NCBI RefSeq assembly: GCF_009696265.1
Contig: NZ_VUMH01000004.1
Location: 186,001 to 250,000, forward strand
Direction of reading: 5' to 3'
DNA length: 64,000 nt
Source of the DNA: Desulfovibrio porci
Lineage (GTDB): Bacteria; Desulfobacterota; Desulfovibrionia; Desulfovibrionales; Desulfovibrionaceae
Shown here one piece after another: positions 1-64,000 of the stretch; within the stretch, counting starts at the first letter, position 1, and each line of letters starts with the position of its first letter. The position numbers and the translations under genes are program-made. The notes beneath the pieces were generated by a model. That model saw only the letters and a program-made list of their open reading frames with translations, had not been told where the DNA came from and did not search any database.

Positions 1-1035
1 GCAGCATTCCGTCGAGTGGAAGAACTTGTCAAACCCTATCGAGATTCGCTCACCGGACAAATTCACCAAAAATGCTTCTGGAAATTTTGGGATCTTCGCC
101 CTATCCTAATGCAAGAAATGGCTGCTTATGAAGCCGTACTTGCGTCGGCAATTGTGACGAAATACATTACATTTAGAAAGGTTCCAACAAATAATATATA
201 CAACACAAAAACAAAGCTTTATTTTTTGCGCCGTTGGGATGAGTTTGCTGTTCTACAATCTACTCACCATCAGGAATGGGCATTTTGGACTTGTGGAACT
301 CTGGGGGCATCAACATTGAACTATTCAACATCACAGGCTTTGGAAACATGGCCAATGCCTATTCTGGATGGTCGCGAAGAATTATTCACATATGGCGAAA
401 TTTATCATGAGAACCGCGAGAAAATAATGTTGGAGAATATGATCGGTCTTACGCAATTCTACAACCGCTTCCATGATCCATCTGAAGTAGATTTACGTAT
501 TGATGAAATGCGACGACTACATTGTGAGATCGACCTTGCAGTCATTCGTGCTTACGGCTGGGATGACCTTGATCTGGAGCACGACTTCCACGAAGTTCCT
601 TACCTTCCCGAAAACGATCGTGTTCGCTTCACCATCAGCGATCGCGCACGTCTTACAGTATTACGTCGGTTGTCGGAGCTGAACCATCAAAGGTACGAGG
701 AGGAAATTGCCCAAGGGCTGCAAAGAGGAGGTAAAAAGCGTTCGACATCTCGCTCGCCACGCACCCGCCGCGCCACCGATGCTACTGTCGCACAACCACA
801 TCTTGATTTCGATGCAAGGGTATCGGCCCCAACCAGTGAGAACACACCCACTATCGCGATACACGGATTTCTAAGCACACAGGATGGTTGGCACGCTAAG
901 GTCGAAATATTAGCTGCAACCGAGGTTACGAACGGCCAGTGGAACAGCGCTATCGAAAAGCTTCTTGCCGACGGCCTGATAGAGCGTCAGGGTGAACGGC
1001 GAGGTGCGAAATATAGAGCGGTAAAACGGAATTGA
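1..1035 (+). CDS. drmMI: DISARM class 1 DNA methyltransferase, C-terminal part (cut by window start)
   Basis: The frame is open to base 1, so this is the C-terminal ~344 residues of a longer protein. A GTG at base 16 is only an internal candidate start. The region resembles the tail of large Eco57I/MmeI-like adenine methyltransferases: an aromatic-rich target-recognition stretch (FLRRWDEF, EWAFWTCGT, TWPMPILDG) and then the family tail ending in a phrase like DLAVIRAYGWDDLDLEHDFH. The last ~55 residues look like a winged helix (NGQWNSAIEKLLADGLIERQ). It sits 15 bases upstream of drmA, which is the class 1 DISARM order drmD-drmMI-drmA-drmB-drmC. In DISARM the methylase marks host DNA as self. 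The first ~700 bases are visibly more AT-rich than drmA. The catalytic NPPY region lies outside the window, so the assignment leans on context. Confidence 0.75.
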   Translation, partial: AAFRRVEELVKPYRDSLTGQIHQKCFWKFWDLRPILMQEMAAYEAVLASAIVTKYITFRKVPTNNIYNTKTKLYFLRRWDEFAVLQSTHHQEWAFWTCGTLGASTLNYSTSQALETWPMPILDGREELFTYGEIYHENREKIMLENMIGLTQFYNRFHDPSEVDLRIDEMRRLHCEIDLAVIRAYGWDDLDLEHDFHEVPYLPENDRVRFTISDRARLTVLRRLSELNHQRYEEEIAQGLQRGGKKRSTSRSPRTRRATDATVAQPHLDFDARVSAPTSENTPTIAIHGFLSTQDGWHAKVEILAATEVTNGQWNSAIEKLLADGLIERQGERRGAKYRAVKRN

Positions 1036-1050
1036 TGAGGAGACTGAAGA

Positions 1051-4000
1051 ATGGCAAACGATAACAAAACTGACGATTCCGTAATTGAAACCGTCTCTCG
1101 GGAAGCGACTCCGACGCGTAATGCCTGGCTCATCCGTCTTGGTGACGAAGCACACAACCGGCATTTCTCGGTGACCATTGGTCGCGACTATGCTTTCTTC
1201 CAGGGTATCGAAGAAGGCGACGGCGTGCTGATAGCCAACGGCGACTCGTTAGCTGTGGTCTCATTCGCCCGCATATACCGCATTCGCGCCAAACTCAACG
1301 AGACAACATTTTTTTTCGATGGCGTCCTTCCCGTAAGTGGCGGAAAAGTGCTAACCGACCTCGGGGTGACTGCGCCCGAATCAAGGGCGGCCATGTCGAG
1401 AATGGAATGGCCAATTTTCGAGGCAGCACTGAAAAAGGCCTGTGGTATCGCCTTCGGTGCCTTGCCCGTGCTGGAAGGCGACTCCGTCAAGGAGCAGGCC
1501 TATGTGCGGGAGTTGCTTCAATTGGCCGTCATTGACGACCTGCTCGGTCCGGCGGACGGTCCGGTCGAGGAAATCGTGGGCATGAGTGTTCGCGATCGAT
1601 ACCTGGTCGGCAAGCTGGCTCCGATGGACACGGCTCCGGATGCGGTGGAAATGGGCACCTTTGGCGAATCGGGACGTCCGGATTCCGAGGAGCGAGACGA
1701 GGAAGTTGACACTTCCACCAATCAATCTCTGGTTCCATCGTCCATGGGGTTCACATTCTGCGTCGACGGTGAACTGAAAAATGTCCAACTCTTCGCCAAC
1801 TGGGGGCGCTACGAACGGACGCAAAGCGAGCGAGAGAACGAGGAGACGGGCAAGTCATCGCGTTGTTGGAAACGTATACCATCAGGTGGCTCCGCCGTGG
1901 TTTCCCTGAAGAAACAGACCATTGAGCCGTTCTGGATTGATGCGGACTGCCCTTCGGTCGTGGTGCAGGGCTCTGTGAGCGCCCCGTTGGAAAATGGCGA
2001 CAGGCTGGTGACGCTCTTTCTGGTCAACACCCAGACCATGCCCAAACAGAATCAGGATCAGGCCTGGATTTTTCAGCCGGAACTGATCGTGCGGGACATG
2101 GAGGGGGGTGCGGTGTTCCGGCGTCGCCCGATTCTACGGGCCAACGAATTTGACGAGGAGCGTGAAGCGCTCGAAATGATCTATCGGGATCGGGTCGAGT
2201 TCGCCGTCGGACACGGCATCTCGGTCCACGCGACCGTCTCGGAAGAGGACCGCGAGCGAGCCACGGAGGTCAGGACAGCCGTACTGCCCGAGTATGAGAT
2301 TCAGGTCACCGAAACGCCCGGTCTTGAACCGGAAGATCGCCCGGCCATGCGTCGGATGATTGAGGACGGCCTGCTTGATATGGAGCGGCTCGCCGAGCTC
2401 GCCACCCCTGAAAAGCGCGACGAACTTATCGCTGGCTTGAAAGTGCTGACGGACGACTACGCGGAGTGGATCGCCGAAAATTGGAAAGCGATTGGCAGCG
2501 AGGTCGTAGGATACGACCTCCCGGCCACCAAAGCGATGGAACGGTGCAATCTGATACTGGAAAGGTTGAGGGAAGGCATTGACGTGCTGGCGGCGGACGA
2601 CCGGGCACTGACCGCTTTCAGGTTCGCCAACCGGGCCATGGCTTTGCAGCGCATTCACAGCATTTACGCGCTCGCCAGGCGCCGTGGAGACAAGGTGACA
2701 CTCGACGCGTTGAACGTCCGCAAGAACCGCTCGTGGCGTCCGTTCCAGTTGGCGTTCATGCTGCTTTCGGTTCCGGCGCTCGCCGACCCGACTCACCGGG
2801 ACCGTACCCACCCTTTGGAGGCTTTCGCCGACCTGCTCTGGTTCCCCACTGGCGGCGGCAAGACCGAGGCCTATCTCGGTGTCGCGGCCTTCACCATGGG
2901 AGTCCGCCGCCTCCAGGGTAACCTGGGTGGTCTTGATGGCGGACGCGGTCTGGCCGTGATCATGCGCTACACCTTGCGATTGCTGACTCTGCAACAGTTT
3001 CAACGGGCCACTGCCCTGATCTGCGCCATGGAAGTGCTGCGCCGGGCTGAACCGGGGGTCTGGGGCGATACGCCGTTCACCATCGGCCTCTGGGTCGGAC
3101 AGCGGGTCACGCCGAACACCACCGACGAAAGCCACGCGGCGATCGAAAAGGAACGGGACGGCAAGTACGGCACGGGCTCGACCCCGGCCCAATTGACCAG
3201 TTGTCCGTGGTGCGGTTCTGAGATCGTTCCCGGGCGGGAAATAAGGGTCGACAGAGATCTCGGCCGAACTTTCGTCTACTGTGGCGACAAGTACGGCCGG
3301 TGCGAATTCAGCCTGGCGAAGTCAAAGAACCTGGGGCTTCCTGTCCTGGTGGTGGACGACGAAATCTACCGCTATCCGCCCTCAATGCTGATCGCTACCG
3401 TGGACAAGTTCGCCATGATGGCCTGGCGGGGGCAGGTGCGAACACTCTTCGGCAAAGCGAACCGTGAATGTCCGCGCCACGGACTGCTCTGGCCCGAGGC
3501 CGACTGCAACGGCAATCACACCAAGAAAGGGTCACTGGATGCGGTCAAGGTCAAAGAGATTCTTCCCATTCGTCCCCCGGATCTGATCATCCAGGACGAA
3601 TTTCATTTGATCAGCGGACCGCTGGGAACCATGGTCGGCCTGTACGAAACCGCCGTTGACGAACTTTCGACTTGGTCGGTCGACGGCAAGGCGATCCGAC
3701 CTAAGATCGTCGCCTCCACGGCGACGGTGCGTAAGGCCGAAGAACAGGTGAACAACGTCTTCCTCCGCAGGATTTCGGTGTTCCCGCCCCATGGCCTTAA
3801 TGTCGAGGACAACTTTTTTTCGGTGCAGCGTTCGGTGGAAAACAAACCCGGACGTCTCTACATGGGGATCTGTTCGCCAGGCAGCTCCCGCCCTGCCGTT
3901 CTGATCCGGGTCTACGTTGCCCTGCTAACTGCCGCCCAGTCGCTATTTCAGCACTTCGGCGTGGCGGCCGACCCGTACATGACCGTGGTCGGGTATTTCA

Positions 4001-4947
4001 ACTCCCTGCGCGAGTTGGGAGGCATGCGGCGGCTGGCGGAGGACGATGTGCAGACCCGTGCCTATCGCGTCCAGATGAGCGACGTGAAGCGACCGGGGCT
4101 GAGCCAGCGTTCGGTACGCATCGTGGACGAACTGACCTCGCGGGTTGCGAACAAGGAGATTCCTAAGAAGCTTGACCAACTGGAGGTCAAGTTCAAGCCC
4201 ACTTGGGAAAAGGGCGAGACGCGGGCCATTGATATTGTGCTGGCCACCAATATGCTGTCGGTGGGTGTCGACGTCAACCGCATTGGATTGATGGTCGTCA
4301 ACGGCCAACCGAAGAGTACGGCGGAATACATTCAGGCCACGAGCCGCGTTGGCCGTTCCTTCCCAGGGCTCGTCTGCACGGTGCTCACTTGGTCGCGGCC
4401 TCGCGACCTGTCCCATTATGAAACGTTCGAGCACTATCACGCGACGTTCTACAAGCATGTTGAGGCTCAGTCCGTCACGCCGTTTGCGGCGAGAGCACTG
4501 GATCGTGGCTTGACCGGTGCGATGGTGAGTCTCCTGCGGCTCGAAAACGATTCTATGAACCCGAATCCTGGGGCGCAATCCCTCGACAGCTCCGGTAAGG
4601 AGGAAGCCCGGAGAGCACGGAAGGTGCTGTCCGACCGCGCCTGGAAGGTGAAGGACAAGGCGGCGAGAACCATCGTCGAGACCATGACTGCCGATCGGAT
4701 CGACCGGTGGGTGAAGGAAGCGGTGAAGGCCGGGCGTAGATTAGGTTACGAGACGGCGCGTGGGCAAGGAGACCTCGCCGCCCTCCTAAAAAAGCCCGGA
4801 GCGTTGGCGTGGGACGAATTCACGGTCCCCATGTCAATGCGCGAAGTGGAACCTGGAGTTCAACTGATCATGGATGACTCGAAGCACTCTATCGAACCTC
4901 CGTCCTGGAAACCGAGGATTGAGAAAGCGAACGGAGGTGACGCATGA
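1051..4947 (+). CDS. drmA: DISARM helicase DrmA
   Basis: A 1298-residue SF2-type helicase, the core DISARM subunit that works with DrmB in a complex on phage DNA. Visible motifs are a Walker A (PTGGGKTEAY, about residues 599-608), a DEFH box (about 849-852, IIQDEFHLISG), an STAT motif III, and a C-terminal helicase half with VGVDVNRIG and QATSRVGR (about 1095-1102). A Cys cluster (CPWCG, then YCGDKYGRC) between the first motifs suggests a zinc site. A purine-rich ribosome-binding site (GAGGAG) precedes the ATG. The stop overlaps the drmB start in ATGA, so drmA and drmB are translationally coupled. The ~600 residues before Walker A match the long N-terminal region usual for DrmA. Confidence 0.92.
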   Translation: MANDNKTDDSVIETVSREATPTRNAWLIRLGDEAHNRHFSVTIGRDYAFFQGIEEGDGVLIANGDSLAVVSFARIYRIRAKLNETTFFFDGVLPVSGGKVLTDLGVTAPESRAAMSRMEWPIFEAALKKACGIAFGALPVLEGDSVKEQAYVRELLQLAVIDDLLGPADGPVEEIVGMSVRDRYLVGKLAPMDTAPDAVEMGTFGESGRPDSEERDEEVDTSTNQSLVPSSMGFTFCVDGELKNVQLFANWGRYERTQSERENEETGKSSRCWKRIPSGGSAVVSLKKQTIEPFWIDADCPSVVVQGSVSAPLENGDRLVTLFLVNTQTMPKQNQDQAWIFQPELIVRDMEGGAVFRRRPILRANEFDEEREALEMIYRDRVEFAVGHGISVHATVSEEDRERATEVRTAVLPEYEIQVTETPGLEPEDRPAMRRMIEDGLLDMERLAELATPEKRDELIAGLKVLTDDYAEWIAENWKAIGSEVVGYDLPATKAMERCNLILERLREGIDVLAADDRALTAFRFANRAMALQRIHSIYALARRRGDKVTLDALNVRKNRSWRPFQLAFMLLSVPALADPTHRDRTHPLEAFADLLWFPTGGGKTEAYLGVAAFTMGVRRLQGNLGGLDGGRGLAVIMRYTLRLLTLQQFQRATALICAMEVLRRAEPGVWGDTPFTIGLWVGQRVTPNTTDESHAAIEKERDGKYGTGSTPAQLTSCPWCGSEIVPGREIRVDRDLGRTFVYCGDKYGRCEFSLAKSKNLGLPVLVVDDEIYRYPPSMLIATVDKFAMMAWRGQVRTLFGKANRECPRHGLLWPEADCNGNHTKKGSLDAVKVKEILPIRPPDLIIQDEFHLISGPLGTMVGLYETAVDELSTWSVDGKAIRPKIVASTATVRKAEEQVNNVFLRRISVFPPHGLNVEDNFFSVQRSVENKPGRLYMGICSPGSSRPAVLIRVYVALLTAAQSLFQHFGVAADPYMTVVGYFNSLRELGGMRRLAEDDVQTRAYRVQMSDVKRPGLSQRSVRIVDELTSRVANKEIPKKLDQLEVKFKPTWEKGETRAIDIVLATNMLSVGVDVNRIGLMVVNGQPKSTAEYIQATSRVGRSFPGLVCTVLTWSRPRDLSHYETFEHYHATFYKHVEAQSVTPFAARALDRGLTGAMVSLLRLENDSMNPNPGAQSLDSSGKEEARRARKVLSDRAWKVKDKAARTIVETMTADRIDRWVKEAVKAGRRLGYETARGQGDLAALLKKPGALAWDEFTVPMSMREVEPGVQLIMDDSKHSIEPPSWKPRIEKANGGDA

Positions 4948-6794
4948 GTTCCTATCTCGTAGGGGAAGTTCGTCCCAGTCAATTGCTCTGGGCCTACGGT
5001 CCCGGAGCCCTGATCGACTTGCCGAATCTTTCTGTCCTGACCATGGGCTTGGAACGCTGGAATCCGGAACTATGCCCTCCGATTGAGGAGGCACGCCTTC
5101 TCGCCGCCGTTCGCCGGGTGCTCGGTCCTCAAGTGGAGCGGTTGCGGATGCCCCCCTTTCTGAGGGAAGACGGCGTCGACCCCATGTCCGCCGAAGGCAA
5201 GATCGGGGTACCGGTCCGCCCCTTTCCACGTTGGCTGAGGTGCGTCAAATGCGGCTTGTTGGCCGAATACGATTCGGGCCTGTTTGACATCAAGGTCAAT
5301 CCGTATCGCCCGGAGCAAACCCATTTCGTACATTCGAACTGTGAGAAAGGCAGGAACGCGGACGCGGTTCCCGCCCGCTTTCTGCTTGCCTGCAAGAACG
5401 GGCATCTCGACGATTTTCCGTGGCACTGGTTCGTGCATGGCGGCCCATCAGAATGCAAAGGGACGCTGCGATTCTTCGAGCGAGGCGCATCCCTGCAGAC
5501 GGAAAACCTCTGGGTCAAATGCGACACCTGCAATGCCGCACGCTCTCTAGTCCATGCCTTCGGGCGGGAAGCGCAGGAAAATCTTCCCGCTTGTAGAGGA
5601 CGGCATCCCCACCTCAACCGGTATGAAGAGGGATGCAGCGAGGTCCCTAGAACCATCCTCCTGGGAGCGACCAACGGGTGGTTCCCAATCACGCTTTCGG
5701 TTCTCGCGATTCCTCTTGAACGTGATCAGCTTGGGCAATTAATTCTGGATGGATGGGAATATTTCTCGGATGCGGAATCGGCCGACGAGATCAAGGTAAT
5801 CGTGAAGACTCTGGCCAAAAGCGGCAGTCTGCCGGGAATCGACAAATGGGATCATAGGGACATCTGGAAGGCCGTCGAAGAGCGAAAGGAAGGTAAATCG
5901 GGCACGGCTGTCATATCCGAGAGTGACATCAAGACCCCCGAGTGGGACGTCCTGACCTCTGATAATCCTCCGACGGACTGGCCGCATTTTCTGAGCAACA
6001 AGACCGAAACTCCGGAGGGCTATCAAGACCGTCTGTCCAGCGTACTGCTGCTGGAGCGACTCCGAGAAGTGAACGCCCTGATTGGCTACACCCGGGTGGA
6101 AGCTCCCGAGGAATCGACCGAGCCGGACAATCGTCCTCCGATGGCCGCTCTCAGTCGGAACAAGCCCGATTGGATACCCGCCAGCGAGGTACATGGCGAA
6201 GGGATATTCATCAGGTTTAATGAGGATGCCGTGGCCGAATGGGAAAAGGGTAAAGCCGTTCAGGCCAGAAGCCAAAAGCTAGAGGCGGGGCATCGAGGCT
6301 GGCGGAACGCACGTGGGCTAGACTCCGACGAGGGATACCCTGGAATCAGATATGCCATGCTGCATACTTTCGCCCATCTTCTCATTCGGGAGCTGGCTCT
6401 TGAGTGTGGCTACAACGCAGCGAGCATCCGGGAGCGCATCTACGCGAGGAGTGGTAGCGAATCACCCATGGCAGGGGTGTTGATCTACACGGCGGCCGCC
6501 GATTCCGACGGGACACTCGGTGGACTCGTCGAGCTCGGAAAACCAGAGAATCTGGGACGCTTGATTGAGCAGGCGCTGGATCGCGCTACCGTCTGCTCTT
6601 CCGACCCCCTCTGCTCGGAACACAATCCCGGTGTCGATCGTTCGTTGCATTCCGCCGCCTGCCATGCCTGCACCTTCGTCGCCGAAACGTCCTGTGAACG
6701 TGGAAATCGCTATCTGGACAGGGCTCTGCTGGTAAAAACATTCGAGGTCTCCGACACCGCGTTCTTCGCCGGGAACGGAGGCTCGAATGGATGA
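4944..6794 (+). CDS. drmB: DISARM protein DrmB (DUF1998)
   Basis: A 616-residue protein with a DUF1998 domain in its C-terminal third, roughly residues 465-605. It begins near YAMLHTFAHLLIREL and contains the Cys pattern CSSDPLC, ACHAC and SC that probably binds zinc. Further Cys pairs in the N-terminal half (CVKCG, CDTC) suggest a second metal site. DUF1998 proteins partner SF2 helicases of the DrmA type, and in DISARM DrmB forms the DNA-engaging complex with DrmA. The start overlaps the drmA stop by 4 bases behind a strong GGAGGTG site, and its own stop overlaps the drmC start by 8 bases. The gene is complete with no frameshift. Confidence 0.92.
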   Translation: MSSYLVGEVRPSQLLWAYGPGALIDLPNLSVLTMGLERWNPELCPPIEEARLLAAVRRVLGPQVERLRMPPFLREDGVDPMSAEGKIGVPVRPFPRWLRCVKCGLLAEYDSGLFDIKVNPYRPEQTHFVHSNCEKGRNADAVPARFLLACKNGHLDDFPWHWFVHGGPSECKGTLRFFERGASLQTENLWVKCDTCNAARSLVHAFGREAQENLPACRGRHPHLNRYEEGCSEVPRTILLGATNGWFPITLSVLAIPLERDQLGQLILDGWEYFSDAESADEIKVIVKTLAKSGSLPGIDKWDHRDIWKAVEERKEGKSGTAVISESDIKTPEWDVLTSDNPPTDWPHFLSNKTETPEGYQDRLSSVLLLERLREVNALIGYTRVEAPEESTEPDNRPPMAALSRNKPDWIPASEVHGEGIFIRFNEDAVAEWEKGKAVQARSQKLEAGHRGWRNARGLDSDEGYPGIRYAMLHTFAHLLIRELALECGYNAASIRERIYARSGSESPMAGVLIYTAAADSDGTLGGLVELGKPENLGRLIEQALDRATVCSSDPLCSEHNPGVDRSLHSAACHACTFVAETSCERGNRYLDRALLVKTFEVSDTAFFAGNGGSNG

Positions 6795-7578
6795 GCTTCT
6801 AGCAGTGATCGCCGAACTCGGCCTAGAGTTGCATCCAGATCGTATCTCCACCGTCGCGTCAAAGATCAAGACGCTGGGTTCCGTCGAGCAGTTCGCTTTG
6901 ACTCGTTCGAGTTTCGGCCCCAACGCAGATAAAAAATTGGTGGGACGTCTGGAGCAAGCGTGGCGTCATAGCAGGAACACCTCTCCAAGTGACGTGGCAT
7001 CCGCTCTCCAGGGAGCGTCTGCGACGGCGATCCTGAGAGAGAACCGTGGGGCCGTGGAATTGGTGTGGACAGGCCCCTCGACGGGTCAGGTTCCGGTCAG
7101 GCACACCGAGCAGGTTCTCTGCGAAGTCATTGAAGCCGCGAAGAGACGGTTGTTTCTCGTCAGCTTTGTCGCCTACGAGGTCGATTCGATCATCCGGGCG
7201 CTCCATGGAGCGATTGGCCGCCAAGTTCAGATCGACGTGTTGCTTGAGTCGTCCGACAAGCATGGCGGGCGGGTGACATACGATTCCGTAAAGGCCATGA
7301 AAAGCATTCTCCCCTCAATCGACGTTTACGTCTGGTCGTCGAACAGGAAGTCGTTGCCCGGACAGCTGTCGGGAGCTGTTCATGCCAAATGTGCCATCGC
7401 CGACGGCGAACTGGCCTTCATCACAAGTGCGAATCTAACCTCTGCCGCGATGGAGCGCAACATGGAGCTCGGCGTCCTCGTAAAGGGCGGAGAGCTTCCC
7501 ATCGAACTCCATCGGCATCTGGAAGCGTTGATTTCCACGAAGGTCATCGAAAAAGTAAACGAGAACAACGACCAATGA
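6787..7578 (+). CDS. drmC: DISARM phospholipase D-like protein DrmC
   Basis: A 263-residue PLD-superfamily protein with one clear HKD motif: H199-A-K201-(x4)-D206, followed by the usual TSANLTSAAMERNMELGV segment. Single-HKD members normally dimerise to build one active site, and many are nucleases. The N-terminal ~90 residues are helical with no recognised domain. In DISARM drmC is the third core gene. It is reported as dispensable in the one system tested, so its role is less certain than that of DrmA and DrmB. The ATG lies inside the drmB 3' end, and the stop overlaps the next start in ATGA, so the locus continued into a further cotranslated gene. Confidence 0.9.
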   Translation: MDELLAVIAELGLELHPDRISTVASKIKTLGSVEQFALTRSSFGPNADKKLVGRLEQAWRHSRNTSPSDVASALQGASATAILRENRGAVELVWTGPSTGQVPVRHTEQVLCEVIEAAKRRLFLVSFVAYEVDSIIRALHGAIGRQVQIDVLLESSDKHGGRVTYDSVKAMKSILPSIDVYVWSSNRKSLPGQLSGAVHAKCAIADGELAFITSANLTSAAMERNMELGVLVKGGELPIELHRHLEALISTKVIEKVNENNDQ

Positions 7579-7752
7579 GCGAGGGAATCGGAATGGACGA
7601 CATTGCGGGCAACGCCCCCTACAGGATGACTATGGATTTGAACTTCCTGGACCATCTTGGGATCGACCTCTACAGCAACAACACCGCAGTGTTGACCGAA
7701 GCAGTCGCGAACGCGTGGGATGCCGACGCGTAGAATGTCGAGATCAGTATGT
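7575..7752 (+). pseudogene. Broken GHKL (Hsp90-like) ATPase gene downstream of drmC
   Basis: Only the first ~60 codons remain. The reading frame (LNFLDHLGIDLYSN, then LTEAVANAWDADA) matches the N-terminal helix and N-box of HATPase_c_3-type proteins, including restriction-associated ATPases of the BbrUII/HgiDII kind as I recall them. A TAG at 7731-7733 falls exactly where a Gln codon (CAG) would continue the conserved DADAxxVEI motif, and the frame resumes for VEISM. Just after that the sequence becomes the 3' end of a relaxase gene on the other strand. The gene therefore carries both a nonsense change and a truncation. Two starts are possible: 7575 (ATGA overlap with drmC) or 7593 (with an upstream GAGGGAA). 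Confidence 0.7.
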
Positions 7753-9717
7753 CTATTTCATCCGCCACATGGGCCGTGTCCTTTCTCTCTGCCGCTGTTC
7801 CTCCTCAACACCTTCAACCTTGCGCCACAGAGACCAGTGGGGCTTGTTCCGCATCATGTCATGCGTGCCTTGCAAGCCGAAGGCGTATTCCGCCATGCGC
7901 TCGGCGTACTGCTGACGGTCTGTACCCGATGCATCTTTTGGGATGGCGGGTGAATGACTGTGAATGACCCTGACAACAGCCTCCCGGCTGTGGCCGTTGG
8001 CGCGCATACGCAGGGCTATCATGGCGTCCAGACTGGCTTGATCTGCTTTGGGAAAGTGCTGCCGCAGATTGGCCGCATGGGCGTCATAGGCCGCAGCCGG
8101 ATCGCCAGTACGCAGCCGCGTCTGCTGTTCAATGGCGCTTCGCAGCTCTTGTTCTTTTTGCTCTGCGTTGGTAATAAATTGCTGTATCTGCTCCCGTGTT
8201 GGGCGAGAGGCCGCAATATCAATGTCTCCCGCTGTTCCGTATGCGTACTGCAAGATTCTGGAGCGTCGCTCAAGGCTGTCACGCTGTTCTCTGGCGGTTA
8301 TGGGCGGCGGGGTGTGTCTGAGTATCTCCTGTTCAACGGCGTCCATTGAGTATCCTGCACAGCGGAGGTAGAGGGCTGTTGCCGAATCCAGCCGAGACTG
8401 ATCCATGCGGACATCAGCGTATTTTTCCTGTACCATTGCCTGAAAGGCATATAGCGGGCTTTCCAGCCGACATTGCTGATTGAAGCGAAACTCCCTGACC
8501 TGCATATCCGGCGTGATGCGGCTGCGTAAACGCCAGAGTTGAGCAAGCCAGGGGCTTTTCCGCGCAAGCCAGTGCTTGAAGCGGGGCAAGCTGTGACGCG
8601 CTTTGCCCTGTTTTTTCTTGTTTTCCGCTTTTTGGCTCTGCTGCTGGAGCATCAGGAAATGGCGGGCGATATTGAGCATGGGCAGACCGTGCGGAGCCAC
8701 CCTGGTAAGGATAGTCTGCCTCTCCTGCCGCCGCTCCTCTTTTTGCAAGCGTTCGGCTTCTCTGCGGCGTTCCTTTTCAAGACGATATTCCTCGGCCAGT
8801 TGATGACGTTGGGCCTGATACTCGCGCCATTCCTTCTCGCAAACATGGCTGACAGGCTCAGGTTGCGGCACGGGCATTTCTGCCGGGTATTCCCCTTCTT
8901 CATACTCCCCAAGCCGTTTGCAGAGCCTGGACAAGCCGAAATTCCTGTCCACGCTGGAAGCCTTGACCGCTGTATTCCCTACAAAGATGACCGCGCCCGA
9001 ACCCTTGCGGACGAAGCGCAAGCCAACCTTGCCTAATCCGGCGTGAAGCTCTGCCCAGGATGTGGTTTTCTGGATGATAGCATGGCCCTTTTCCTGCGCT
9101 ATGCGTTGCGCCGATTTTTCGCCTGTGGCGTTCTCAAAGTCTGCGGCCTTGGCCTTGGGCTTGACGACCTTGGCCTGCTGGATGCGGGCGATCTGCCCCT
9201 GCTCGTTGACCCGATAGCGAGCGTTTTCATTACTGGCCCAGCCCTGCTTATGCTCGATTTCAGCAGCGATTCTGTGAGCGGCTTCAATGTCAAAACCCTT
9301 GTGCGGCTGCACCACTTTTTCAATAAGGGGATGAACACGGTTGACTACGATATGGACGTGATAATTGGCCGTATTCACATGAGCCGCCACAATGGCCTGA
9401 TGGTCTTTCAGGCCCATGCCTTCCAGAAAAATACCGACCGCTTCCTTCACCTGTTCTCTAGTGGGAACTTCATTTTCCTGCCATGACATAACCCAATGGG
9501 TGACAGGCATTTTGCTGTGAATGGACTCCTCAGCCAAGGCGATCATTTCCTGTTTCCAGGCTTCAGGCTTGGTGGTGATGACATTTTTGGCATAGGCGAA
9601 CTGGAGTTTTTGATAGCCATCCTCGTCCTTTGCGGCAAGAATATAGTCCACCAGTCCGCCGATCATGGCGGCCTTGGTTTTCTGAAGATTGGTGCGCTTG
9701 AGCTTTTTCAGAATCAT
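7753..9717 (-). CDS. MOBP-type relaxase (TraI/MobA-like)
   Basis: A 654-residue mobilization relaxase that would nick the island at oriT and lead the strand into a recipient through a conjugation apparatus supplied in trans. The N-terminal ~200 residues carry the relaxase fold: a candidate catalytic Tyr at residue 25 (GGLVDYILA) and the metal-binding triad H113, H120 and H122 (ANYHVHIVVNRVHP). The rest is a long, highly charged helical region rich in Glu, Gln and Arg, without a recognised helicase or primase domain. The start overlaps the mobC stop by 4 bases (ATGA). The C-terminus stops right at the junction with the broken ATPase gene, so the last residues may not be native. Confidence 0.88.
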   Translation of the reverse strand: MILKKLKRTNLQKTKAAMIGGLVDYILAAKDEDGYQKLQFAYAKNVITTKPEAWKQEMIALAEESIHSKMPVTHWVMSWQENEVPTREQVKEAVGIFLEGMGLKDHQAIVAAHVNTANYHVHIVVNRVHPLIEKVVQPHKGFDIEAAHRIAAEIEHKQGWASNENARYRVNEQGQIARIQQAKVVKPKAKAADFENATGEKSAQRIAQEKGHAIIQKTTSWAELHAGLGKVGLRFVRKGSGAVIFVGNTAVKASSVDRNFGLSRLCKRLGEYEEGEYPAEMPVPQPEPVSHVCEKEWREYQAQRHQLAEEYRLEKERRREAERLQKEERRQERQTILTRVAPHGLPMLNIARHFLMLQQQSQKAENKKKQGKARHSLPRFKHWLARKSPWLAQLWRLRSRITPDMQVREFRFNQQCRLESPLYAFQAMVQEKYADVRMDQSRLDSATALYLRCAGYSMDAVEQEILRHTPPPITAREQRDSLERRSRILQYAYGTAGDIDIAASRPTREQIQQFITNAEQKEQELRSAIEQQTRLRTGDPAAAYDAHAANLRQHFPKADQASLDAMIALRMRANGHSREAVVRVIHSHSPAIPKDASGTDRQQYAERMAEYAFGLQGTHDMMRNKPHWSLWRKVEGVEEEQRQRERTRPMWRMK

Positions 9718-10040
9718 GAAGGATTGCTCAAAGTTTCAATGGTCTGCCGGATCGCGCTCATGGTGGCATTCATTTCTTCAAGGCTTCGGGGATTCCCCGC
9801 TGCCCGGACGGCTGCAAAGTGATGTTTGAGCAGACCGCCCAAACGCCGCAGCTCCCTGATGGTCTGACTGTCCGTTTTGGCAGTGATGGGCCTCCCGCCG
9901 AATATGCGCCGCCGCATGTATTCAGCCACATTCAGTCCGGCCCTCTCAGCCTGGTCACGCAAATTTGCTTCCTCCGCCGCTGTGAGGCGCACCGTGCGTC
10001 TTGCCGCAAAACGTGATTGCCCGCTGTCTTTTCTCTTCAT
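9714..10040 (-). CDS. MobC-like relaxosome accessory protein
   Basis: A 108-residue protein. A Lys/Arg-rich N-terminus leads into a ribbon-helix-helix-like region (RTVRLTAAEEANLRDQAERA, then GLNVAEYMRRRIFGG), the usual layout of MobC/NikA-type proteins that bind oriT and recruit the relaxase. I chose the ATG at 10040 because AGAAAGG sits just upstream. The frame is open further upstream, but that stretch overlaps the inverted-repeat region proposed as oriT and does not read like protein. It is coupled to the relaxase by a 4-base overlap. Confidence 0.75.
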   Translation of the reverse strand: MKRKDSGQSRFAARRTVRLTAAEEANLRDQAERAGLNVAEYMRRRIFGGRPITAKTDSQTIRELRRLGGLLKHHFAAVRAAGNPRSLEEMNATMSAIRQTIETLSNPS

Positions 10041-10074
10041 TGCCTTTCTGCCTTTTTGAAGTGTGAGAAGCGAA

Positions 10075-10200
10075 GCGCCGAACACTTGCCGGAGTCCAGA
10101 GGCGGAGCCTTTGGCAAGTTTGTGGCTGGCTGGCAGCCAGCTACCAACTTGTAAAGAATAACTGCTCACGGCATCCGAAACGACCTTGCCTTGTTTCGGG
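10075..10200. other. Candidate origin of transfer (oriT): three inverted repeats
   Basis: Directly upstream of mobC are three short inverted repeats in ~120 bases: ACTTGCC (10084-10090) with GGCAAGT (10113-10119); GCTGGCT (10125-10131) with AGCCAGC (10135-10141); and CCGAAAC (10175-10181) with GTTTCGG (10193-10199). The position between mobC and a divergent gene and the clustered hairpins are typical of oriT. I could not identify a nick-site consensus with confidence, so the exact site is open. Confidence 0.42.
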
Positions 10201-10357
10201 GGAGTATCGAACTGAGCTTCCTTCTCGGTTTTGCGCAAGCATAGAGGAAAAATGACCTTGAAGGCCAGAGAAAAAAACTAAAATACAGTATTATATTTCC
10301 TTGGACAGCGTATAAAGCAGGTATAAAAAATTTATGAAAATATTATTTTTCATTTTT

Positions 10358-10381
10358 AGTGTAATATCGTCCAGTGTAATA
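10358..10381. promoter_or_regulatory. Directly repeated AGTGTAATA in an AT-rich divergent region
   Basis: AGTGTAATA occurs at 10358-10366 and again at 10373-10381, 15 bases start to start. It lies in a strongly AT-rich stretch (about 10260-10490) between the mob genes and the small rightward gene. The arrangement suits an operator for a regulator of transfer genes. It is a candidate only. Confidence 0.3.
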
Positions 10382-10413
10382 CATAAAGTGCTTTTGTCGT
10401 ACATTATGATTTG

Positions 10414-10443
10414 TTGAACAAAATTCCTTTGCTGTGCTATGGA
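10414..10443 (+). promoter_or_regulatory. Possible sigma-70 promoter for the small HTH-like gene
   Basis: TTGAAC (10414-10419) and TATGGA (10438-10443) are separated by 18 bases and lie about 50 bases before the start codon at 10491. The boxes are reasonable but not strong matches. Confidence 0.35.
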
Positions 10444-10490
10444 ATGGGAAACACTATTTTTAATTGTCAATCTAAAAAGGATTACAGAGC

Positions 10491-10772
10491 ATGGCAAAGG
10501 CGCAACGCTATTCAATGGAACAGGTTGAAGCTGGCCGGAAAAAACTCCGGGGGCTGGCCTCTCAAAAAGCAGGCAAGACCCGCGCGGAAGTGGCCGAACT
10601 GCTGGCCGGGGATATTCGCAAGGCCGCGCAACAGGGATACGGCCCGAAAGAAATTCGGGATATTCTTGCAGAGGCAGGGCTGTCGGTTCCGCTGGCCCGG
10701 ATACGGGCTTTGCTGAATGAGGAAGGCAAAAAAGAAGAGGGAAATGACGAGTCGAGTCTTGGTTCTCTGTGA
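10491..10772 (+). CDS. Small mobilization-associated protein with HTH-like end
   Basis: A 93-residue charged protein that diverges from the mob genes. Its C-terminal half (GYGPKEIRDILAEAGL, then VPLARIRALL) looks like a helix-turn-helix, and the N-terminal half is helical and Lys/Arg-rich. Similar small proteins beside relaxase genes on mobilizable elements are often labelled MobC-like, but I cannot place this one in a named family. AAAAGG precedes the ATG. A bidirectional terminator follows 30 bases after the stop. It could be the repressor of the transfer region acting on the adjacent repeats; that is inference. Confidence 0.65.
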   Translation: MAKAQRYSMEQVEAGRKKLRGLASQKAGKTRAEVAELLAGDIRKAAQQGYGPKEIRDILAEAGLSVPLARIRALLNEEGKKEEGNDESSLGSL

Positions 10773-10804
10773 GGGAAAACGATAAAAAAGAAGGCTGGTT
10801 TATG

Positions 10805-10852
10805 TTTTTTGCCTGGCTATCCGTCACAATTTTCGGATAGTCAGGCAAAAAA
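10805..10852. terminator. Bidirectional rho-independent terminator
   Basis: Arms TTTTTTGCCTGGCTATCCG (10805-10823) and CGGATAGTCAGGCAAAAAA (10834-10852) pair with one mismatch around a 10-base loop, with A and T tracts on the two sides. It lies between converging genes and can end transcription from both. Confidence 0.82.
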
Positions 10853-10889
10853 TTTCCAGCCCTCCTCTCAGGACAGCCGCGTGACAGGG

Positions 10890-11105
10890 CTATTTCTTGT
10901 CGTTGTCCTTGCCTGCGTTTTCGATGAAAGCCCTGATGTCTTCCGCGCGCCAGACGGTAGTGCGCGGGCCAAGCTTCACGGGCTTGGGATAGCGCCCGGT
11001 TCGGCATCCTTCCCACCATGCGCTACGGCTGATGGGGATGAGTTCCATGATCTGATGCAGGCGAAGAAAGCCGCACGAAGGGATGGGAGTGTGATTCTGT
11101 GACAT
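10890..11105 (-). CDS. AlpA-family excisionase-like regulator
   Basis: A 71-residue MerR/Xis-type winged helix protein with the AlpA pattern: LRLHQIMELIPISRSAWWEG, then GRYPKPVKLGPRTTVWRAEDI. AlpA proteins in P4-like islands activate or direct integrase-mediated excision. Its presence with a P4-type integrase in the same island suggests that it controls excision here. AGGAG lies close upstream of the start. It is transcribed in the same direction as the integrase and ends at the shared terminator. Confidence 0.85.
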   Translation of the reverse strand: MSQNHTPIPSCGFLRLHQIMELIPISRSAWWEGCRTGRYPKPVKLGPRTTVWRAEDIRAFIENAGKDNDKK

Positions 11106-11227
11106 ACAAATCTCCTGTATCGGTTTGGATTTCAGGAGAGCTTGTCACACCTCAAACGATTCCCGTGAGGGAATATGGCGGGAAAAAGACGGGAAAAGCC
11201 AAGAAAGACGGGAAAAGAGCTGCTTGG

Positions 11228-12220
11228 TCATGCCTGGAGGATAGTATAGGCATCGGCTTCCTTAAGAAGCGTGTCCACCTGATTGCGGTAAGATTTCTCG
11301 TCTCTATATTCTTTTTCCGCAAGAAGTCGTCCCACATGAGTTTTTCGGCCTTGCGGGGTTTTGTGGTCAGGGCCGGGGCTTCCGGGGCCGCACCAATGGA
11401 GCAGAACATAGGCAATCACCGCTCTCGGATAGCTTGCCTTCATGGCATCTCTGACAGCGGGGTCTGGTTTGCCTTGCCAGAGCGCGGCAGGGACACGGAA
11501 GACGAGCTTTCCATCCTCGGCTAAGACCTCCGTAACGGTTTCTGCCGAAGGGTTGGATTCCACGGGGGGAAGAGAGGAAGATGATGAGTCCGGCTTGAGC
11601 GCAGCTTCCACTACGGCGCGAGTAAGCCCCTTCACTTCCTGCCAGGGGTATTCGTGGAGCAGGCGGATGGCGGCAGTCCTGTCCACAAGAATGGTATTGA
11701 GAAAGATGCGCGAAATAATATGGTAATAAGATACCGGGATGAAGGCGGGGCTATCTTCCTGAAAGCCGTCATCTTCCTTTCGCATACTCTGATCATATTC
11801 TACAGGTTGGTATCCAAGGCTTTTGGATAAAGCATTGAGCAGAGTTTGTCTTTCCTCTGGAAAAACAGCGTCGGGTTCATCGTGGGAATTTTCAAGAATA
11901 TGGCGCAGGCCAAGCTCCAGCGCATGAACATGGATACAGCGGGAGAGCTTCTGGAAGAAGAGCATCACATCGCAGGACAGAAGATAGGAATTGAACGTCT
12001 GAGCATCGCCCACTTCCGGCAGGCTGGGAATTTCCAGTCCATACAGGCTTGCATTGCGTTCGGCAAAACTGCGCCAGTATGTTTCATGGGCTTCCTGCCA
12101 TAGTTCCAGAGGGAACGCCTTGCTCGGCCACAGGGAAAGGACGAGGTTGTCCGCCTCCGTGGCGCTGAGGTTATAGGCTTGCCGAAGTCTGCTCACAGCT
12201 ATTTTTTCTTGTTCAAACAT
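11228..12220 (-). CDS. Hypothetical island protein, 330 residues
   Basis: I do not recognise this protein. It is predicted helical and soluble, with no signal peptide or membrane segment. A Ser-rich linker (PDSSSSSLPPVESNP) sits near residue 220 and separates an N-terminal region rich in aromatic residues from a C-terminal ~100 residues rich in basic residues. I start it at the ATG at 12220. A TTG at 12274 would add 18 residues, and neither start has a convincing ribosome-binding site. It lies between the integrase group and alpA, all leftward, so it is probably part of the island backbone. Confidence 0.65.
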   Translation of the reverse strand: MFEQEKIAVSRLRQAYNLSATEADNLVLSLWPSKAFPLELWQEAHETYWRSFAERNASLYGLEIPSLPEVGDAQTFNSYLLSCDVMLFFQKLSRCIHVHALELGLRHILENSHDEPDAVFPEERQTLLNALSKSLGYQPVEYDQSMRKEDDGFQEDSPAFIPVSYYHIISRIFLNTILVDRTAAIRLLHEYPWQEVKGLTRAVVEAALKPDSSSSSLPPVESNPSAETVTEVLAEDGKLVFRVPAALWQGKPDPAVRDAMKASYPRAVIAYVLLHWCGPGSPGPDHKTPQGRKTHVGRLLAEKEYRDEKSYRNQVDTLLKEADAYTILQA

Positions 12221-12302
12221 GGGATAGGCATACCGTAAAGGTTGTGGCTGGACAATAGAGCAGAAGCGGGGCAATGCCTGGAAGCACGCCCCGCCATATT
12301 TG

Positions 12303-12494
12303 TCAGCTATACCATGCGCTGATCATGTCGATGCCGTCATAGCCTCTGGCTCGCATCCGCTCGATTTCTTCCTCAGTCCATCCCGTATCCGCAACGGTGA
12401 CTTGGGCATTAGCCGGGATTTTGCCGATACTCACAAACATATCCATTTCTTCGCTAACCGTTTGGTTCAGAGGGGTAGTGTCGGTATTTGGCAT
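12303..12494 (-). CDS. Small acidic hypothetical protein downstream of integrase
   Basis: A 63-residue acidic protein (EEEIERMRARGYDGIDMIS near the end) of no recognised family. It begins six bases after a 41-base GA repeat (on its own strand), which occupies the place of the ribosome-binding site, so repeat length could alter its expression. It lies 65 bases downstream of the integrase stop in the same direction. Confidence 0.55.
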   Translation of the reverse strand: MPNTDTTPLNQTVSEEMDMFVSIGKIPANAQVTVADTGWTEEEIERMRARGYDGIDMISAWYS

Positions 12495-12498
12495 AATC

Positions 12499-12543
<45 letters not shown>

Positions 12544-12558
12544 CGCTTTCACGGCAGA

Positions 12559-13791
12559 TTATTGCGCGGCGCGCAATTCATCCAAATAGTCAGCCCACCG
12601 CTGAAGCATCTCCCGGCGTTTTTCCAGATAAGAGGCATGGTTGTAAGCATCCCGGACGGTATTCTGTTCTTTGTGAGCAAGTTGGGCCTCGATGATGTCA
12701 GCATCAAAGCCCCATTCCAGCTTCTTTTCATTAAGAATGGTGGAAAACATGGCGCGGAAGCCGTGAATGGTCATTTCCTCCTTGCTGAATCCCATTCTGC
12801 GGATACCGTTTAGCAGGGCCATGTCGGAAATGCACTGTGAAGCGGAGTAGCGACCAGGAAAGCACAACTCGCCTGAGCCGGTCAGCAGATGTAGTTCCCT
12901 GAAAAGTGTGACAACCTGTCGCGGCAGGGGAACCATATGGGCGATACGCATTTTCATGCCGCCGCCATCCTTGGCGTTTTCACGGCGGGCAGCGGGGACA
13001 ATCCACAGAGCCTTGTCCAGATCGATTTCCGACCATCTGCCGCCTCGCAGTTCCATGCTGCGTAGGGCCAGATAGGGCAATATCTTGAGGGCATAGCCCA
13101 CGATGACGCCGCCCTCATATTCGTCTATGCAGCGCAAGAGGTGCCCCACGGCGGCGGGGTCGGTCATGGTTGCGTAGTGCCTGGTTCGGACAGGCTTGAG
13201 AACTTCCTTGAGGCCATCAGCGGGGTTGAAAAGGATATAACCACAGGTACGCGCGAAGCGGAAAACCTGTCCGGCAGTCTCCGCCAGCTTATGCGCGGTG
13301 ACTGAATGTCCGGCTGCTTCAACAGGGCGAATCGCGCTCAAGACATCCGCAGGAACAAGGGTCGTAATGGGCTTGTCGCCGATGTGCTCTTTGAGCAAAT
13401 CAAGGAGCCATTGCTTTTTCTTGATCTGGGAAGCGGCGTAAACATCCTTTTTGGTGTCAAACCATTCCTGCGCGACTACCGCGAAGGTAAGGGCCTGTTC
13501 CTTGGCGATGGCTTCGGCTTCCGCCTTGGCGGCTTTCTTGTGCGCTCCAGGATCAATGTCCTTGGCAAGCAGTTCCTTGGCCTGATCTCGCTTGCCACGA
13601 GCATCCTTCAGGGAAACGGTCGGGTACGCGCCGAAACTCAGGGTTTTTCGTTTTCCGTCAAAACGGTAATCCATACGCCACAATTTTCCACCGGTGGCGG
13701 AGAGGTACAGGTACAAACCTTCGGAATCGGCAAGTTTGGTTGGAGTACCGTCAGACTTCAACTTTCGCAGCATGGTGTCGGTCAGGGGCAT
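12559..13791 (-). CDS. P4-type tyrosine recombinase / integrase
   Basis: A 410-residue site-specific recombinase that inserts and excises the island at tRNA-Leu. It has the N-terminal arm-binding domain of P4-like integrases (LADSEGLYLYL, KTLSFGAYPTVSLKDAR), a core-binding helical domain, and a catalytic domain with Arg in LRSMELRGG, HGFR (TIHGFRAMFST), an LAHKE segment and the nucleophile Tyr in AYNHASYLEKR. Length and order are normal, so it looks intact. GAGG lies upstream of the ATG. It reads away from the tRNA 3' end about 200 bases away, the standard arrangement for islands that use the tRNA end as attachment site. Confidence 0.95.
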   Translation of the reverse strand: MPLTDTMLRKLKSDGTPTKLADSEGLYLYLSATGGKLWRMDYRFDGKRKTLSFGAYPTVSLKDARGKRDQAKELLAKDIDPGAHKKAAKAEAEAIAKEQALTFAVVAQEWFDTKKDVYAASQIKKKQWLLDLLKEHIGDKPITTLVPADVLSAIRPVEAAGHSVTAHKLAETAGQVFRFARTCGYILFNPADGLKEVLKPVRTRHYATMTDPAAVGHLLRCIDEYEGGVIVGYALKILPYLALRSMELRGGRWSEIDLDKALWIVPAARRENAKDGGGMKMRIAHMVPLPRQVVTLFRELHLLTGSGELCFPGRYSASQCISDMALLNGIRRMGFSKEEMTIHGFRAMFSTILNEKKLEWGFDADIIEAQLAHKEQNTVRDAYNHASYLEKRREMLQRWADYLDELRAAQ

Positions 13792-13827
13792 GGCAAAAAT
13801 CCTCTGGTGTCAAAGGGTTAGCAGGTG

Positions 13828-13884
13828 ACGGTATTTTTGAAACGGAAAGGATGCCCCGACAGGCGATACCGCCATAAATACCGT
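13828..13884. promoter_or_regulatory. Inverted repeat between integrase and tRNA (possible arm site)
   Basis: ACGGTATTT (13828-13836) is mirrored by AAATACCGT (13876-13884), 48 bases apart start to start, in the ~200-base stretch between the integrase start and the tRNA 3' end. Integrases of this type bind arm sites in this position. A T run follows the second copy. Function is inferred from position. Confidence 0.38.
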
Positions 13885-13948
13885 TTTTTTCGTGCGTTGT
13901 CCCTGGATTTCCCGACACCTCGTTGGACTGCCCATAGCCCAAAAAGCT

Positions 13949-13983
13949 AAGTCCCGCAAGGCTTTTTGAACCTTGCGGGACTT
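13949..13983 (-). terminator. Terminator of tRNA-Leu
   Basis: A perfect 13-bp stem, AAGTCCCGCAAGG (13949-13961) with CCTTGCGGGACTT (13971-13983), lies 15 bases after the tRNA CCA end in the direction of tRNA transcription and is followed on that strand by AGCTTTTT. Confidence 0.75.
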
Positions 13984-13998
13984 TTGTGGACTTTCAAC

Positions 13999-14026
13999 TG
14001 GTGCCGAAGGGGAGACTCGAACTCCC
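13999..14026. other. Island attachment site (right end) in tRNA 3' end
   Basis: The 3' end of tRNA-Leu, covering the T arm and acceptor, directly faces the integrase gene. P4-type integrases cross over in such tRNA ends and leave a direct repeat at the far end of the island. The far end is outside this window, so the repeat cannot be checked here and the core boundaries are approximate. Confidence 0.5.
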
Positions 14027-14085
14027 ACTCCCTTGCGAGAACTAGACCCTGAACCTAGCGTGTCTACCAATTCCACCACTTCGGC
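13999..14085 (-). tRNA. tRNA-Leu (anticodon CAG)
   Basis: An 87-base class II tRNA with acceptor arms GCCGAAG / CTTCGGC, the D-arm GTGGAATTGGTAGACACGC, an anticodon stem CTAGG with loop TTCAGGG, a long variable arm and the T-loop GTTCGAGTC. The anticodon CAG is at 14049-14051 (CTG on the plus strand). CCA is encoded at 13999-14001. It is the insertion site of the genomic island to its left. Confidence 0.97.
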
Positions 14086-14094
14086 GCGAAAATG

Positions 14095-14123
14095 TATTTA
14101 GCCCAAGAGCACTTGGCTGGCAA
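14095..14123 (-). promoter_or_regulatory. Promoter of tRNA-Leu
   Basis: On the minus strand TTGCCA (14123-14118) and TAAATA (14100-14095) are separated by exactly 17 bases, and the -10 ends 9 bases before the tRNA 5' end. Confidence 0.62.
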
Positions 14124-14310
14124 GCATTTTTTTCAGATTTGACGATTTTTTTACATGGCGTCACAAAAACGTGACTGGCTGCCCCTTGGCGATCAGGAGC
14201 CTTAGAGTCGGAAGATTTGACAGCGTTTCCGGCATGGGGGATAGGAGGAGAACTACGGGCCAATCTCTACGCGCTCAGCGCGCGTCGTTATTTTTCACAA
14301 AGGACTTCCC

Positions 14311-14871
14311 ATGCAAAAACTGCAAAAAGGCTTCTGGCATTATCTCGAATTCTGGCGAGCGCTTTTCCCCCGCCGCCGTGCGTTGCGCTGGCGCGAGACA
14401 TGGCTGCAAAACGGCTACTGCCGCGACTGCCGCTACTGCTGCGGTCCGCAGGATTCCAACGAGCCCTTTCCCATGGCTTTGCTGCCCGGCCAGCTCCACT
14501 CCCATCTCAGCGACGACTTCTATCTGCTCAACGCGGATACGGCCTATCTGGATGCCCGCGGCTGTAAGGCCGACACGGACCATGGCTGCCGCCTCAGGCT
14601 GACGCAACGGCCCGTGGCCTGCGGGCTTTTCCCCCTGGTGCTGGTCAACGGCGGTCTGTATCTCTACAAGACCTGCCCGGCCGTGATTTTCACGCCTCTG
14701 GACCGTCTGGCGGATCTGGGTCTGGAGGCCGCCGGCTGGCTGACCGGATTCAGTCTGACGGATCTGCGCCATATTTCTCTGGACATCCCGGCCCAAACGC
14801 TGGCGGAGCGCTATATTTCGCTGAACATCAGCCTGTTTGACGCAAACGGCGTGGAGCTGCGCCTGGGCTGA
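14311..14871 (+). CDS. YkgJ-like cysteine cluster protein
   Basis: A 186-residue protein with an N-terminal cysteine cluster GYCRDCRYCCGPQ (around residues 35-47), two more Cys in the middle (RGCKADTDHGCRL) and then RPVACGLFPLVLV. This matches the CxxCxxCC...C pattern of YkgJ-type proteins, thought to bind zinc or an iron-sulfur cluster; their function is poorly known. AAGGAC precedes the ATG. It is the first chromosomal gene right of the island and converges on the molybdenum-hydroxylase operon, so it need not belong to that pathway. Confidence 0.72.
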   Translation: MQKLQKGFWHYLEFWRALFPRRRALRWRETWLQNGYCRDCRYCCGPQDSNEPFPMALLPGQLHSHLSDDFYLLNADTAYLDARGCKADTDHGCRLRLTQRPVACGLFPLVLVNGGLYLYKTCPAVIFTPLDRLADLGLEAAGWLTGFSLTDLRHISLDIPAQTLAERYISLNISLFDANGVELRLG

Positions 14872-14883
14872 GTGCGCGGCCCA

Positions 14884-15468
14884 TTACCAGCCGGGCAAAA
14901 ACGTCCGCCCGGCATACGGCTGCGGAATGCGTAAGACATCGGACAGGGGCAGGGCCAGATACCGGGCCAGAAGGCATCTGTTCAGCCCGGCATGCCCGGC
15001 CAGGATCAGCAGCCCGTCGGGATAGCGCGCCCGCCAGCGCGCGAGAGCGGCCAAGGCCCGCTCCTGCACCCGGGCAAAGCTCTCACCGCCGGACGGGCTG
15101 AACAGGGCGAAATCCCGTCCGCGCCGGGCGTACTCGCCGGGAAAGGCCCATTCCACTTCAGCGGGCGTGCGCCCTTCCCAGGCTCCCAGGTTGATCTCGC
15201 GCAGGTCCGCGTCCGCGTGCACGGGCAAGGGACGTCCGGCGACGGCCGCAAGAATGGCTGCGGTTTCCCGGCAGCGGGACAAATCCGAACAGAGCAGCGC
15301 CGTGAGCCGCGGATCAGCCAGCACCGGCGTCATATCCGCCGCCAAAGCCCTGATCTGGGAGCGGCCCGTCCCGCTCAGCGGCAGATCGCGCGCACCCACG
15401 AAACGCCGCTCCGGATTGGGCGGCAATGCGCCGTGGCGCACGAGCCAGAGCCCCCGTTCGGCCGTCAC
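14884..15468 (-). CDS. Histidine phosphatase (phosphoglycerate mutase-like)
   Basis: A 194-residue protein with the phosphohistidine motif LVRHGAL near the N-terminus, CSDLSRCRETA, LREINLGAWEGR and the second catalytic His in LAGHAGLNRC. It resembles CobC/alpha-ribazole-phosphatase-type enzymes, but the substrate cannot be read from sequence. The GTG start overlaps the stop of the NTP transferase-HD gene (GTGA), making it the last of eight coupled genes. The context suggests it removes a phosphate from an intermediate in cofactor or enzyme maturation. Confidence 0.83.
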   Translation of the reverse strand: MTAERGLWLVRHGALPPNPERRFVGARDLPLSGTGRSQIRALAADMTPVLADPRLTALLCSDLSRCRETAAILAAVAGRPLPVHADADLREINLGAWEGRTPAEVEWAFPGEYARRGRDFALFSPSGGESFARVQERALAALARWRARYPDGLLILAGHAGLNRCLLARYLALPLSDVLRIPQPYAGRTFLPGW

Positions 15469-16697
15469 CGCCCTCCCCCGTTTCCGGCGACGGCCTCCAG
15501 CCAGACATCGTCTTCAGCCAACGCCGCCAAAGCCTCACGGGCAATCTCGGCGGGCGCCCGCCCCGCTTCACGGGCCAGACGTGCCTCCATGGCGCGGGCG
15601 CGGGCAAGGCGGCCCCGGATGGCCGCGCAGGCTTCGGGATCAGCGGCGAAAATCTCCAGCTTCTGGCCGAAACGCCGCTCAAGCGGCACAAAATCGTGGC
15701 CTCGGCAATACTTGTCCGCCAGGTAGACCAGTTCGCGTTCGCTCAGCGGAGCATGCTCGGGCAGACTCAGATCGCGATGGTCAGTCACCAGCGCAGCGGC
15801 CGCGGGCAGCCCCAGCTCCGCCAGAAAACGGCCGCCGGCTTTTTCATGGTACGGCTGTCCTTTGCATATGTCGTGCAGCAGTCCGCCTGCGCGCGCCAAT
15901 TCAGGATCAGGGCCGCTGCCGGGAGCATCCTCCCGCTCTTCCCGGCGCTCGCGCAGGGTCCGCGCCAGAGCCGCCGCCACCGCGCCCACGGCGCGGGCAT
16001 GACGCAAACCACGCTCCTGCACCCGGCACAGGCGCAGGAGGCTCCAGGCTTCAGCGGGCGAGAGCGCATCCCGCCCGGCAGCCAGATCTTGCAGTCGGGC
16101 GTATTCCTCAGGATGATCCATATCTTCCAGAATAAAAGAATCCGCCACCGGCACGTCCCGCCGGGGCAGGTCGGCCAGGGCCGCGCGCAGCCCGCCTTGG
16201 CCGCCCCGCCGCTCGTGGGCCAGAATATGCTCCCGGTACAGGACAGGCAGCAATGGCGGATGACCGCTTTTGCCGTTAAAAGAGGGCATAAGCACCTGAG
16301 GCGGTCCGGCCGGGGATTCCTCCGCCGCGGCGTCCAGCAGTGCGGAAAGGGTCATGGGGCGGACCAGAGGCACGTCCACCGGATGCACAAAGCAAGACTC
16401 GCAGTCCACGGGCATGGCGCGCAGGCCCGCGCAGACCGAGGAAAACATACCCCGCTCCGGCCGGGGATTGCGCGCCACGGCCAAGCCCAGATCCCGCGCG
16501 GCCGCTTCCACATCCTCGGCATGGAAACCGCTGACCACCAGAATGTCGTCCACGCCCAAGCCGCGATAGCAACGGGCCAGCCCTTCCAAGGCGGAACAAG
16601 ACGCGCCGTCGGGCAGCAGGGGCAAGGGCAGCAGGGCTTTCACCGCCCCCATGCGGGAAGCCTGACCCGCCGCCAGCAATATGGCGCAATACTTCAC
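15465..16697 (-). CDS. NTP transferase (MobA/MocA-like) fused to HD domain
   Basis: A 410-residue fusion. The N-terminal ~190 residues are a nucleotidyltransferase with ILLAAGQASRMGAVKALLP, VHPVDVPLVRP and NGKSGHPPLLP, close to molybdenum-cofactor cytidylyl/guanylyltransferases. The C-terminal ~180 residues are an HD hydrolase with LRHARAV, LLHDICKG and VTDHRDL. I start it at GTG 16697, which overlaps the ligase stop as GTGA, rather than at the longer frame from 16715. A MocA-like enzyme would attach CMP to molybdopterin to give the MCD cofactor used by Mop-type enzymes. The HD part is unexplained. The family matches what I recall as the DVU_1551 type of Desulfovibrio vulgaris. Confidence 0.85.
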   Translation of the reverse strand: MKYCAILLAAGQASRMGAVKALLPLPLLPDGASCSALEGLARCYRGLGVDDILVVSGFHAEDVEAAARDLGLAVARNPRPERGMFSSVCAGLRAMPVDCESCFVHPVDVPLVRPMTLSALLDAAAEESPAGPPQVLMPSFNGKSGHPPLLPVLYREHILAHERRGGQGGLRAALADLPRRDVPVADSFILEDMDHPEEYARLQDLAAGRDALSPAEAWSLLRLCRVQERGLRHARAVGAVAAALARTLRERREEREDAPGSGPDPELARAGGLLHDICKGQPYHEKAGGRFLAELGLPAAAALVTDHRDLSLPEHAPLSERELVYLADKYCRGHDFVPLERRFGQKLEIFAADPEACAAIRGRLARARAMEARLAREAGRAPAEIAREALAALAEDDVWLEAVAGNGGGR

Positions 16698-17812
16698 AGC
16701 CGTACTCCTGCACAAGGCCGTTTAGCTTGCGCCGCGCCGCCCTTGGCCGGACGAATCACACGGAACGGCGACGTCGGCCCGGCGCTGGTGTCCAGCCGCC
16801 CCAGCAAAGGGCCCAGACGCGGCAAGGGACTGCCGCAACGGCAGGGGCCCGGCAACAGGCTGGCCGCGTCGCCGGTGCGATAGCGGATCAGCGGCATGGC
16901 CTCGCGGTTGAGAGTGGTCAGCACCACCTCGCCGACCCGGCCCGGCGGCAACGGCCCGCCATCGCGCGGGTCCACCACTTCCAGCAGAGTGTCCAGGGCG
17001 CGCAGATGATAACCGTCATGGGCCGGACACTCCACGGCGCAACCGAAACCGCTTTCCGTCAGGCCGTAATGATCCAGCAATTCGCACCCCCAAGCCGAGC
17101 GTAGTTTTTGCCCCAGAGCCGGATCAAGCCAATCCGCGCTGGACAGCGCCCCACGCAGCCCAGGCGGGGCGGCCCGCGGAAAGCTTCGCAGCAATGCCTC
17201 CAGTTGCGCCGGAGCGGCCACCAGTACCTGAGGCCGCCGCTCCGCCAGCCGGCAGGCCATGGCGGTCTCATCGACGGTCGACGCGGCGGGCAATCCTTCC
17301 ACAAGAACGCCGGACGGCCCCAGAGCCTGGCGCAAAAGGTCCGCTACGCCATCAGGGCGCTCCGCCCCCGGCAGGAGCACGGCCAGACGGTCGCCTTCCT
17401 TCACCAGCTGGCTCAGGCCCACACGAAAAAAATCCCGGGTGCGGTCCAGATCACGCGCCGTAAAAGCCAGACGCTTGGGCGTGCCCGTGGTGCCCGAGGT
17501 TTCCAGGCTGACCATGCGTTGCACGTCACCCTGCGACACGCAGCAAAAATGCCGCCAGTCGCGCAGATGACCGGCCGTGGTGAAGGGCAGACGGACCAAA
17601 TCCTCCAGTCCTTTCATTTCCAGATCACAACCGGCCAGATGCCGGGCATAAAATGAGCTGTGCGTGACGGCCCGGCGCAACAGCCGGTTCAGGGCTTCGG
17701 TTTGCGCCGCGCGCAGCCGCGACGGCAGATCCCCGGGAGAAGCCGCGCCGCAGGCCTGGCCCAGCCAGAGGTCCATGGGATGGGCAAAAGAGACGGTCCT
17801 TCCCCGGCTCAT
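16694..17812 (-). CDS. AMP-forming ligase (phenylacetate-CoA ligase-like)
   Basis: A 372-residue adenylating enzyme with the P-loop SLETSGTTGTPKRLAFTARD, the motif DHYGLTESGFG and YRTGDAASLLPG. It is shorter than typical PaaK ligases (~430 residues) and keeps little of the mobile C-terminal domain, so it may only adenylate or use an unusual acceptor. Near residue 340 a CRCG pair is visible. The ATG at 17812 overlaps the radical SAM stop (ATGA). The substrate is unknown; its placement between a radical SAM enzyme and a nucleotidyltransferase suggests activation of a maturation intermediate. I recall this as the DVU_1553-type ligase family. Confidence 0.83.
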   Translation of the reverse strand: MSRGRTVSFAHPMDLWLGQACGAASPGDLPSRLRAAQTEALNRLLRRAVTHSSFYARHLAGCDLEMKGLEDLVRLPFTTAGHLRDWRHFCCVSQGDVQRMVSLETSGTTGTPKRLAFTARDLDRTRDFFRVGLSQLVKEGDRLAVLLPGAERPDGVADLLRQALGPSGVLVEGLPAASTVDETAMACRLAERRPQVLVAAPAQLEALLRSFPRAAPPGLRGALSSADWLDPALGQKLRSAWGCELLDHYGLTESGFGCAVECPAHDGYHLRALDTLLEVVDPRDGGPLPPGRVGEVVLTTLNREAMPLIRYRTGDAASLLPGPCRCGSPLPRLGPLLGRLDTSAGPTSPFRVIRPAKGGAAQAKRPCAGVRL

Positions 17813-19263
17813 GCCCAAGCCCCGGCATAGAGGCGCGCACCGTCGCGGGCCGTGAGATTGTGCAGGCAGAAGGGCACCAGCCGCCCGTCCGGCTGGAGCA
17901 CATGGATGCAGCAGCCGCGCACCCGTTCCAGATCCAGACTGTAGACGTCCTGAAAGGCCATGGCCGAAATGGTGAAGCGTTGCTCCGCTCCGGCCCGGCT
18001 CAGAAAACGGCTGAAATCGTCGGCCCCGTCCTCTGCGCAGTTCGCGCCTATCGCGCCGGGCGCGTCCGCCGTGCGTCCCGGCCCGTCTCCCTTCCAGTGC
18101 AAAGCCACAAACTGTTTGGCCTTGCGCGCGCCCTCCGCCGCCGGGGGCGGCGCGGGAGAACAGCAGGACTGCGCGGCCTGGGGCAGCCATTCCAGACGCT
18201 CACCCCCCGGGCCGGTCCGGCGGTAGGCGGCGCTGAAAGAACAGAGCGCGTGCTCGCAGCCCGGCGGGTGGAACTGCGCCAGGCGGACCAGTTCCGGCGC
18301 TTGTCGCGCCAGGGCGGCCATGACTTCGGGCAGTGTCAGCCGCGGCGCGTCGCTCAGGCTCCAGGGATAGCGGCCGAACGAGGCCACAGGCTGAAAATGC
18401 ACGCCGCGCACCGCCGGTCCCAAACGGAGGGCCAGGTGGAGCAGATCGCCCAGCTCGCCGTCATTGACATGTCGGGCCAGAGTGGCCACCAGCACCACGC
18501 CCAGGCCAGCGGCGGAGCAGGCTTCCACGGCGCGGCGCTTCAGTTCCAGGCAGGGCCTGCCGCGCAGCGCTTCAAACACGGCCTCGCGCACGCCGTCCCA
18601 TTGCAGATAGACGGAATCCAGACCGGCGGCCCGCAGACGAGCGGCATAGCCCGCTTCCCGGCCCAGACGCAGGCCGTTGGTGTTGAGCTGCACCAAGCCG
18701 AAACCGCACTCCCGCGCCAAGGCCACAATGGCGGGCAGGTCTTCGCGCACAGTGGGTTCGCCGCCGGAGATCTGCACATTGCAGGCCCCGGAGGCCGCCT
18801 TCAGGCTGTCCAGTTGCGCGGCCAGCGCCGTCAGGGAAGGATCGGGCGGCAGGGTTTCCGGTCCTTTTCCGGCTCCGGCGTAGCAGACCGGGCAGGCCAG
18901 ATCGCAACGCATGGTCACTTCCAGCAGGCCGGTGCAGGTGTGCTGGGCGTGCCGGGCACAAAGCCCGCAGTCAAAGGGACAGCCCCCCTCTACCACTGTA
19001 CGGGGTTCCGCCGGATAGGAAGGGCTTTTGGGCCGGGACCATGCTTCAAAGGGCGGCACAACCTCCGCCCCCGCATCCGGCGCGTCGCCGGGCGCGGGAG
19101 CAGGGGCGGTCCAGACCGGCACGCTGAACGCGCCGTGCTCCGGGCAGGTCTTGCGCAGAAAAACGTCTCTCTCCGCCGCATCCGGCCCGTCGGGCCGCTC
19201 GTACACGGCGTCAATGCGGCGCAGGCAGACCGGGCAAAGGCTTTGCGTGCGACGCAGAATCAC
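17809..19263 (-). CDS. trsS: Radical SAM protein of the molybdenum hydroxylase locus (TrsS-like)
   Basis: A 484-residue radical SAM protein. The cluster motif is RCDLACPVCYAG (CxxxCxxC) near residues 140-150. It is preceded by an extra cysteine region: CPVCLRR at the N-terminus, TCPEHGAF, and EGGCPFDCGLCARHAQHTC. This N-terminal layout is like that of the tetraether lipid synthase (Tes/MJ0619) group and implies extra Fe-S or zinc sites. SGGEPTVREDLP and QLNTNGLRLG are standard core motifs. A CC pair (QSCCSP) lies in the C-terminal part. GTG at 19263 overlaps the upstream stop (GTGA). RefSeq uses the name TrsS for such proteins as I recall; the reaction is not established. Confidence 0.85.
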   Translation of the reverse strand: MILRRTQSLCPVCLRRIDAVYERPDGPDAAERDVFLRKTCPEHGAFSVPVWTAPAPAPGDAPDAGAEVVPPFEAWSRPKSPSYPAEPRTVVEGGCPFDCGLCARHAQHTCTGLLEVTMRCDLACPVCYAGAGKGPETLPPDPSLTALAAQLDSLKAASGACNVQISGGEPTVREDLPAIVALARECGFGLVQLNTNGLRLGREAGYAARLRAAGLDSVYLQWDGVREAVFEALRGRPCLELKRRAVEACSAAGLGVVLVATLARHVNDGELGDLLHLALRLGPAVRGVHFQPVASFGRYPWSLSDAPRLTLPEVMAALARQAPELVRLAQFHPPGCEHALCSFSAAYRRTGPGGERLEWLPQAAQSCCSPAPPPAAEGARKAKQFVALHWKGDGPGRTADAPGAIGANCAEDGADDFSRFLSRAGAEQRFTISAMAFQDVYSLDLERVRGCCIHVLQPDGRLVPFCLHNLTARDGARLYAGAWA

Positions 19264-19745
19264 AAGGCCACTCCGGCGGACGCGACGGTCAGGTCCAGAT
19301 CATAACTCTCGGCCAGTTCCAAAATCTTTTCCCAGCATTCGGCCAGCAAATCGCCGCAGGCCACAGGATCGGGCGTGGCGGCCGTTCCGCTTCCGCCGGA
19401 CGCCGCCCCCAAGCCCGCCGCGATGCAGCCGCAACGGATGCCGCCGTAAGAGGTGACGCGTTCATAAAACCATGTGGCATAATCGTTGAGCAAGGGCGTA
19501 AGCATGGGGTGGGCCGTCTCGTCGTCCGCGCCCTTGCCCGCCGCCAGGGCCAGAGCGCAGGCCCCGCCGGTCAGCAGGCCGCAGGGGCCGTCAGACTGGC
19601 CGATGCCATGGCAAAGTCCGTGCATGGCGCGCACCAGATCGGGATTTTGCCGGTCCTGCGCCTGAAGCATGAGCAACAGCAGCAACTGGCTGCAACAATA
19701 GCCCTGGTGGACCAAAGGCAGTAAATCCAGCATGAGGGGATTCAT
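19260..19745 (-). CDS. C_GCAxxG_C_C family protein
   Basis: A 161-residue protein with the family signature: GYCCSQ near the N-terminus, GLCHGIGQSDGPCGLLTGGACALAL, then YGGIRCGC and ACGDLLAECWEKI. The conserved cysteines suggest a metal or Fe-S site, or a redox role. ATG 19745 overlaps the methyltransferase stop (ATGA); the longer frame from 19769 lies inside that gene. In this setting it may carry a cluster or sulfur for the radical SAM step, which is inference. I recall it as the DVU_1555-type family. Confidence 0.87.
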   Translation of the reverse strand: MNPLMLDLLPLVHQGYCCSQLLLLLMLQAQDRQNPDLVRAMHGLCHGIGQSDGPCGLLTGGACALALAAGKGADDETAHPMLTPLLNDYATWFYERVTSYGGIRCGCIAAGLGAASGGSGTAATPDPVACGDLLAECWEKILELAESYDLDLTVASAGVAL

Positions 19746-20476
19746 GAGCACTCCTTTTGCGCAATCCACAAGCCGTAGCCGAAAGCCCCGCGCCCGGATG
19801 AAACACCGCCACAGGTGCAGCCGCCGCGCAGCCAGTGGGGCGCGGCCCCGGCCCCGTACCAGACCAGCCGGGCCGCCAGATCGGCCAGCGCCGGGCTGTG
19901 GTCCTCAAAACAATGGAGCAGAAAACCCGCCCGCGCAAGCAGGCCGTCCCACTCCGCGCGCGGGCGCGCCCCGTCCAGGCAGGAAGTTCCTTCCCGACAG
20001 GCCAGCCGCGCGGCTGGCCCGCCCTCACCCTCTGTCATGTCCGCGCGCCGGAAAAGATCGCTCAACAGCAGCGCGCCGCCGGGACGCAAGGCCCTGTGAC
20101 AGTCGCGCAATGCGGCCAGAGGATCGGGCAGCAGAGAAAGCACGCATTCGCAAAGCACGCCGTCCAGGCAGCCTTCGGCCAGGGGCAGCCGCGCGGCGTC
20201 AGCCCGCAGAAAAGCGGTTGCCGCGTCACGGCCCGCCCGCTCCGCCCAATTCGCGTGGCCTCGCCGGTCCAATCCCAAGAGGCGGTAGCCCCGGCCGGCC
20301 AGAAACTCCAGACTCGCGCCCGCGCCGCAGCCCATATCCAGCAGACGCGCGCCGGGCGCGAAACCGCAACAGCGCGCGCCCAGTTCCAGCGCGCGCCGGG
20401 TCAGCGCCAGACCGCCGGGCCGCCAGGTTTCGCCCGCCGCGCGTTGAAAGTCATCCTGTTCCCAGAGGGCGTTCAC
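19742..20476 (-). CDS. SAM-dependent methyltransferase of the molybdenum hydroxylase locus
   Basis: A 244-residue class I methyltransferase with motif I LLDMGCGAGASLEFL, then LLGLDRRG, and a UbiE-like LPLAEGCLDGVLCECVLSLL followed by ALRPGGALLLSDLF. The C-terminal end has LRGGCTCGG, a Cys pair unusual for small-molecule methyltransferases. I start at GTG 20476, which overlaps the stop of the zinc-ribbon gene (GTGA); the longer upstream frame lies within that gene. The target is unknown. It corresponds to the DVU_1556/TrsM-type family as I remember it. Confidence 0.83.
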   Translation of the reverse strand: MNALWEQDDFQRAAGETWRPGGLALTRRALELGARCCGFAPGARLLDMGCGAGASLEFLAGRGYRLLGLDRRGHANWAERAGRDAATAFLRADAARLPLAEGCLDGVLCECVLSLLPDPLAALRDCHRALRPGGALLLSDLFRRADMTEGEGGPAARLACREGTSCLDGARPRAEWDGLLARAGFLLHCFEDHSPALADLAARLVWYGAGAAPHWLRGGCTCGGVSSGRGAFGYGLWIAQKECS

Positions 20477-20688
20477 TTGTCTTCCAGCAGAGCTTCCACT
20501 TCCAGCATTTTGCCTTCGGCCAGGGATTTGGGCGCCATGGTCAGCCCGCACTGCGGGCAACGCGGCAAAAAAACGTCAAAGGCGCTGTTCAGATAAAAAA
20601 CCTGCACCTTGCCCTGCTCCAAAGGGCAACCGCAGCGGCCGCACCGCCACTGGCCGCCGTCCGGCGGATAACTGGGTCCCATGGTCAT
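20473..20688 (-). CDS. Small CxxC zinc-ribbon redox protein (DVU_1557-like)
   Basis: A 71-residue protein with two Cys pairs, CGRCGCPL and PRCPQCGLT, separated by ~20 residues (VQVFYLNSAFDVFLP), followed by a Leu/Glu-rich tail. The pairs suit a rubredoxin-like or zinc-ribbon fold. ATG 20688 has GGAGGGG upstream and overlaps the stop of the preceding gene (ATGA). A small electron carrier or scaffold for the maturation pathway is plausible. Confidence 0.8.
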   Translation of the reverse strand: MTMGPSYPPDGGQWRCGRCGCPLEQGKVQVFYLNSAFDVFLPRCPQCGLTMAPKSLAEGKMLEVEALLEDK

Positions 20689-23090
20689 GCGCTTTCCCCT
20701 CCCCGCCCGCAGCAGTCCGCTCCATCGGGGCCGTTTTCGTCCCCCTGGCCGCCGGAGCCGGGCACGCGCATACGGTGGCACCAGGCGTCATAGAGCACAA
20801 GTTCGCCGTCCTCGCGGCCGTATTCCACCCAGAAGGTCACCTGCCGGGGCCGCCAGGAACCCAGCCAATGCCCGTTCTCCTGATTTTCAAAGCGTTGGCC
20901 GCAGGCTTCGGCTCCGGCCACGGCCTCTTCCACATCCGAAAGCAGAATATGCTTTTCTTCCAGGCGGGCCAGCAGCTCCGGCGCCACGCGCAACGCGCCC
21001 AAAGCCGGTTCCGGCAGGTTTTCCCCCATCCAGTCGCGCAGCAGGCGGCGGCGCAGGGCCGCCCGGTTGGCCCGACGGGCCGACAGCCCGGGCCCCTTGC
21101 GGCTGCCCTTGTCCGCATCCTCCTCCGCGTCCGGTCCGGGGAAAAGCAGGTCCAGCAGGTGCCAGCTTTCCTTGCCGCCCGCCGCCAGACGGTCCCGGCA
21201 CATGATGCAGGAGGTCAGCGCCGGATACGGCAGCTCGGCGGCGCGATGCCCGCTCATCTCCCGGGCCAGTTCGGGCTGGGCGCACCAGACCAGGCCGCCG
21301 TAGCCGCAACAGGCGGTAGTCGCGCCGGTCAGGCGCGGTTCTTCAAGGCGCGCGCCGCATTTACGGGCCAGACTGCGCACGGCCTCCAGCCAGACCGTGT
21401 CCCAACGGGCCGTGCAGGGATCGTGGATGGAAAAAGCCTCCGCTGCCGGAGCTCCGCCGTTCCCTTCGCGGCGCGGCGGCAGGGGCAGACCGTCCAGCAC
21501 TTCCCAGACGGACACGGCCTCCGCCCCGGGCAGGGCCTGGCGCAGGGCACTCAGGCAGGAGGAGCAGGCCGCCATGATCCGGGGCCGTCCCAGCGCTTCC
21601 CACTGCTCTTTGAGCCGGGCCGTATGCCGCGCGAACAGGGCCTCGCGCCCGGCCCAGCGCGCCGGGATGCCGCAACAGGAAAGCAGCAGGGAGACGCCGC
21701 CCCGACCGTCGCGGTACGGCAGGGACGCGTGCAGAAAATCATAAAGCGCGGCTGTCTGCTCCCCGCACGAGGCTGCCAGTTGGCAGCCGGGAAAAAACAG
21801 CCATGACGCCCGTCCGCCCTCGGGCAGCGCGGAATCCGGCAGCACCAGGGCGCATTCCGGCCCGGAGGCGTTTTCCATGTCCTCCAAGGCGAATTCATGG
21901 GCCGAGGGCGGCATGAAATCGCGCTGTACCATATCCTCGCGCGCCGCCAGGCAAAGTTCGGCCATGGAGAAATTCTCCGGGCACAATTCCTCGCACTGCC
22001 CGCAGAGCGCGCAGCCGTTGATCAAAGCGTTGGCCGTGTGCAGACCCTTGACGATGGAGGCGTTATTATGAACCTGGCGGGCGTAGACGCGCGGATAGCC
22101 CTTGTATTTTTGCAGATAGACGCATTCCTTCACGCAGATCAGGCACTGGCACTGCAGACAGCGTCCGGCCTCCAGGGCCGCCTCTTCCGGCGTATAGAGC
22201 GGGCCGGAGGGCTCCACCCGCTCCAACGGAACAATGCCGTCCAGCGGGGTGTGCAGCGGGCCCTGCGCCTTTTCGCGCGCCGCCGTGAGCGATACCTTGC
22301 CCACCAGCCGCTCCAGAGTCTGGGCGGCGTGGCGGCCCTCGCCGGCTTCCGCCGAGGCCGAGGCGCAGGCATGTCCCGTGGGCGTTCGGCCGGGCCAGCC
22401 CGCGCAACAGATATTGTCGCGCCAGTGCAGGGTCCGCGCGTCCAGGCTTTCCCGTGACGGGGCCAGATCCGGGGCCGCTCCGGCATCAATGAGCAGACCG
22501 TCGAAGGTTTTTTCAGCCTGCGCCAGGCAGTCCGCATCCAGCGGCGACGGGCTGAACTCCACCTTCTGGCGGGCCAGCAGTTCCCAGTCTTCGGCCAGGG
22601 GATCACCGTCCGCCCCGTCTGCGCCTCCGGGGCGCAGGGCCGGATACCGCGCCAACAAAGCGCTTTGCGGGTCGCCCTGATAGAAAACCGTCACCGGATA
22701 GCCTTTGCGCGAAAGGTCCCAGGCCGCCGCCAGCCCCGCCAGCCCCGCGCCCAGCACAGCCAGGCGGAACTTCTTGCGCGGCATGGGCAGGGATCGGCTT
22801 TGCGTGCCCACGGCGCGCGCGCAGGCCTGCTCCAGGGCGTGGATGGCCAGGCTGCCGCCCAGATCCAGGCGCAGGCAGACGCTCTCGCAGGGGTGATCGC
22901 AAATCCGGGCCAACACGCCCGGCAGGGGCAGGTGGCGCTCCAGAAGCTTGCGGGCCTCGGCCGGGCGGCCTTCGGCCATGCGGGCCATAAAGCCCCGCAC
23001 GTCCAGATTGAACGGACAGGCCGACCGGCAGTGCGGCGGACTTTCCTGGGTACAGCGGGCTTCGATTTCGTGCAGACGGTTCTGATCCAT
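20685..23090 (-). CDS. Multidomain Fe-S / nucleotide-binding electron-transfer protein
   Basis: An 801-residue fusion. Residues ~1-90 are a GltD-type N-terminal Fe-S domain (HCRSACPFNLDVRGF, ICDHPCESVC). Next comes a Rossmann dinucleotide-binding segment (LAVLGAGLAGLAAAWDL) in a shortened oxidoreductase domain. About residue 320 a dicluster ferredoxin part begins (CLQCQCLICVKEC, CALCGQCEELC). The C-terminal half has two CCG domains like HdrB/GlpC (FFPGCQLAASC, LSCCGIP, TACCGYGGL, CIMCRDRLA). I start at ATG 23090; a GTG at 23105 is possible. It probably moves electrons between NAD(P)H and partner proteins, perhaps Mop or the radical SAM enzyme. RefSeq calls similar proteins pyridine nucleotide-disulfide oxidoreductase/dicluster-binding protein, as I recall. 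Confidence 0.85.
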   Translation of the reverse strand: MDQNRLHEIEARCTQESPPHCRSACPFNLDVRGFMARMAEGRPAEARKLLERHLPLPGVLARICDHPCESVCLRLDLGGSLAIHALEQACARAVGTQSRSLPMPRKKFRLAVLGAGLAGLAAAWDLSRKGYPVTVFYQGDPQSALLARYPALRPGGADGADGDPLAEDWELLARQKVEFSPSPLDADCLAQAEKTFDGLLIDAGAAPDLAPSRESLDARTLHWRDNICCAGWPGRTPTGHACASASAEAGEGRHAAQTLERLVGKVSLTAAREKAQGPLHTPLDGIVPLERVEPSGPLYTPEEAALEAGRCLQCQCLICVKECVYLQKYKGYPRVYARQVHNNASIVKGLHTANALINGCALCGQCEELCPENFSMAELCLAAREDMVQRDFMPPSAHEFALEDMENASGPECALVLPDSALPEGGRASWLFFPGCQLAASCGEQTAALYDFLHASLPYRDGRGGVSLLLSCCGIPARWAGREALFARHTARLKEQWEALGRPRIMAACSSCLSALRQALPGAEAVSVWEVLDGLPLPPRREGNGGAPAAEAFSIHDPCTARWDTVWLEAVRSLARKCGARLEEPRLTGATTACCGYGGLVWCAQPELAREMSGHRAAELPYPALTSCIMCRDRLAAGGKESWHLLDLLFPGPDAEEDADKGSRKGPGLSARRANRAALRRRLLRDWMGENLPEPALGALRVAPELLARLEEKHILLSDVEEAVAGAEACGQRFENQENGHWLGSWRPRQVTFWVEYGREDGELVLYDAWCHRMRVPGSGGQGDENGPDGADCCGRGGESA

Positions 23091-23124
23091 GCGTAGCGGC
23101 CTCACTCCACAGGCGGAAATGAAA

Positions 23125-23144
23125 GGGGGAGGTTGCCCTCCCCC
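23125..23144 (-). terminator. Terminator-like hairpin after mop
   Basis: GGGGGAGG (23125-23132) pairs with CCTCCCCC (23137-23144) around a 4-base loop, followed on the minus strand by TTTCATTT. It lies 17 bases after the mop stop and before the maturation genes, so it could reduce read-through from mop to them. Confidence 0.65.
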
Positions 23145-23160
23145 CTGTTTTCGGGTTGTT

Positions 23161-25884
23161 TTACTTGGGCATGGCTTCCAGCACCTTTTCCGGATAGGCG
23201 GGCAGGTGCGTGATGCGCGCGCCGCAGGCGTTATAGATGGCGTTGATAATGGCCGGGTGCGGCGCGGTGAGGGGCATTTCGCCCACGCCCGACGCGCCGT
23301 GCGGGCCGTCCTTACGCGGAGTCTTCACATAGACGATTTCCATGTCGTCGGGAATCATCTGGATGGAAGGAATGCCCGCGCCGCCCATGGTGCTGTGCTT
23401 CTTGATGTCCTCATAGTCCTCGGACAGGGCCAGGCCCACGCCCTGCGCCAGACCGCCGTAGATCTGGCCGTCCACGATCAGTTCGTTGCACAGTTCGCCG
23501 ATGTCGGCCACGCAGGTGAGCTTTTCCACCTGGGTTTTGCCGGTAGCCTTTTCCACGGCCACTTCGGCCATGAACAGGCCGTACATGTAGCAGGCGAAGG
23601 GGCTGCCCTGACCGTTGGCGTCACAATCCTTGGCCGGGGCGGACCACTTGCCGTCATAGCGCAACGCGCGGCCTTCGGCCTTCATGCCCTCATAGTCCAG
23701 GAAGCCGCCGGCGGGCTTGCGCATGCCCTCCATAAGGGCTTCGCAGGCCACGCGGATGGCGTTGCCCGTGACCACCTGGGAACGCGAACCGCCCGCCGGG
23801 CCGGAGTTGGGCGTCTTGCTGGTGTCGTTCATCACCAGGCGGATTTTGTCCGCCGGGACGCCCAAGGGACGCAGGGTTTCGTGGGCCGTGCCCAGCGCTC
23901 CGGAATCCGCGCCTTGGCCGTGATCTTCCCAAGAGGACCCCACGGTCACGCCGCCGTCCTCATTGAGTTCCACCCAGGCTTCGGAGGTGTCCGGGCCGTC
24001 CAGGCCCGCGCCGTACACGCCCAGAGCCACGCCCACGCCGCGTTTGACTTCGGGGGTGGATTTTTCGGCCGCGCGTTTTTTGGCGGCTTCGTATTTGGGC
24101 CGCATGATGTCGAACATCTCCGGCAGGCTCATGACTTCGGGGACCTGCCCGGTGGGCGTGGTGTCGCCTTCTTTGTAGCAGTTCAGAGCGCGCAGTTCAA
24201 AGGGGTCCATGCCCAGCTTCTCGGCCAGCATGTCCATGAGCACTTCGGAGGGGAATTCGCTCTCCGGCGCGCCGTAGCCGCGGAAGGCCGCGCCCCAGCA
24301 GTGGTTGGTGGCCACGGTGCGGCCCTTGCCCCGGATGTTGGGGATGCCGTAGCCCGCGCCGATGTACTGCGCGCCGCGCAGGGTCAGCAGGTCGCCGAAT
24401 TCGGAATACGGGCCGTGGTCCACGGACCAGTCCGTTTCCATGGCCAGGATTTTGCCCTGCTTGTTGGCGGCGTAGCGCATGGTGGTCCAGAAGGGCGAAC
24501 GCTTGCCGGTGTACTGCTGCTGTTGTTCATAGTTGTAGCGCAGGTGGCAGGGACGGCCCGTGGCCATGACGGCCACGCCGATCAGGGCTTCCATGGTGGG
24601 GCTGAACTTGTAGCCGAAAGTGCCGCCCGTGGTATTCTGCACCAGGACCAGATCCTTGGGGAATTCCAGGCCCAGGCCGGGCGCGATCATCAGGGCGTGC
24701 AGATGGATGCCCACGGATTTGGAGTGGATGACCACCTGGCCCTGTTCATTGATGTAGCCGTAGCCCACATCCGGCTCAATGGGCAAATGGGGCTGCCGCT
24801 GGGTGTAGAAGCTGCCTTCCGCCACCACATTGGCGGGATCGTCGAAGAAGGGTTTGGTGTCCTCGCCCTTGGCTTCGTTCTGGTCGTAGTAGACGTTGGG
24901 CGTGCCGGGATGGATTTCAATGGCGTCCGGGGCCATGGCCTCGGGCGCGCTCATGTATTCGGGCAGCAGTTCCAGATCGAATTTGACCTTTTCCGCCGCG
25001 GCGCGGGCGTTGCACTCGCTGTCCGCGCAGACGATGGCCAGGGCGTCGCCGTACTGGAAGATCTTGGAGTCATTCAGGATGGGCCGTTCCCAGCCGTCAC
25101 CCTTGTTGGTGGGGAAAGTGATCAGGCCGGTGATGCGGTTTTTGCCCTTGACGTCCTTATGGGTCAGCACCCGGTAGACGCCGGGCATCTTTTCGGCTTC
25201 GGAGGTGTCGATGCCCTTGATGACGGCATGGGAAACCTTGGCCTGGGCCAGGGCCAGATGCAGGGTGTCGGGCGGCAGACGGTAAGCGGCGTCGGCGCCG
25301 AATTCCGCCACGCCCGTGACCTTGGCCACGGCACTGGGCCGGGGGATGCGCGACCCCCAGATGCGACCGTCGGCGGGCATCTTGAACTGGATGTCCTCCA
25401 GGGTTTTTGCGCCGCGCATCACGGCCGCCGCGTCCATGACCGCGTCCACCAGCGGTTTGTAGCCGGTGCAGCGGCAAATATTGTGATGTTTCTGGAACCA
25501 GTCGCGCACGTCCTCACGGCTGGGATTGGGATTTTCATCCAGCAGGCCCTTGGCCGACACGATGAAGCCCGGCGTGCAGAAACCGCACTGCGCCGCGCCG
25601 TGGTAAATCCAGGAATGCTGCAAAGGATGCAGGCAGGTGGGCGTGCCGATGCCTTCCAGGGTGGTGACGGCGGCGTTTTCCGCCACGCGGCGCATTTTGA
25701 CGATGCAGGAGCGCACCACCTTGCCGTCCAGAATCACGGTACAGGCGCCGCACTGGCCCTTGCCGCAGCCCACTTTGACGCTCGTCAACTGCAACTGCCC
25801 GCGCAACACGTCAACCAGGCTGTCGTCGGGGTTGACCAGCAATCGTCTGGGAATGCCATTGACCACAAGAGTTTTTGTTTCCAT
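23161..25884 (-). CDS. mop: Molybdenum aldehyde oxidoreductase (Mop)
   Basis: A 907-residue xanthine-oxidase-family enzyme that oxidises aldehydes to carboxylic acids using an MCD molybdenum cofactor and two [2Fe-2S] clusters, with no FAD domain. Residues 1-~75 form the plant-type [2Fe-2S] domain (VGCGKGQCGACTVILDG). The second helical cluster domain follows (AQCGFCTPGF, NICRCTGYKPL). Then come the large Mo-binding domains, including GGTFGYKFSP, AFRGYGAPE and GASGVGEMPLTAPH with the catalytic Glu. Length and sequence closely follow D. gigas Mop from memory. AAGGAG lies 7 bases upstream of the ATG at 25884; the longer frame has no such site. It is transcribed after the MoeA-like gene. Confidence 0.97.
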   Translation of the reverse strand: METKTLVVNGIPRRLLVNPDDSLVDVLRGQLQLTSVKVGCGKGQCGACTVILDGKVVRSCIVKMRRVAENAAVTTLEGIGTPTCLHPLQHSWIYHGAAQCGFCTPGFIVSAKGLLDENPNPSREDVRDWFQKHHNICRCTGYKPLVDAVMDAAAVMRGAKTLEDIQFKMPADGRIWGSRIPRPSAVAKVTGVAEFGADAAYRLPPDTLHLALAQAKVSHAVIKGIDTSEAEKMPGVYRVLTHKDVKGKNRITGLITFPTNKGDGWERPILNDSKIFQYGDALAIVCADSECNARAAAEKVKFDLELLPEYMSAPEAMAPDAIEIHPGTPNVYYDQNEAKGEDTKPFFDDPANVVAEGSFYTQRQPHLPIEPDVGYGYINEQGQVVIHSKSVGIHLHALMIAPGLGLEFPKDLVLVQNTTGGTFGYKFSPTMEALIGVAVMATGRPCHLRYNYEQQQQYTGKRSPFWTTMRYAANKQGKILAMETDWSVDHGPYSEFGDLLTLRGAQYIGAGYGIPNIRGKGRTVATNHCWGAAFRGYGAPESEFPSEVLMDMLAEKLGMDPFELRALNCYKEGDTTPTGQVPEVMSLPEMFDIMRPKYEAAKKRAAEKSTPEVKRGVGVALGVYGAGLDGPDTSEAWVELNEDGGVTVGSSWEDHGQGADSGALGTAHETLRPLGVPADKIRLVMNDTSKTPNSGPAGGSRSQVVTGNAIRVACEALMEGMRKPAGGFLDYEGMKAEGRALRYDGKWSAPAKDCDANGQGSPFACYMYGLFMAEVAVEKATGKTQVEKLTCVADIGELCNELIVDGQIYGGLAQGVGLALSEDYEDIKKHSTMGGAGIPSIQMIPDDMEIVYVKTPRKDGPHGASGVGEMPLTAPHPAIINAIYNACGARITHLPAYPEKVLEAMPK

Positions 25885-25943
25885 GCGCGACTCCTTAGAA
25901 TGTATGGATAACGTTGCCTGAAGCGGCCAATCCGCCCCAGAAT

Positions 25944-26987
25944 TCATTTGCCGAAAGGACAAATGGGATAGTGACACTGCGGACAGGCGGAGCAGAACCC
26001 GCCGTGCCCCAGCACGGCCACGTCTTCCGCCGTCACCTCGAGTCCGGCCAGCAGGCGCGGCACCAGCAGGTCAAAAATGCTCGCCTTGTGATACATGACG
26101 CAGCCGGGCAGACCCAGCACCGGCACGCGTCCCTTGGGCGTCCGGACGTAGGCCAGCAGGAACATGGCCCCCGGATAGACGGGCGCGCCGTAACTGACCA
26201 CTTCCGCCCCGGCGGCGCGGATGGCCGCCGGAGTGCGGTCGTCCGGATCCACCGACATGCCGCCGGTGACCACCACCATATCCGCGCCCTGTTGCAGGAA
26301 ATCCCTGATGGCCGAGGCGGTCATTTCCACCTCGTCGCTGGTCAGGGTCTGGCCCATGACCGCGCTGCCCAGGGCTGCGAATTTTTTCCGCAGCACCGGG
26401 CCGAACCCGTCCTGAATCCGCCCGTAAAAGACTTCGCTGCCCGTGGTGACCATGCCCACCTGAAAACGCCGCAGGGGCAGCACTTCCACCACCGGGCCTC
26501 TGACCATGACCTCAAGGGCGCGCAGCTTTTCATCGTCAATCAGCAGGGGCACAACGCGGGTGCCCGCCACCTCCCGGCCCTTGTCCACCTTTTGCAGGCT
26601 GTGCAGCGTGGCCAGGGTGATTTCGCCCAGACTGTTGATGCGGCCGAGCGCGGCCACATCCACCCGCAGCAGGCCGTCACAGGCGGCGGAAAAATTGATC
26701 CGCCCTTCCTTGGGTTCGCTGAGCAGAATGTTGGCTCCGGCCGTGGCCGCCGCAATGCGGGCCGCGGCCTCGTTTTCATGCACCAGGCCCGGCTGCGGCT
26801 CAAAAACGTAAAGATGTTCCTTGCCCACTTCCAGCAGTACCGGGATGTCTTCCTCCCGCACCACATGGCCTTTGCGGAAGACCGGCCCCTTGCTCTGCCC
26901 CGGCACGATACGGGTAATGTCATGACAGAGCACGCTGCCCACAGCGTCGCGCACATCAATGGTTTTCATGGCGGCCGGTTTGGACAT
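25944..26987 (-). CDS. MoeA-like molybdopterin-binding protein with Cys-rich tail
   Basis: A 347-residue protein with a MoCF-biosynthesis (MogA/MoeA-type) domain: VGMVTTGSEVFYGRIQDGFGP, VVVTGGMSVDPDDRTP and LGLPGCVMYHK. An N-terminal ~130-residue domain starts VRDAVGSVLCHDITRIVPG. It ends in a cysteine-rich tail (CSACPQCHYPICPFGK), seen in molybdopterin-binding proteins near molybdenum hydroxylases. It likely helps insert metal into, or hand over, the cofactor for Mop, encoded 59 bases downstream. I start at 26987, where GGAG sits 9 bases upstream, rather than at 27002. Confidence 0.88.
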   Translation of the reverse strand: MSKPAAMKTIDVRDAVGSVLCHDITRIVPGQSKGPVFRKGHVVREEDIPVLLEVGKEHLYVFEPQPGLVHENEAAARIAAATAGANILLSEPKEGRINFSAACDGLLRVDVAALGRINSLGEITLATLHSLQKVDKGREVAGTRVVPLLIDDEKLRALEVMVRGPVVEVLPLRRFQVGMVTTGSEVFYGRIQDGFGPVLRKKFAALGSAVMGQTLTSDEVEMTASAIRDFLQQGADMVVVTGGMSVDPDDRTPAAIRAAGAEVVSYGAPVYPGAMFLLAYVRTPKGRVPVLGLPGCVMYHKASIFDLLVPRLLAGLEVTAEDVAVLGHGGFCSACPQCHYPICPFGK

Positions 26988-27019
26988 GAAAGAATTCTCC
27001 ATTCATATGTTTTTAGCAA

Positions 27020-27054
27020 CATATAGCAGGCATTCACTAAAAGTGCAAAGTGAA
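27020..27054 (-). promoter_or_regulatory. Promoter and candidate operator of the moeA-like/mop operon
   Basis: On the minus strand TTGCAC (27048-27043) and TATATG (27025-27020) are exactly 17 bases apart and lie ~33 bases before the start codon at 26987. An inverted repeat TTCACT (27033-27038) / AGTGAA (27049-27054) straddles the -35 box and would suit a repressor or activator. The regulator is not identified. Confidence 0.55.
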
Positions 27055-27248
27055 ACTTTTCTTTTGGGAATAAATTGAGCGATTAAACAACGCTTCCCGG
27101 CCGCGTATTGCTGACGCGGAGATGCGCGGCGCGCATTCCCGCGGAGAATTGACAGGAGTCTTTTTCTCTGCAAGATGAACGGACAGCGCGCGGCTTTGCG
27201 TCAGTCACCCCGCGCGGCATCCCTGTCTCTACGACGGAGCGCGTATCC

Positions 27249-27623
27249 ATGAACAGACGATTCCCCGGCCCGCCGCCCGCCTGGGCGGTTCTGCCGCTGG
27301 CTTTGGGGCTTTTCCTGCCGCTGGCCGGTTGCGGCCTCTTCTCCGACCCGCCCCCGCCGCCGGCCTATCAGCCCGGTCCGGTGGAAGCCTATCTTGCTTC
27401 CGCCGACAGCGGCGATTCCACCACCCTGGACGATCCGGACTTCGGCAAGAACGTCCGCGTCACCCTGGACGACAGCTTCACCTCGGCCAAGGGCGAGAGC
27501 TGCAAACGGGCCACTGTGCTGGCCGGGCAGAGAGAAGCCGAAGTCGTGGTCATCTGCCGGAATGCCGAAGGGCAGTGGCGGATGGCGCCTCGTGTCTGGG
27601 GGCAGGGCATCGATACCCCCTGA
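27249..27623 (+). CDS. Small predicted lipoprotein
   Basis: A 124-residue protein with a lipoprotein signal: MNRRF, a hydrophobic stretch and the lipobox LPLAGC, cysteine at about residue 28. The mature part starts with a Pro-rich spacer (DPPPPPAYQPG) and ends in a small domain with a Cys pair (SCKRAT, VVICRN). It resembles small lipoproteins found before polysaccharide-export genes in desulfovibrios, and such a gene follows here. The role is unknown. Confidence 0.72.
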   Translation: MNRRFPGPPPAWAVLPLALGLFLPLAGCGLFSDPPPPPAYQPGPVEAYLASADSGDSTTLDDPDFGKNVRVTLDDSFTSAKGESCKRATVLAGQREAEVVVICRNAEGQWRMAPRVWGQGIDTP

Positions 27624-27640
27624 CGGAAAGAACGCCTTTT

Positions 27641-27714
27641 GCCTTCTGGACTGCGTCAGAAGGCGATTGCGGCCCAGGCCTGTACCCAAGGGTACTATTC
27701 CTGAGCCGCAATCG
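27641..27714 (+). terminator. Two stacked hairpins after the lipoprotein gene
   Basis: Stem 1 is GCCTTCTG (27641-27648) with CAGAAGGC (27657-27664). Stem 2 is CGATTGCGGCCCAGG (27664-27678) with CCTGAGCCGCAATCG (27700-27714), with GTACCC/GGGTAC nested inside. TCTTCTTCC follows. The pair lies between the lipoprotein and the SLBB gene and probably ends or attenuates transcription. Confidence 0.55.
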
Positions 27715-27824
27715 TCTTCTTCCTTGCCAGAAAGCAAAAATCGTCCTTTCAGGCTGCCGCCCGGTGCAGTCCATGCCGCGTTCACGCCGCGCGACATGCG
27801 TAAACAAATGGCGTGATCACAGCT

Positions 27825-29381
27825 ATGCTCAACTCATTCCGCCTCATTTTTGCTTTTCTTCTTGTGGGCCTTGTCTGCGGGAGCGCCCGGGCCGCCGACA
27901 ACGTGCAGCCCTACGGGGCCAATCTTTTCCAGGGCAATTTCGCCAAAGGCCAGGATGGCGGCGCGGTGGCTCCCGGCGATCGCGTGGTGCTGCGCCTCTG
28001 GGGCGGCGCCCTCAACGTGGACGGCACCTTCACTGTGGATGCGCAGGGCCGTATCGACCTGCCGGAAGTGGGTCCGCTGCCTGTGGCCGGCCTGGCCCAC
28101 GACAAGCTGGTGGACGATCTGCGCAGCAAGCTGGCGGCCACCGGCCATGCCGACACCCAGGTCTACGTGGCGCCGCTGGACGCCCGGCCCGTGTCCGTCT
28201 TTGTGACCGGCGGCGTCGCCAAACCGGGCCGCTACACGGGCTCGCCCAATGATCCGGTGCTCAGCTTTCTGGACAAGGCCGGCGGCATTGATCCATCGCG
28301 CGGCAGCTACCGGGCTGTGCGCCTGATGCGCGACGGTAACGTGGTCAGCAGCCTGGATCTCTATCCCTTTGTGCGGCGGGGCGAATTGCCCGCCGTGCGC
28401 CTGCTGGAAGGCGACACACTGGTGGTGGGCGACAAGGGTCCCACAGTCACGGCCACAGGGGCGGTGCGCAATGCCGCGCGCTTTGAATTTCTCAAGGGGC
28501 AGGCTACGGGCGCGACGCTCATGGAACTGGCCGAACCCGAACGCCAGGCCTCGCACATATCCCTCAACGGCACGCGCAACGGCGCGCCCTACGCCACCTA
28601 TCTGCCGCTCAAGGAACTGCGCCACCTCACCCTTGAGGACGGCGACCGCGTGCAGTTCATGGCTGACGCCACGGGCGCCACCATGATGATCGAGGTGCAG
28701 GGCGCGGTGCGCGGCACCTCGCGCTTTCCGGTGCGCCGGGGGGCGCGCCTGAAGGACGTGCAGAACTTCATCGCCGTGGAGCCGGGGCGGGCCAATCTCA
28801 AGGCCATGTACATCAAGCGCAAGAGCGTCGCCGCCCGGCAGAAGAAAGCCATTGCCGACTCCCTGCGCCGCCTGGAGGAGACCGCGCTCACGGCCTCGTC
28901 CTCCAGCTCCGAGGAATCCCAGATCCGGGCCAAGGAAGCGGAGATGATCGCCAAATTCGTGGAGCGGGCCAAAAACGTGGAACCTGAGGGCGTGGTGGTG
29001 CTGGACAACGGCGCGGCCAGCGGCAAGCTGGCGCTGGAGGACGGCGACATCATCGTGATCCCCGGCAAGAGCGACGTGGTGCTGGTCAGCGGCGAAGTCA
29101 TGGTGCCCCAGGCCATGCTCTGGAGCGAAGACAAGGATCTCGGGGATTACGTCAAGGGCGCGGGCGGCTACAGCAACCGGGCCGACCGCGACCATGTGCT
29201 GATCATGCACCAGAACGGCTCGGTATCCCAAAACGGCGACGCCATCAGGGCGGGCGACCAGATTCTGGTGCTGCCCAAGGTGGAATCCAAGAACATGCAG
29301 GCCGTCAAGGATATTTCCCAGGTGCTCATGCAGGTGGCGGTGTCCACGGGCGCGGTGCTCGGCCTGCCCTTCCTGCAATAA
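27825..29381 (+). CDS. SLBB-domain polysaccharide export protein
   Basis: A 518-residue exported protein of the Wza/polysaccharide-export family. A signal peptide (hydrophobic FRLIFAFLLVGLVCG, cleavage after SARA) is followed by the Poly_export domain (VAPGDRVVLRLWGGALNVDGTF, then GRIDLPEVGPLPV). SLBB-like repeats follow (VSVFVTGGVAKPGRYTG; VLVSGEVMVPQAMLW; YVKGAGGYSNRADRD). A charged Ser-rich helix (ALTASSSSSEESQIRAKEAEM) sits in the middle. There is no lipobox, so it is not lipid-anchored like Wza. No glycosyltransferases are adjacent. The ATG at 27825 fits the signal peptide; a GTG at 27813 is possible, and neither has a clear ribosome-binding site. Confidence 0.88.
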   Translation: MLNSFRLIFAFLLVGLVCGSARAADNVQPYGANLFQGNFAKGQDGGAVAPGDRVVLRLWGGALNVDGTFTVDAQGRIDLPEVGPLPVAGLAHDKLVDDLRSKLAATGHADTQVYVAPLDARPVSVFVTGGVAKPGRYTGSPNDPVLSFLDKAGGIDPSRGSYRAVRLMRDGNVVSSLDLYPFVRRGELPAVRLLEGDTLVVGDKGPTVTATGAVRNAARFEFLKGQATGATLMELAEPERQASHISLNGTRNGAPYATYLPLKELRHLTLEDGDRVQFMADATGATMMIEVQGAVRGTSRFPVRRGARLKDVQNFIAVEPGRANLKAMYIKRKSVAARQKKAIADSLRRLEETALTASSSSSEESQIRAKEAEMIAKFVERAKNVEPEGVVVLDNGAASGKLALEDGDIIVIPGKSDVVLVSGEVMVPQAMLWSEDKDLGDYVKGAGGYSNRADRDHVLIMHQNGSVSQNGDAIRAGDQILVLPKVESKNMQAVKDISQVLMQVAVSTGAVLGLPFLQ

Positions 29382-29400
29382 ATGTTCGCCCCCGCAAAAA

Positions 29401-29436
29401 ACGGCGCGCGCCCTTCCAATGAAGAACGCGCGCCGT
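29401..29436. terminator. Terminator between convergent genes
   Basis: ACGGCGCGCG (29401-29410) pairs with CGCGCGCCGT (29427-29436); an A run precedes and GTTTTC follows, so it can serve both the SLBB gene and the converging gene on the other strand. Confidence 0.75.
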
Positions 29437-29458
29437 CTGCGTTTTCAAAAATCAGTCC

Positions 29459-30025
29459 TTACACGGCCAGGTTAAGCTCACCGGGCACAGGGCTTGCCGC
29501 AGTTATGGCGTTCCCCGTTGGCGCGGCCGCGTTGATCACCGCGCTGTTTTCCGTGCTGACCGTGGGCACGGCAGCATGCCCGGCCGCCGCAAGGCTGGTT
29601 GCCGACGGGCTCGCGACAGCGGCGGCGCTGCCCACAGAGCCGGTTTCCACATCCAAAGGCGTTTCCCGCCCGTCCTCGGCGTTCCCCTGCTCATCCGTAT
29701 GCTGCCGGGCTTCTTTGGCTTTTTCTTCCAGACGCTTTTTGAGTTCGTCCAGATTGTCCCGGGATTTTTCCGCCACATTCTGCTGTTTGTCCAGTTGCAT
29801 CCGGCGGGCGGCTTTCTGCCCTTCGAGAACCCTGCGGCTCATATGCCCCCCGTCGGGATCGGCGGCCGCGCAGGCCGCCATACCCGCCGCAAGCAGGCTG
29901 TTCTGACGGTTGGCCATCTGGCCGCGCGCTTCGGCGGCGACCTGCCGGGCCCTGCTGTATTTGGATTCCTGGCTGTCGCTGGAAACAAAATTTCTGGCCA
30001 TGACATTGATGCCGTCCACGCCCAT
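29459..30025 (-). CDS. Hypothetical coiled-coil protein
   Basis: A 188-residue protein of no recognised family. The N-terminal part (GINVMARNFVSSDSQESKYS) leads into a long charged helix (residues ~55-115, with AEKSRDNLDELKKRLEEKAK) that is probably a coiled coil. The C-terminal third is Ala/Ser/Val-rich and of low complexity. The ATG at 30025 has GGAGGAAGGGG upstream, which decides the start over longer frames. There is no signal peptide. It is convergent with the SLBB gene, so a shared role is not implied. Confidence 0.68.
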   Translation of the reverse strand: MGVDGINVMARNFVSSDSQESKYSRARQVAAEARGQMANRQNSLLAAGMAACAAADPDGGHMSRRVLEGQKAARRMQLDKQQNVAEKSRDNLDELKKRLEEKAKEARQHTDEQGNAEDGRETPLDVETGSVGSAAAVASPSATSLAAAGHAAVPTVSTENSAVINAAAPTGNAITAASPVPGELNLAV

Positions 30026-30202
30026 ACCGCGCCCCCTTCCTCCACTCCCGCACCCAAGCGGCGGAATTGCCGCTCTGGACTCCCTCTCTATTTTATCGAA
30101 CGCCCGTGCTGAAGGTTTACCCATACCGCCCCGCTTGTCAGGCGGGCACCGCCCGTCTATCATGACCCTGTCGGGCGGTCTGCGCCCGCAAAGGAGCTTA
30201 TA

Positions 30203-31036
30203 ATGTTGTATTTTACTGTCGATAAAGAATTGTGTGTTTCCTGCGGCGCCTGCGCCGAGGACTGTCTGCCCCAGGCCATTCAGATGGAGGGCGAGTATCC
30301 GTCCATCCCCAATGAGGAGCACTGCATGCGCTGCCTGCATTGTCTGGCCGTCTGCCCCACCGGGGCCATTTCCATTCTGGGGCATGACCCGGCGGAAAGC
30401 GAACCGTTGAAAGGACGCCTGCCCGCGCCGGAGCAGGTGGCTACCCTGATGAAGGGCCGCCGCTCCGTGCGCCGCTATAAACAGGAAAACGTGGACCCCG
30501 CCCTGCTCCGCCGGGTGCTGGACGTGGCGGCGCACGCGCCCACCGGCGTCAACGCGCGCCAGCTGTGGGTGACGGTCATTGACGACACGGCGAGCATGGA
30601 CGCCTTCCGGAAGGAAGTGTACCAGCGCCTGGAAGACCTGGTACGGGAAAACCGCATGCCGGAAAATCCGCGCCGCCAGTTTTTCTCCAGCGCGCCGGAA
30701 CTCTGGCGCAAGGGGCTGGACCCCATTTTCCGGCACGCGCCCCATTGCATTCTGGTCTCCAATGCCAAGGACGCCCCCTGCCGGGAACAGGATTCGCTGA
30801 TCTATCTTTCGTATTTTGAACTCATGGCCCAGAGCGGCGGCCTGGGCACGGTCTGGTGCGGCCTGCTCTACTGGTGTCTGCGGCTGGTGCTGCCCGAACT
30901 GATCCCCCGCCTGGGCATTCCGGAGACGCACGAACTTGGCTACGCCATGCTGTTCGGCTCTCCGGCGGTGCAGTATCAGCGCACGGCGGAACGCGGCCCG
31001 GCCGACGTCCATCGGGTGATCTGGCCCGCGCGCTGA
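30203..31036 (+). CDS. Ferredoxin-nitroreductase fusion protein
   Basis: A 277-residue protein. Residues ~1-60 carry two 4Fe-4S motifs (CVSCGACAEDCLP, CMRCLHCLAVCP). A nitroreductase FMN domain follows, with RRSVRRYKQENVD, APTGVNARQLWVTV and MLFGSPAVQYQR. Such fusions are common in anaerobes and use ferredoxin-type electrons to reduce nitro compounds or quinone-like substrates; the true substrate is unknown. AAAGGAG precedes the ATG. A hairpin terminator follows directly. Confidence 0.92.
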   Translation: MLYFTVDKELCVSCGACAEDCLPQAIQMEGEYPSIPNEEHCMRCLHCLAVCPTGAISILGHDPAESEPLKGRLPAPEQVATLMKGRRSVRRYKQENVDPALLRRVLDVAAHAPTGVNARQLWVTVIDDTASMDAFRKEVYQRLEDLVRENRMPENPRRQFFSSAPELWRKGLDPIFRHAPHCILVSNAKDAPCREQDSLIYLSYFELMAQSGGLGTVWCGLLYWCLRLVLPELIPRLGIPETHELGYAMLFGSPAVQYQRTAERGPADVHRVIWPAR

Positions 31037-31044
31037 GCAATGCA

Positions 31045-31093
31045 GGGCCTTCATCCTGCGGTTCAGCGCAGTTGCGTCGCCGGATGAAGGCCC
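31045..31093 (+). terminator. Hairpin terminator after the nitroreductase gene
   Basis: GGGCCTTCATCC (31045-31056) pairs perfectly with GGATGAAGGCCC (31082-31093), followed by GTTTCC. The 25-base loop and weak T tract make it less certain. Confidence 0.6.
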
Positions 31094-31175
31094 GTTTCCG
31101 GAACATCTCAACAGTCACTCCGAGGTAATCTTCCCGTCTTGGAGAGTTGTTCGAAAGAGCTCTTGAGCACGACGC

Positions 31176-31373
31176 TCAAACCAATGGAAAATACGCTTGA
31201 GGGCAATACAGTACGGATTTTCCGGCTTCTTTCTCAAATGTGGCGGCGATACACTGCATTGCCCCCGTCGCGGTTGAACTGCGCTGCCGGAGCATGCGCG
31301 TCAGGCCCTGACCCGCTCCACCAGCCTCTTGCCCGCGCCGCCCCCCTGGTATAACATGCGAATATATATTCAC
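31176..31373 (-). pseudogene. Possible relic of a tyrosine integrase 3' end
   Basis: In the 358-base gap between the nitroreductase and metallo-hydrolase genes, the minus strand encodes MNIYSHVIPGGRRGQEAGG at 31373 and downward. This resembles the end of phage-type integrases around the catalytic Tyr (TMxIYSHVxPG...). No upstream integrase body exists, because the metallo-hydrolase gene begins at 31396. If real it is a ~65-codon fragment left by a lost element. The match is short, so confidence is low. Nothing else recognisable is seen in the gap. Confidence 0.3.
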
Positions 31374-31395
31374 TTCATTCCGCAGAGGACATCAC

Positions 31396-32022
31396 ATGCC
31401 TGTAGCCACCTTCCCTCTGGGCCCCTTGCAGACCAACAGTTATCTTATCCACAATGCAGAACGGGCCGTGGCCGTGGACGTGGGCGGCGAGCCCGCGCCC
31501 ATGCTTGAATATCTGACGGAACACAAGCTCGCTCTGTCCGCCATCTGTCTCACCCACAGGCACTTCGACCACCTTTACGGCGTGGCCGAACTGGCTGGAG
31601 CCACCAAGGCCGTGGTCTACGCCCCCACGGGCGACGACAGCCTGGCCGAAACCGAATCCGGCAGGGGCGGCATCTGGGGCTTCCCGCCGGTGCCGCCTTT
31701 CGACAGCCTGCCCATGCCCACGGGGCAAGCCGACTTCGGCGGCATGGAGTGCCGGGTGCTGGAGACGCCGGGTCACACGCCGGGCGGGGTCTCCCTGTAC
31801 TTTCCGGCGGAAAAGCTGGTCTTCACCGGCGACGCGCTCTTTTACCGCTCCATGGGCCGCACGGACTTCCCCGGCGGCGACCAGGCCACCCTGCTGCATT
31901 CCATCGCGGACGTGCTTTTCAAGCTGCCGGACGACACCACGGTCTATCCCGGCCACGGCCCGGCCACCAGCATCGGCGACGAGCGCAGAAACAATCCCTT
32001 CTGCGGCGAGTTCGGGGCGTGA
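31396..32022 (+). CDS. MBL-fold metallo-hydrolase (glyoxalase II-like)
   Basis: A 208-residue hydrolase with the metal motif THRHFDH (HxHxDH), ETPGHTPGGVS, FTGDALF and YPGHGP, the arrangement of small glyoxalase II-like hydrolases with two metal ions. The substrate is probably a thioester or similar. The stop overlaps the next start (GTGA), and that gene overlaps the following one, so three genes are coupled. Confidence 0.9.
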   Translation: MPVATFPLGPLQTNSYLIHNAERAVAVDVGGEPAPMLEYLTEHKLALSAICLTHRHFDHLYGVAELAGATKAVVYAPTGDDSLAETESGRGGIWGFPPVPPFDSLPMPTGQADFGGMECRVLETPGHTPGGVSLYFPAEKLVFTGDALFYRSMGRTDFPGGDQATLLHSIADVLFKLPDDTTVYPGHGPATSIGDERRNNPFCGEFGA

Positions 32023-32648
32023 ACCGGATTCTGGCGCTTTTGTGCAGCCCCCGGCCTGACGGCGTTTCCGACAACCTGGCCCGCCTTTTCGCCGAAGGCG
32101 CGGTCGAGGCCGGGGCCGGGGTGCGCCTTGAGCCCCTGCGCCGCTACGCCATCGCCCCCTGCATCGGCTGCGGGGCCTGCTCCCGTCCCCCGCACAACTG
32201 CGTGCTGGCCAAGAACGGAGATCAGGCCGAAGAGCTGTTTTCCCTGCTTCAGGCCGCGCCTCTGGTGCTGCTGGCCGCGCCTGTCTACTTTTACGCCCTG
32301 CCCGCCCGTTTCAAAGCCTTCATCGACCGGGGGCAGCGTTTCTGGGCCGCGCGGTCGCAGGCCGACGCCGCCAAGGGCGGCGAGTCCCTCCTTCCGCCCA
32401 AGCCCGTGCTGGCGGCCCTGGCCGCCGGAAGGCCGCGCGGCGGCCAGTTGTTCAACGGCGCTCTGCTGACCCTCAAATACTTTCTGGCTCCGCAAAACGC
32501 CCGTATTCAGGACACACGCCTGCTGCGCGGCCTGGACAAGCCGGAAGACCTGTGGGCGCGACCGGCGGTCTGCGATGCGTTGCGCGCCTGGGGACGCCAT
32601 TGGGGTGAGAGGGTTACGGCCCGGGCGAAAGACGGACGCGTGGAGTGA
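32019..32648 (+). CDS. Flavodoxin-fold NAD(P)H oxidoreductase
   Basis: A 209-residue protein of the NADPH-dependent FMN reductase type: ILALLCSPRPDGVSDNLARL at the N-terminus, IAPCIGCGACSRPPHNC, and LVLLAAPVYFYALPARFKAFIDRG. It probably binds FMN, and the CxxC near residue 50 is typical of this anaerobe group. It starts at GTG 32019 overlapping the metallo-hydrolase stop, and its stop overlaps the ComF start (GTGA). Confidence 0.87.
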   Translation: MNRILALLCSPRPDGVSDNLARLFAEGAVEAGAGVRLEPLRRYAIAPCIGCGACSRPPHNCVLAKNGDQAEELFSLLQAAPLVLLAAPVYFYALPARFKAFIDRGQRFWAARSQADAAKGGESLLPPKPVLAALAAGRPRGGQLFNGALLTLKYFLAPQNARIQDTRLLRGLDKPEDLWARPAVCDALRAWGRHWGERVTARAKDGRVE

Positions 32649-33445
32649 TCCCCGGCCTTCTACGGCGTTGGGGCCATATTCTGGGGCTGAGCCAGACGCG
32701 TTGCGCGCACTGCCTGCGCCCTTTTTTGCCCGCCGGAGACGCCCTCGGCGCTTCCGCGAACGACGACGTCGCGGGGGCCGCCGCGCCGCTCTGTCCGGCA
32801 TGCCGGACGCTGTTTTCCCCATACCGGGGGCCGCGCTGTCCGCGTTGCGGCCTGCCCACGGCAGAAGCGCGCGCGTCGGGCCAAGCCGTCGCATTGTCCC
32901 GGCCCGACCCGGAGAGCCGTTGCGGCCAATGCCTGAATGATGATCCGCCCTGGGACAGCCTGGCCTATTACGGCCTGTATTGCGATGCGTTACGCGACGC
33001 CTTGCTGCGGCTCAAATTCGATGGGGAACTCTCCCTGGCTCCGTTGCTCGGAGCCTGTCTGCTGGAAGCTTCCCGCTGTCTGCCGTCTCCCGACGCGCTG
33101 CTGGCCGTGCCGCAACACCCGGCCCATCTGCGCCGCCGGGGTTTCAATCAGGCTCACGAGCTGGCCAAGGCGCTACATTGTCTTACGGGCCTGCCTCTGC
33201 GCCCGGAGCTGCTGCGCCGCACGAAAACAGGCCCGCCGCAGGCCGGATTGTCCGCCACCCTGCGCCGCCGCAATGTGCTGGACTCTTTTCAGGCCGCGCC
33301 CCAGGCCCACGGCCTGCGCCTCTGGCTGATTGACGACGTGATGACCACAGGCAGCACCCTGGCGGCGGCCTGTCTGGCCCTGCGCTCGGCCGGGGCCCTG
33401 CAGGTGCGCGCGCTCTTCGTCGCACGGACGCCGAGGCACGGTTGA
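32645..33445 (+). CDS. ComF-family phosphoribosyltransferase-like protein
   Basis: A 266-residue ComF protein. An N-terminal zinc-finger region (RCAHCLRPF, CPACRTLF, CPRCGLP, CGQCLND) precedes a phosphoribosyltransferase-type domain with RRRGFNQAHELAK and the PRPP motif LIDDVMTTGSTL. ComF proteins are linked to DNA uptake and processing in competent bacteria, but most bacteria keep them without known competence. GTG 32645 overlaps the preceding stop. Confidence 0.92.
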   Translation: MIPGLLRRWGHILGLSQTRCAHCLRPFLPAGDALGASANDDVAGAAAPLCPACRTLFSPYRGPRCPRCGLPTAEARASGQAVALSRPDPESRCGQCLNDDPPWDSLAYYGLYCDALRDALLRLKFDGELSLAPLLGACLLEASRCLPSPDALLAVPQHPAHLRRRGFNQAHELAKALHCLTGLPLRPELLRRTKTGPPQAGLSATLRRRNVLDSFQAAPQAHGLRLWLIDDVMTTGSTLAAACLALRSAGALQVRALFVARTPRHG

Positions 33446-33577
33446 AGCCCGCCGCAGGCATGACAACGCCCGACCCTTTTGCTATGGTGGGCGCGGCGCG
33501 GCGCTCCTGACCGCAAACGCCGCGCCCGTGCCCGCATCTTCGCGCGGCGCGGGTTTGTAATGCCTTTGGGAGATCTC

Positions 33578-34693
33578 ATGCCGCGCGCCTTTTTCTCTCT
33601 TCACCGCCTGTTGTCTTTGCCGTTTCCGTCGCGTCTGTTCCTGCTCGCATTTCTGTGCTGCCTTGCGGCCGCGCGCCCCGCTTCAGCCCAGATGACCCTG
33701 CTGGTGCCCAGTCAGCCCGGCATCGAAGCTCCGGCCAAGGCCAAGGAAGAGCAGAAAAAAAACACTGCGGAACAAAACGCGGTCCAGGCCCCGGCCAAAG
33801 CAGCGCCTGAGGCCGTCCAGCCCCCAAAGCCGCAGGACGGTGCGGGCAAGGCCAAGCAGCAGGCCGACGGACAAATTCCGGCCACCCCCGACGCCGCCAA
33901 AGCTGTGGAAGCCGCCGGGCGGAATGCCACAGTCCCGGTATCCGCCGACGCGGCCAACGACGAAGGAGAGCTCCAGACGCCGCCCATCAGCGAGGAAGTG
34001 GACGTGCTGATCAGCATGATGCGTCCCTTCCGGCATGAAGGCCTGCCCATGGACATGCCGCAGCTTTTCGCGGTGCTGCGCTATGACGACAATACGCCCG
34101 TCAAGGACGGCGTGCTCCAGCCCGAACGGCATGACCTGCTGGGCGACGTGGAGGAAATCCGCTACCTGGATCAGAAGGCATGGGGGGCCAATGTGGCTCT
34201 GAGCCGACCCGGCCTCTACCAGTTCATCATTGAGGCCCGCCCCTGGTGGGATGCCGCCCGCGACCGCTTTGTGCAGCATTACGTCAAAACCACCCTGCCC
34301 GTGTACGGCGTGGAGCGCGGCTGGGAACTGCCCGTGGGACAGCGCTTTGAAATCCAACCCCTGACCCGTGCCTTCGGCCTGACCGCCCCGGCCCTCTTTT
34401 CCGGCCGCGTGCTGTTCAACGGCAAGCCTCTGGACAATGCGCCGGTGCGCATGGCCCGGATCAACACGGACAAACAGAACGCGCCCACGCCCTGGCATGA
34501 GGAGCTGGCGGCCCGCACCGACGGCGAAGGACGCTTCGCCTTTGTGCTCAATCAGCCGGGCTGGTGGTGCTGCGCGGCCACTGCCGCCGGTGATCCGCTC
34601 AAAGGACCGGACGGTCAGCCCAAGCCTCTGGAACTGGGCGCGCTGTTCTGGCTCTATGTGGACGGCGCGACTGCCGAAGCCCGCAAACGCTGA
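33578..34693 (+). CDS. Exported DUF4198 protein
   Basis: A 371-residue periplasmic protein. The signal peptide ends at about residue 37 (LLAFLCCLAAARPASA). A ~110-residue Ala/Lys/Pro-rich low-complexity linker follows (KAKEEQKKNTAEQ, KAAPEAVQPPKPQ). The C-terminal ~220 residues match DUF4198 (RPFRHEGLPMDMPQ, GLYQFIIEARPWWD, PGWWCCAA). DUF4198 proteins often sit near nickel or cobalt transport genes, but none is adjacent here. I start at 33578, where GGGAG lies 6 bases upstream. Confidence 0.85.
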   Translation: MPRAFFSLHRLLSLPFPSRLFLLAFLCCLAAARPASAQMTLLVPSQPGIEAPAKAKEEQKKNTAEQNAVQAPAKAAPEAVQPPKPQDGAGKAKQQADGQIPATPDAAKAVEAAGRNATVPVSADAANDEGELQTPPISEEVDVLISMMRPFRHEGLPMDMPQLFAVLRYDDNTPVKDGVLQPERHDLLGDVEEIRYLDQKAWGANVALSRPGLYQFIIEARPWWDAARDRFVQHYVKTTLPVYGVERGWELPVGQRFEIQPLTRAFGLTAPALFSGRVLFNGKPLDNAPVRMARINTDKQNAPTPWHEELAARTDGEGRFAFVLNQPGWWCCAATAAGDPLKGPDGQPKPLELGALFWLYVDGATAEARKR

Positions 34694-34725
34694 GACAGCT
34701 CTTTTCCATCTGTTGCGCCACTAAC

Positions 34726-34752
34726 GGGCCGGGCATTGTCCGGCCCTCTTTG
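34726..34752 (+). terminator. Rho-independent terminator
   Basis: GGGCCGG (34726-34732) pairs with CCGGCCC (34740-34746), followed by TCTTTG, 33 bases after the DUF4198 gene stop. Confidence 0.75.
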
Positions 34753-34860
34753 TTTGCGATCCCCGCAGGCGAAGCAGGAGCCGGCTGACTCAGGGGCATG
34801 TATCTTGCTTATTTGATAGGTCAGCAAGGAAAAAAATTCCGTGTGCGGGAGGGATAGTTT

Positions 34861-35262
34861 ATGGATAGTGTAAATTTCCTGAATGGTTCCGTACAAGGCG
34901 ACATGAGAGCACAGTCAACTCAGAATATCTTGAACTATCACAGGACGTTCACTGCTGCGCAAAGGGATAATAACGGCGGGGTTGATACTGTAGATATTTC
35001 TGATGAAGGGAAACACCTTGCGCTTGAATTCCGCGAAGCCCTTGGAATGGACGCCTCTGGAAAAATAAATGTCAATCGCTGTGAAGGCGATGCGGAAACA
35101 ATGGAAGCCATTCAGGATGAATTGGAGAGTCTCACTGAGCAATTATCTGAAATTGCAGGCAGGCAGCCACAGACCGAAGAAATGAAGCAGGCTGCCGCTG
35201 AAATAAAGCAAAGGATACATGATCTCAAAAAACAAGGCAAAAAATCCGCTTCGATGCCCTAA
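34861..35262 (+). CDS. Hypothetical small protein, AT-rich gene
   Basis: A 133-residue acidic protein of no recognised family. The middle has VDTVDISDEGKHLALEF, a phrase of the kind found in FlgM-like and some flagellum-linked proteins, but not enough to call it. The C-terminal ~50 residues are a charged helix. The gene is clearly more AT-rich than its neighbours and has its own AT-rich upstream region. GGGAGGG lies upstream of the ATG. It may have been acquired. Confidence 0.65.
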   Translation: MDSVNFLNGSVQGDMRAQSTQNILNYHRTFTAAQRDNNGGVDTVDISDEGKHLALEFREALGMDASGKINVNRCEGDAETMEAIQDELESLTEQLSEIAGRQPQTEEMKQAAAEIKQRIHDLKKQGKKSASMP

Positions 35263-35413
35263 GTAAGCGTGATATTCATCCGGCGGGTGGACAAATTTTC
35301 CTCCAAGACGGCGATCTTGCTTTTTCCCCAAAAATCCATATAGTATACATACTGCGCGCAGTGACGTGAAGCCGCGCCTCACATCAACCCACCCCCGCAA
35401 CGGGAGTTTTTGC

Positions 35414-36370
35414 ATGAAAGCAAGTGCCATTCTGATCGCAATATTTCTGTTTTTTTCCGCCTTTGTCCTTACCCTGCCCGAATCGGCCGACGCCGCGCGC
35501 ATGGGCGGCGGCCGCTCCTTCGGCGGCAAACCCTTCATGAGCCAGCCCGCGCCCGCGCCGACCATGCGCCAGCAGACGCCCGGCGCGCAACGCCAGCCCA
35601 TGAACCAGGCGCAGGCCGGTCAGGCCGCGCAGCGCCCCGGCATGTTCGGCGGCATGGGCGGCCTGTTCGGCGGTCTGCTGGCCGGCACCCTGCTCGGTTC
35701 CCTGCTTGCGGGCAACGGCTTCTCGGGCGGCGGCTTTATGGACATCATTCTCATCGGCCTGCTGGTCTTCCTCGGGCTCAAGCTCTTCGCCCGCTTCCGT
35801 AACCGGCAGGCTCCCGCGCCCGCCGGGGCCGGAGCGCAGGGCGCGGCCATGGGCGGTCTGCACGGCGACCTGCGCGAGGACAGCGCCTCCCAGGGCATGC
35901 GCCGCGACAACGCGGCCTCCGGCTGGGACGTGCTGCGCGACACGGGCCGGGGCGGCGCGGACCAAGCGCAGGACTTTGACGCCGCGCCGCGCGTGGACGT
36001 GCCCCAGGGCTTTGACGTGGATGAATTTCTGCGCGGAGCCAAGATGGCCTACAACCGCTTGCAGCATTCATGGGATAAGCGCGATCTGAACGATATCGCC
36101 CAGTTCGCAACGCCCGCCGTGCTGGACGCCGTACGCGAGCAACTGGCGGCCGAGCCCACGCCGAGCACCACGGAAGTGCTGCTGGTCAACGCCCAGTTGC
36201 TGGGTGTGGAAAACGACGGCGACGACCAGCGCGCCCAGGTTTTCTTTGACGTGCTGCTGCGCGAGAGTCCGGACCAGCAGGCTCCGTCCTCGGTACGCGA
36301 AGTCTGGCATTTTGTGCGCCCCATAGCGGGCGGCACCTGGAAGTTGGACGGCATTCAGCAGGTGGAGTGA
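35414..36370 (+). CDS. Tim44-like domain membrane protein
   Basis: A 318-residue protein with a signal sequence (ILIAIFLFFSAFVLTLP), a Gly/Pro/Gln-rich linker, a Gly-rich hydrophobic region (FGGLLAGTLLGSLLAG) and a membrane helix (IILIGLLVFLGLKLF). The C-terminal ~110 residues are a Tim44-like domain (FLRGAKMAYNRLQHSWDKRDL, REVWHFVRP). Bacterial members are inner-membrane proteins of unclear role. I start at 35414, where GGGAG lies 7 bases upstream. Confidence 0.88.
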   Translation: MKASAILIAIFLFFSAFVLTLPESADAARMGGGRSFGGKPFMSQPAPAPTMRQQTPGAQRQPMNQAQAGQAAQRPGMFGGMGGLFGGLLAGTLLGSLLAGNGFSGGGFMDIILIGLLVFLGLKLFARFRNRQAPAPAGAGAQGAAMGGLHGDLREDSASQGMRRDNAASGWDVLRDTGRGGADQAQDFDAAPRVDVPQGFDVDEFLRGAKMAYNRLQHSWDKRDLNDIAQFATPAVLDAVREQLAAEPTPSTTEVLLVNAQLLGVENDGDDQRAQVFFDVLLRESPDQQAPSSVREVWHFVRPIAGGTWKLDGIQQVE

Positions 36371-36519
36371 CCCCCGGCCCATTCCGCCCTCTGCGGCTGC
36401 CGCAAAATCGGCAGTTCCGAAAATCAGAAGCAGGCCGCAGCCTTGCCGCGCCGTCAGTGGGGCGAAGGCTGCCCGGAAAGGGCCTTTCCCCTGGCTGCGA
36501 AACAGGTTAGGTAAACAAA

Positions 36520-36660
36520 CAGCGGCGCAACGACTGATTTTCGTGTCGTGCCGCCCGGCGAATTTTCTTGAAAACCAGCCTGCGGCGGCCTAAACGCCGC
36601 GAAGCGAATTTGTCATTATCAGTCCGGGGCCGGAAGCGGCAGCTTTCGGCCCCCTTTTTT
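36520..36660 (+). ncRNA. Structured leader or small RNA ending in a terminator
   Basis: Within the 308-base gap before the thioesterase gene there are three hairpins in a row: GCGGC...ACGAC with GTCGT/GCCGC (36522-36554); GCGGCG with CGCCGC (36582-36600); and a strong terminator GGGGCCGGAAGC with GCTTTCGGCCCC (36626-36653) plus TTTTTT to 36660. The terminator lies only 18 bases before the ATG at 36679, so it can control that gene as an attenuator or end a separate small RNA. It matches no RNA family I recognise. Confidence 0.35.
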
Positions 36661-36678
36661 GAACCAGCGGAGAGTAGT

Positions 36679-37074
36679 ATGGAAAATTACGTTGCCAAAC
36701 ACGATAAACTGATGCGCCACCTGCAAATGAGCATTGAAAGCGCCAGCCGGGGCTACGCCAAGGTGAGCATGCCCCTGACCGAGAACCATAAAAACGGCAT
36801 GGGCGTGGCCCACGGCGGAGCCATCTTTGCCCTGGCCGACGTGGCCTTCGGCGCGGCGGCCAATGCCGACCGGGAAACCGGCGTGGTCAGCTTGAGCACC
36901 ACCATTGAATTTCTACGCCCCGGCAAAACCGGCCCGCTCACGGCGGAAGCCCGCGTAGTGCGCGACGGCCAGCATGTGCAGAGCTATGACGTGCAGATTT
37001 TTGACGGCTCGGGCGCGCTGATCGCCAGAACCATGGCCGCGGGCTTTCTGACGGACGTGCCCCTGCCCCGCTGA
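36679..37074 (+). CDS. PaaI-family hotdog thioesterase
   Basis: A 131-residue single hotdog domain: GMGVAHGGAIFALADVAFG is the conserved PaaI core (HGG with the later Asp), followed by VVSLSTTIEFLRPGKTGPL and the C-terminal strands. Such enzymes hydrolyse acyl- or aryl-CoA thioesters as tetramers. GGAGAG lies before the ATG at 36679; the longer frame crosses the terminator upstream and is rejected. Confidence 0.9.
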   Translation: MENYVAKHDKLMRHLQMSIESASRGYAKVSMPLTENHKNGMGVAHGGAIFALADVAFGAAANADRETGVVSLSTTIEFLRPGKTGPLTAEARVVRDGQHVQSYDVQIFDGSGALIARTMAAGFLTDVPLPR

Positions 37075-37110
37075 ATCCTTTGCCGGGTCCGCATGACCTG
37101 AAACAAAAAG

Positions 37111-37145
37111 AACGGCGTTTCGAAAGTCACATTCGAAACGCCGTT
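37111..37145. terminator. Bidirectional terminator between convergent genes
   Basis: A perfect 14-bp stem, AACGGCGTTTCGAA (37111-37124) with TTCGAAACGCCGTT (37132-37145), lies between the thioesterase gene and the converging response-regulator/kinase gene; an A run precedes it and T-rich bases follow. Confidence 0.85.
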
Positions 37146-37195
37146 TTCGCGTGAAGCTTATCCGCGCGCGGATCGAAATCCGTACCGAACCGTTT

Positions 37196-38362
37196 TTATA
37201 TGGAAATTCCATCAGTTCCCAGCGGCAGCAGGAGCGTGAATACCGCGCCGCCGTCCGCGCCGTTGACGGCGGTCAGCTCATAGCCGCGCCCATGCGCCAG
37301 GGAGCGGGCCACAGTCAGTCCCAGGCCCGCGTACCGGCCCGAAAGCCCCTTGGAGCCACAGCTCTCGCGGGTACTGAAAAAAGGCTCAAAAATATGGGGC
37401 AGCACATCCGGGGCGATGCCGTGCCCGCTGTCCGCCACCCGCAGCTCATACCAACCCCGCTCTTCGCCGCCCTGCGCCGCGTCCCCGGCCCCTTCCTCGC
37501 GGCGCACACGGGCCGCAATGCGCAGCAGGCCGCCCTCGGGCATGGCGTCCAGAGCGTTCTCCACCAGATGCAGACAAATCTGCTGTAACTCCAGGGCCGA
37601 TCCCAAGGGCCGCGCCGCGCGCGTTTCCGGCGGGAAATCCAGTTCGCAGCGCACGCCCGCGCCGTCCAGGCGGGAGCGGGTCAACTCCAGCACGCGGGCG
37701 AGGATTTCGGGCACATCCAGCGGCTGCACGCGCCCGTCCAGGCCGTGCCCCACCATGAGCAGCTTGCGGGTGATCTCGCGCACGCGCAGGCTCTGCGCGC
37801 GGATGGTGTCCACGGCGGTGCGCAATTCCTCCAGATCCGGCAGGACGGCGGCTTCCGGGTCGTCCAGGCTGTCCTTGATCAGACCGGCGGCCTGAACCAT
37901 GATGTTCAGCGGATTGTTGACCTCGTGGGCCACGCCCTCGGCCACCCGCCCGAGGCTGCGCAGGCGCGCCGCCTCGGCCAGCCGGGCCGCCTGCCGCCGC
38001 GCCTGGGCCCGGTCGCGCGCCTTGGCGCATTCTGCCAGCACGCCGTCCACGGACACCGGTTTGGAGAGCCAGTTGCGCGCGCCGCGCCGCATGGCCTGCA
38101 CGGCCCTGCCCATGTCCGCCGCGCCGGAAAGCATGACCACGTCCAGATCAGGATAGCGTTCGCGCAGAATCTTGAGCAGGGTCACGCCGTCCATGCCCGG
38201 CAGGCCCACGTCCAGAAAGACGAGATCCCACTCGCCCTCGGCCAGCATGACCAGGGCGGCCTCCGCATCAAGGGCCACCCCGGTTTCCATGCCGCGCAGT
38301 TCCAGACGTTCGGCCAGAGGCCGGGCAAATGCCGCTTCGTCGTCAACCAGCAGTACGCGCAT
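37196..38362 (-). CDS. Receiver-histidine kinase hybrid
   Basis: A 388-residue cytoplasmic protein. An N-terminal receiver domain (LLVDDEAAF, FLDVGLPGMDG with the phospho-Asp, SGAADMGRAVQAM, KPVSVDGVL) is followed by a HisKA helix with the His in RVAEGVAHEVNNPLNI and an HATPase domain (LVENALDAMPEGG, VADSGHGIAP, GLGLTVARSLAH). It lacks membrane segments, so it receives its signal through the receiver domain, probably from another kinase of the cluster. It is the last gene of a leftward signalling run. Confidence 0.92.
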   Translation of the reverse strand: MRVLLVDDEAAFARPLAERLELRGMETGVALDAEAALVMLAEGEWDLVFLDVGLPGMDGVTLLKILRERYPDLDVVMLSGAADMGRAVQAMRRGARNWLSKPVSVDGVLAECAKARDRAQARRQAARLAEAARLRSLGRVAEGVAHEVNNPLNIMVQAAGLIKDSLDDPEAAVLPDLEELRTAVDTIRAQSLRVREITRKLLMVGHGLDGRVQPLDVPEILARVLELTRSRLDGAGVRCELDFPPETRAARPLGSALELQQICLHLVENALDAMPEGGLLRIAARVRREEGAGDAAQGGEERGWYELRVADSGHGIAPDVLPHIFEPFFSTRESCGSKGLSGRYAGLGLTVARSLAHGRGYELTAVNGADGGAVFTLLLPLGTDGISI

Positions 38363-38377
38363 GCCCTTTACCCCGGG

Positions 38378-38848
38378 CTATTTGTGCTCGGACATCAGAT
38401 CCTTCTCGTTGAGAACGTCGCGGGCCGACTCAAAATCGCCGCCCTCGGCCAGGGATACCGCCACCATGGCGTTTTCCACTTTGTCGCGGTAGGCCATGCG
38501 GATGCTGCTGAGCAATTCTTCGATATCCATGGGTTTTCTGAGGAAATTATACGCGCCCATGCGGTAGGCGGTCTGTTCCTCGGCGTCGCCGCCGTGGCCG
38601 GTGAGGATGATCACCTGCACCTGCGGATTGCTCTTCTTGACGTTGCGCAGCACTTCAAAGCCATCCATGCCGGGCATGCGCAGGTCAAGCACAATGACGT
38701 CCGTGGGCAGTTCCACAGCCTTGAGCGCTTCCGGGCCGTCGTAGGCCACGCGGGCCTCAAAGCCGCGCATGGCCAGGCGTTCGGCCAGAGTGTCCACAAA
38801 CTGCTTCTCGTCGTCCACCAGCAAAATTTTGATGTCTTCCTTGGTCAT
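38378..38848 (-). CDS. Single receiver-domain response regulator
   Basis: A 156-residue protein: a complete receiver domain (ILLVDDEKQF, VIVLDLRMPGMDGFE, ILTGHGGDAEE, FLRKPMDIEELL) and a ~35-residue C-terminal helical tail without a DNA-binding domain. It probably relays phosphate between the kinases encoded on either side. AAGGAG precedes the start. Confidence 0.92.
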   Translation of the reverse strand: MTKEDIKILLVDDEKQFVDTLAERLAMRGFEARVAYDGPEALKAVELPTDVIVLDLRMPGMDGFEVLRNVKKSNPQVQVIILTGHGGDAEEQTAYRMGAYNFLRKPMDIEELLSSIRMAYRDKVENAMVAVSLAEGGDFESARDVLNEKDLMSEHK

Positions 38849-38887
38849 GAACCGCTCCTTGGTCCGGCCTGGCCGGTATCGTATTGA

Positions 38888-39547
38888 CTATGATTGACTT
38901 TCAGCATCGCGGGCCGCGAGGGAAAGGAAAAACCGCCCGCCCGCGTCACGCCAGGGCATCAGCACGGCCTGCCAGCCGGGCCTGAGGCCGTTGAGCAACG
39001 GGCTGCCGGTCAGAGCCGACAAGGCCAGATCGGCGTTGACCCCTTCCAGCACCTCGATGATCACGCCCTCGGCCTTCTGCTGCCTGCCCGCCGTGAACCT
39101 GAGGGTCACCTGGCCGCCCACCGAGGCGCAGAGGTCAAAGACCTCCAGCAACGAGCGCAGCACCTCCAGCGGCGGCGCCGGAGCCCAGACAGGCTCCTCG
39201 TTCTCGCCGCTGACCAGACGCATCTGCGCGGCCCTGGCCTGGCGCGCGGCCATGCGGCAGAAGACCCGGCAGACCCGGGCCAGATCGCAGGGCCCGGCAT
39301 TTTCATTTTCCGCGCCTCCGGCCTGGGACATGAACTCCATGCCCTCGGCCAGGGCCGCGCCCTGCAAAATCTGGTTCTGCACTTCGCTCAGGGCCGCCAG
39401 CAGACGTTCGCCCCTGGGCAGGGCGTCACCGGCCAGGGCCGCCATATCCTGCGCCAGCCCGGCGGATTCGCGGATCACGGCCAGGACGTTACGCATATCG
39501 TGGACGGCCGAAGCCAGCAGGCGGGCCATGCACTGGCTGTCATTCAT
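38888..39547 (-). CDS. Degenerate histidine-kinase-like protein
   Basis: A 219-residue protein with an H-box-like helix (SAVHDMRNVLAVIRES, His at about residue 17) but no recognisable N, G1 or G2 boxes. The C-terminal ~110 residues keep the size and secondary pattern of an HATPase domain without its ATP-binding residues. This suggests a phosphotransfer (HPt-like) or scaffold role between receivers rather than a kinase. The start overlaps the stop of the upstream receiver gene (ATGA). Confidence 0.7.
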   Translation of the reverse strand: MNDSQCMARLLASAVHDMRNVLAVIRESAGLAQDMAALAGDALPRGERLLAALSEVQNQILQGAALAEGMEFMSQAGGAENENAGPCDLARVCRVFCRMAARQARAAQMRLVSGENEEPVWAPAPPLEVLRSLLEVFDLCASVGGQVTLRFTAGRQQKAEGVIIEVLEGVNADLALSALTGSPLLNGLRPGWQAVLMPWRDAGGRFFLSLAARDAESQS

Positions 39548-39933
39548 GACTGGCCTCCCCGCGCGTCCCGCGCGCTTTGGGCGGCGGCCTCCAGCGTTTC
39601 CAGAAAAACGGCGAAACTCAGCGGTTTGGTCAGACAGGCGAAGGCCTGGGCCGCCGGGGCCACGCCCGTGTCGTCGACCGCATCGTGCCCGGTGAGCAGA
39701 ATGACCGGCAGATCGGGATGCGCGGCCTTGATCCGACGCAGGGTTTCGTCGCCGGGCAGGCCGGGCATGAGCAGGTCCAGCACGGCCACGTCCGGCAGAG
39801 CCTCGTCCACGGCGGCCAGAGCCGACGGCCCGTCGTAGACCACGCGCGGCTCATGCCCCCGCAAGGTGAGGCGTTCGGCCAGGGTTTCCACAAATTCCTT
39901 TTCGTCGTCAGCCAAAAGAATACGCAGCGCCAT
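39544..39933 (-). CDS. Single receiver-domain response regulator
   Basis: A 129-residue stand-alone receiver: RILLADDEKEF, VAVLDLLMPGLPGDE, ILLTGHDAVDD and LTKPLSFAVF. It has no output domain. It lies one base after the membrane kinase gene and overlaps the following degenerate kinase gene, so it is the likely first acceptor of phosphate from that kinase. Confidence 0.92.
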   Translation of the reverse strand: MALRILLADDEKEFVETLAERLTLRGHEPRVVYDGPSALAAVDEALPDVAVLDLLMPGLPGDETLRRIKAAHPDLPVILLTGHDAVDDTGVAPAAQAFACLTKPLSFAVFLETLEAAAQSARDARGGQS

Positions 39934-39934
39934 C

Positions 39935-41677
39935 TCAGACCTCCACAGCGCCTTCGGGCGGCGTCAGCGGCAGGATTATGCGTATCACGCTGCCCCGCCC
40001 TTCTTCGCTTTCCACAACAATTTCGCCGCCCAGACGGCGCACGATGCCGTAGGTGATGAACATGCCGAGGCCCGTGCCCTTGTCCTTCTTGGTGGAATAG
40101 AAAGGTTCGAAAATATGCTTGAGCACGTCCGGCGGCATGCCCTTGCCGTTATCCTTCACGCTCACGGTCACAGCGCCCGCGCCGGAACACGCGCAGCTCA
40201 CCTCAATGCGGCCGCCCTGCTCCACGCCGCTGACGGCATCCAGGGCATTGCCCAGAATATTCAGGAAAATCTGCTGCAACTGGCCGCGGTCCGAGATGAT
40301 TTCCGGCAGGTCGGCGGGCAGATCCAGACAGAGCTGCACGCCCCGGTTCTTGGCCTCGCGTTCCAGAAATTCCGAGCTTTCGGTGATGACTTCGGTCAGG
40401 CGCAGAGCCTGGCGGTTGGCTTCCATGCGGCGCGAAAAGCCCAGCAAGCGGTGGGTGATGCCGCGCGCCCGCTCCACCGTGCCCTCAATGCCTTCCAGCA
40501 GGCTGATGATCCGTTCCCGGTGCTTTTCATAGCTCGCGCAATCCTTGCTCATGCGCAAAAAGTCCAGGGTCAGACCGGCTTTTTCGTAAATCACGGCCAG
40601 GGGATTGTTGACTTCGTGGGCCACGCCGGCGGCCAGCCTGCCGATGGATGACAGCTTCTGATTGTGCTCCATCTGGGCGAATACGGCCACCCGGCGCTCG
40701 TCGCTGGCTTGAAGGCGGCCCACCAGATGCTTCATGAGCAGATGCGACACCAGCATGATGACGGCGATGCCGCCGCAGAGCACCAGCAGCAATTCGCTGC
40801 GCAGCGCGGTCCAGGGGCGGAAGGCTTCCAGGCTGGGCTTCACGGCCAGCAGCATCAGGTCCGTGCCCGCCAGCATGGTGGAGGCCACCAGCAGCTTGTG
40901 CCCCTTGTCGTCGACCATTCGCCGCACCAAGGTCTCATGGCTGGCCGGGGGCAGTTTCATGGGCAGTTTGTCCAGGGCCTTGCCGTAGAGACGGGAACTG
41001 GTTTGCAGCACGCCCGCGCTGTCGCAGAGAAAGACGTCCGTATCCTGTTCCGGACCTACGGCGGAAACCAGCTGTTCCAGACGGGAGGTATCGATGGTCA
41101 CGCGCAGGGTCCAGGACATGCCGTTTTCCTCCAGGCGGTGCACGGCGATGACCATGTGCGGAAAACCGCGCAGGCCCAGAAAGGCGTTGCTGATATAGCG
41201 GCCCTTGATCTCGGCCTCGCGCAGCCAGGGCTGGCCCGCGTAATCCGCGCCTTTGAGCTTGTAGGGCCCCACATAATCCACCTGGCGGCCTTCCACATCC
41301 ACCAGGCCCATGTCCACAAAACCCTTGAATTCGCTCTTGAGGGCCATGAAAATACGGTTCAGCGTTTTTTCGTCGGCCAGATCCCTGAAACTGTAGGCAT
41401 GGGCGATCAGGCTCACGGTGGAGGCCCGCTCACCCAAAAAAAGCTCCAGCGAAGCCTGGGACTTGCGCGCCAGGGCGTAGAGCGGGCTTTCCATTTCCCG
41501 CTCCAGCGTCTTTGTGTACTGGACGTGACTGAAACCGGACATGATCAACAGGGGGGCCACGGAAACCGTCACCATCAATACGGTCATCAGCCGCCGCAGC
41601 GAACGGTAGCGCGCCGGGGACACCGCCTCGGGCACTTCCAGCAACTGGCCGACGTATTTTCTGATCGCGGCAAACAT
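39935..41677 (-). CDS. Membrane sensor histidine kinase with periplasmic sensor domain
   Basis: A 580-residue kinase. TM1 lies at about residues 31-52 (LMTVLMVTVSVAPLLIM). A ~240-residue periplasmic domain of the dCache type follows (GRQVDYVGPYKLKGADYAG, GMSWTLRVTIDTSRLE). TM2 (ELLLVLCGGIAVIMLVSHL) is near residue 300. HisKA has the His in LAAGVAHEVNNPLAV, and HATPase has IFLNILGNALDAV, VKDNGKGMP, TGLGMFITYGIVRRLGG. I start at 41677, preceded by GGGAGGGG. It heads the run of two receivers, a degenerate kinase and a receiver-kinase. The ligand is unknown. Confidence 0.93.
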   Translation of the reverse strand: MFAAIRKYVGQLLEVPEAVSPARYRSLRRLMTVLMVTVSVAPLLIMSGFSHVQYTKTLEREMESPLYALARKSQASLELFLGERASTVSLIAHAYSFRDLADEKTLNRIFMALKSEFKGFVDMGLVDVEGRQVDYVGPYKLKGADYAGQPWLREAEIKGRYISNAFLGLRGFPHMVIAVHRLEENGMSWTLRVTIDTSRLEQLVSAVGPEQDTDVFLCDSAGVLQTSSRLYGKALDKLPMKLPPASHETLVRRMVDDKGHKLLVASTMLAGTDLMLLAVKPSLEAFRPWTALRSELLLVLCGGIAVIMLVSHLLMKHLVGRLQASDERRVAVFAQMEHNQKLSSIGRLAAGVAHEVNNPLAVIYEKAGLTLDFLRMSKDCASYEKHRERIISLLEGIEGTVERARGITHRLLGFSRRMEANRQALRLTEVITESSEFLEREAKNRGVQLCLDLPADLPEIISDRGQLQQIFLNILGNALDAVSGVEQGGRIEVSCACSGAGAVTVSVKDNGKGMPPDVLKHIFEPFYSTKKDKGTGLGMFITYGIVRRLGGEIVVESEEGRGSVIRIILPLTPPEGAVEV

Positions 41678-41848
41678 AGACCCCTCCCGCAGTTTCCGGC
41701 TCACGCATCTCCGCATGAAGCCGCATTAAAAAGACGGATTTTGTCCCCTGGCAAGGAAAACAAGTTTTTTACGAAGGGAGTGGACTCTTCTCGTCCATGA
41801 CCAAGTAAAAAACGCCGTTTGACGCCGCCAGGGGGCAAAAGACGCTTT

Positions 41849-42280
41849 TTAATGGCCGCCGGCGACAAGAATGCCCGAAGCCGCCAGACTCAGCACCAGC
41901 ACTTCCAGCAGTGCGATGGCGGTCATCAGCCACTGCTTGCGCCGGATCAGGCTCCAGGCCAGTTGCAGAAAGCAGATGATGGTCAGGGCCGCCAGAAAGA
42001 CGATGCCCAAGAAATTGCATATATCGCCCTTGCCCACAAGCGCAAGCCACCCCCAGCCCTGGGGAATATGCCCGGCGGCGCGGTAGTCGGCGGCGCTGCC
42101 GGTCCAGAGACGGGGCAACTCGTCCAGAGGCACCTGGGGCTCAAGCACGCCCAGGATATACAGTGTGTAGGTGACGAGCATGAGCACAAAACCGATCAAC
42201 GCGCCGTAGAACAGGGTGTCGGCATAGCGCAGTTGCGCGGGCGAGGCCTTGATTTCTTTCTTGAGATCCAGAGTATCCAT
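41849..42280 (-). CDS. DUF1634-type membrane protein
   Basis: A 143-residue protein with three membrane helices: LFYGALIGFVLMLVTYTLYI, ICNFLGIVFLAALTIICFL and AIALLEVLVLSLAASGIL. DUF1634 proteins are commonly encoded beside TSUP permeases, as here (28 bases after the permease gene), and may form a complex with it. Function is not known. Confidence 0.8.
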   Translation of the reverse strand: MDTLDLKKEIKASPAQLRYADTLFYGALIGFVLMLVTYTLYILGVLEPQVPLDELPRLWTGSAADYRAAGHIPQGWGWLALVGKGDICNFLGIVFLAALTIICFLQLAWSLIRRKQWLMTAIALLEVLVLSLAASGILVAGGH

Positions 42281-42307
42281 AATTTGACTCCTGTGCGTCC
42301 CGCCCGG

Positions 42308-43399
42308 CTACCAGCCGAGGCCTTTCATGAGCGCCTTGGCGCCGGAGAAGAAAAGCACGATGATTACCATGTAGCGGATGAACTTGGGTTTGGCCTTGGC
42401 CAGCAGGCGCACGCCCACCACCGAACCCAGCATCAGGCCCACGATGGAGGGAATGGCCATGAGCGGAATGACGCAGCCCTGGTTCAGATAGACCCAGGCC
42501 GCCGAGGTGTCGGTAATGGACAGCAGAAATTTGGAAGTGCCCACGGCGACCTTGAGCGGCACGCCCATGAGCAGGTTGAGCACCGGCACGTTGGCCCAGC
42601 CCGCGCCCAGGCCGAACATGCCCGCCATGATGCCGATGGCGATGAAGAAGAGCAGACCCGCGAGGGTGCGGTGGGTTTTCCATTCCACCACTTCGCCGGT
42701 GCTGGGTTCCAGAAAGACGCCGTTCATGCCCAGGGCCAGGCCCACGGCATCCTGTTTGGTGACCACCGGGCGCACGGAGTTTTTGGACACCAGCAGCAGC
42801 ACGGCGATGCCCAGAATGACCGCGCCGAGGCAGGTCTGCACCACATCGGTGGGCAGGGCCAGACCCAGCATGGCGCCCACGATGGCGCAGGCCGAGGCGA
42901 TCAGAGCCACGGGCAGGGCCAGGCGCAGGTTGGCGAAGTTACGCCGCAACAGGCCCGGCCCGGCGGCCAGAGCACCGGCCAGAGCCACCAGCAGGCCCGC
43001 GCCGCGCACAAAGTCCAGATGGAAGGGGAAAAAGCCGCTGACCAGGGGCACGAAAAGCACGCCGCCGCCCACGCCGGCCATGACCGCGATGATGCCCAGA
43101 ATAAAACAGAAGCCCAGCAGGGCCAGAGGCCAGAACCACCAAGGATGATTGTCCTGCGGCGCGGCCACGGCCGGGACCTGGGAGGCGGCGGGCATGGCCG
43201 GCGTGGGGGCCGCATGCAGGGACGCGCCCGCATCCGTCGCGGCCCTTTGCGCTGTCTGCGCGGACGGCGTGGAAGCGGCGGCATCCACGGCCAGGGCCGC
43301 GCACGGCGCGGCCAGGCTCAAACACAATGCCAGCGGCAGCAGCCACTGCCGGAAAAGACCTTTGTTTTTCTCCGGATTTCTACGGAAAATACGCGCCAT
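42308..43399 (-). CDS. TSUP (TauE/SafE) family permease
   Basis: A 363-residue permease. An N-terminal signal-like helix (LLPLALCLSLAAPCAAL) leads into an Ala/Thr/Pro-rich periplasmic stretch and then ~8 membrane helices with IIAVMAGVGGGVLFVPL and GLGAGWANVPVLNL, the two repeats typical of the family. Members export or import sulfite, sulfonates or other small anions; in a sulfate reducer a sulfur anion is plausible but unproven. GGGGGAAAC precedes the ATG at 43399. It is probably cotranscribed with the DUF1634 gene. Confidence 0.9.
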   Translation of the reverse strand: MARIFRRNPEKNKGLFRQWLLPLALCLSLAAPCAALAVDAAASTPSAQTAQRAATDAGASLHAAPTPAMPAASQVPAVAAPQDNHPWWFWPLALLGFCFILGIIAVMAGVGGGVLFVPLVSGFFPFHLDFVRGAGLLVALAGALAAGPGLLRRNFANLRLALPVALIASACAIVGAMLGLALPTDVVQTCLGAVILGIAVLLLVSKNSVRPVVTKQDAVGLALGMNGVFLEPSTGEVVEWKTHRTLAGLLFFIAIGIMAGMFGLGAGWANVPVLNLLMGVPLKVAVGTSKFLLSITDTSAAWVYLNQGCVIPLMAIPSIVGLMLGSVVGVRLLAKAKPKFIRYMVIIVLFFSGAKALMKGLGW

Positions 43400-43560
43400 T
43401 GTTTCCCCCTTGCGGCATGCGCCGAAACGCATGTGAATGTTCGGAATGGCGCTACCGTACCCCGCTCCGCGCGGGCGGACCATCGGGAGAATCCTGATTT
43501 ACGCGCGTCCGCCTCAGGGCTTTCCCCATCCCCGGCTGCCGCGCGCTGCCCCGCACGCGC

Positions 43561-44241
43561 TCAGACCCGCACCAGGCCGTGACGGATGGCGATTTTGACC
43601 AGATCGCCTACGGAACCAGCCTGCAATTTGGTGAGCAGATTATATTTATGGGTTTCCACGGTCTTGGGACTGATGCAGAGATCCAGGGCGATGTTTTTGA
43701 CGCTTTTGCCGTCGGCCAGCAGGCGGAAAATCTCTTTTTCGCGCGGGGAAAGCGCGCTGAGATCCCCGGCCCCGCCCTGTTCGGCGGCATCGCGGCGGCG
43801 GCGCAGCAGGTCGGCCAGACAGCCGCCGGGGTCCGGGCAGGTCAGGAAAATTTCACCCCGGCGCAGGCTTTCAATGGCCTTGAGCAGCACGCCCGGCGGT
43901 TCGGATTTGCGCACATGACCCATGATGCCCAGGTCAATGAGTTCGGGCAGAAAACGCTGGTCCTCGTGGCCGGTATAGATCAGGATGCGCGTCTGTGGCT
44001 GTACCTGGAGCACGGCGCGGCTGGCGTCCACGCCGTTCATGCCGGGCATGCCCAGATCCATGATCACGATCTGCGGCGCAAGGGAGGCGGCCAGGGCCAC
44101 GGCTTCGCCGCCGCTCTGGGCCATACCGGCCACACGCAGATGCGCATGCGGCGCGAGCAGGCTGCGCACGCCTTCCATGAGCAGCTTGTGATCGTCCACC
44201 AGCAGAACGCGGCAGACATCCCGGCCGAAAGTCTCGCCCAT
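43561..44241 (-). CDS. LuxR/NarL-type response regulator
   Basis: A 226-residue regulator: a receiver domain (VLLVDDHKLLMEGV, IVIMDLGMPGMNGVD, IYTGHEDQRFL) and a C-terminal LuxR-type HTH (LSPREKEIFRLLADGKSVKNIALDL, SPKTVETHKYNLLTKL). It should bind DNA as a phosphorylation-dependent dimer. It lies just upstream of the permease gene in the same direction, and the nearby membrane kinase or receiver-kinase could be its donor. I start at 44241 with AAGGAT upstream. Confidence 0.93.
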   Translation of the reverse strand: MGETFGRDVCRVLLVDDHKLLMEGVRSLLAPHAHLRVAGMAQSGGEAVALAASLAPQIVIMDLGMPGMNGVDASRAVLQVQPQTRILIYTGHEDQRFLPELIDLGIMGHVRKSEPPGVLLKAIESLRRGEIFLTCPDPGGCLADLLRRRRDAAEQGGAGDLSALSPREKEIFRLLADGKSVKNIALDLCISPKTVETHKYNLLTKLQAGSVGDLVKIAIRHGLVRV

Positions 44242-44348
44242 ACCCGATCCTTGCCTCCCCTGCTCCCGCCCGGAGCGGGTACAGCATACCACGCTTCCGC
44301 CGTATTGTCTGCCGTGGGAGTGCGGGGAAAAAGCCGGGCGGACCGGCA

Positions 44349-44411
44349 CGGGCCTGTCTCAGAAGATGAACAGCGTTGCCATGCCCAGAAAGATGAAGAA
44401 ACCCGCGCCGA
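44349..44411 (-). repeat. Second copy of the mgtE 3' end
   Basis: A ~62-base imperfect direct repeat: this copy and 44532-44593 share the last codons of mgtE and the stop (GAGFFIFLGMATLFIF in both). Within those 16 codons the differences (GCA/GCG, ATC/ATT, TTC/TTT) are all synonymous. The 300-base space between mgtE and the LuxR gene also has a hairpin (CAACGCCC 44423-44430 with GGGCGTTG 44435-44442). The repeat looks like the remains of a second mgtE copy. Confidence 0.8.
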
Positions 44412-44540
44412 CAAGCGGAAGGCAACGCCCATACGGGCGTTGAAAACACGGAAAATGCTTGCCGGGCGGCGAAGCAAAGCTCCGCCTGCGCGCATTTTCC
44501 GGGCTGCCGGCTCCGCCTGCTGCACCGACGGCGGGCCATC

Positions 44541-45932
44541 TCAAAAAATGAACAGCGTCGCCATGCCCAGAAAGATGAAGAAACCCGCGCCGTCGGTGAT
44601 CGTCGTCAGGAAGATGCTGGAGGCCTGGGCGGGGTCGCGGCCCAGGGCGCGGAAGATCAGCGGAATGGAGCCTCCGGCCACCGCGCCCAGCATCATGTCG
44701 CACAGCAGCGCGCCGCCCATGACCGCGCCCACCAGATGATTGCCCGTGAACCACCAGGCCCCCAGAAAGGCGGTGACGGCCATGAACAGGCCGGTGACGA
44801 TGCCGATCTTGCCCTCGCGCAGCACGGCCATCCAGGCTTTCTTCTGGTCGAAACGGTCCGTGGCCAGCTGGCGGATCATCACGGCCAGGGCCTGCTGCCC
44901 GGTATTGCCCGCCTGATTGGCGACCATGGGCATGAGCACGGCCAGCACGGCCATCTGAGCGATGGTGCCCTCGAACATATAGACCACCGAGGCCGACAGC
45001 GCGGAGTTGATCATATTGACCATCAGCCAGGGCAGGCGCTTGCGCACGCTTTCCGTCCAGGGCGTGTCCACGCTTTCCTCGGGGTCCGCGCCCACCATGC
45101 CGAGCATGTCGGCACTGGCCTCCTCGTGCATGATGTCCATGATGTCGTCATAGGTGACCACGCCCATAATGTGGCCTTCGTAATCCACCACGGGCAGGGC
45201 CAGATAATTGTAGTGCGAGAGCAGGCTGGCCACCTCGCGCTTGTCCGTGTCATAGGTCACGCTGACCACGCTCTGCCCGGCGGCGGCGTCGCCCACAACG
45301 GTGCCGGGACGGGCCAGCATCAGGTCGCGCAGGGAAAGCACGCCCACCAGCACGTCCTTGTCGTCCACCACGTAGCCGTAATAGGGACTCTCCTTGTCCT
45401 CCATCTCGCGCCGGATGTGGGCAATGGCTTCGTCCACCGTGAGATTTTGCTCCAACAGGATCAGCTCGGTGTTCATGGCGCCGGCCGCGGAATCCGGGTC
45501 GAAATTGAGCAGATTGCGCAATTCCTCGGAATCTTCCTTGGTCAGCTTTTCCAGAAGCACGTCGCGGTGCTCCTCGTCCAGTTCGTCCAGGACGTCGGCG
45601 GCGTCGTCCGGGGCCATCTCGGCGATGATCTGGGCGGCCACGTCCGCGTCCAGATTTTCCAGCACGTCCACGGCCACGTTGCCGTCCAACTCGGCCAGAG
45701 CCTCGGCGGCGTCCTCGGTGGTCATATGGCGCAGGGCGCAGACCTGTTTTTCCAGGCTCAGATTTTCCAGATGGTCGGCCATATCCGCCGGATGGACGAA
45801 TTCGGCCTCGTCGCCCGCCTCCCGGCAGGCCGCGGGCATGCTGATGCCGTGCGCGTCCCCGGCCTCCGGCGGGACGGATTTTTCATCCACGGCGGAGGAG
45901 GGGCGAATTTCGTCGGTGCGGTCGTCAGCCAT
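44541..45932 (-). CDS. mgtE: Magnesium transporter MgtE
   Basis: A 463-residue Mg2+ channel of the MgtE family. The N-terminal helical Mg-sensing domain (residues ~45-145, DVLENLDADVAAQIIAEMAPDDAADVL) is followed by two CBS domains (YGYVVDDKDVLVGVLSLRDLML; NYLALPVVDYEGHIMGVVTYDDIM). Five membrane helices come last, with MPMVANQAGNTGQQAL, the conserved selectivity segment. It starts at ATG 45932; the frame runs further upstream without family sequence. Length is normal. Confidence 0.95.
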   Translation of the reverse strand: MADDRTDEIRPSSAVDEKSVPPEAGDAHGISMPAACREAGDEAEFVHPADMADHLENLSLEKQVCALRHMTTEDAAEALAELDGNVAVDVLENLDADVAAQIIAEMAPDDAADVLDELDEEHRDVLLEKLTKEDSEELRNLLNFDPDSAAGAMNTELILLEQNLTVDEAIAHIRREMEDKESPYYGYVVDDKDVLVGVLSLRDLMLARPGTVVGDAAAGQSVVSVTYDTDKREVASLLSHYNYLALPVVDYEGHIMGVVTYDDIMDIMHEEASADMLGMVGADPEESVDTPWTESVRKRLPWLMVNMINSALSASVVYMFEGTIAQMAVLAVLMPMVANQAGNTGQQALAVMIRQLATDRFDQKKAWMAVLREGKIGIVTGLFMAVTAFLGAWWFTGNHLVGAVMGGALLCDMMLGAVAGGSIPLIFRALGRDPAQASSIFLTTITDGAGFFIFLGMATLFIF

Positions 45933-46285
45933 GAGCACGCCCTTTTGAGAATCAGGAGAAATGAAAAAAACAGCGCCTTGCCGACGGCAAAGGCCACGCA
46001 AGAATACCGCTCTGCGTGACGCGGACGCGCCGGACAGGGGGCGGTTTCAGGTCCGCGCCCGCATGCGGGCCGCGTATGTGAAAAAGCTCCCAATGACGCC
46101 CGCAACTTGACGCGCGCCACAGGTCATTCTATCTACTTCAAAGCCCCCGGGCAGGCTGTGCGCCATCCGGAGCGCCACGGTCCCGCACGCCTTCATGCCG
46201 CGTGCCCGGTTCCCCAGGCGCGGGCGCGTACGGACGCGCGCGGGCGTTTTTCGTTTAGCACGCGCATGAAATGGGGACAAGCGCA
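45933..46285. other. Intergenic region between divergent mgtE and nadC
   Basis: A 353-base space that must hold the promoters of mgtE (leftward) and nadC (rightward). I see no tRNA, no recognisable Mg riboswitch and no strong terminator. The part near 46200-46260 is very GC-rich with short palindromic CGCGCG runs. Confidence 0.6.
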
Positions 46286-47158
46286 ATGTTCACGCCTTGG
46301 GCCGCTTTTTTTTCTCCCGACGGAAAACGGCTGCTGCAACAAAGTATTGACCTGGCCCTGAACGAAGACGGGCCGGAACTGACGGCGCAGGGGCTCTTCC
46401 CGCCGGAGGCGCGGATGCACGCCGCCATCCGGGCCAAGGAAGACACCCTGGTGGTGGGTCTGCCAGTCATCGGCGCGGTGTTCAAAAGCCTGGGCGCGCC
46501 CTTTTCCTGGCAAGCGGCGGCGCGGGAAGCCTCGCGCGTGCCGTCCATGACCGAAGTGGCCCGCATCACGGCTCCGGCCGTGGCCATGCTCAAGGCCGAG
46601 CGGGTCATCCTCAATTTCATCACCCATCTTTCGGGCATCGCCAATCTTACGGCCCGTTACGTGCGGGAACTGGAAGGCACGGGCGTACGCCTGCTGGACA
46701 CGCGCAAAACCACGCCCGGCCTGCGCTGGCCCGAGAAATACGCCGTGCAGGCGGGTGGCGGGACGAACCACCGCAAGAATCTTGCGGAAATGCTCATGCT
46801 CAAGGACAACCACATAGACGCGGCCGGTTCCATCACCGCCGCCGTGGCCGCCTTGCGCGCCCGCTACCGCCCCTGTCCGCCCGTGGAGGTGGAATGCCGT
46901 ACCCTGGAGCATGTGCGCGAAGCCGTGGCGGCCAAGGCCGAGCGGATTATGATGGACAATATGGAAGGCCCGCTGCTGAGCCGGGCGCTGGCTCTGGTGC
47001 CGCCGGACATTGAGGCCGAAGTCAGCGGCGGCGTGCGTCTGGAGACCATCCGGGCCATCGCCCTGACCGGCCCGCGCCGTCCGGATTTCATTTCCGTGGG
47101 CCGCCTGACCCACTCGGCCGTGGCCGCGGATTTCAGCATGACCCTGATTCCCGTCTGA
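46286..47158 (+). CDS. nadC: Quinolinate phosphoribosyltransferase (carboxylating)
   Basis: A 290-residue enzyme that turns quinolinate and PRPP into nicotinate mononucleotide, CO2 and PPi, in NAD biosynthesis. Visible motifs are ERVILNFITHLSGIANLTARYV, LLDTRKTTPGLRWPEKYAV, GGGTNHRKNL, MLKDNHI and VEVECRTLEH. It heads nadC-nadA-nadB, the full de novo route from aspartate. I start at 46286 with GGGGACA upstream; an ATG at 46271 would add five residues. Confidence 0.96.
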   Translation: MFTPWAAFFSPDGKRLLQQSIDLALNEDGPELTAQGLFPPEARMHAAIRAKEDTLVVGLPVIGAVFKSLGAPFSWQAAAREASRVPSMTEVARITAPAVAMLKAERVILNFITHLSGIANLTARYVRELEGTGVRLLDTRKTTPGLRWPEKYAVQAGGGTNHRKNLAEMLMLKDNHIDAAGSITAAVAALRARYRPCPPVEVECRTLEHVREAVAAKAERIMMDNMEGPLLSRALALVPPDIEAEVSGGVRLETIRAIALTGPRRPDFISVGRLTHSAVAADFSMTLIPV

Positions 47159-47227
47159 ACGGCGGAACCGGTCCCGAACCGGCGGCGCAGCCGCCCTCAT
47201 CATTCCCACTATTATACGGATCAACGT

Positions 47228-48274
47228 ATGAACGAGATCACCGCCGCCGTGACGGCGTTAAAAAAACAACTGGGCGCGCGGGTCCGCATCATGGGCCATC
47301 ATTATCAGAGCGACGCGGTGGTGGCCCACTGCGACATCACCGGCGACTCGCTGGAGCTGGCCCGTCGCGTGCCCGACGTGGACGCGGAGCATATTGTCTT
47401 CTGCGGCGTTTTTTTCATGGGCGAATCGGCGGCTCTGCTGGCCAAACCGGGGCAGGCCGTGCATCTGCCCGCGCCTGACGCCGACTGCATGATGTCCCTG
47501 ATGACCCCGGCGGGCCTGGCCCGCCGCGTACTGGAGCAACTGACCGCCACGGGCCGCCGCGTCGTGCCCCTGGCCTACGTCAACACCACCCTGGCCCTCA
47601 AGGCCGTGGTGGGCGAATACGGCGGCGCGGTCTGCACCTCGGCCAATGCCGAAACCATGCTGCGCTGGGCCCTGGATCAGGGCGACGGCGTGCTCTTTCT
47701 GCCGGACAAGCATCTGGGCCGCAACACGGCCGGAAAACTGGGCCTCACGCCGGACGAACAGCATATTCTGCGCCTCAACGGCCACGGCCTCATTGATGCC
47801 GAACGCCAACCCCTCGACCGCCCGTTGCTGCTCTGGCCCGGCTGCTGCGCCATCCACGCCCGACTCAGGCCCGAGCAGGCCGAAGCCGCGCGCGCTGCCT
47901 ATCCGGGCTGCCGCCTGGTGGCCCACCCCGAGTGCCGCCCGGAACTCATCGAGCGTTGCGACGCCGCCGGTTCTACCTCTTTTCTGATCAGGGAGGCCGC
48001 GCGTCTGGCCGGGGAAGCCCCCGGCTCCACCCTGGTCATCGGCACGGAAAACAATCTGGTGGACCGCCTAGCGGACCGCCACAAGGGACGCTGCCGCATC
48101 CTCCCGCTGGGCCGGGCTTATTGCCCGGACATGGCCAAGGTGACGGAAGCGAAACTTTTGGCTACACTGTCCGCCATTGCCCACGGAACGGCCGAGCCTC
48201 TCGCCGTGGAGGCCGCGCTGTGCGGTCCCGCCCGCCGCTCCTTAACCCGCATGCTGGAGGTTTGCGGTCAATGA
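47228..48274 (+). CDS. nadA: Quinolinate synthase
   Basis: A 348-residue [4Fe-4S] enzyme that condenses iminoaspartate with dihydroxyacetone phosphate to quinolinate. Features are IMGHHYQSDAVVAHCDITGDSLEL, IVFCGVFFMGESA (cluster Cys), YVNTTLALKAVVGEYGGAVCTSANA, LLWPGCCAIHARL and VAHPECRP. It lies between nadC and nadB in the same direction, so the three are one pathway unit. Confidence 0.96.
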   Translation: MNEITAAVTALKKQLGARVRIMGHHYQSDAVVAHCDITGDSLELARRVPDVDAEHIVFCGVFFMGESAALLAKPGQAVHLPAPDADCMMSLMTPAGLARRVLEQLTATGRRVVPLAYVNTTLALKAVVGEYGGAVCTSANAETMLRWALDQGDGVLFLPDKHLGRNTAGKLGLTPDEQHILRLNGHGLIDAERQPLDRPLLLWPGCCAIHARLRPEQAEAARAAYPGCRLVAHPECRPELIERCDAAGSTSFLIREAARLAGEAPGSTLVIGTENNLVDRLADRHKGRCRILPLGRAYCPDMAKVTEAKLLATLSAIAHGTAEPLAVEAALCGPARRSLTRMLEVCGQ

Positions 48275-48284
48275 GGACAGTGTT

Positions 48285-49874
48285 GTGACTCCCACCCGCC
48301 GTCATGTGCCCATCCTGATCATCGGCTCCGGCGTGGCCGGCTGCACCGCCGCCCTGACCCTGGCCGACGCCGGTTGCGACGTGCTGCTGCTCAACGCCGG
48401 CGACAAGCTGGCCGACGGCAATTCCGAGCTGGCCCAGGGCGGCATCATCTACCGCGCGGCCCCCCCTGCCGACGACGATGCCCGCGCCCTGGAAAAAGAC
48501 ATTCTGGTGGCCGGGCATAACTACAATTACCGCAAGGCCGTGCGCTGGCTCTGCCGCCAGGGCCCGCTCTGCGTGGATGAAGTGCTGATCAAACGCGCGG
48601 GCGTGGAATTCGACCGCAATCCGGACGGCAGTTTCAACCTGACCCGCGAGGGCGGGCACTCGACCCCGCGCATTCTGCACCGGGCCGACTACTCGGGACG
48701 GGCGCTCATGGACGGGCTCACGGCCCAGGTGCTGGCCCATCCGCGCATTACCTGCCTGCACCGCCGCGCCGCCATCGACCTTTTGACCAGCCACCACCAC
48801 GCCAAGAATTCGCAGTACCGCTACGAGGTGGACAACCGCTGCCTGGGGGCCTATGTGCTCAACGAGGAGAGCGGCGAGCCGGAGACCATCCTGGCCGACT
48901 GGACGGTACTGGCCACCGGCGGCGTGGGGCAGGTTTTCCTGCATTCCACCAACGCGCCGGGCTGCGTGGGCACGGGCGTGTCCATGGCCTTCCGTGCGGG
49001 CGTGGATCTGGCCAATCTGGAATTCATGCAGTTTCACCCCACAGCTCTTTACGAAGAGCGCAGCAACCGCCGTCCCCTGATTACCGAGGCCATGCGCGGC
49101 GAGGGCGCGCGTCTGCTGGACGACAAAGGCCAAGCCTTCATGCTCCGCCACGACAAACGCGGCGACCTGGCCCCGCGCGACGTGGTGGCCCAGGCCATGA
49201 TGGAGGAAATGCTGCACAGCGGCGCGCCCTGCCTCTTCCTGGATGTGAGCGGCGTCAAGCAGGACCTGCCCACCCGCTTCCCCACGGTCTTCGAACAGTG
49301 CCGTGAAGCCGGTCTGGACATCCGCAACGAGCCCATTCCGGTGGTGCCCGCCGCGCACTACTTCTGTGGCGGCGTGCTGACCGACACGCGGGGCCGCACC
49401 TCGTTGCGCGGACTGTACGCCATCGGCGAATGCGCCTGCACCGGTCTGCACGGGGCCAACCGTCTGGCCAGCACCTCCCTGCTGGAGGCTCTGGTCTGGG
49501 GCGTGAGCTGCGGCAAGGATCTGGCCCGGCGCGCCTCCGGCGAAGCGCTGCCCGCCGGTCTGGCCGCCGCCATCCCGGACTGGCAGCACGAGGGCGACGA
49601 GCGCCACGACGACCCGGCCCTGGTGGCCCAGGATTGGGCCAACATCCGCAACACCATGTGGAATTACGTGGGCATTTCGCGCACCGACGCCCGGCTGCGC
49701 CGCGCCTTTGAAGACATGCGCGACCTTGTGCGCCACATCCACGATTTTTACAAACGCACCCGCATTTCGCGACGCCTGGTGGACCTGTTCCACGGTTCGC
49801 AGACGGCCTACGTCATCACCCAGGCGGCCATGCGCAACCCTGTAAGCATTGGCTGCCACCACCGGGTGGACTGA
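48285..49874 (+). CDS. nadB: L-aspartate oxidase
   Basis: A 529-residue flavoprotein that oxidises aspartate to iminoaspartate for NadA. The N-terminal FAD motif is ILIIGSGVAGCTAALTLADAG. NSELAQGGIIYR, FMQFHPTALYE, EAMRGEGARLLDDKG and GLYAIGECACTGLHGANRLASTSLLEALVWG are family signatures. GTG 48285 has GAGGA upstream and follows nadA by 10 bases. Anaerobes use fumarate or other acceptors in place of oxygen. Confidence 0.96.
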   Translation: MTPTRRHVPILIIGSGVAGCTAALTLADAGCDVLLLNAGDKLADGNSELAQGGIIYRAAPPADDDARALEKDILVAGHNYNYRKAVRWLCRQGPLCVDEVLIKRAGVEFDRNPDGSFNLTREGGHSTPRILHRADYSGRALMDGLTAQVLAHPRITCLHRRAAIDLLTSHHHAKNSQYRYEVDNRCLGAYVLNEESGEPETILADWTVLATGGVGQVFLHSTNAPGCVGTGVSMAFRAGVDLANLEFMQFHPTALYEERSNRRPLITEAMRGEGARLLDDKGQAFMLRHDKRGDLAPRDVVAQAMMEEMLHSGAPCLFLDVSGVKQDLPTRFPTVFEQCREAGLDIRNEPIPVVPAAHYFCGGVLTDTRGRTSLRGLYAIGECACTGLHGANRLASTSLLEALVWGVSCGKDLARRASGEALPAGLAAAIPDWQHEGDERHDDPALVAQDWANIRNTMWNYVGISRTDARLRRAFEDMRDLVRHIHDFYKRTRISRRLVDLFHGSQTAYVITQAAMRNPVSIGCHHRVD

Positions 49875-49891
49875 GCCTGAGGAAAATACGC

Positions 49892-51463
49892 ATGAAAAAT
49901 CTTCTCCGTGCTGTTATGGTTCTGGCGGTTCTGGCTCTGGCCGGGATCGCCGCGCTGGCTTTCTGGGTTGGTCCGCAGGTGGAGGAACAGGCGCGGCGGG
50001 AAATCGCCGCTGTTTCCGAAGCCGTTTCCATCCCCGGCCAGTTGCAGTTCTCCGCCCCCGACGTGAAGGAGATCAAATTCTCCCCCTTTTCCCGCCGCCT
50101 GACCCTGCGCGGCGCCGAGATTCGTGGCGAGATGCCGCCCCTCGCCGGAAGTTCGTTGCGCTATACGCTGGAAGAGGCCTCCTTCCGGATCCCTCTGCGG
50201 ATGCTGCTGGTATACACGCCCCTGCGCGACATGGTCCTGCCGGAAAAAGGCATGATGACCGTGGGCGAAGACATGCGCATTTCCAACTTCGCCTATGCGT
50301 TCAGCCAGGGTTCCATCAGCGCGCACAGCATGGTGCGGAGCGAGGAAGCCGACGCGATTCGTCTGGAGAGCGGCCTGGTCCGGGAACTGCTGGAAGGCAA
50401 GGACCCCCTGGACATGCTCAATGCCGTCTACCGCATGGGCATCGGGGAAATCCGCGCATCTTCCGTGACCTCCAGCATGAACAGTCCCGAACAGGGCATG
50501 CGCATAGAATTCAATTGCGATTCCATGCTGATGCGCAACTGGGAAGGCCGCGTCATGGAAAAAGCGTCCATGGACGGCATTCTCCTGAAGAAAGAGGAAC
50601 GGGAATTTCTGCGTCTGGGCAACATCACGGTCACGGGCTACACCCTGCCGGAGGAAGCGACAGTGCGCGAGCTGCTGACGCTGGCCGCCCGACCCAAGCC
50701 CAACGAGCGGGCCTTGCAGGCCCTGCTGCTGCGCATGTTCACCACCGGGGAACCCCTGGTGCGGGAAATCAGCGCGACGGATCTGCGCGTCCCTCTGGAC
50801 GGCCAGGACGTGAGCTTCAAAAATTTCACGCTGACCTGGCCGTCCAACACGCCCCTGAAGTACGGTCTCAGCCTGGACAAGCTGTCCCTGCCCACAGCGC
50901 TGGTGGAGCGTGAAAGCGGGCTGTCCCTGCCCGGTCTGCCCGCCCTGGTTCTGGACGCGAAACTGGATTTCGCGGCCCAGGGCAACGGCGGCATGCATGA
51001 GCAGGGCACGATCAGCGCTCAGAATCTGGGCGCGCTGGAATATGATTTTGTCATTTCCGGCGGCGCGACGCCGGCGTCGCCGCAGGCCCTGTTCGCCAGC
51101 GCGCTCAGCGACGTCCGCCTGAAGTACACGGACCAGCGGCTCACGGCCTACCTGGTCAGCAACGTCGTTCCCGTCGCCCAGGCGGCCACCCCGACCCTCA
51201 AGGCGGCCATCGCCCAGTTCTGCTCCGGCGACAGCCCCGAAAATGCGGCTCTGCGCGGCGCGCTGGAAACCTTCGCCACCAGCCCCGGCGTTCTGGAAGT
51301 CCGCAGCAAGCCGGGCAAAAGCTTCCGGCTGTTTGAAGCCGCGGGCGCGCTGGCCGGGGGCAATCCCGCCGCGCTGTTCAGCGTCACGGCCCAACCGGGC
51401 AAGAAAAGCCTGGAAGAGCAGATCAACGCTCTGAAGGCGGGCGGCGCGCCCGCCGCGCAATAG
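49892..51463 (+). CDS. Membrane-anchored hypothetical protein, paralogue 1
   Basis: A 523-residue protein of no family I can name. An N-terminal membrane helix (AVMVLAVLALAGIAALAFWVG) is followed by a large domain beginning QVEEQARREI, then FSPFSRRLTLRGAEI. The rest alternates strand-like segments. It is about 25-30% alike by eye to the next gene over its full length, with shared marks: VGPQVEEQAR/RPAVEEQAR, PFSRRLTLRG/PFTRCLALRG, LPEKGMM/LPENGMI, and EEREFLRLGNITV aligned with DVQRLDRLNLRDI. The general form (single N-terminal anchor, long periplasmic part) recalls AsmA/DUF945-type proteins, but I cannot claim membership. It lies 17 bases after nadB. Confidence 0.7.
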   Translation: MKNLLRAVMVLAVLALAGIAALAFWVGPQVEEQARREIAAVSEAVSIPGQLQFSAPDVKEIKFSPFSRRLTLRGAEIRGEMPPLAGSSLRYTLEEASFRIPLRMLLVYTPLRDMVLPEKGMMTVGEDMRISNFAYAFSQGSISAHSMVRSEEADAIRLESGLVRELLEGKDPLDMLNAVYRMGIGEIRASSVTSSMNSPEQGMRIEFNCDSMLMRNWEGRVMEKASMDGILLKKEEREFLRLGNITVTGYTLPEEATVRELLTLAARPKPNERALQALLLRMFTTGEPLVREISATDLRVPLDGQDVSFKNFTLTWPSNTPLKYGLSLDKLSLPTALVERESGLSLPGLPALVLDAKLDFAAQGNGGMHEQGTISAQNLGALEYDFVISGGATPASPQALFASALSDVRLKYTDQRLTAYLVSNVVPVAQAATPTLKAAIAQFCSGDSPENAALRGALETFATSPGVLEVRSKPGKSFRLFEAAGALAGGNPAALFSVTAQPGKKSLEEQINALKAGGAPAAQ

Positions 51464-51506
51464 GGCGTTTCAAGCCTTAAGCGCTCCAAGGCCCAAAACA
51501 ACAGCC

Positions 51507-53024
51507 ATGATGAAAAAAGCCTGTCTGCTTCTTGCCCCTCCACTGCTTGCCGTGCTGGCCCTGGCGCTGGCCGCGCAGTTCTGGCTGCGTCCCGCGGTGG
51601 AGGAGCAGGCGCGGCACAGGCTGACCGCGCTGACTTCGGTTGACGGCAGCCCGGTGCAGGCCCGCGTCGAAGCCGTCGCCTTTTCGCCCTTTACCCGGTG
51701 TCTGGCGTTGCGCGGGCTGGAAATGCGGCTGGTGCTGCCGCAAGGCCCCGTGACCTGTCGGATCGGGGAATTTTCCCTGCGTCTGTCCCTGCGGAGCCTG
51801 CTGGCCTGTACCCCCCCCCTGCGCGACGCCGCCCTGCCGGAAAACGGCATGATAGTCGTGGCCGAGAAGGCGCTTCTGCTCAATCTCAGCGCGCTCACTC
51901 CCCAGGGCAGGGTCAGCGCGCAACGGAAAGAAGTCGAGAGCGTGCGGATGGACAGCGCCCTGCTGCGGCAACTGGCCGACGGCGCGCCAACGCCGGCGTT
52001 AGACTTGTTCTATGCCATGGGCGCGTCCGGCATCCGCTGCTCCTTCATCAGCGTGGACATCCCCACCGTAAACAGACCGGTGTACATACGCCTCAGGGAG
52101 GCAAGCCTGCGGGACTGGCAGGGGCGCAGCCTGAAAGAAGCGACCCTCGCGGATATGCAGGTGCGCATTGACGGGCAGGACGTCCAGCGCCTGGACAGGC
52201 TGAACCTGCGCGACATTCTGTTGCCGGAGGAAGACCAACTGCGGCGTTTCGCGCAGCTGTCCGCCGCGCCTGTGCCGGACGAAAAGGCGCTGCAGGCCCT
52301 GACCCGGGAAATCTTCGCGGCAAACGCCCCTCTGTTCCGGGAATTGCGCCTCACCGGCCTGACCTCCGCCCTGCCGCAGGGCAACGTGGAACTTGAGCAT
52401 TTCGGTTTCGACTGGCTTTCCAACACGCCTTCCCGCTACCGGCTTACGCTTTCCGGCCTGACCGTTCCCATGGCCGCGCTAGGTGACAGCCTCGCCCTGC
52501 CCGGTCTGGACGCCCTGCGCCTGGATGCCGATATTTCGGTTGAGGGACGGGAGCAGGACACGATTCTGGAGAAAGGCGCCGTCAAGGCGGCGGAATTGGG
52601 CGATCTGCGCTACAGCCTGCTGCTCTCCGGCCCTGCGGAGGGCATGGACCTCCGGCAGGCCTTGCTCAGCCAACACTACGGCGACATCAGCCTGCATTTT
52701 GACGATCACGGGCTCATGGCCCGGCTGGCTCTCTCCCTGGCTCCGGACCAACGGGCCGCCGCCGTTCTGGGCAAGGGCATCGACAATTTCTGCGCGGGGA
52801 ACGCGCCGGAAAACACGGCCATTGCTGACGCGCTGAAAACTTTTGCGGACCGGCCCGGCAGCCTGGATATCAACAGCGCGAAGGGCGAATTTCACAGCTT
52901 GCCGGAGGTGCTGGGCGCGCTGCAAGCCGGAAATCCCGGCCTGCTGTTCCGCGTTGCGGCGCGACCGGGCGAGGAAAGCCTGGCGCAACAGATGGCGCGC
53001 ATCCGCGCCGGACTGGCTTCATAA
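51507..53024 (+). CDS. Membrane-anchored hypothetical protein, paralogue 2
   Basis: A 505-residue paralogue of the preceding protein. It has an N-terminal membrane helix (CLLLAPPLLAVLALALAAQFW), VEEQARHRLTALTSVDGSPVQ, FSPFTRCLALRGLEMRL, and a C-terminal block (DNFCAGNAPENTAIADALKTF, PGSLDINSAKGEF, GNPGLLFRVAARPGEESLAQQM) that matches the end of paralogue 1 (AQFCSGDSPENAALRGALETF, PGVLEVRSKPGKSF, GNPAALFSVTAQPGKKSLEEQI). The pair must come from tandem duplication followed by strong divergence. Function is unknown; a periplasmic envelope role is possible. Confidence 0.7.
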   Translation: MMKKACLLLAPPLLAVLALALAAQFWLRPAVEEQARHRLTALTSVDGSPVQARVEAVAFSPFTRCLALRGLEMRLVLPQGPVTCRIGEFSLRLSLRSLLACTPPLRDAALPENGMIVVAEKALLLNLSALTPQGRVSAQRKEVESVRMDSALLRQLADGAPTPALDLFYAMGASGIRCSFISVDIPTVNRPVYIRLREASLRDWQGRSLKEATLADMQVRIDGQDVQRLDRLNLRDILLPEEDQLRRFAQLSAAPVPDEKALQALTREIFAANAPLFRELRLTGLTSALPQGNVELEHFGFDWLSNTPSRYRLTLSGLTVPMAALGDSLALPGLDALRLDADISVEGREQDTILEKGAVKAAELGDLRYSLLLSGPAEGMDLRQALLSQHYGDISLHFDDHGLMARLALSLAPDQRAAAVLGKGIDNFCAGNAPENTAIADALKTFADRPGSLDINSAKGEFHSLPEVLGALQAGNPGLLFRVAARPGEESLAQQMARIRAGLAS

Positions 53025-53043
53025 CCTCAACATTGGCTGACGC

Positions 53044-54234
53044 ATGCGCAAACTCTGGCTCAAAAAAAATGAGGACCGCCGCATCCGCGCCGGGCACCTC
53101 TGGGTGTTCAGCAATGAGGTGGACACGCAAAAAAGCCCGCTCACGGATTTCGCGCCCGGCGAGGAGGCCACGCTCTGCGATACGCGCGGCGCGCCTCTGG
53201 GCAGCGTCTGCCTGAATCCGGCTTCACTGATCTGCGCGCGGCTGCACGCGCGTCAGGCCGACGCGCCCCTGGACGCCGCCCTGCTGCGCCAACGCCTGAG
53301 CCAGGCTCTGGACCTGCGCCGACGCCTCTTCCCCGATCCCTGGTACCGGCTCTGCCACGGCGAAGGGGATTTCCTGCCCGGCCTGGTCATCGACCGCTAC
53401 GGCGATCACTGCACCCTGCAAATCAGCACCGCCGGCATGGAAAGCCGCAAGGAACTCATCGCCCAGTGCCTGGACGACCTGATCGCGCCCGCGTCCCTGC
53501 TTTTCGACAACGACCTTGCCATGCGCGGCCTGGAAGGACTTTCCCGCGAAACCCAAAGCCGGGGCGAGTTGCCAGACCGGCTGGAAGTGCCGGAAAACGG
53601 CTGCCGCTTTTTCGCGCCCTGCGCCACGGGCCAGAAAACCGGCTGGTTTTACGATCAGCGGGTCAACCGGCGGGAACTGGCCCGCTACGCCCGCGACGCG
53701 GACGTGCTGGACATTTTCTGTTACGCGGGCGGCTTCGGCGTCACGGCCGCCGCTGCCGGAGCGAAGTCCGTGACGTTTCTGGACGCCTCGCCCCAGGCGC
53801 TGGCCCTGGCGCGTGAAAACGCGGCGGTCAACGCCCCCGCCCTGGCGTGCAGGGACGCGGTGGAGACCGTCTGCGGCGACGCCTTCCACCAGCTCAATGA
53901 ACTGTACGAGGAAGGACGCCGCTTTTCCCTGATCAGCCTGGACCCGCCCGCCTTCATCAAACGCCGCAAAGACGCGGCGCAGGGTCTGGCGGCCTATCGC
54001 AAGATCAACGCTCTGACCATGCGTCTGCTGACGCCGGGCGGCGTGCTGGCAAGCTCATCCTGCTCGCACCATCTCCCGGCCGAAGCCCTGCGCGGCTGCG
54101 TGGCTCAGGCCGCGTCCCGGCGCGGGCTGCACGCCCGCCTGCTTTTCGCGGGCGGGCAGGGGCCGGATCATCCGGTGCACGCGGCCATGCCCGAAACCGC
54201 CTATCTCAAATGTTTCATCGCCCAGGTGGGCTAA
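53044..54234 (+). CDS. RlmI-like 23S rRNA (cytosine-C5) methyltransferase
   Basis: A 396-residue class I methyltransferase of the RlmI/YccW type. An N-terminal PUA-like domain (RIRAGHLWVFSNEV) precedes the RlmI middle domain (FLPGLVIDRYGDHCTLQIST). The catalytic domain has KTGWFYDQRVNR, VLDIFCYAGGFGVTAA, FLDASPQALALARENA, LISLDPPAFIKRR and a catalytic Cys in LASSSCSHHL. It should methylate a cytosine of 23S rRNA. It follows paralogue 2 by 19 bases. Confidence 0.93.
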   Translation: MRKLWLKKNEDRRIRAGHLWVFSNEVDTQKSPLTDFAPGEEATLCDTRGAPLGSVCLNPASLICARLHARQADAPLDAALLRQRLSQALDLRRRLFPDPWYRLCHGEGDFLPGLVIDRYGDHCTLQISTAGMESRKELIAQCLDDLIAPASLLFDNDLAMRGLEGLSRETQSRGELPDRLEVPENGCRFFAPCATGQKTGWFYDQRVNRRELARYARDADVLDIFCYAGGFGVTAAAAGAKSVTFLDASPQALALARENAAVNAPALACRDAVETVCGDAFHQLNELYEEGRRFSLISLDPPAFIKRRKDAAQGLAAYRKINALTMRLLTPGGVLASSSCSHHLPAEALRGCVAQAASRRGLHARLLFAGGQGPDHPVHAAMPETAYLKCFIAQVG

Positions 54235-54252
54235 ACACCACGGAGTTTCCCC

Positions 54253-55443
54253 ATGCTCAATAAAGTACGCCTGCTCACTCCCGGCCCCACGCCCCTGCCG
54301 GAGCGCGTGCGCCTGACCCTGGCCAGGGACATGATCCATCACCGTAAAAGCGAATTCAAAGCGGTCATGGGCCGGGTGCAGGAAAAGCTGCGCGTTCTTT
54401 TCGGCACGCAAGGGACGGTGCTGCCGCTCTCCTGCTCCGGCACCGGAGCCATGACCGCCGCCGTGTACGGCCTGTTCAATCCCGGTGAAAAGGTGCTGGT
54501 GGCGGAAGCGGGCAAGTTCGGCCAGCGCTGGCGGGCCATCGCGGCCTCGCGCGGCCTGGAGGTGACAAACCTGAACGCGCCCTGGGGGCAGGCCGTGTCG
54601 CCGGAGCAGGTGGAAGCGGCTCTTGAGGCCGACCCGTCCATCACGGGCGTGCTGATCCAGCTTTCCGAAACCTCCACCGGCGTGCTGCACCCGGTCCGGG
54701 AAGTAGCCCAAATCACCCGCCGGCGCGACGTGCTGCTGGTGGTGGACGGCATTTCCGCTGTGGGCCTCTCGCCCTGTCCCCTGGACGAATGGGGGCTGGA
54801 CTGCCTGCTCACCGGCTCGCAGAAGGGCCTGATGCTGCCGCCCGGCCTGGCCCTGCTGGCTCTTTCGGAGCGGGCCTGGAAAAAGGCCGAAAGCGTGACG
54901 CCCGGCTGCTTCTATTTCAATCTGCTCAAGGAGCGTGAACATGTGCTCAAGGGCCAGACCCTGTTCACTTCGCCGGTGAACCTGATTCTCGGCCTGGACG
55001 AAAGCCTGGACATGCTGCTGGAAAACGGTCTGGAAGCCCTGTACGCCAAGCAGTGGGCCCTGACCATGCTGACCCGCGCGGGCGTGTCGGCTCTGGGCCT
55101 GGACCTTTTCGCGCCGGAGCATTTCGCTTGGGGCATCACCAGCGTGCTGCTGCCCGAGGGCGTGGACGGCGCCGAGGTGCTGCGTCTGGCTCTGGACAAG
55201 TACGGCGTATGCATGGCGGGCGGCCAGGACCAACTCAAGGGGCGCATTGTGCGCATCGGCCACATGGGCTGGGTGGACTGGTCCGACGTGCTGGCCGGTC
55301 TGTACGCCCTGGAGCGCGGCCTGACGGAAGCGGGCGGCTTTTCCGGCGCGCGTGACTATCTGGAGCAGGGCATGGCCGCCTACCGCGCGGCGCTCGCCGG
55401 CAAGCCGGGAGAAGCCCTGCCTCAGGTTCTGGTGCACAGCTAG
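54253..55443 (+). CDS. Class V aminotransferase (alanine-glyoxylate / serine-pyruvate type)
   Basis: A 396-residue PLP enzyme. MLNKVRLLTPGPTPLPERV is the typical start of this group; HHRKSEFKAVM, the SCSGTGAMTAAVYGL cofactor loop, VDGISAVGLSP and the PLP lysine in TGSQKGLMLPPGL are visible. It may transfer the amino group between alanine, serine or aspartate and glyoxylate or pyruvate; the exact pair cannot be read. It is 18 bases after the rRNA methyltransferase. Confidence 0.92.
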   Translation: MLNKVRLLTPGPTPLPERVRLTLARDMIHHRKSEFKAVMGRVQEKLRVLFGTQGTVLPLSCSGTGAMTAAVYGLFNPGEKVLVAEAGKFGQRWRAIAASRGLEVTNLNAPWGQAVSPEQVEAALEADPSITGVLIQLSETSTGVLHPVREVAQITRRRDVLLVVDGISAVGLSPCPLDEWGLDCLLTGSQKGLMLPPGLALLALSERAWKKAESVTPGCFYFNLLKEREHVLKGQTLFTSPVNLILGLDESLDMLLENGLEALYAKQWALTMLTRAGVSALGLDLFAPEHFAWGITSVLLPEGVDGAEVLRLALDKYGVCMAGGQDQLKGRIVRIGHMGWVDWSDVLAGLYALERGLTEAGGFSGARDYLEQGMAAYRAALAGKPGEALPQVLVHS

Positions 55444-55568
55444 GGGGTTTTGGTACGGTTTCATGGGCGGCGCGCCCTTGCCCGGACCTGAAAAAACCTT
55501 ATGTATGGGGAATACGGGACCGGATGGCGTGTTGCGGCCCCAGAACCGACTATCAGCATGAGGTTGTT

Positions 55569-55898
55569 ATGAGCCAAAATAATTGCGGCTGTCACGGTTC
55601 CAAGGGCGGTCCCATGCCCGAGGTGACCTTTTCCACCTTTATTCTTTCCCTGGCCTCTTCGGCCCTGGTGCAACTGGGCGAAGTGCCCAATCCCGAAACC
55701 GGCCGGGTGGAGCAGGATCTGCTGCTGGCCCGGCACAATATCGACGTGCTGGAAATGCTGCGCCAGAAGACCGAGCGCTGCCTTGAGGAACAGGAACGCC
55801 GCCTGCTGGAAAGCATTCTGTACGAGCTGCGCATGAAATATGTGATCAAATGCGGCCCGGACTGCGAAAAAAAGACGGCGGAATCCTCCGCCGGTTAG
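55569..55898 (+). CDS. DUF1844 protein
   Basis: A 109-residue protein with the DUF1844 core: PEVTFSTFILSLASSALVQLGEV, then QDLLLARHNIDVLEMLRQKTE and a C-terminal helix. The N-terminus has a Cys pair (NNCGCHGSKG) and the end has KCGPDCEKK. DUF1844 function is unknown. GAGG lies just before the ATG at 55569. Confidence 0.9.
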   Translation: MSQNNCGCHGSKGGPMPEVTFSTFILSLASSALVQLGEVPNPETGRVEQDLLLARHNIDVLEMLRQKTERCLEEQERRLLESILYELRMKYVIKCGPDCEKKTAESSAG

Positions 55899-56040
55899 GG
55901 CAGGCCCCATGCCGCATTGCGCGCGGCGCGCCGCCAAGCGGCATGAATTCCGGCAAAAGCGACATTCCCGGAAAGAGCGTTGAACTGTGCGGCATTTCAA
56001 TGCTACTTTGTTCCAGAACATCCCTGAAAGGACACGCGGC

Positions 56041-57096
56041 ATGAAGACGATCAATGTGGGCTTGGTGGGCATTACCGGCTATGCGGGCATGGAACTGGCG
56101 CGGCTGCTGGCCGGGCACCCCGCCATGCGTCTGGCCATGGCCTGTTCCAGAGCCGAGGCGGGCAAACGCCTGGGCGAATTCTATCCTTTTCTGGAGCATA
56201 TGCCGGGCGCGGACGTGGTCATCAGCGTTTTCGAGCCCAAGGAGGCGGCCCAGCACTGCGATCTGGTCTTTCTGGCGGTGCCCGCCGGCACGGCCATGGA
56301 CATGGCCGGTCCCCTGCTGGACGCCGGGGTCAAGGTGGTGGACCTTTCGGCGGACTTCCGCATTCATGACGCCGGAGTCTACGAACGCTGGTACAAGCAC
56401 GAGCATCACGGCAAGGACCTGCTGCGCTGGGCCGTCTACGGCCTGCCGGAACTTTACGCCGCGGATATCGCCCAGACCAGCCTTACGGCCAATCCCGGCT
56501 GCTATCCCACTTCGGTGATTCTGGGCCTGTACGCGGCCCTCAAAAACAAGCTGATCGAGCCGGACGACATCGTGGTGGATTCCAAGTCCGGCGCTACCGG
56601 CGCGGGCCGCAAGGCCGCCGTGCCCACCCTGTTCTGCGAGGTGTCGGACAACTTCCGCGCCTACGGCCTGCCCCGCCACCGCCATACCCCGGAAATCGAG
56701 CAGGAAGTCTCCCTGCTGGCCGGTCATGAGGTGCGGCTCTCGTTCAATACGCATCTGCTGCCCATGAACCGGGGCATCCTCTCCACCATTTACACAAAAC
56801 TCAGGGATCCCGCCGCCACTCTGGACAGCGTGCACGAGGCCTTCCTCCGCACCTGGGAACACAGCCCCTGGATTCGCGTGCTGCCCAAGGGCGCTCTGCC
56901 CGAAACCCGCTACGTGCGCGGCAGCATGTTCTGCGACATCGGTCTGGTGGTGGACCCCCGCACCAAGCGGCTGATCATCCTGGCGGCCATCGACAATCTC
57001 TGCCGCGGCGCTTCGGGCCAGGCTCTGGCCAACGCCAACCTGATGTGCGGCCTGCCCGTGAACGCCGGTCTGGAGCATCTCGCGCCCCTGGCTTGA
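56041..57096 (+). CDS. argC: N-acetyl-gamma-glutamyl-phosphate reductase
   Basis: A 351-residue NADPH enzyme that reduces N-acetylglutamyl phosphate to the semialdehyde in arginine biosynthesis. The N-terminal Rossmann motif is VGLVGITGYAGMELARLLAGHP; DLSADFRI, VYGLPELY, TANPGCYPTSVIL (catalytic Cys) and SGATGAGRKA are conserved. GAAAGG precedes the ATG at 56041. No other arg gene is adjacent. Confidence 0.96.
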   Translation: MKTINVGLVGITGYAGMELARLLAGHPAMRLAMACSRAEAGKRLGEFYPFLEHMPGADVVISVFEPKEAAQHCDLVFLAVPAGTAMDMAGPLLDAGVKVVDLSADFRIHDAGVYERWYKHEHHGKDLLRWAVYGLPELYAADIAQTSLTANPGCYPTSVILGLYAALKNKLIEPDDIVVDSKSGATGAGRKAAVPTLFCEVSDNFRAYGLPRHRHTPEIEQEVSLLAGHEVRLSFNTHLLPMNRGILSTIYTKLRDPAATLDSVHEAFLRTWEHSPWIRVLPKGALPETRYVRGSMFCDIGLVVDPRTKRLIILAAIDNLCRGASGQALANANLMCGLPVNAGLEHLAPLA

Positions 57097-57137
57097 CCCG
57101 TTCCCGCATTCCCAGCCATTTCAGCCCAGGATACGCC

Positions 57138-58226
57138 ATGCAACTGAACACAGCCTTTCAGGATCCCCAACTCTGCCGCGGCCTGTTGCAGCGCCTGGAG
57201 CGCGCCCTGGACGGGCGCACCCTGCGCTTCATGGAGGTCTGCGGCACGCATACGGTGGCCATATTCCAGAGCGGACTGCGTTCCCTGCTGCCCGCCTCGG
57301 TCACCCACCTTTCCGGGCCGGGCTGCCCGGTCTGCGTGACCCACGACGCGGAAGTGGCGGCCTTTCTGGATCTGGCCGGGCGGGACAGGGTCATTGTGGC
57401 CACCTTCGGCGATCTGCTGCGCGTGCCGGGACCCGGCGGCCGCAGCCTCAAGCACGCCCAGGCCCAGGGCGCGCGCGTGGAGATCGTCTACTCGCCCCTG
57501 GACGCCCTCAGTCTGGCCGCCGCCAATCCCGGCGACACGGTGGTTTTTCTGGGCATCGGCTTTGAAACCACCGCGCCCACCGTGGCGGCCACACTGCTCA
57601 TGGCCCGGCAGCGCAAAATCGAAAACTTCTGCGTGCTCTCCCTGCACAAGCTGGTGCCGCCCGCCCTGCGCGCCCTGCTGGACGACGCCGCCTGCGCGGT
57701 GGGGGCTTTTCTGCTGCCCGGCCACGTCTCCACCATTCTGGGCCTGCGGCCCTACGGCTTTCTGGCCTCGGAATATCATGTGCCGGGCGTGGTGGGCGGC
57801 TTTGAACCGGCGGACATCCTGCTGGCCCTCTGCCTCATGGCCGAACAGCTGCGGGATAAGACCCCGGCCGTTGTCAACGCCTACCCCCGCGCGGTGGCCG
57901 ACACGGGCAATCCCAGGGCCCGCGCCCTGCTGGAGCAATTCTTCCAGCCCGCCGACGCGCTCTGGCGCGGCCTGGGCCGCATTCCCCAGAGCGGCCTGGC
58001 CCTGCGGCCCGAATACGCGGATCTCGACGCCATGGCCCGCCTGGACCTGCGCCTGCCCGAAGTGGCGGCCCTGCCCGGCTGCCGTTGCGGCGACGTGCTC
58101 AAAGGGCGCATCGCGCCGCCGGACTGCCCGCTTTTCGGCAAAAAATGTACCCCGGCCACGCCTGTGGGGCCGTGCATGGTTTCCACCGAGGGCAGTTGCG
58201 CGGCCTACTTCAAATACGCGGAGTAA
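57138..58226 (+). CDS. hypD: Hydrogenase maturation protein HypD
   Basis: A 362-residue [4Fe-4S] scaffold that, with HypC, assembles Fe(CN)2CO for NiFe hydrogenases. It has MEVCGTHTVAIFQSGL, LSGPGCPVCVT, GIGFETTAPTVA and a C-terminal cluster region (GCRCGDVLKG, DCPLFGKKCTP, GPCMVSTEGSC). The ATG at 57138 has AGGA upstream; the longer frame overlaps argC. It is 6 bases before hypE. Confidence 0.97.
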   Translation: MQLNTAFQDPQLCRGLLQRLERALDGRTLRFMEVCGTHTVAIFQSGLRSLLPASVTHLSGPGCPVCVTHDAEVAAFLDLAGRDRVIVATFGDLLRVPGPGGRSLKHAQAQGARVEIVYSPLDALSLAAANPGDTVVFLGIGFETTAPTVAATLLMARQRKIENFCVLSLHKLVPPALRALLDDAACAVGAFLLPGHVSTILGLRPYGFLASEYHVPGVVGGFEPADILLALCLMAEQLRDKTPAVVNAYPRAVADTGNPRARALLEQFFQPADALWRGLGRIPQSGLALRPEYADLDAMARLDLRLPEVAALPGCRCGDVLKGRIAPPDCPLFGKKCTPATPVGPCMVSTEGSCAAYFKYAE

Positions 58227-58232
58227 TAGGTA

Positions 58233-59240
58233 ATGGATGATTGTCTTTTGCTGGACGCGGGCAGCGGCGGCCGGGCCTCGCAACGACTGGTGGCGCAGTG
58301 TTTTCTGCGTCATTTCGCCAATCCCCTGCTGGAACGCCTGGACGATGCGGCCCTGCTGCGTGATCTGCGCGGTCCGCTGGCCATGAGTACGGATTCCTAC
58401 ACCGTGACCCCGCTCTTTTTCCCGGGCGGCAGCATCGGCAGTCTGGCCGTGCACGGCACGGTCAACGACGTGTCCATGCTCGGCGCGCATCCCCGTTACC
58501 TGAGCTGCGCCTTTATTCTGGAGGAGGGTCTGCCCCTGGACGTGCTGGAGCGCGTAGTGGCGGACATGGGCCGGGCGGCCCGCACGGCCGGAGTGCAGAT
58601 CGTCACCGGCGACACCAAGGTGGTGCCGCGTGGGGCCTGCGACAAAATTTTCATCAATACCACCGGAGTGGGCGAAATTTTCACGGCCCCGGCCCCCTCC
58701 GGGCACAACGCCCGGCCCGGCGACGCGGTGCTGGTCAGCGGCGCAATGGGCGACCATGGCCTGACCGTCATGGGCAGCCGCGAAAGCCTCTCCTTTCTCA
58801 CGGATGTGGCCTCGGATTCGGCCCCGCTGAACCAGATGATCGCGGACGTCATCGCGGCCGCCGGTGAGGTGCATGTGCTGCGCGACCCCACGCGCGGCGG
58901 GCTGGCCACCACTCTGAACGAGATCGCCGAGCAGTCCCAGGTCTGTATCAGCCTGGAGGAAGAGCACATTCCGGTGCACGAGTCCGTCAAAAGCGGCTGC
59001 TCCTTTCTGGGCCTGGATCCGCTCTATCTGGCCAACGAGGGCAAGTGTATCTGCATTCTGCCCGAGGAAAAGGCCGAGGCCGCGCTGGCGGCCATGCGCG
59101 CCTCGCCCTACGGCACCGAAGCCGCGCGCATCGGCAGCGTGAGCGACGGCAAGGCCGGGCAGGTGTCGCTGCGCACGCGCATCGGCGGGCAGCGGCTGCT
59201 GGGAATGCTGGAGGGAGCGCAACTGCCCCGTATCTGCTGA
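58233..59240 (+). CDS. hypE: Hydrogenase maturation protein HypE
   Basis: A 335-residue AIR-synthase-like ATPase that dehydrates a carbamoyl group on its C-terminal Cys to cyanide for the NiFe centre. DAGSGGRASQRLV, TDSYTVTPLFFPGG, HGTVNDVSMLGA, GDTKVVPRG and DPTRGGLATTLNEIAE are visible, and the protein ends LPRIC with the working Cys last. It is paired with hypD; hypF, hypA, hypB and hypC are not in the window. Confidence 0.97.
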   Translation: MDDCLLLDAGSGGRASQRLVAQCFLRHFANPLLERLDDAALLRDLRGPLAMSTDSYTVTPLFFPGGSIGSLAVHGTVNDVSMLGAHPRYLSCAFILEEGLPLDVLERVVADMGRAARTAGVQIVTGDTKVVPRGACDKIFINTTGVGEIFTAPAPSGHNARPGDAVLVSGAMGDHGLTVMGSRESLSFLTDVASDSAPLNQMIADVIAAAGEVHVLRDPTRGGLATTLNEIAEQSQVCISLEEEHIPVHESVKSGCSFLGLDPLYLANEGKCICILPEEKAEAALAAMRASPYGTEAARIGSVSDGKAGQVSLRTRIGGQRLLGMLEGAQLPRIC

Positions 59241-59253
59241 ACGCAACCGGCAC

Positions 59254-59284
59254 AGGGCATTTCAACACTGAACTGAAATGCCCT
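59254..59284. terminator. Hairpin after hypE
   Basis: AGGGCATTTCA (59254-59264) pairs perfectly with TGAAATGCCCT (59274-59284), 13 bases after the hypE stop, between convergent genes. There is no long T run. Confidence 0.6.
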
Positions 59285-59333
59285 ATGCCGCGCCATATCC
59301 GGCGTGCCGCCCTCCGCTTCCCGGCAAAAGTCC

Positions 59334-60269
59334 CTAGTCGCCGGTTTCGCCGCTCCTCACCATATGCCCGGCGCTCTTCCAGAGCCGGAAACGCCGCATT
59401 TCGGAAATGGCCAGGCCCAGCAGGGTCAGGGCCGTGCCCATGGCGGACATCCAGGTGATGCGCTCGTGCAGCACCAGCACCGAGGTCAGCACCGTGACCA
59501 CCGGCACCAGATAAATGTAGACCACGGTTTTGATGGCCCCCAGTCGTCTGATGGAGAAGGTCCAGGTCACAAAACAGAGGGCCGAGGCCCAGAGGCCCAG
59601 AAAAAGCAGATTGAAGAGATTCACCGGCTTGAGCACGCGCGCCGTGTCCCAGGAAAAGCCGAGAACCGGCAGGCAGGGCAGCATGAACAGCAGGCCGTAG
59701 AAGAAAATCCGACGGGTCGCCTGCAGGCTGCCGTAGCCGTGCGCCCCGATCTTGCGGGTCAGGATGGAATATACGGCCCAGACCAGGGCCGCCAGCACGG
59801 CCAGCAGGTCGCCCAGCGGGTTGAGCTGGAGCACCGTGCTGCCGTTGAAGCTGATCAGGCCGATGCCCGTAATGGCCACGACGAAGCCCAGAAAAAAATT
59901 GGCGCGGGGCCGTTCGCCGTCCAGAAAACGAAAGGCCAGCAGGGCCGTGAAAAAGGGAGCCACGGCCACTATCACGCCCACATTGGAGGCGAAGGAATAG
60001 GTCAGGGCGATATTTTCCAGCAGAAAATACAGGGTGACGCCAGTCAGACCGGCAAAGGCGAAAAGCCATTCCTGCCGTCTGTCCGTCAGGACGAGGCGGC
60101 GCGGGCAGACCAGCCAGAGGGCCAGCCAGCCGAGCGTGAAGCGAATGAACAGAATTTCCAGGGGCGTGAAGTCGCGCAGCAGCACCTTGGTGGAAATGAA
60201 GGTGATGCCCCAGACGATAATGGTCATCAGGGCCGCGAGATGTCCGATCAACTGTTTATGGTCCGCCAT
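59334..60269 (-). CDS. EamA/DMT-family transporter
   Basis: A 311-residue membrane protein with about ten helices in two EamA repeats: GHLAALMTIIVWGITFISTK opens repeat 1, DLLAVLAALVWAVYSILTRK opens repeat 2, and VVYIYLVPVVTVLTSVLVLHE closes it. DMT exporters pump out small metabolites such as amino acids or nucleosides. GAGGAAAAC precedes the ATG at 60269. It lies 17 bases after the AraC-type gene and is likely controlled with it. Confidence 0.93.
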   Translation of the reverse strand: MADHKQLIGHLAALMTIIVWGITFISTKVLLRDFTPLEILFIRFTLGWLALWLVCPRRLVLTDRRQEWLFAFAGLTGVTLYFLLENIALTYSFASNVGVIVAVAPFFTALLAFRFLDGERPRANFFLGFVVAITGIGLISFNGSTVLQLNPLGDLLAVLAALVWAVYSILTRKIGAHGYGSLQATRRIFFYGLLFMLPCLPVLGFSWDTARVLKPVNLFNLLFLGLWASALCFVTWTFSIRRLGAIKTVVYIYLVPVVTVLTSVLVLHERITWMSAMGTALTLLGLAISEMRRFRLWKSAGHMVRSGETGD

Positions 60270-60286
60270 GTTTTCCTCTTCCGCGC

Positions 60287-61111
60287 TCAGCGTCCGGCCG
60301 GGATGAAGATGCGCTGGTACTGCCTGGGCGTCAGCCCGATAAAGCATTTGAAAAATTTCGTGAAGTGGCTCTGGTCTGTAAAGCCCGTGTTCAGGGCCGC
60401 CTCCACCGGGGGAACGCCCGCTTCCAGCAGAGCCTTGGCCCTGGCGATGCGCACGTTCTCCAGATAGCGGTAGGGCGTGATGCCCCTGGAACGGGTGAAC
60501 GCGCGCAGCAGATAGTATTTGTCCAGTCCCGCCAGACGGCTCAGGTCGTCCAGGCTGATGCGCTCGGCATAGTGCTCTTCCAGAAAGTCGCAGACCGCGC
60601 GCAGAGGCGCGTCTCCGGCCTGGGACGCGGGTTGCGCGAAGGGCGCGGCGAAGTCCTCCAGCAATTGTCCCAGCAGGGCGAGAAGCAGCTCTTCCTTGCA
60701 GAAGTCCACAAACTCTTCCAGGATCATGGCGTGCAGATCGCGCAGCAGGGGCGCCAGTTCGCTTTGCGGCACAATGTTGGGCGCGAACGCGGGCAGGGTT
60801 TCCCTGCCGGTGATCTGCCGGGTCAGGCGGCGCATGGTTTCCCCGGCCACATGCAGACAGCGCCAGTTCAGGGGTTCTTCGCCCACCTGGCTGCAGGCGT
60901 GATTGTCACGCGGATTGAAGAGAATCAGATCCCCGGCTTTTGCCAGATATTCCTTGTTGTTGCAGAGAACTCGGCGGCGGCCGCCGTCTATGCAGCCGAT
61001 GACGTAGTGCTCATGGAAATGATTGGGGAAATTTTGCAGCAGCCCGTGAAACCAACAGGCCTCAATGTGCAGATCCGCGTCAAAACGGATCACGCGCGTC
61101 CCGCCCGGCAT
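60287..61111 (-). CDS. AraC-family transcriptional regulator
   Basis: A 274-residue regulator. The N-terminal cupin-like effector domain (NFPNHFHEHYVIGCIDGG, LILFNPRDNHAC) is followed by the AraC DNA-binding pair of HTHs (ISLDDLSRLAGLDKYYLLRAFTR; PVEAALNTGFTDQSHFTKFFKCFIG, TPRQYQRIF). The start at 61111 has AAGGAG 7 bases upstream. It probably activates the cotranscribed EamA exporter in response to its substrate. Confidence 0.94.
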   Translation of the reverse strand: MPGGTRVIRFDADLHIEACWFHGLLQNFPNHFHEHYVIGCIDGGRRRVLCNNKEYLAKAGDLILFNPRDNHACSQVGEEPLNWRCLHVAGETMRRLTRQITGRETLPAFAPNIVPQSELAPLLRDLHAMILEEFVDFCKEELLLALLGQLLEDFAAPFAQPASQAGDAPLRAVCDFLEEHYAERISLDDLSRLAGLDKYYLLRAFTRSRGITPYRYLENVRIARAKALLEAGVPPVEAALNTGFTDQSHFTKFFKCFIGLTPRQYQRIFIPAGR

Positions 61112-61184
61112 GTTCAACTCCTTGTTGGGCAGAAACTAGCCCGTCAGGCGAAAATTTTCTGGTATAATATTGAGCGGAGGAAAT

Positions 61185-61952
61185 TCAGCACAGCCATTGC
61201 TCCGCCGCGTCCGCCACGGTCTGCATGTCGTGAAAGAGCTTGGAGGTGTGAAAGCCGTCGGCCACGGCGTGATGCACTGACAGGGCTACAGGAATCAGGG
61301 TCTTGCGGCCCTGGACGAAATGCTTGCCCACCCGGATCAGCGGAAAAAGCAGGCGCGATTCCGCATAGGTGTCCTGCGCGAAGGAGGTGAAGGAAAGCCA
61401 GGGCAGCGAGGATACGGAACAAAAATTTTCCGGCGTATGCGGCCTGCCCTTGAGGCCCCGCACGCCGCCGTAGCGGGCCATGTCGTCCAGCACGGTTTCG
61501 TAAAACAGGCTGAAATCCGGCGACCACCGGCTCCAGAGGTCGGAAAAGCTCGCGTCCTCCTCATGGAAGACGGTGTACACCGGATTGCAGTAGTTCCAGC
61601 GGCCCAGACGGCCCCGCGCGTCAAAGGCCATGCGGAAAGCGCCGTTGCCGCCCCTGTCCAGGATGTCCGGGGAATCCGGCGCACAGGGGCCGTCCGCGTC
61701 CCGCCGGTTCACGGCGCGCATGACCACATAGAGCAGAATGGGGAAAAAACGGCGTCGCAATTGCCGCCGACGGCGCATCAACAGGGTGATGTCCAGCGGC
61801 GCGGTGATGGAATAGCGGCACTTGAGCCTGTCGAAATAATAGGCGAAATACTCCCGGCGCGGCCAGGTTTCCGGGTCTACGAGCGTGAAACGGGCCGGCG
61901 CGCATCCGCCGCCCGCGTCCGTTCCGCCCTTCCCGTCCGTTCCGTCCGCCAT
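61185..61952 (-). CDS. Chloramphenicol acetyltransferase-like protein
   Basis: A 255-residue CAT-superfamily acyltransferase. FTLVDPETWPRREYFAYY is the family N-terminus (RREYF), SLPWLSFTSF lies in the middle, and SVHHAVADGFHTSKL carries the catalytic His and Asp (HHxxxDG). An N-terminal Gly/Asp-rich extension is unusual, and residues ~80-110 contain an Arg/Asp-rich insertion. It may acetylate a native metabolite rather than chloramphenicol. It begins 3 bases after the ddl stop, so it is in one unit with ddl. Confidence 0.87.
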   Translation of the reverse strand: MADGTDGKGGTDAGGGCAPARFTLVDPETWPRREYFAYYFDRLKCRYSITAPLDITLLMRRRRQLRRRFFPILLYVVMRAVNRRDADGPCAPDSPDILDRGGNGAFRMAFDARGRLGRWNYCNPVYTVFHEEDASFSDLWSRWSPDFSLFYETVLDDMARYGGVRGLKGRPHTPENFCSVSSLPWLSFTSFAQDTYAESRLLFPLIRVGKHFVQGRKTLIPVALSVHHAVADGFHTSKLFHDMQTVADAAEQWLC

Positions 61953-61954
61953 GT

Positions 61955-62866
61955 TCAGCTCTTGCGCCGCGCCATGCCCAGTTCCATGAGCCGTTCCAGC
62001 AACTGGCCGAAATCAAGACCGATGACCTTGGCCTCCTGCGGCACCAGACTGGTGGCGGTCATGCCCGGCAGGGTGTTGACTTCCAGCAGGGTCAGGTTCT
62101 GCTGCGCGTCCAGAATGAAGTCGGCGCGGCTGTAGCCTCTGAGCCCCAGGGCCTGATGGGCCGCCAGAGCCAGTTCCCGGACCCGCGCGGTCAGTTCCGG
62201 CGCGATGGGCGCGGGGCAGATCTCGCGCGCGCCGCCCTTGGCGTACTTGCTTTCGTAATCAAAAAAGTCCCCGGCCACGGGTTCGATGAGAATGGGCGGC
62301 AGAGCTTCGTCCCCCAGAATGCCGCAGGTAACTTCGCGGCCCTTGAGCTCCGGCTCGATAAGGGCCTCATCTCCGGCGGCAAAAATCTCGGCCAGCACCT
62401 TGTCCAGCTCGCCGCGGTTACGCGCTCTGCCCAGACGCAGAGAGGAACCGCCGGTATTGCTTTTGACAAAGAGCGGATAGGGCAGACGCGGCTGCCAGTC
62501 CGCGGGCGGCGCGGACGGCAAAAATTCCCAGTCAGCCGTGGGCAGACCCGCATGCCGAAAAATCTGCTTGGCCGCCGCCTTGTTCAGGGCCAGGAAGGAA
62601 CCCGCCGGCCCCGCCCCCTGATAAGGGCAGCCCACCCGGTCGAGCATGGCCTGCACCAGACCGTCCTCGCCCGGCGCGCCGTGCAGGTTGATCAGGGCGA
62701 AATCGTGTTCGCGGGCCTGAGGCAGCAAGGTGTCGAATTCCGTCAGCAAATCGAAAAAAGTCACGCTGTGGCCCCGCGCGCGCAGGGCTTCGGCCATGCC
62801 GCGCGCGCCGTTCAGAGAGACTTCGCGCTCACTGGACCAGCCGCCCGCAATCAAAAGAATCTTCAT
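61955..62866 (-). CDS. ddl: D-alanine-D-alanine ligase
   Basis: A 303-residue ATP-grasp ligase that makes the D-Ala-D-Ala of peptidoglycan. LLIAGGWSSEREVSLNGARGMAEAL, LINLHGAPGEDGLVQAMLDRVG, PLFVKSNTGGSSLRLGRAR, LRGYSRADFILD and LLEVNTLPGMTATSLVPQEA are family motifs. Its start lies 38 bases inside the 3' end of the HD gene. Slightly short but complete. Confidence 0.93.
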   Translation of the reverse strand: MKILLIAGGWSSEREVSLNGARGMAEALRARGHSVTFFDLLTEFDTLLPQAREHDFALINLHGAPGEDGLVQAMLDRVGCPYQGAGPAGSFLALNKAAAKQIFRHAGLPTADWEFLPSAPPADWQPRLPYPLFVKSNTGGSSLRLGRARNRGELDKVLAEIFAAGDEALIEPELKGREVTCGILGDEALPPILIEPVAGDFFDYESKYAKGGAREICPAPIAPELTARVRELALAAHQALGLRGYSRADFILDAQQNLTLLEVNTLPGMTATSLVPQEAKVIGLDFGQLLERLMELGMARRKS

Positions 62867-63488
62867 GCAACGCCCATCCTAACTGCGCCGACAAGGCGCG
62901 TTCAATAATTTTTCCCTGTTCGTAGGAGCTCCGGATGCCTTTGCGCGCGGTTTCATTGCGGCCGTAGCGCGTGAGCAGATCCTCGTAACGATCCTCAAGC
63001 GAGACGCAGGCGTCGTGCCTGACCCGCTTGTCGGCATAGATCACAAAAAACGGCAATGCGCAGATCCCCGCTCCTTCCGGTACGGGCCAGGGCCAGTGCA
63101 CATGCAGCATAACGCCCTGCGCCAGCGCGTAGTTACGGGTTTCGGCCACGGCCCACGCGCCGCCCAACTGCGCATGGCTGCCGCCATGGCGCAGGCAGTA
63201 GGTTTTGGCGAGGTCGTGCAGCAGGGCGCTGGCGCGCACTTCCGGCACATGGACCGCAACGCCCTTTTCCGCCGCGCGCCGGGCCAGGAGTGTGGCGATA
63301 TGGGCCACGAGCCGCGAATGGCGCCGCACATTGGGCAGCATGTCATACTTGCGCCAGAGGGCGAAACAGGCCTCGTCGTCCGGCGGCGGAGCGGAAGCGG
63401 CCGTCGCCAGCCCCGGAAGCTCCGGCAGGCCGGACAGGGGATGGCTGAAGGGCTTCGCCGCGCCGGACGCGGAGTCAAAACTGTTCAT
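62829..63488 (-). CDS. HD-domain phosphohydrolase
   Basis: A 219-residue protein with a standard HD domain: HSRLVAHIATLLARRA, VRASALLHDLAKTY (HD), GGSHAQLGG and FFVIYADKRVRHD. It resembles HD hydrolases that act on nucleotides or tRNA ends, but the substrate is unknown. The ATG at 63488 is chosen on length; the ribosome-binding site is weak. It overlaps ddl by 38 bases. Confidence 0.85.
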   Translation of the reverse strand: MNSFDSASGAAKPFSHPLSGLPELPGLATAASAPPPDDEACFALWRKYDMLPNVRRHSRLVAHIATLLARRAAEKGVAVHVPEVRASALLHDLAKTYCLRHGGSHAQLGGAWAVAETRNYALAQGVMLHVHWPWPVPEGAGICALPFFVIYADKRVRHDACVSLEDRYEDLLTRYGRNETARKGIRSSYEQGKIIERALSAQLGWALHEDSFDCGRLVQ

Positions 63489-63904
63489 TCTGCAAGTATG
63501 CCACCGGCGGAACGGGAAGGCAAGACGCCCGCACCGCCGCAATCGCCATTTCGACGAACCGCGCAACAACAAAACAGCGACCCAGCCCGTAAAGGCTGAA
63601 CCGCTGCTGATGATTCATGCGCCCCACTCCCCTGGCCGCCCCGGACGCCGGATGGCGCCGGAATCCGGGACGACCGCAACGGGAAGTGAACCGGACGCCG
63701 GTTACGACACGAACCGGCGCGCGTCGCCGCTATATCCCCACAGGCGGTCGGAATCAGGCATAATTCCGCAAGGGATGGCCCAGTTGACGGAAAAGGGCCG
63801 CGACGAGCAGAGCGTGCTGCGCTCTAAGAATGTCTATCGGTCCGCCGCGCGGAAACTTGAGAGCAAAAACGGCCTGCCGGACATTTTTCAATAGCGCCCG
63901 CGGC
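63489..63904. other. Intergenic region of 416 bases
   Basis: No convincing gene. A short open frame of ~39 codons on the plus strand (about 63777-63894) and another on the minus strand lack a good start signal and any family likeness. The region should include the HD-gene promoter. Confidence 0.5.
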
Positions 63905-64000
63905 TCAGTCATGCGCGTCACGCGCAGCCCGCTCCCGCAATTTGTAGTGCAGCAACTTGCCCGTGGCCGTGTGCGGCAGTTCCTTGACAAGAGTATAGAA
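63905..64000 (-). CDS. Acyl-CoA synthetase (AMP-forming), C-terminal fragment
   Basis: The last 31 codons of a gene cut by the window end, ending in TGA at 63905-63907. The translation contains LVKELPHTATGKLLHYKLRE, the C-terminal segment of acyl-/acetyl-CoA synthetases with the catalytic Lys in the TGK motif. The substrate cannot be judged from this part. Confidence 0.75.
   Translation of the reverse strand, partial: FYTLVKELPHTATGKLLHYKLRERAARDAHD

Follow-up and report, generated by a model that had tools for sequence, protein, structure and literature searches.

The window analyzed here (the whole stretch of 64,000 nucleotides from Desulfovibrio porci) carries on its minus strand a cassette of eight genes, 14884-23090, located 70 bp downstream of mop (Table 1). 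Reading the sequence directly, we observed that its seven successive junctions are all 4-base overlaps, ATGA at 20685, 19742 and 17809, and GTGA at 20473, 19260, 16694 and 15465 (minus strand), as an earlier sequence-only reading had claimed; relative to that reading, small coordinate corrections were made for P2, which has its GTG start at 16697, and for P3. The strict stoichiometric coupling that had been deduced from these overlaps was not sustained, since they are not kept elsewhere (no 4-base overlap is found at the stop codon of at least 42 P7 homologues) and a terminator-like hairpin, identified only as a consensus match, lies in the gap after mop, where it could cause attenuation.

Table 1. 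Features of the mop region (window coordinates).
Feature	Position	Strand	Description
P1	14884..15468	-	His_Phos_1 histidine phosphatase, nearest CobC; Mop-linked module
P2	15465..16697	-	MocA-like nucleotidyltransferase + HD domain fusion (NF045665, DVU_1551 family), probable MCD synthase
P3	16694..17812	-	PaaK-like adenylate-forming enzyme, 372 aa (NF045666, DVU_1553 family); trs core
P4 (TrsS)	17809..19263	-	Radical SAM protein, Tes-like cluster architecture (NF045646); trs core
P5	19260..19745	-	C_GCAxxG_C_C redox protein (NF045669, DVU_1555 family); trs core, absent in some core loci
P6	19742..20476	-	SAM-dependent methyltransferase, Methyltransf_11 (NF045667, DVU_1556 family); trs core
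P7	20473..20688	-	Zinc-ribbon protein, 71 aa (NF045645, DUF7479, DVU_1557 family), C-terminus -LEDK; trs core
P8	20685..23090	-	Fer4_20 + FAD-type Rossmann motif + 4Fe-4S dicluster + two CCG motifs + unannotated C-terminal domain (NF045663)
P8 C-terminal domain (CTD)	20736..20996	-	trs core; stand-alone protein elsewhere
Terminator-like hairpin	23125..23145	-	In the 70-bp mop-P8 gap; possible attenuation; consensus match only
Mop	23161..25884	-	Molybdopterin-dependent aldehyde oxidoreductase, 907 aa (NF045668); orthologue of crystallized 1dgj, 1vlb
MoeA-like protein	25944..27002	-	MoCF_biosynth domain, Cys-rich C-terminus; upstream of mop

All eight cassette proteins could be assigned to NCBIfam or Pfam families, most of them with placeholder names. 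P2, P3, P5, P6 and P7 exceed the cut-offs of the models DVU_1551, DVU_1553, DVU_1555, DVU_1556 and DVU_1557, respectively, which confirmed the DVU names given in the sequence-only reading (DVU1551-DVU1559 of D. vulgaris). Most of these families are thus already curated (DVU_1551-DVU_1557, TrsS as NF045646, NF045663, and NF045664, an XdhC-type AOR maturation factor), and since the accessions NF045663-NF045669 run consecutively, the curator probably saw the neighborhood. The models have no assigned function, and a search of a literature library found no functional study of the cassette. What is new in the present analysis is the division into modules, the exchange of Mop for a tungsten-type AFOR, and the conservation of the P7 C-terminus.

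Mop scored 1653 bits against NF045668 (cut-off 1100), aligned with 1dgj over 907 of 907 residues (1897 bits), and is 69% identical to the Mop of D. gigas, the first enzyme of the xanthine-oxidase family to be solved by crystallography and the subject of decades of study. P8 scored 867 bits against NF045663; its two CCG motifs, which were read from the sequence, are HdrB/HdrD-like, and it is probably the electron partner of Mop. Flavodoxin acts as an in vitro electron acceptor of D. gigas Mop (PMC10223205), so a special carrier is not strictly needed there.

The association of the cassette with Mop held when other genomes were inspected, as trsS was detected in 17 of 17 Mop genomes of the phylum sample. 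Firmicutes, Chloroflexi and Campylobacterota also contain the cassette, and the presence of the same core across phyla places the gene set far beyond chance. A comparison of 55 Mop-type loci and their flanks with nine other loci (three AFOR-type and six classified as 'neither') revealed that the cassette is formed by separable modules. P1, P2 and XdhC were found only in the Mop-type loci (34, 37 and 39 of the 55, respectively, versus 0 of 9), and a MoeA-like gene is present in 23 of the 55. In contrast, the set that we refer to as the trs core (CTD, P7, P6, usually P5, TrsS and P3) accompanies both kinds of locus: among the 55 Mop-type loci, CTD and P7 were each found in 54, P6 and P3 each in 53, and P5 in 52, and the nine other loci all contain CTD, P7 and P6, with P3 in eight.

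At three loci, a tungsten-type AFOR stands in place of Mop beside the trs core. The corresponding TrsS sequences branch within the Mop-type tree at two distinct positions, which corresponds to two independent swaps. In L113 and L142, AFOR and MoeA genes lie directly upstream on the same strand, with Fer4 also in L113, and in L088 the AFOR gene is divergent and accompanied by Fer4 and HdrD-like genes. The idea that an HdrD-like protein always partners the core was not upheld, given that it is absent from L113, L142 and L081. The sequence-only reading had named genomes with the eight genes and no molybdenum hydroxylase as evidence against its proposal. Such genomes were found for the core: TrsS, P6 and P7 are present and no MoCoBD_1 protein was detected in G070, G036, G096 and G115, with P3 in all but G070. 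None was found for P1, P2 and XdhC.

The proposal that MCD maturation and additional chemistry meet in one operon was supported by the Mop-linked genes. P2 scored 408.9 bits against NF045665 (cut-off 315) and 84.9 bits against the MocA model TIGR03310, below its cut-off of 186. According to family searches, from which all genome-wide statements for this genome derive, it is the only convincing MocA-like protein encoded (87 bits, while the next best reached 30); because of this, P2 is probably the MCD synthase, and the possibility that it is one of several MocA copies was ruled out. Judging from its family and distribution, P2 would form MCD from Mo-molybdopterin and CTP, aided by the MoeA-like protein, XdhC, and perhaps P1. 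For P1, only membership in His_Phos_1 is safe, as its score against CobC (alpha-ribazole phosphatase, TIGR03162) was 131.7 bits, below the cut-off of 162.9. XdhC, encoded outside the cassette in this genome, is present in 17 of 17 Mop-positive genomes and is clustered with the cassette in many loci, which excludes the cassette as an XdhC replacement.

The ligase, methyltransferase and radical SAM steps had been suggested to modify either the cofactor itself or its sulfur ligand, and the evidence went against this suggestion. D. gigas (genome G211), whose Mop is 100% identical to the crystallized enzyme, carries the same cassette, yet the structures of its Mop, at up to 1.28 Å (PMC10223205), show an ordinary MCD whose equatorial ligand is oxo, and the enzyme does not require sulfido (PMC3877041). 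This argues that the product of the core is not in Mop, and the AFOR swap and the Mop-less genomes with the core also speak against a change of the cofactor. Pterin methylation, suggested by the Pfam name of the TrsS zinc ribbon (HMPTM), was discarded as a precedent, since this activity of MJ0619 was not corroborated: MJ0619 is the tetraether synthase (PMC9433317). A broader alternative assigns to the core the maturation or repair of the Mo/W pterin cofactor in aldehyde oxidoreductases generally, through a modification or a transient step of metal or sulfur insertion. It is favored by the operon context, in which MCD and Mo-insertion genes join the core in Mop-type loci and MoeA does so in two AFOR-type loci, and it agrees with the pyranopterin dithiolene common to Mop and AFOR and with the MoaC still encoded in the Mop-less genomes that bear the core. 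However, besides the ordinary, sulfido-free MCD of D. gigas and the uncorroborated role of MJ0619, G197 encodes TrsS above the cut-off and a P3-like gene and has no MoaC, Mop or AFOR; its tandem TrsS genes, without P6 and P7 nearby, may represent a different system. We consider this alternative rather unlikely. As the core is also associated with a tungsten enzyme unrelated to Mop, it probably makes something that the enzymes use and not a change in the metal cofactor.

TrsS scored 565.6 bits against NF045646 (cut-off 490), and its closest solved relative is Tes (7tol, E 7e-71). When the ligand positions were assigned by alignment to 7tol, whose ligands have been named (PMC9433317), we observed that the rubredoxin-type CxxC, the His-ligated N-terminal cluster (CxxxCxxCxxH), the radical SAM motif CX3CX2C, and the Met and Cys of the C-terminal cluster are kept in 103-104 of 104 sequences. 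However, TrsS differs from Tes (GDGT-MAS, MJ0619) in its gene context, in an extra invariant Cys (C110 in the window protein), and in two traits that ruled it out as a Tes: a score of 292.7 bits for the window protein against NF045702, below the cut-off of 450, and the replacement of Tyr459, which Tes strictly conserves. This position corresponds to V455 in the window protein and is occupied by V in 74, I in 12, T in 8 and S in 3 of the 104 sequences, with no Tyr among the residues listed. A selenocysteine site was also considered as a clue and rejected, as no in-frame TGA was found in the well-aligned part in 80 loci, save odd end hits.

The closeness to 7tol raises the alternative that the cassette is devoted to the synthesis or modification of membrane lipids, with TrsS as a Tes-like lipid enzyme of bacteria. 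All tested metal ligands are common to both proteins, and neighbors of the HGD-D family, which includes plasmalogen and ether-lipid enzymes, are found in two Mop-less loci. Nevertheless, this alternative seems very unlikely in view of the substituted Tyr459 and the low Tes score, and the steady partners of TrsS are aldehyde oxidoreductases, with no recurrence of head-group or ether-lipid genes in the neighbor tally. As TrsS matches 7tol at E 7e-71, surveys that count bacterial Tes as lipid genes at E < 1e-50 (e.g., PMC8941075) may include TrsS linked to aldehyde oxidoreductases.

P3 (394.6 bits against NF045666, cut-off 300) aligned to residues 22-332 of the 437 of PaaK (2y27), indicating that the adenylation domain is present. 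The window protein lacks the C-terminal lid domain, and the D. gigas P3 matches PaaK up to residue 405, partly keeping it. As PaaK uses this lid for its second half-reaction, the window P3 would have to be assisted in any transfer to a carrier, or a different route would be required. An acid-activating P3 would also suit a metabolic role, in which the core supplies or uses up the aldehyde or acid that Mop or AFOR metabolizes, with the acid formed by Mop being converted by P3 to an acyl-adenylate, followed by methylation and radical bond formation. Fe-containing alcohol dehydrogenases occur near the cassette in eight Mop-type loci, and D. gigas Mop accepts many aldehydes (PMC3877041). However, such a broad range rather suggests general aldehyde oxidation, D. 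vulgaris Mop has been treated under ethanol metabolism (PMC10920352), and the core is also present without Mop, so that we find this role improbable.

P7 contains two CxxC pairs and a near-invariant C-terminus, -LEDK (K 97%, D 94%, E 95%); for the other cassette proteins, the best conservation of the last residue was 40%. The same ending is kept in the homologues, at least 42, that have no 4-base overlap, which reveals selection at the protein level and rules out that it is a by-product of overlapping start codons. Some P7 homologues from Mop-less loci (L073, L074, L075 and L081) no longer have the -EDK ending. Of 197 genomes, 25 gave a DUF7479 match above the cut-off, and all of these were TrsS-positive, Mop-less ones included, except for one with a marginal match (27.3 vs 27 bits). 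G036 was counted as TrsS-positive, though its TrsS frame is split. A Pfam scan of P7 up to E = 1 recovered only DUF7479 and unrelated zinc ribbons, and no homology to LysW; the weak matches of a profile search against the PDB (CTCF zinc fingers; MasE, E 0.009) and the low-confidence predicted structure (pLDDT 63, C-terminus included) were not used. The CTD is a stand-alone protein of 86-92 aa in Mop-less loci and is fused to P7 in L113, L142 and L133; its predicted model (pLDDT 87) gave weak fold matches to RelE/YoeB/BrnT-like proteins.

These observations could also mean that P7, together with the CTD, is the end product, its C-terminus being modified by TrsS, P6 and P3 to give a redox cofactor bound to the protein, which would carry electrons from the aldehyde oxidoreductase to HdrD-like proteins or back. 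The near-invariant end, the adjacent and sometimes fused CTD, and the confinement of DUF7479 to TrsS-positive genomes, save the marginal match, are in favor of this idea. We think it unlikely, because the P7 end is acidic and Lys-terminated, offers no side chain of evident redox activity, is missing from some Mop-less loci and was predicted with low confidence, and because P3 is similar to acyl ligases and not to peptide ligases.

We tentatively prefer the reading that the trs core is a LysW-like, carrier-based biosynthetic unit that makes a small redox partner for aldehyde oxidoreductases. The region would then be an aldehyde-oxidoreductase island of three modules, namely the enzyme, the Mop-specific cofactor supply, and the trs core. 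Mop would oxidize aldehydes and presumably transfer the electrons to P8, the Fe-S/flavin/HdrD-like protein. P3 would turn a carboxylic acid into its adenylate, P7 would hold or hand on the acyl group or an intermediate, with -EDK as the putative attachment or recognition site, and P6 could methylate the P7-borne intermediate. By analogy with Tes, TrsS may form a bond at an unactivated carbon using two SAM per bond, through a carbon-sulfur intermediate with the C-terminal cluster. Both the aldehyde oxidoreductase and its HdrD-like partner would use the product as a small redox partner, and it would not be a change in the Mo cofactor. A more specific version, in which an acyl group borne by the -EDK of P7 and a C-C bond made by TrsS give rise to a new diffusible redox cofactor common to Mop (Mo) and AFOR (W), appears doubtful.

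Parts of this organization recall known systems. The biosynthesis of the FeGP cofactor (Hcg) has the same mix of radical SAM, nucleotidyl transfer, methyl transfer and adenylation enzymes; however, no Hcg homologue was detected here, and the likeness is one of analogy only. With the MocA/XdhC maturation of xanthine-oxidase-family enzymes, the cassette shares the MocA-like P2 and the constant company of XdhC, but P2 has an added HD domain and scores below the MocA cut-off. MocA/XdhC systems are not known to include a radical SAM core. Like the LysW/ArgW carriers, P7 is a small zinc-ribbon protein, conserved up to its very C-terminus and encoded among a ligase and modifying enzymes; however, homology is undetectable, the EDK end is not known from LysW/ArgW, and the ligase is ANL-type instead of ATP-grasp, of which none is present. 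Finally, the window Mop is orthologous to the D. gigas and D. desulfuricans enzymes (1vlb, 1dgj), and the solved enzyme bears no trace of an extra modification. A much-studied enzyme thus adjoins a conserved radical SAM pathway, and because this core also serves a tungsten enzyme unrelated to Mop and is present in genomes that lack a Mo hydroxylase, what this pathway makes, and whether it does so on P7, becomes testable.

The sequence-only reading had described eight genes joined by seven 4-base overlaps, and reading of the sequence bore this out, with a small correction to the start of P2 and a corrected span for P3. A family model is available for every one of the eight proteins. The window's Mop, a molybdopterin-dependent aldehyde oxidoreductase, aligns with 1dgj at 907/907 residues and shares 69% identity with its D. 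gigas counterpart. In the neighboring MoeA-like protein, Pfam finds the MoCF domain only; it carries a Cys-rich C-terminal tail (CSACPQCHYPICPFGK), whose conservation was partially checked. Just past the operon's 3′ end, a phage-type integrase ORF adjoins a tRNA-Leu, likely the boundary of an integrated element, and the 3′ end of that ORF is closely flanked by a perfect (TC)20.5 repeat.

Features of the operon (P1-P8, minus strand), its surroundings and related loci
Feature	Position	Family model or remark
P1	14884-15468	His_Phos_1
P2	start GTG 16697	NF045665, NTP transferase + HD
P3	16694-17812	NF045666, adenylate-forming
P4 (TrsS)		NF045646
P5		NF045669
P6		NF045667
P7		NF045645 / DUF7479
P8	20685-23090	NF045663
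mop	23161-25884	upstream of operon
MoeA-like gene	25944-27002	upstream of operon
Integrase ORF	12559-13791	phage-type
tRNA-Leu	13999-14085	
(TC)20.5 repeat	12500-12540	dinucleotide
Second Mop-like gene	G000:C11:56171-58696 (L213)	window's genome
238-aa membrane protein	L076:2010-2726; L079:10468-11184	between P7 and P6
Desulfurase and ~104-aa protein	L123:8532-9960	also L107, L156, L162
TrsS-DUF5714 fusion	L143:9968-12142	Desulfosporosinus

The facts of distribution are strong. Among 197 genomes sampled across the phylum, 17 encode Mop and 23 encode TrsS over the cut-off, and TrsS is present in 17/17 Mop-positive genomes (Fisher p 7e-20, relatedness ignored), which upholds the association of the cassette with Mop. 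In the window's family (199 genomes), both occur together in 125 at the thresholds used, Mop alone in 9 and TrsS alone in 4. Among the Mop-only genomes, TrsS is present on inspection in G291 and G302, contigs end before it could show in G313, G325 and G223, only divergent paralogues (47-48% identity) occur in G245, and G370, G378 and G380 are incomplete assemblies. Among the TrsS-only genomes, Mop is cut at a contig edge in G304 and G386, the contig of G364 starts within P8, and G197 is a genuine exception. Neither search gave a match in G326 (same genus, 100% complete). Outside the phylum, the order Mop-P8-P7-P6-P5-TrsS-P3 recurs at TrsS loci of Firmicutes, Chloroflexi, Campylobacterota and others. 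The second Mop-like gene, which scores about 1031-1056 bits against NF045668, has its N-terminal 2Fe-2S region broken by stops or out of frame; decay of a paralogue or a fault in the assembly is the probable cause.

The operon had been proposed to add a modification to the Mop cofactor (MCD) or its sulfur ligand. The D. gigas genome, which encodes Mop at 100% identity to the D. gigas sequence, clusters it with MoeA-like, P8, P7, P6, P5, TrsS, P3, XdhC and P1 genes. A stable extra group should be visible in the structures of this enzyme; yet it was solved to 1.28 Å with a well-defined MCD (PMC10223205), and it has an equatorial oxo ligand, sulfido not being required (PMC3877041). A stable modification is therefore not supported, and a transient or labile one is possible. 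Cofactor maturation by the trs core (the P8 C-terminal domain, P7, P6, usually P5, TrsS and P3) is unlikely, although we rank it second. Over the TrsS loci with flanks present, these core genes are nearly constant companions of TrsS, whereas P1, P2 and XdhC are each present at roughly two thirds of the Mop-type loci and at 0/9 others. Since P2 is the sole convincing MocA-like protein of the window's genome (87 bits, next 30) and XdhC, which has its own AOR-linked model (NF045664), was found in every Mop-positive genome tested, the ordinary MCD route is predicted to be complete without the core.

A tungsten-type AFOR-family enzyme replaces Mop at L088 (Desulforhabdus), L113 (deltaproteobacterial MAG) and L142 (Telmatospirillum MAG), which also hold Fer4, HdrD-like or MoeA genes. 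Their TrsS proteins are true members (681, 637.5 and 618 bits; cut-off 490) and branch within the Mop-type tree at two distinct positions; in this tree, built by a quick method, the AFOR label requires two changes, also forced by the starred branches. Neither enzyme lies near TrsS in the sister clade L073-L076 and L079, and G070, G036, G096 and G115 have no MoCoBD_1 protein. AFOR genes are present elsewhere in these genomes, where the core may have a partner encoded at a distance. Metabolism of the substrate or product, as the role of the core, appears improbable. In two genomes, the trs locus, Mop-less in both, encodes a conserved membrane protein with no Pfam or NCBIfam match. G197, 100% complete and lacking MoaC, Mop and AFOR, carries two TrsS genes in tandem, together with genes for a P3-like ligase and an HGD-D-family protein (L177). 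At four loci, a TIGR01977-like cysteine desulfurase and a protein of about 104 aa with no family match lie directly upstream of trsS, which suggests a variant of sulfur or selenium supply. The Desulfosporosinus fusion lies outside any trs core.

P7 ends exactly in -LEDK across 86-92 homologues (L 90%, E 95%, D 94%, K 97%), while the commonest terminal residue of the other cassette proteins reaches at most 40%. Because at least 42 homologues have a TAA or TAG stop codon without overlap, coding overlap does not explain this ending and was ruled out. The three AFOR-type loci have LEEK, LEDK and LEDK; the ending is also kept in L076/L079 and lost in L073, L074, L075 and L081. Over the cut-off, DUF7479 is confined to TrsS-positive genomes, one marginal match excepted. 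In P8, Fer4_20 is joined to a GxGxxG FAD motif, a 4Fe-4S dicluster and two CCG motifs, both complete. At Mop-less core loci the C-terminal domain of P8 stands alone as a small protein, and at L113, L142 and L133 it is fused to P7; the predicted model of this domain is confident, and matches are weak and RelE/YoeB/BrnT-like (E 0.03 or worse). P7, a small zinc ribbon with a fixed C-terminus, encoded among ligase, methyltransferase and radical SAM genes, is analogous to LysW carriers, but a Pfam scan of P7 found no homology to LysW. We infer the chemistry of the core throughout, and tentatively put first a carrier-based synthesis, which would yield a redox partner. That modified P7 is itself the end product seems marginally less likely than cofactor maturation.

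Tes, the tetraether lipid synthase, couples carbons by way of a cluster-bound carbon-sulfur intermediate. TrsS keeps all the Tes metal ligands tested (named in PMC9433317) but never has Tyr459, and it has an invariant extra Cys of its own (C110, 104/104 sequences). Lipid chemistry is the least probable role of the core, a long shot. According to PMC9433317, the methylation of pterin by MJ0619 found no corroboration, so the Pfam name HMPTM does not count as evidence of pterin chemistry and was set aside as a pointer to it. By analogy with Tes, TrsS would have the parts for carbon coupling of this type on another substrate.
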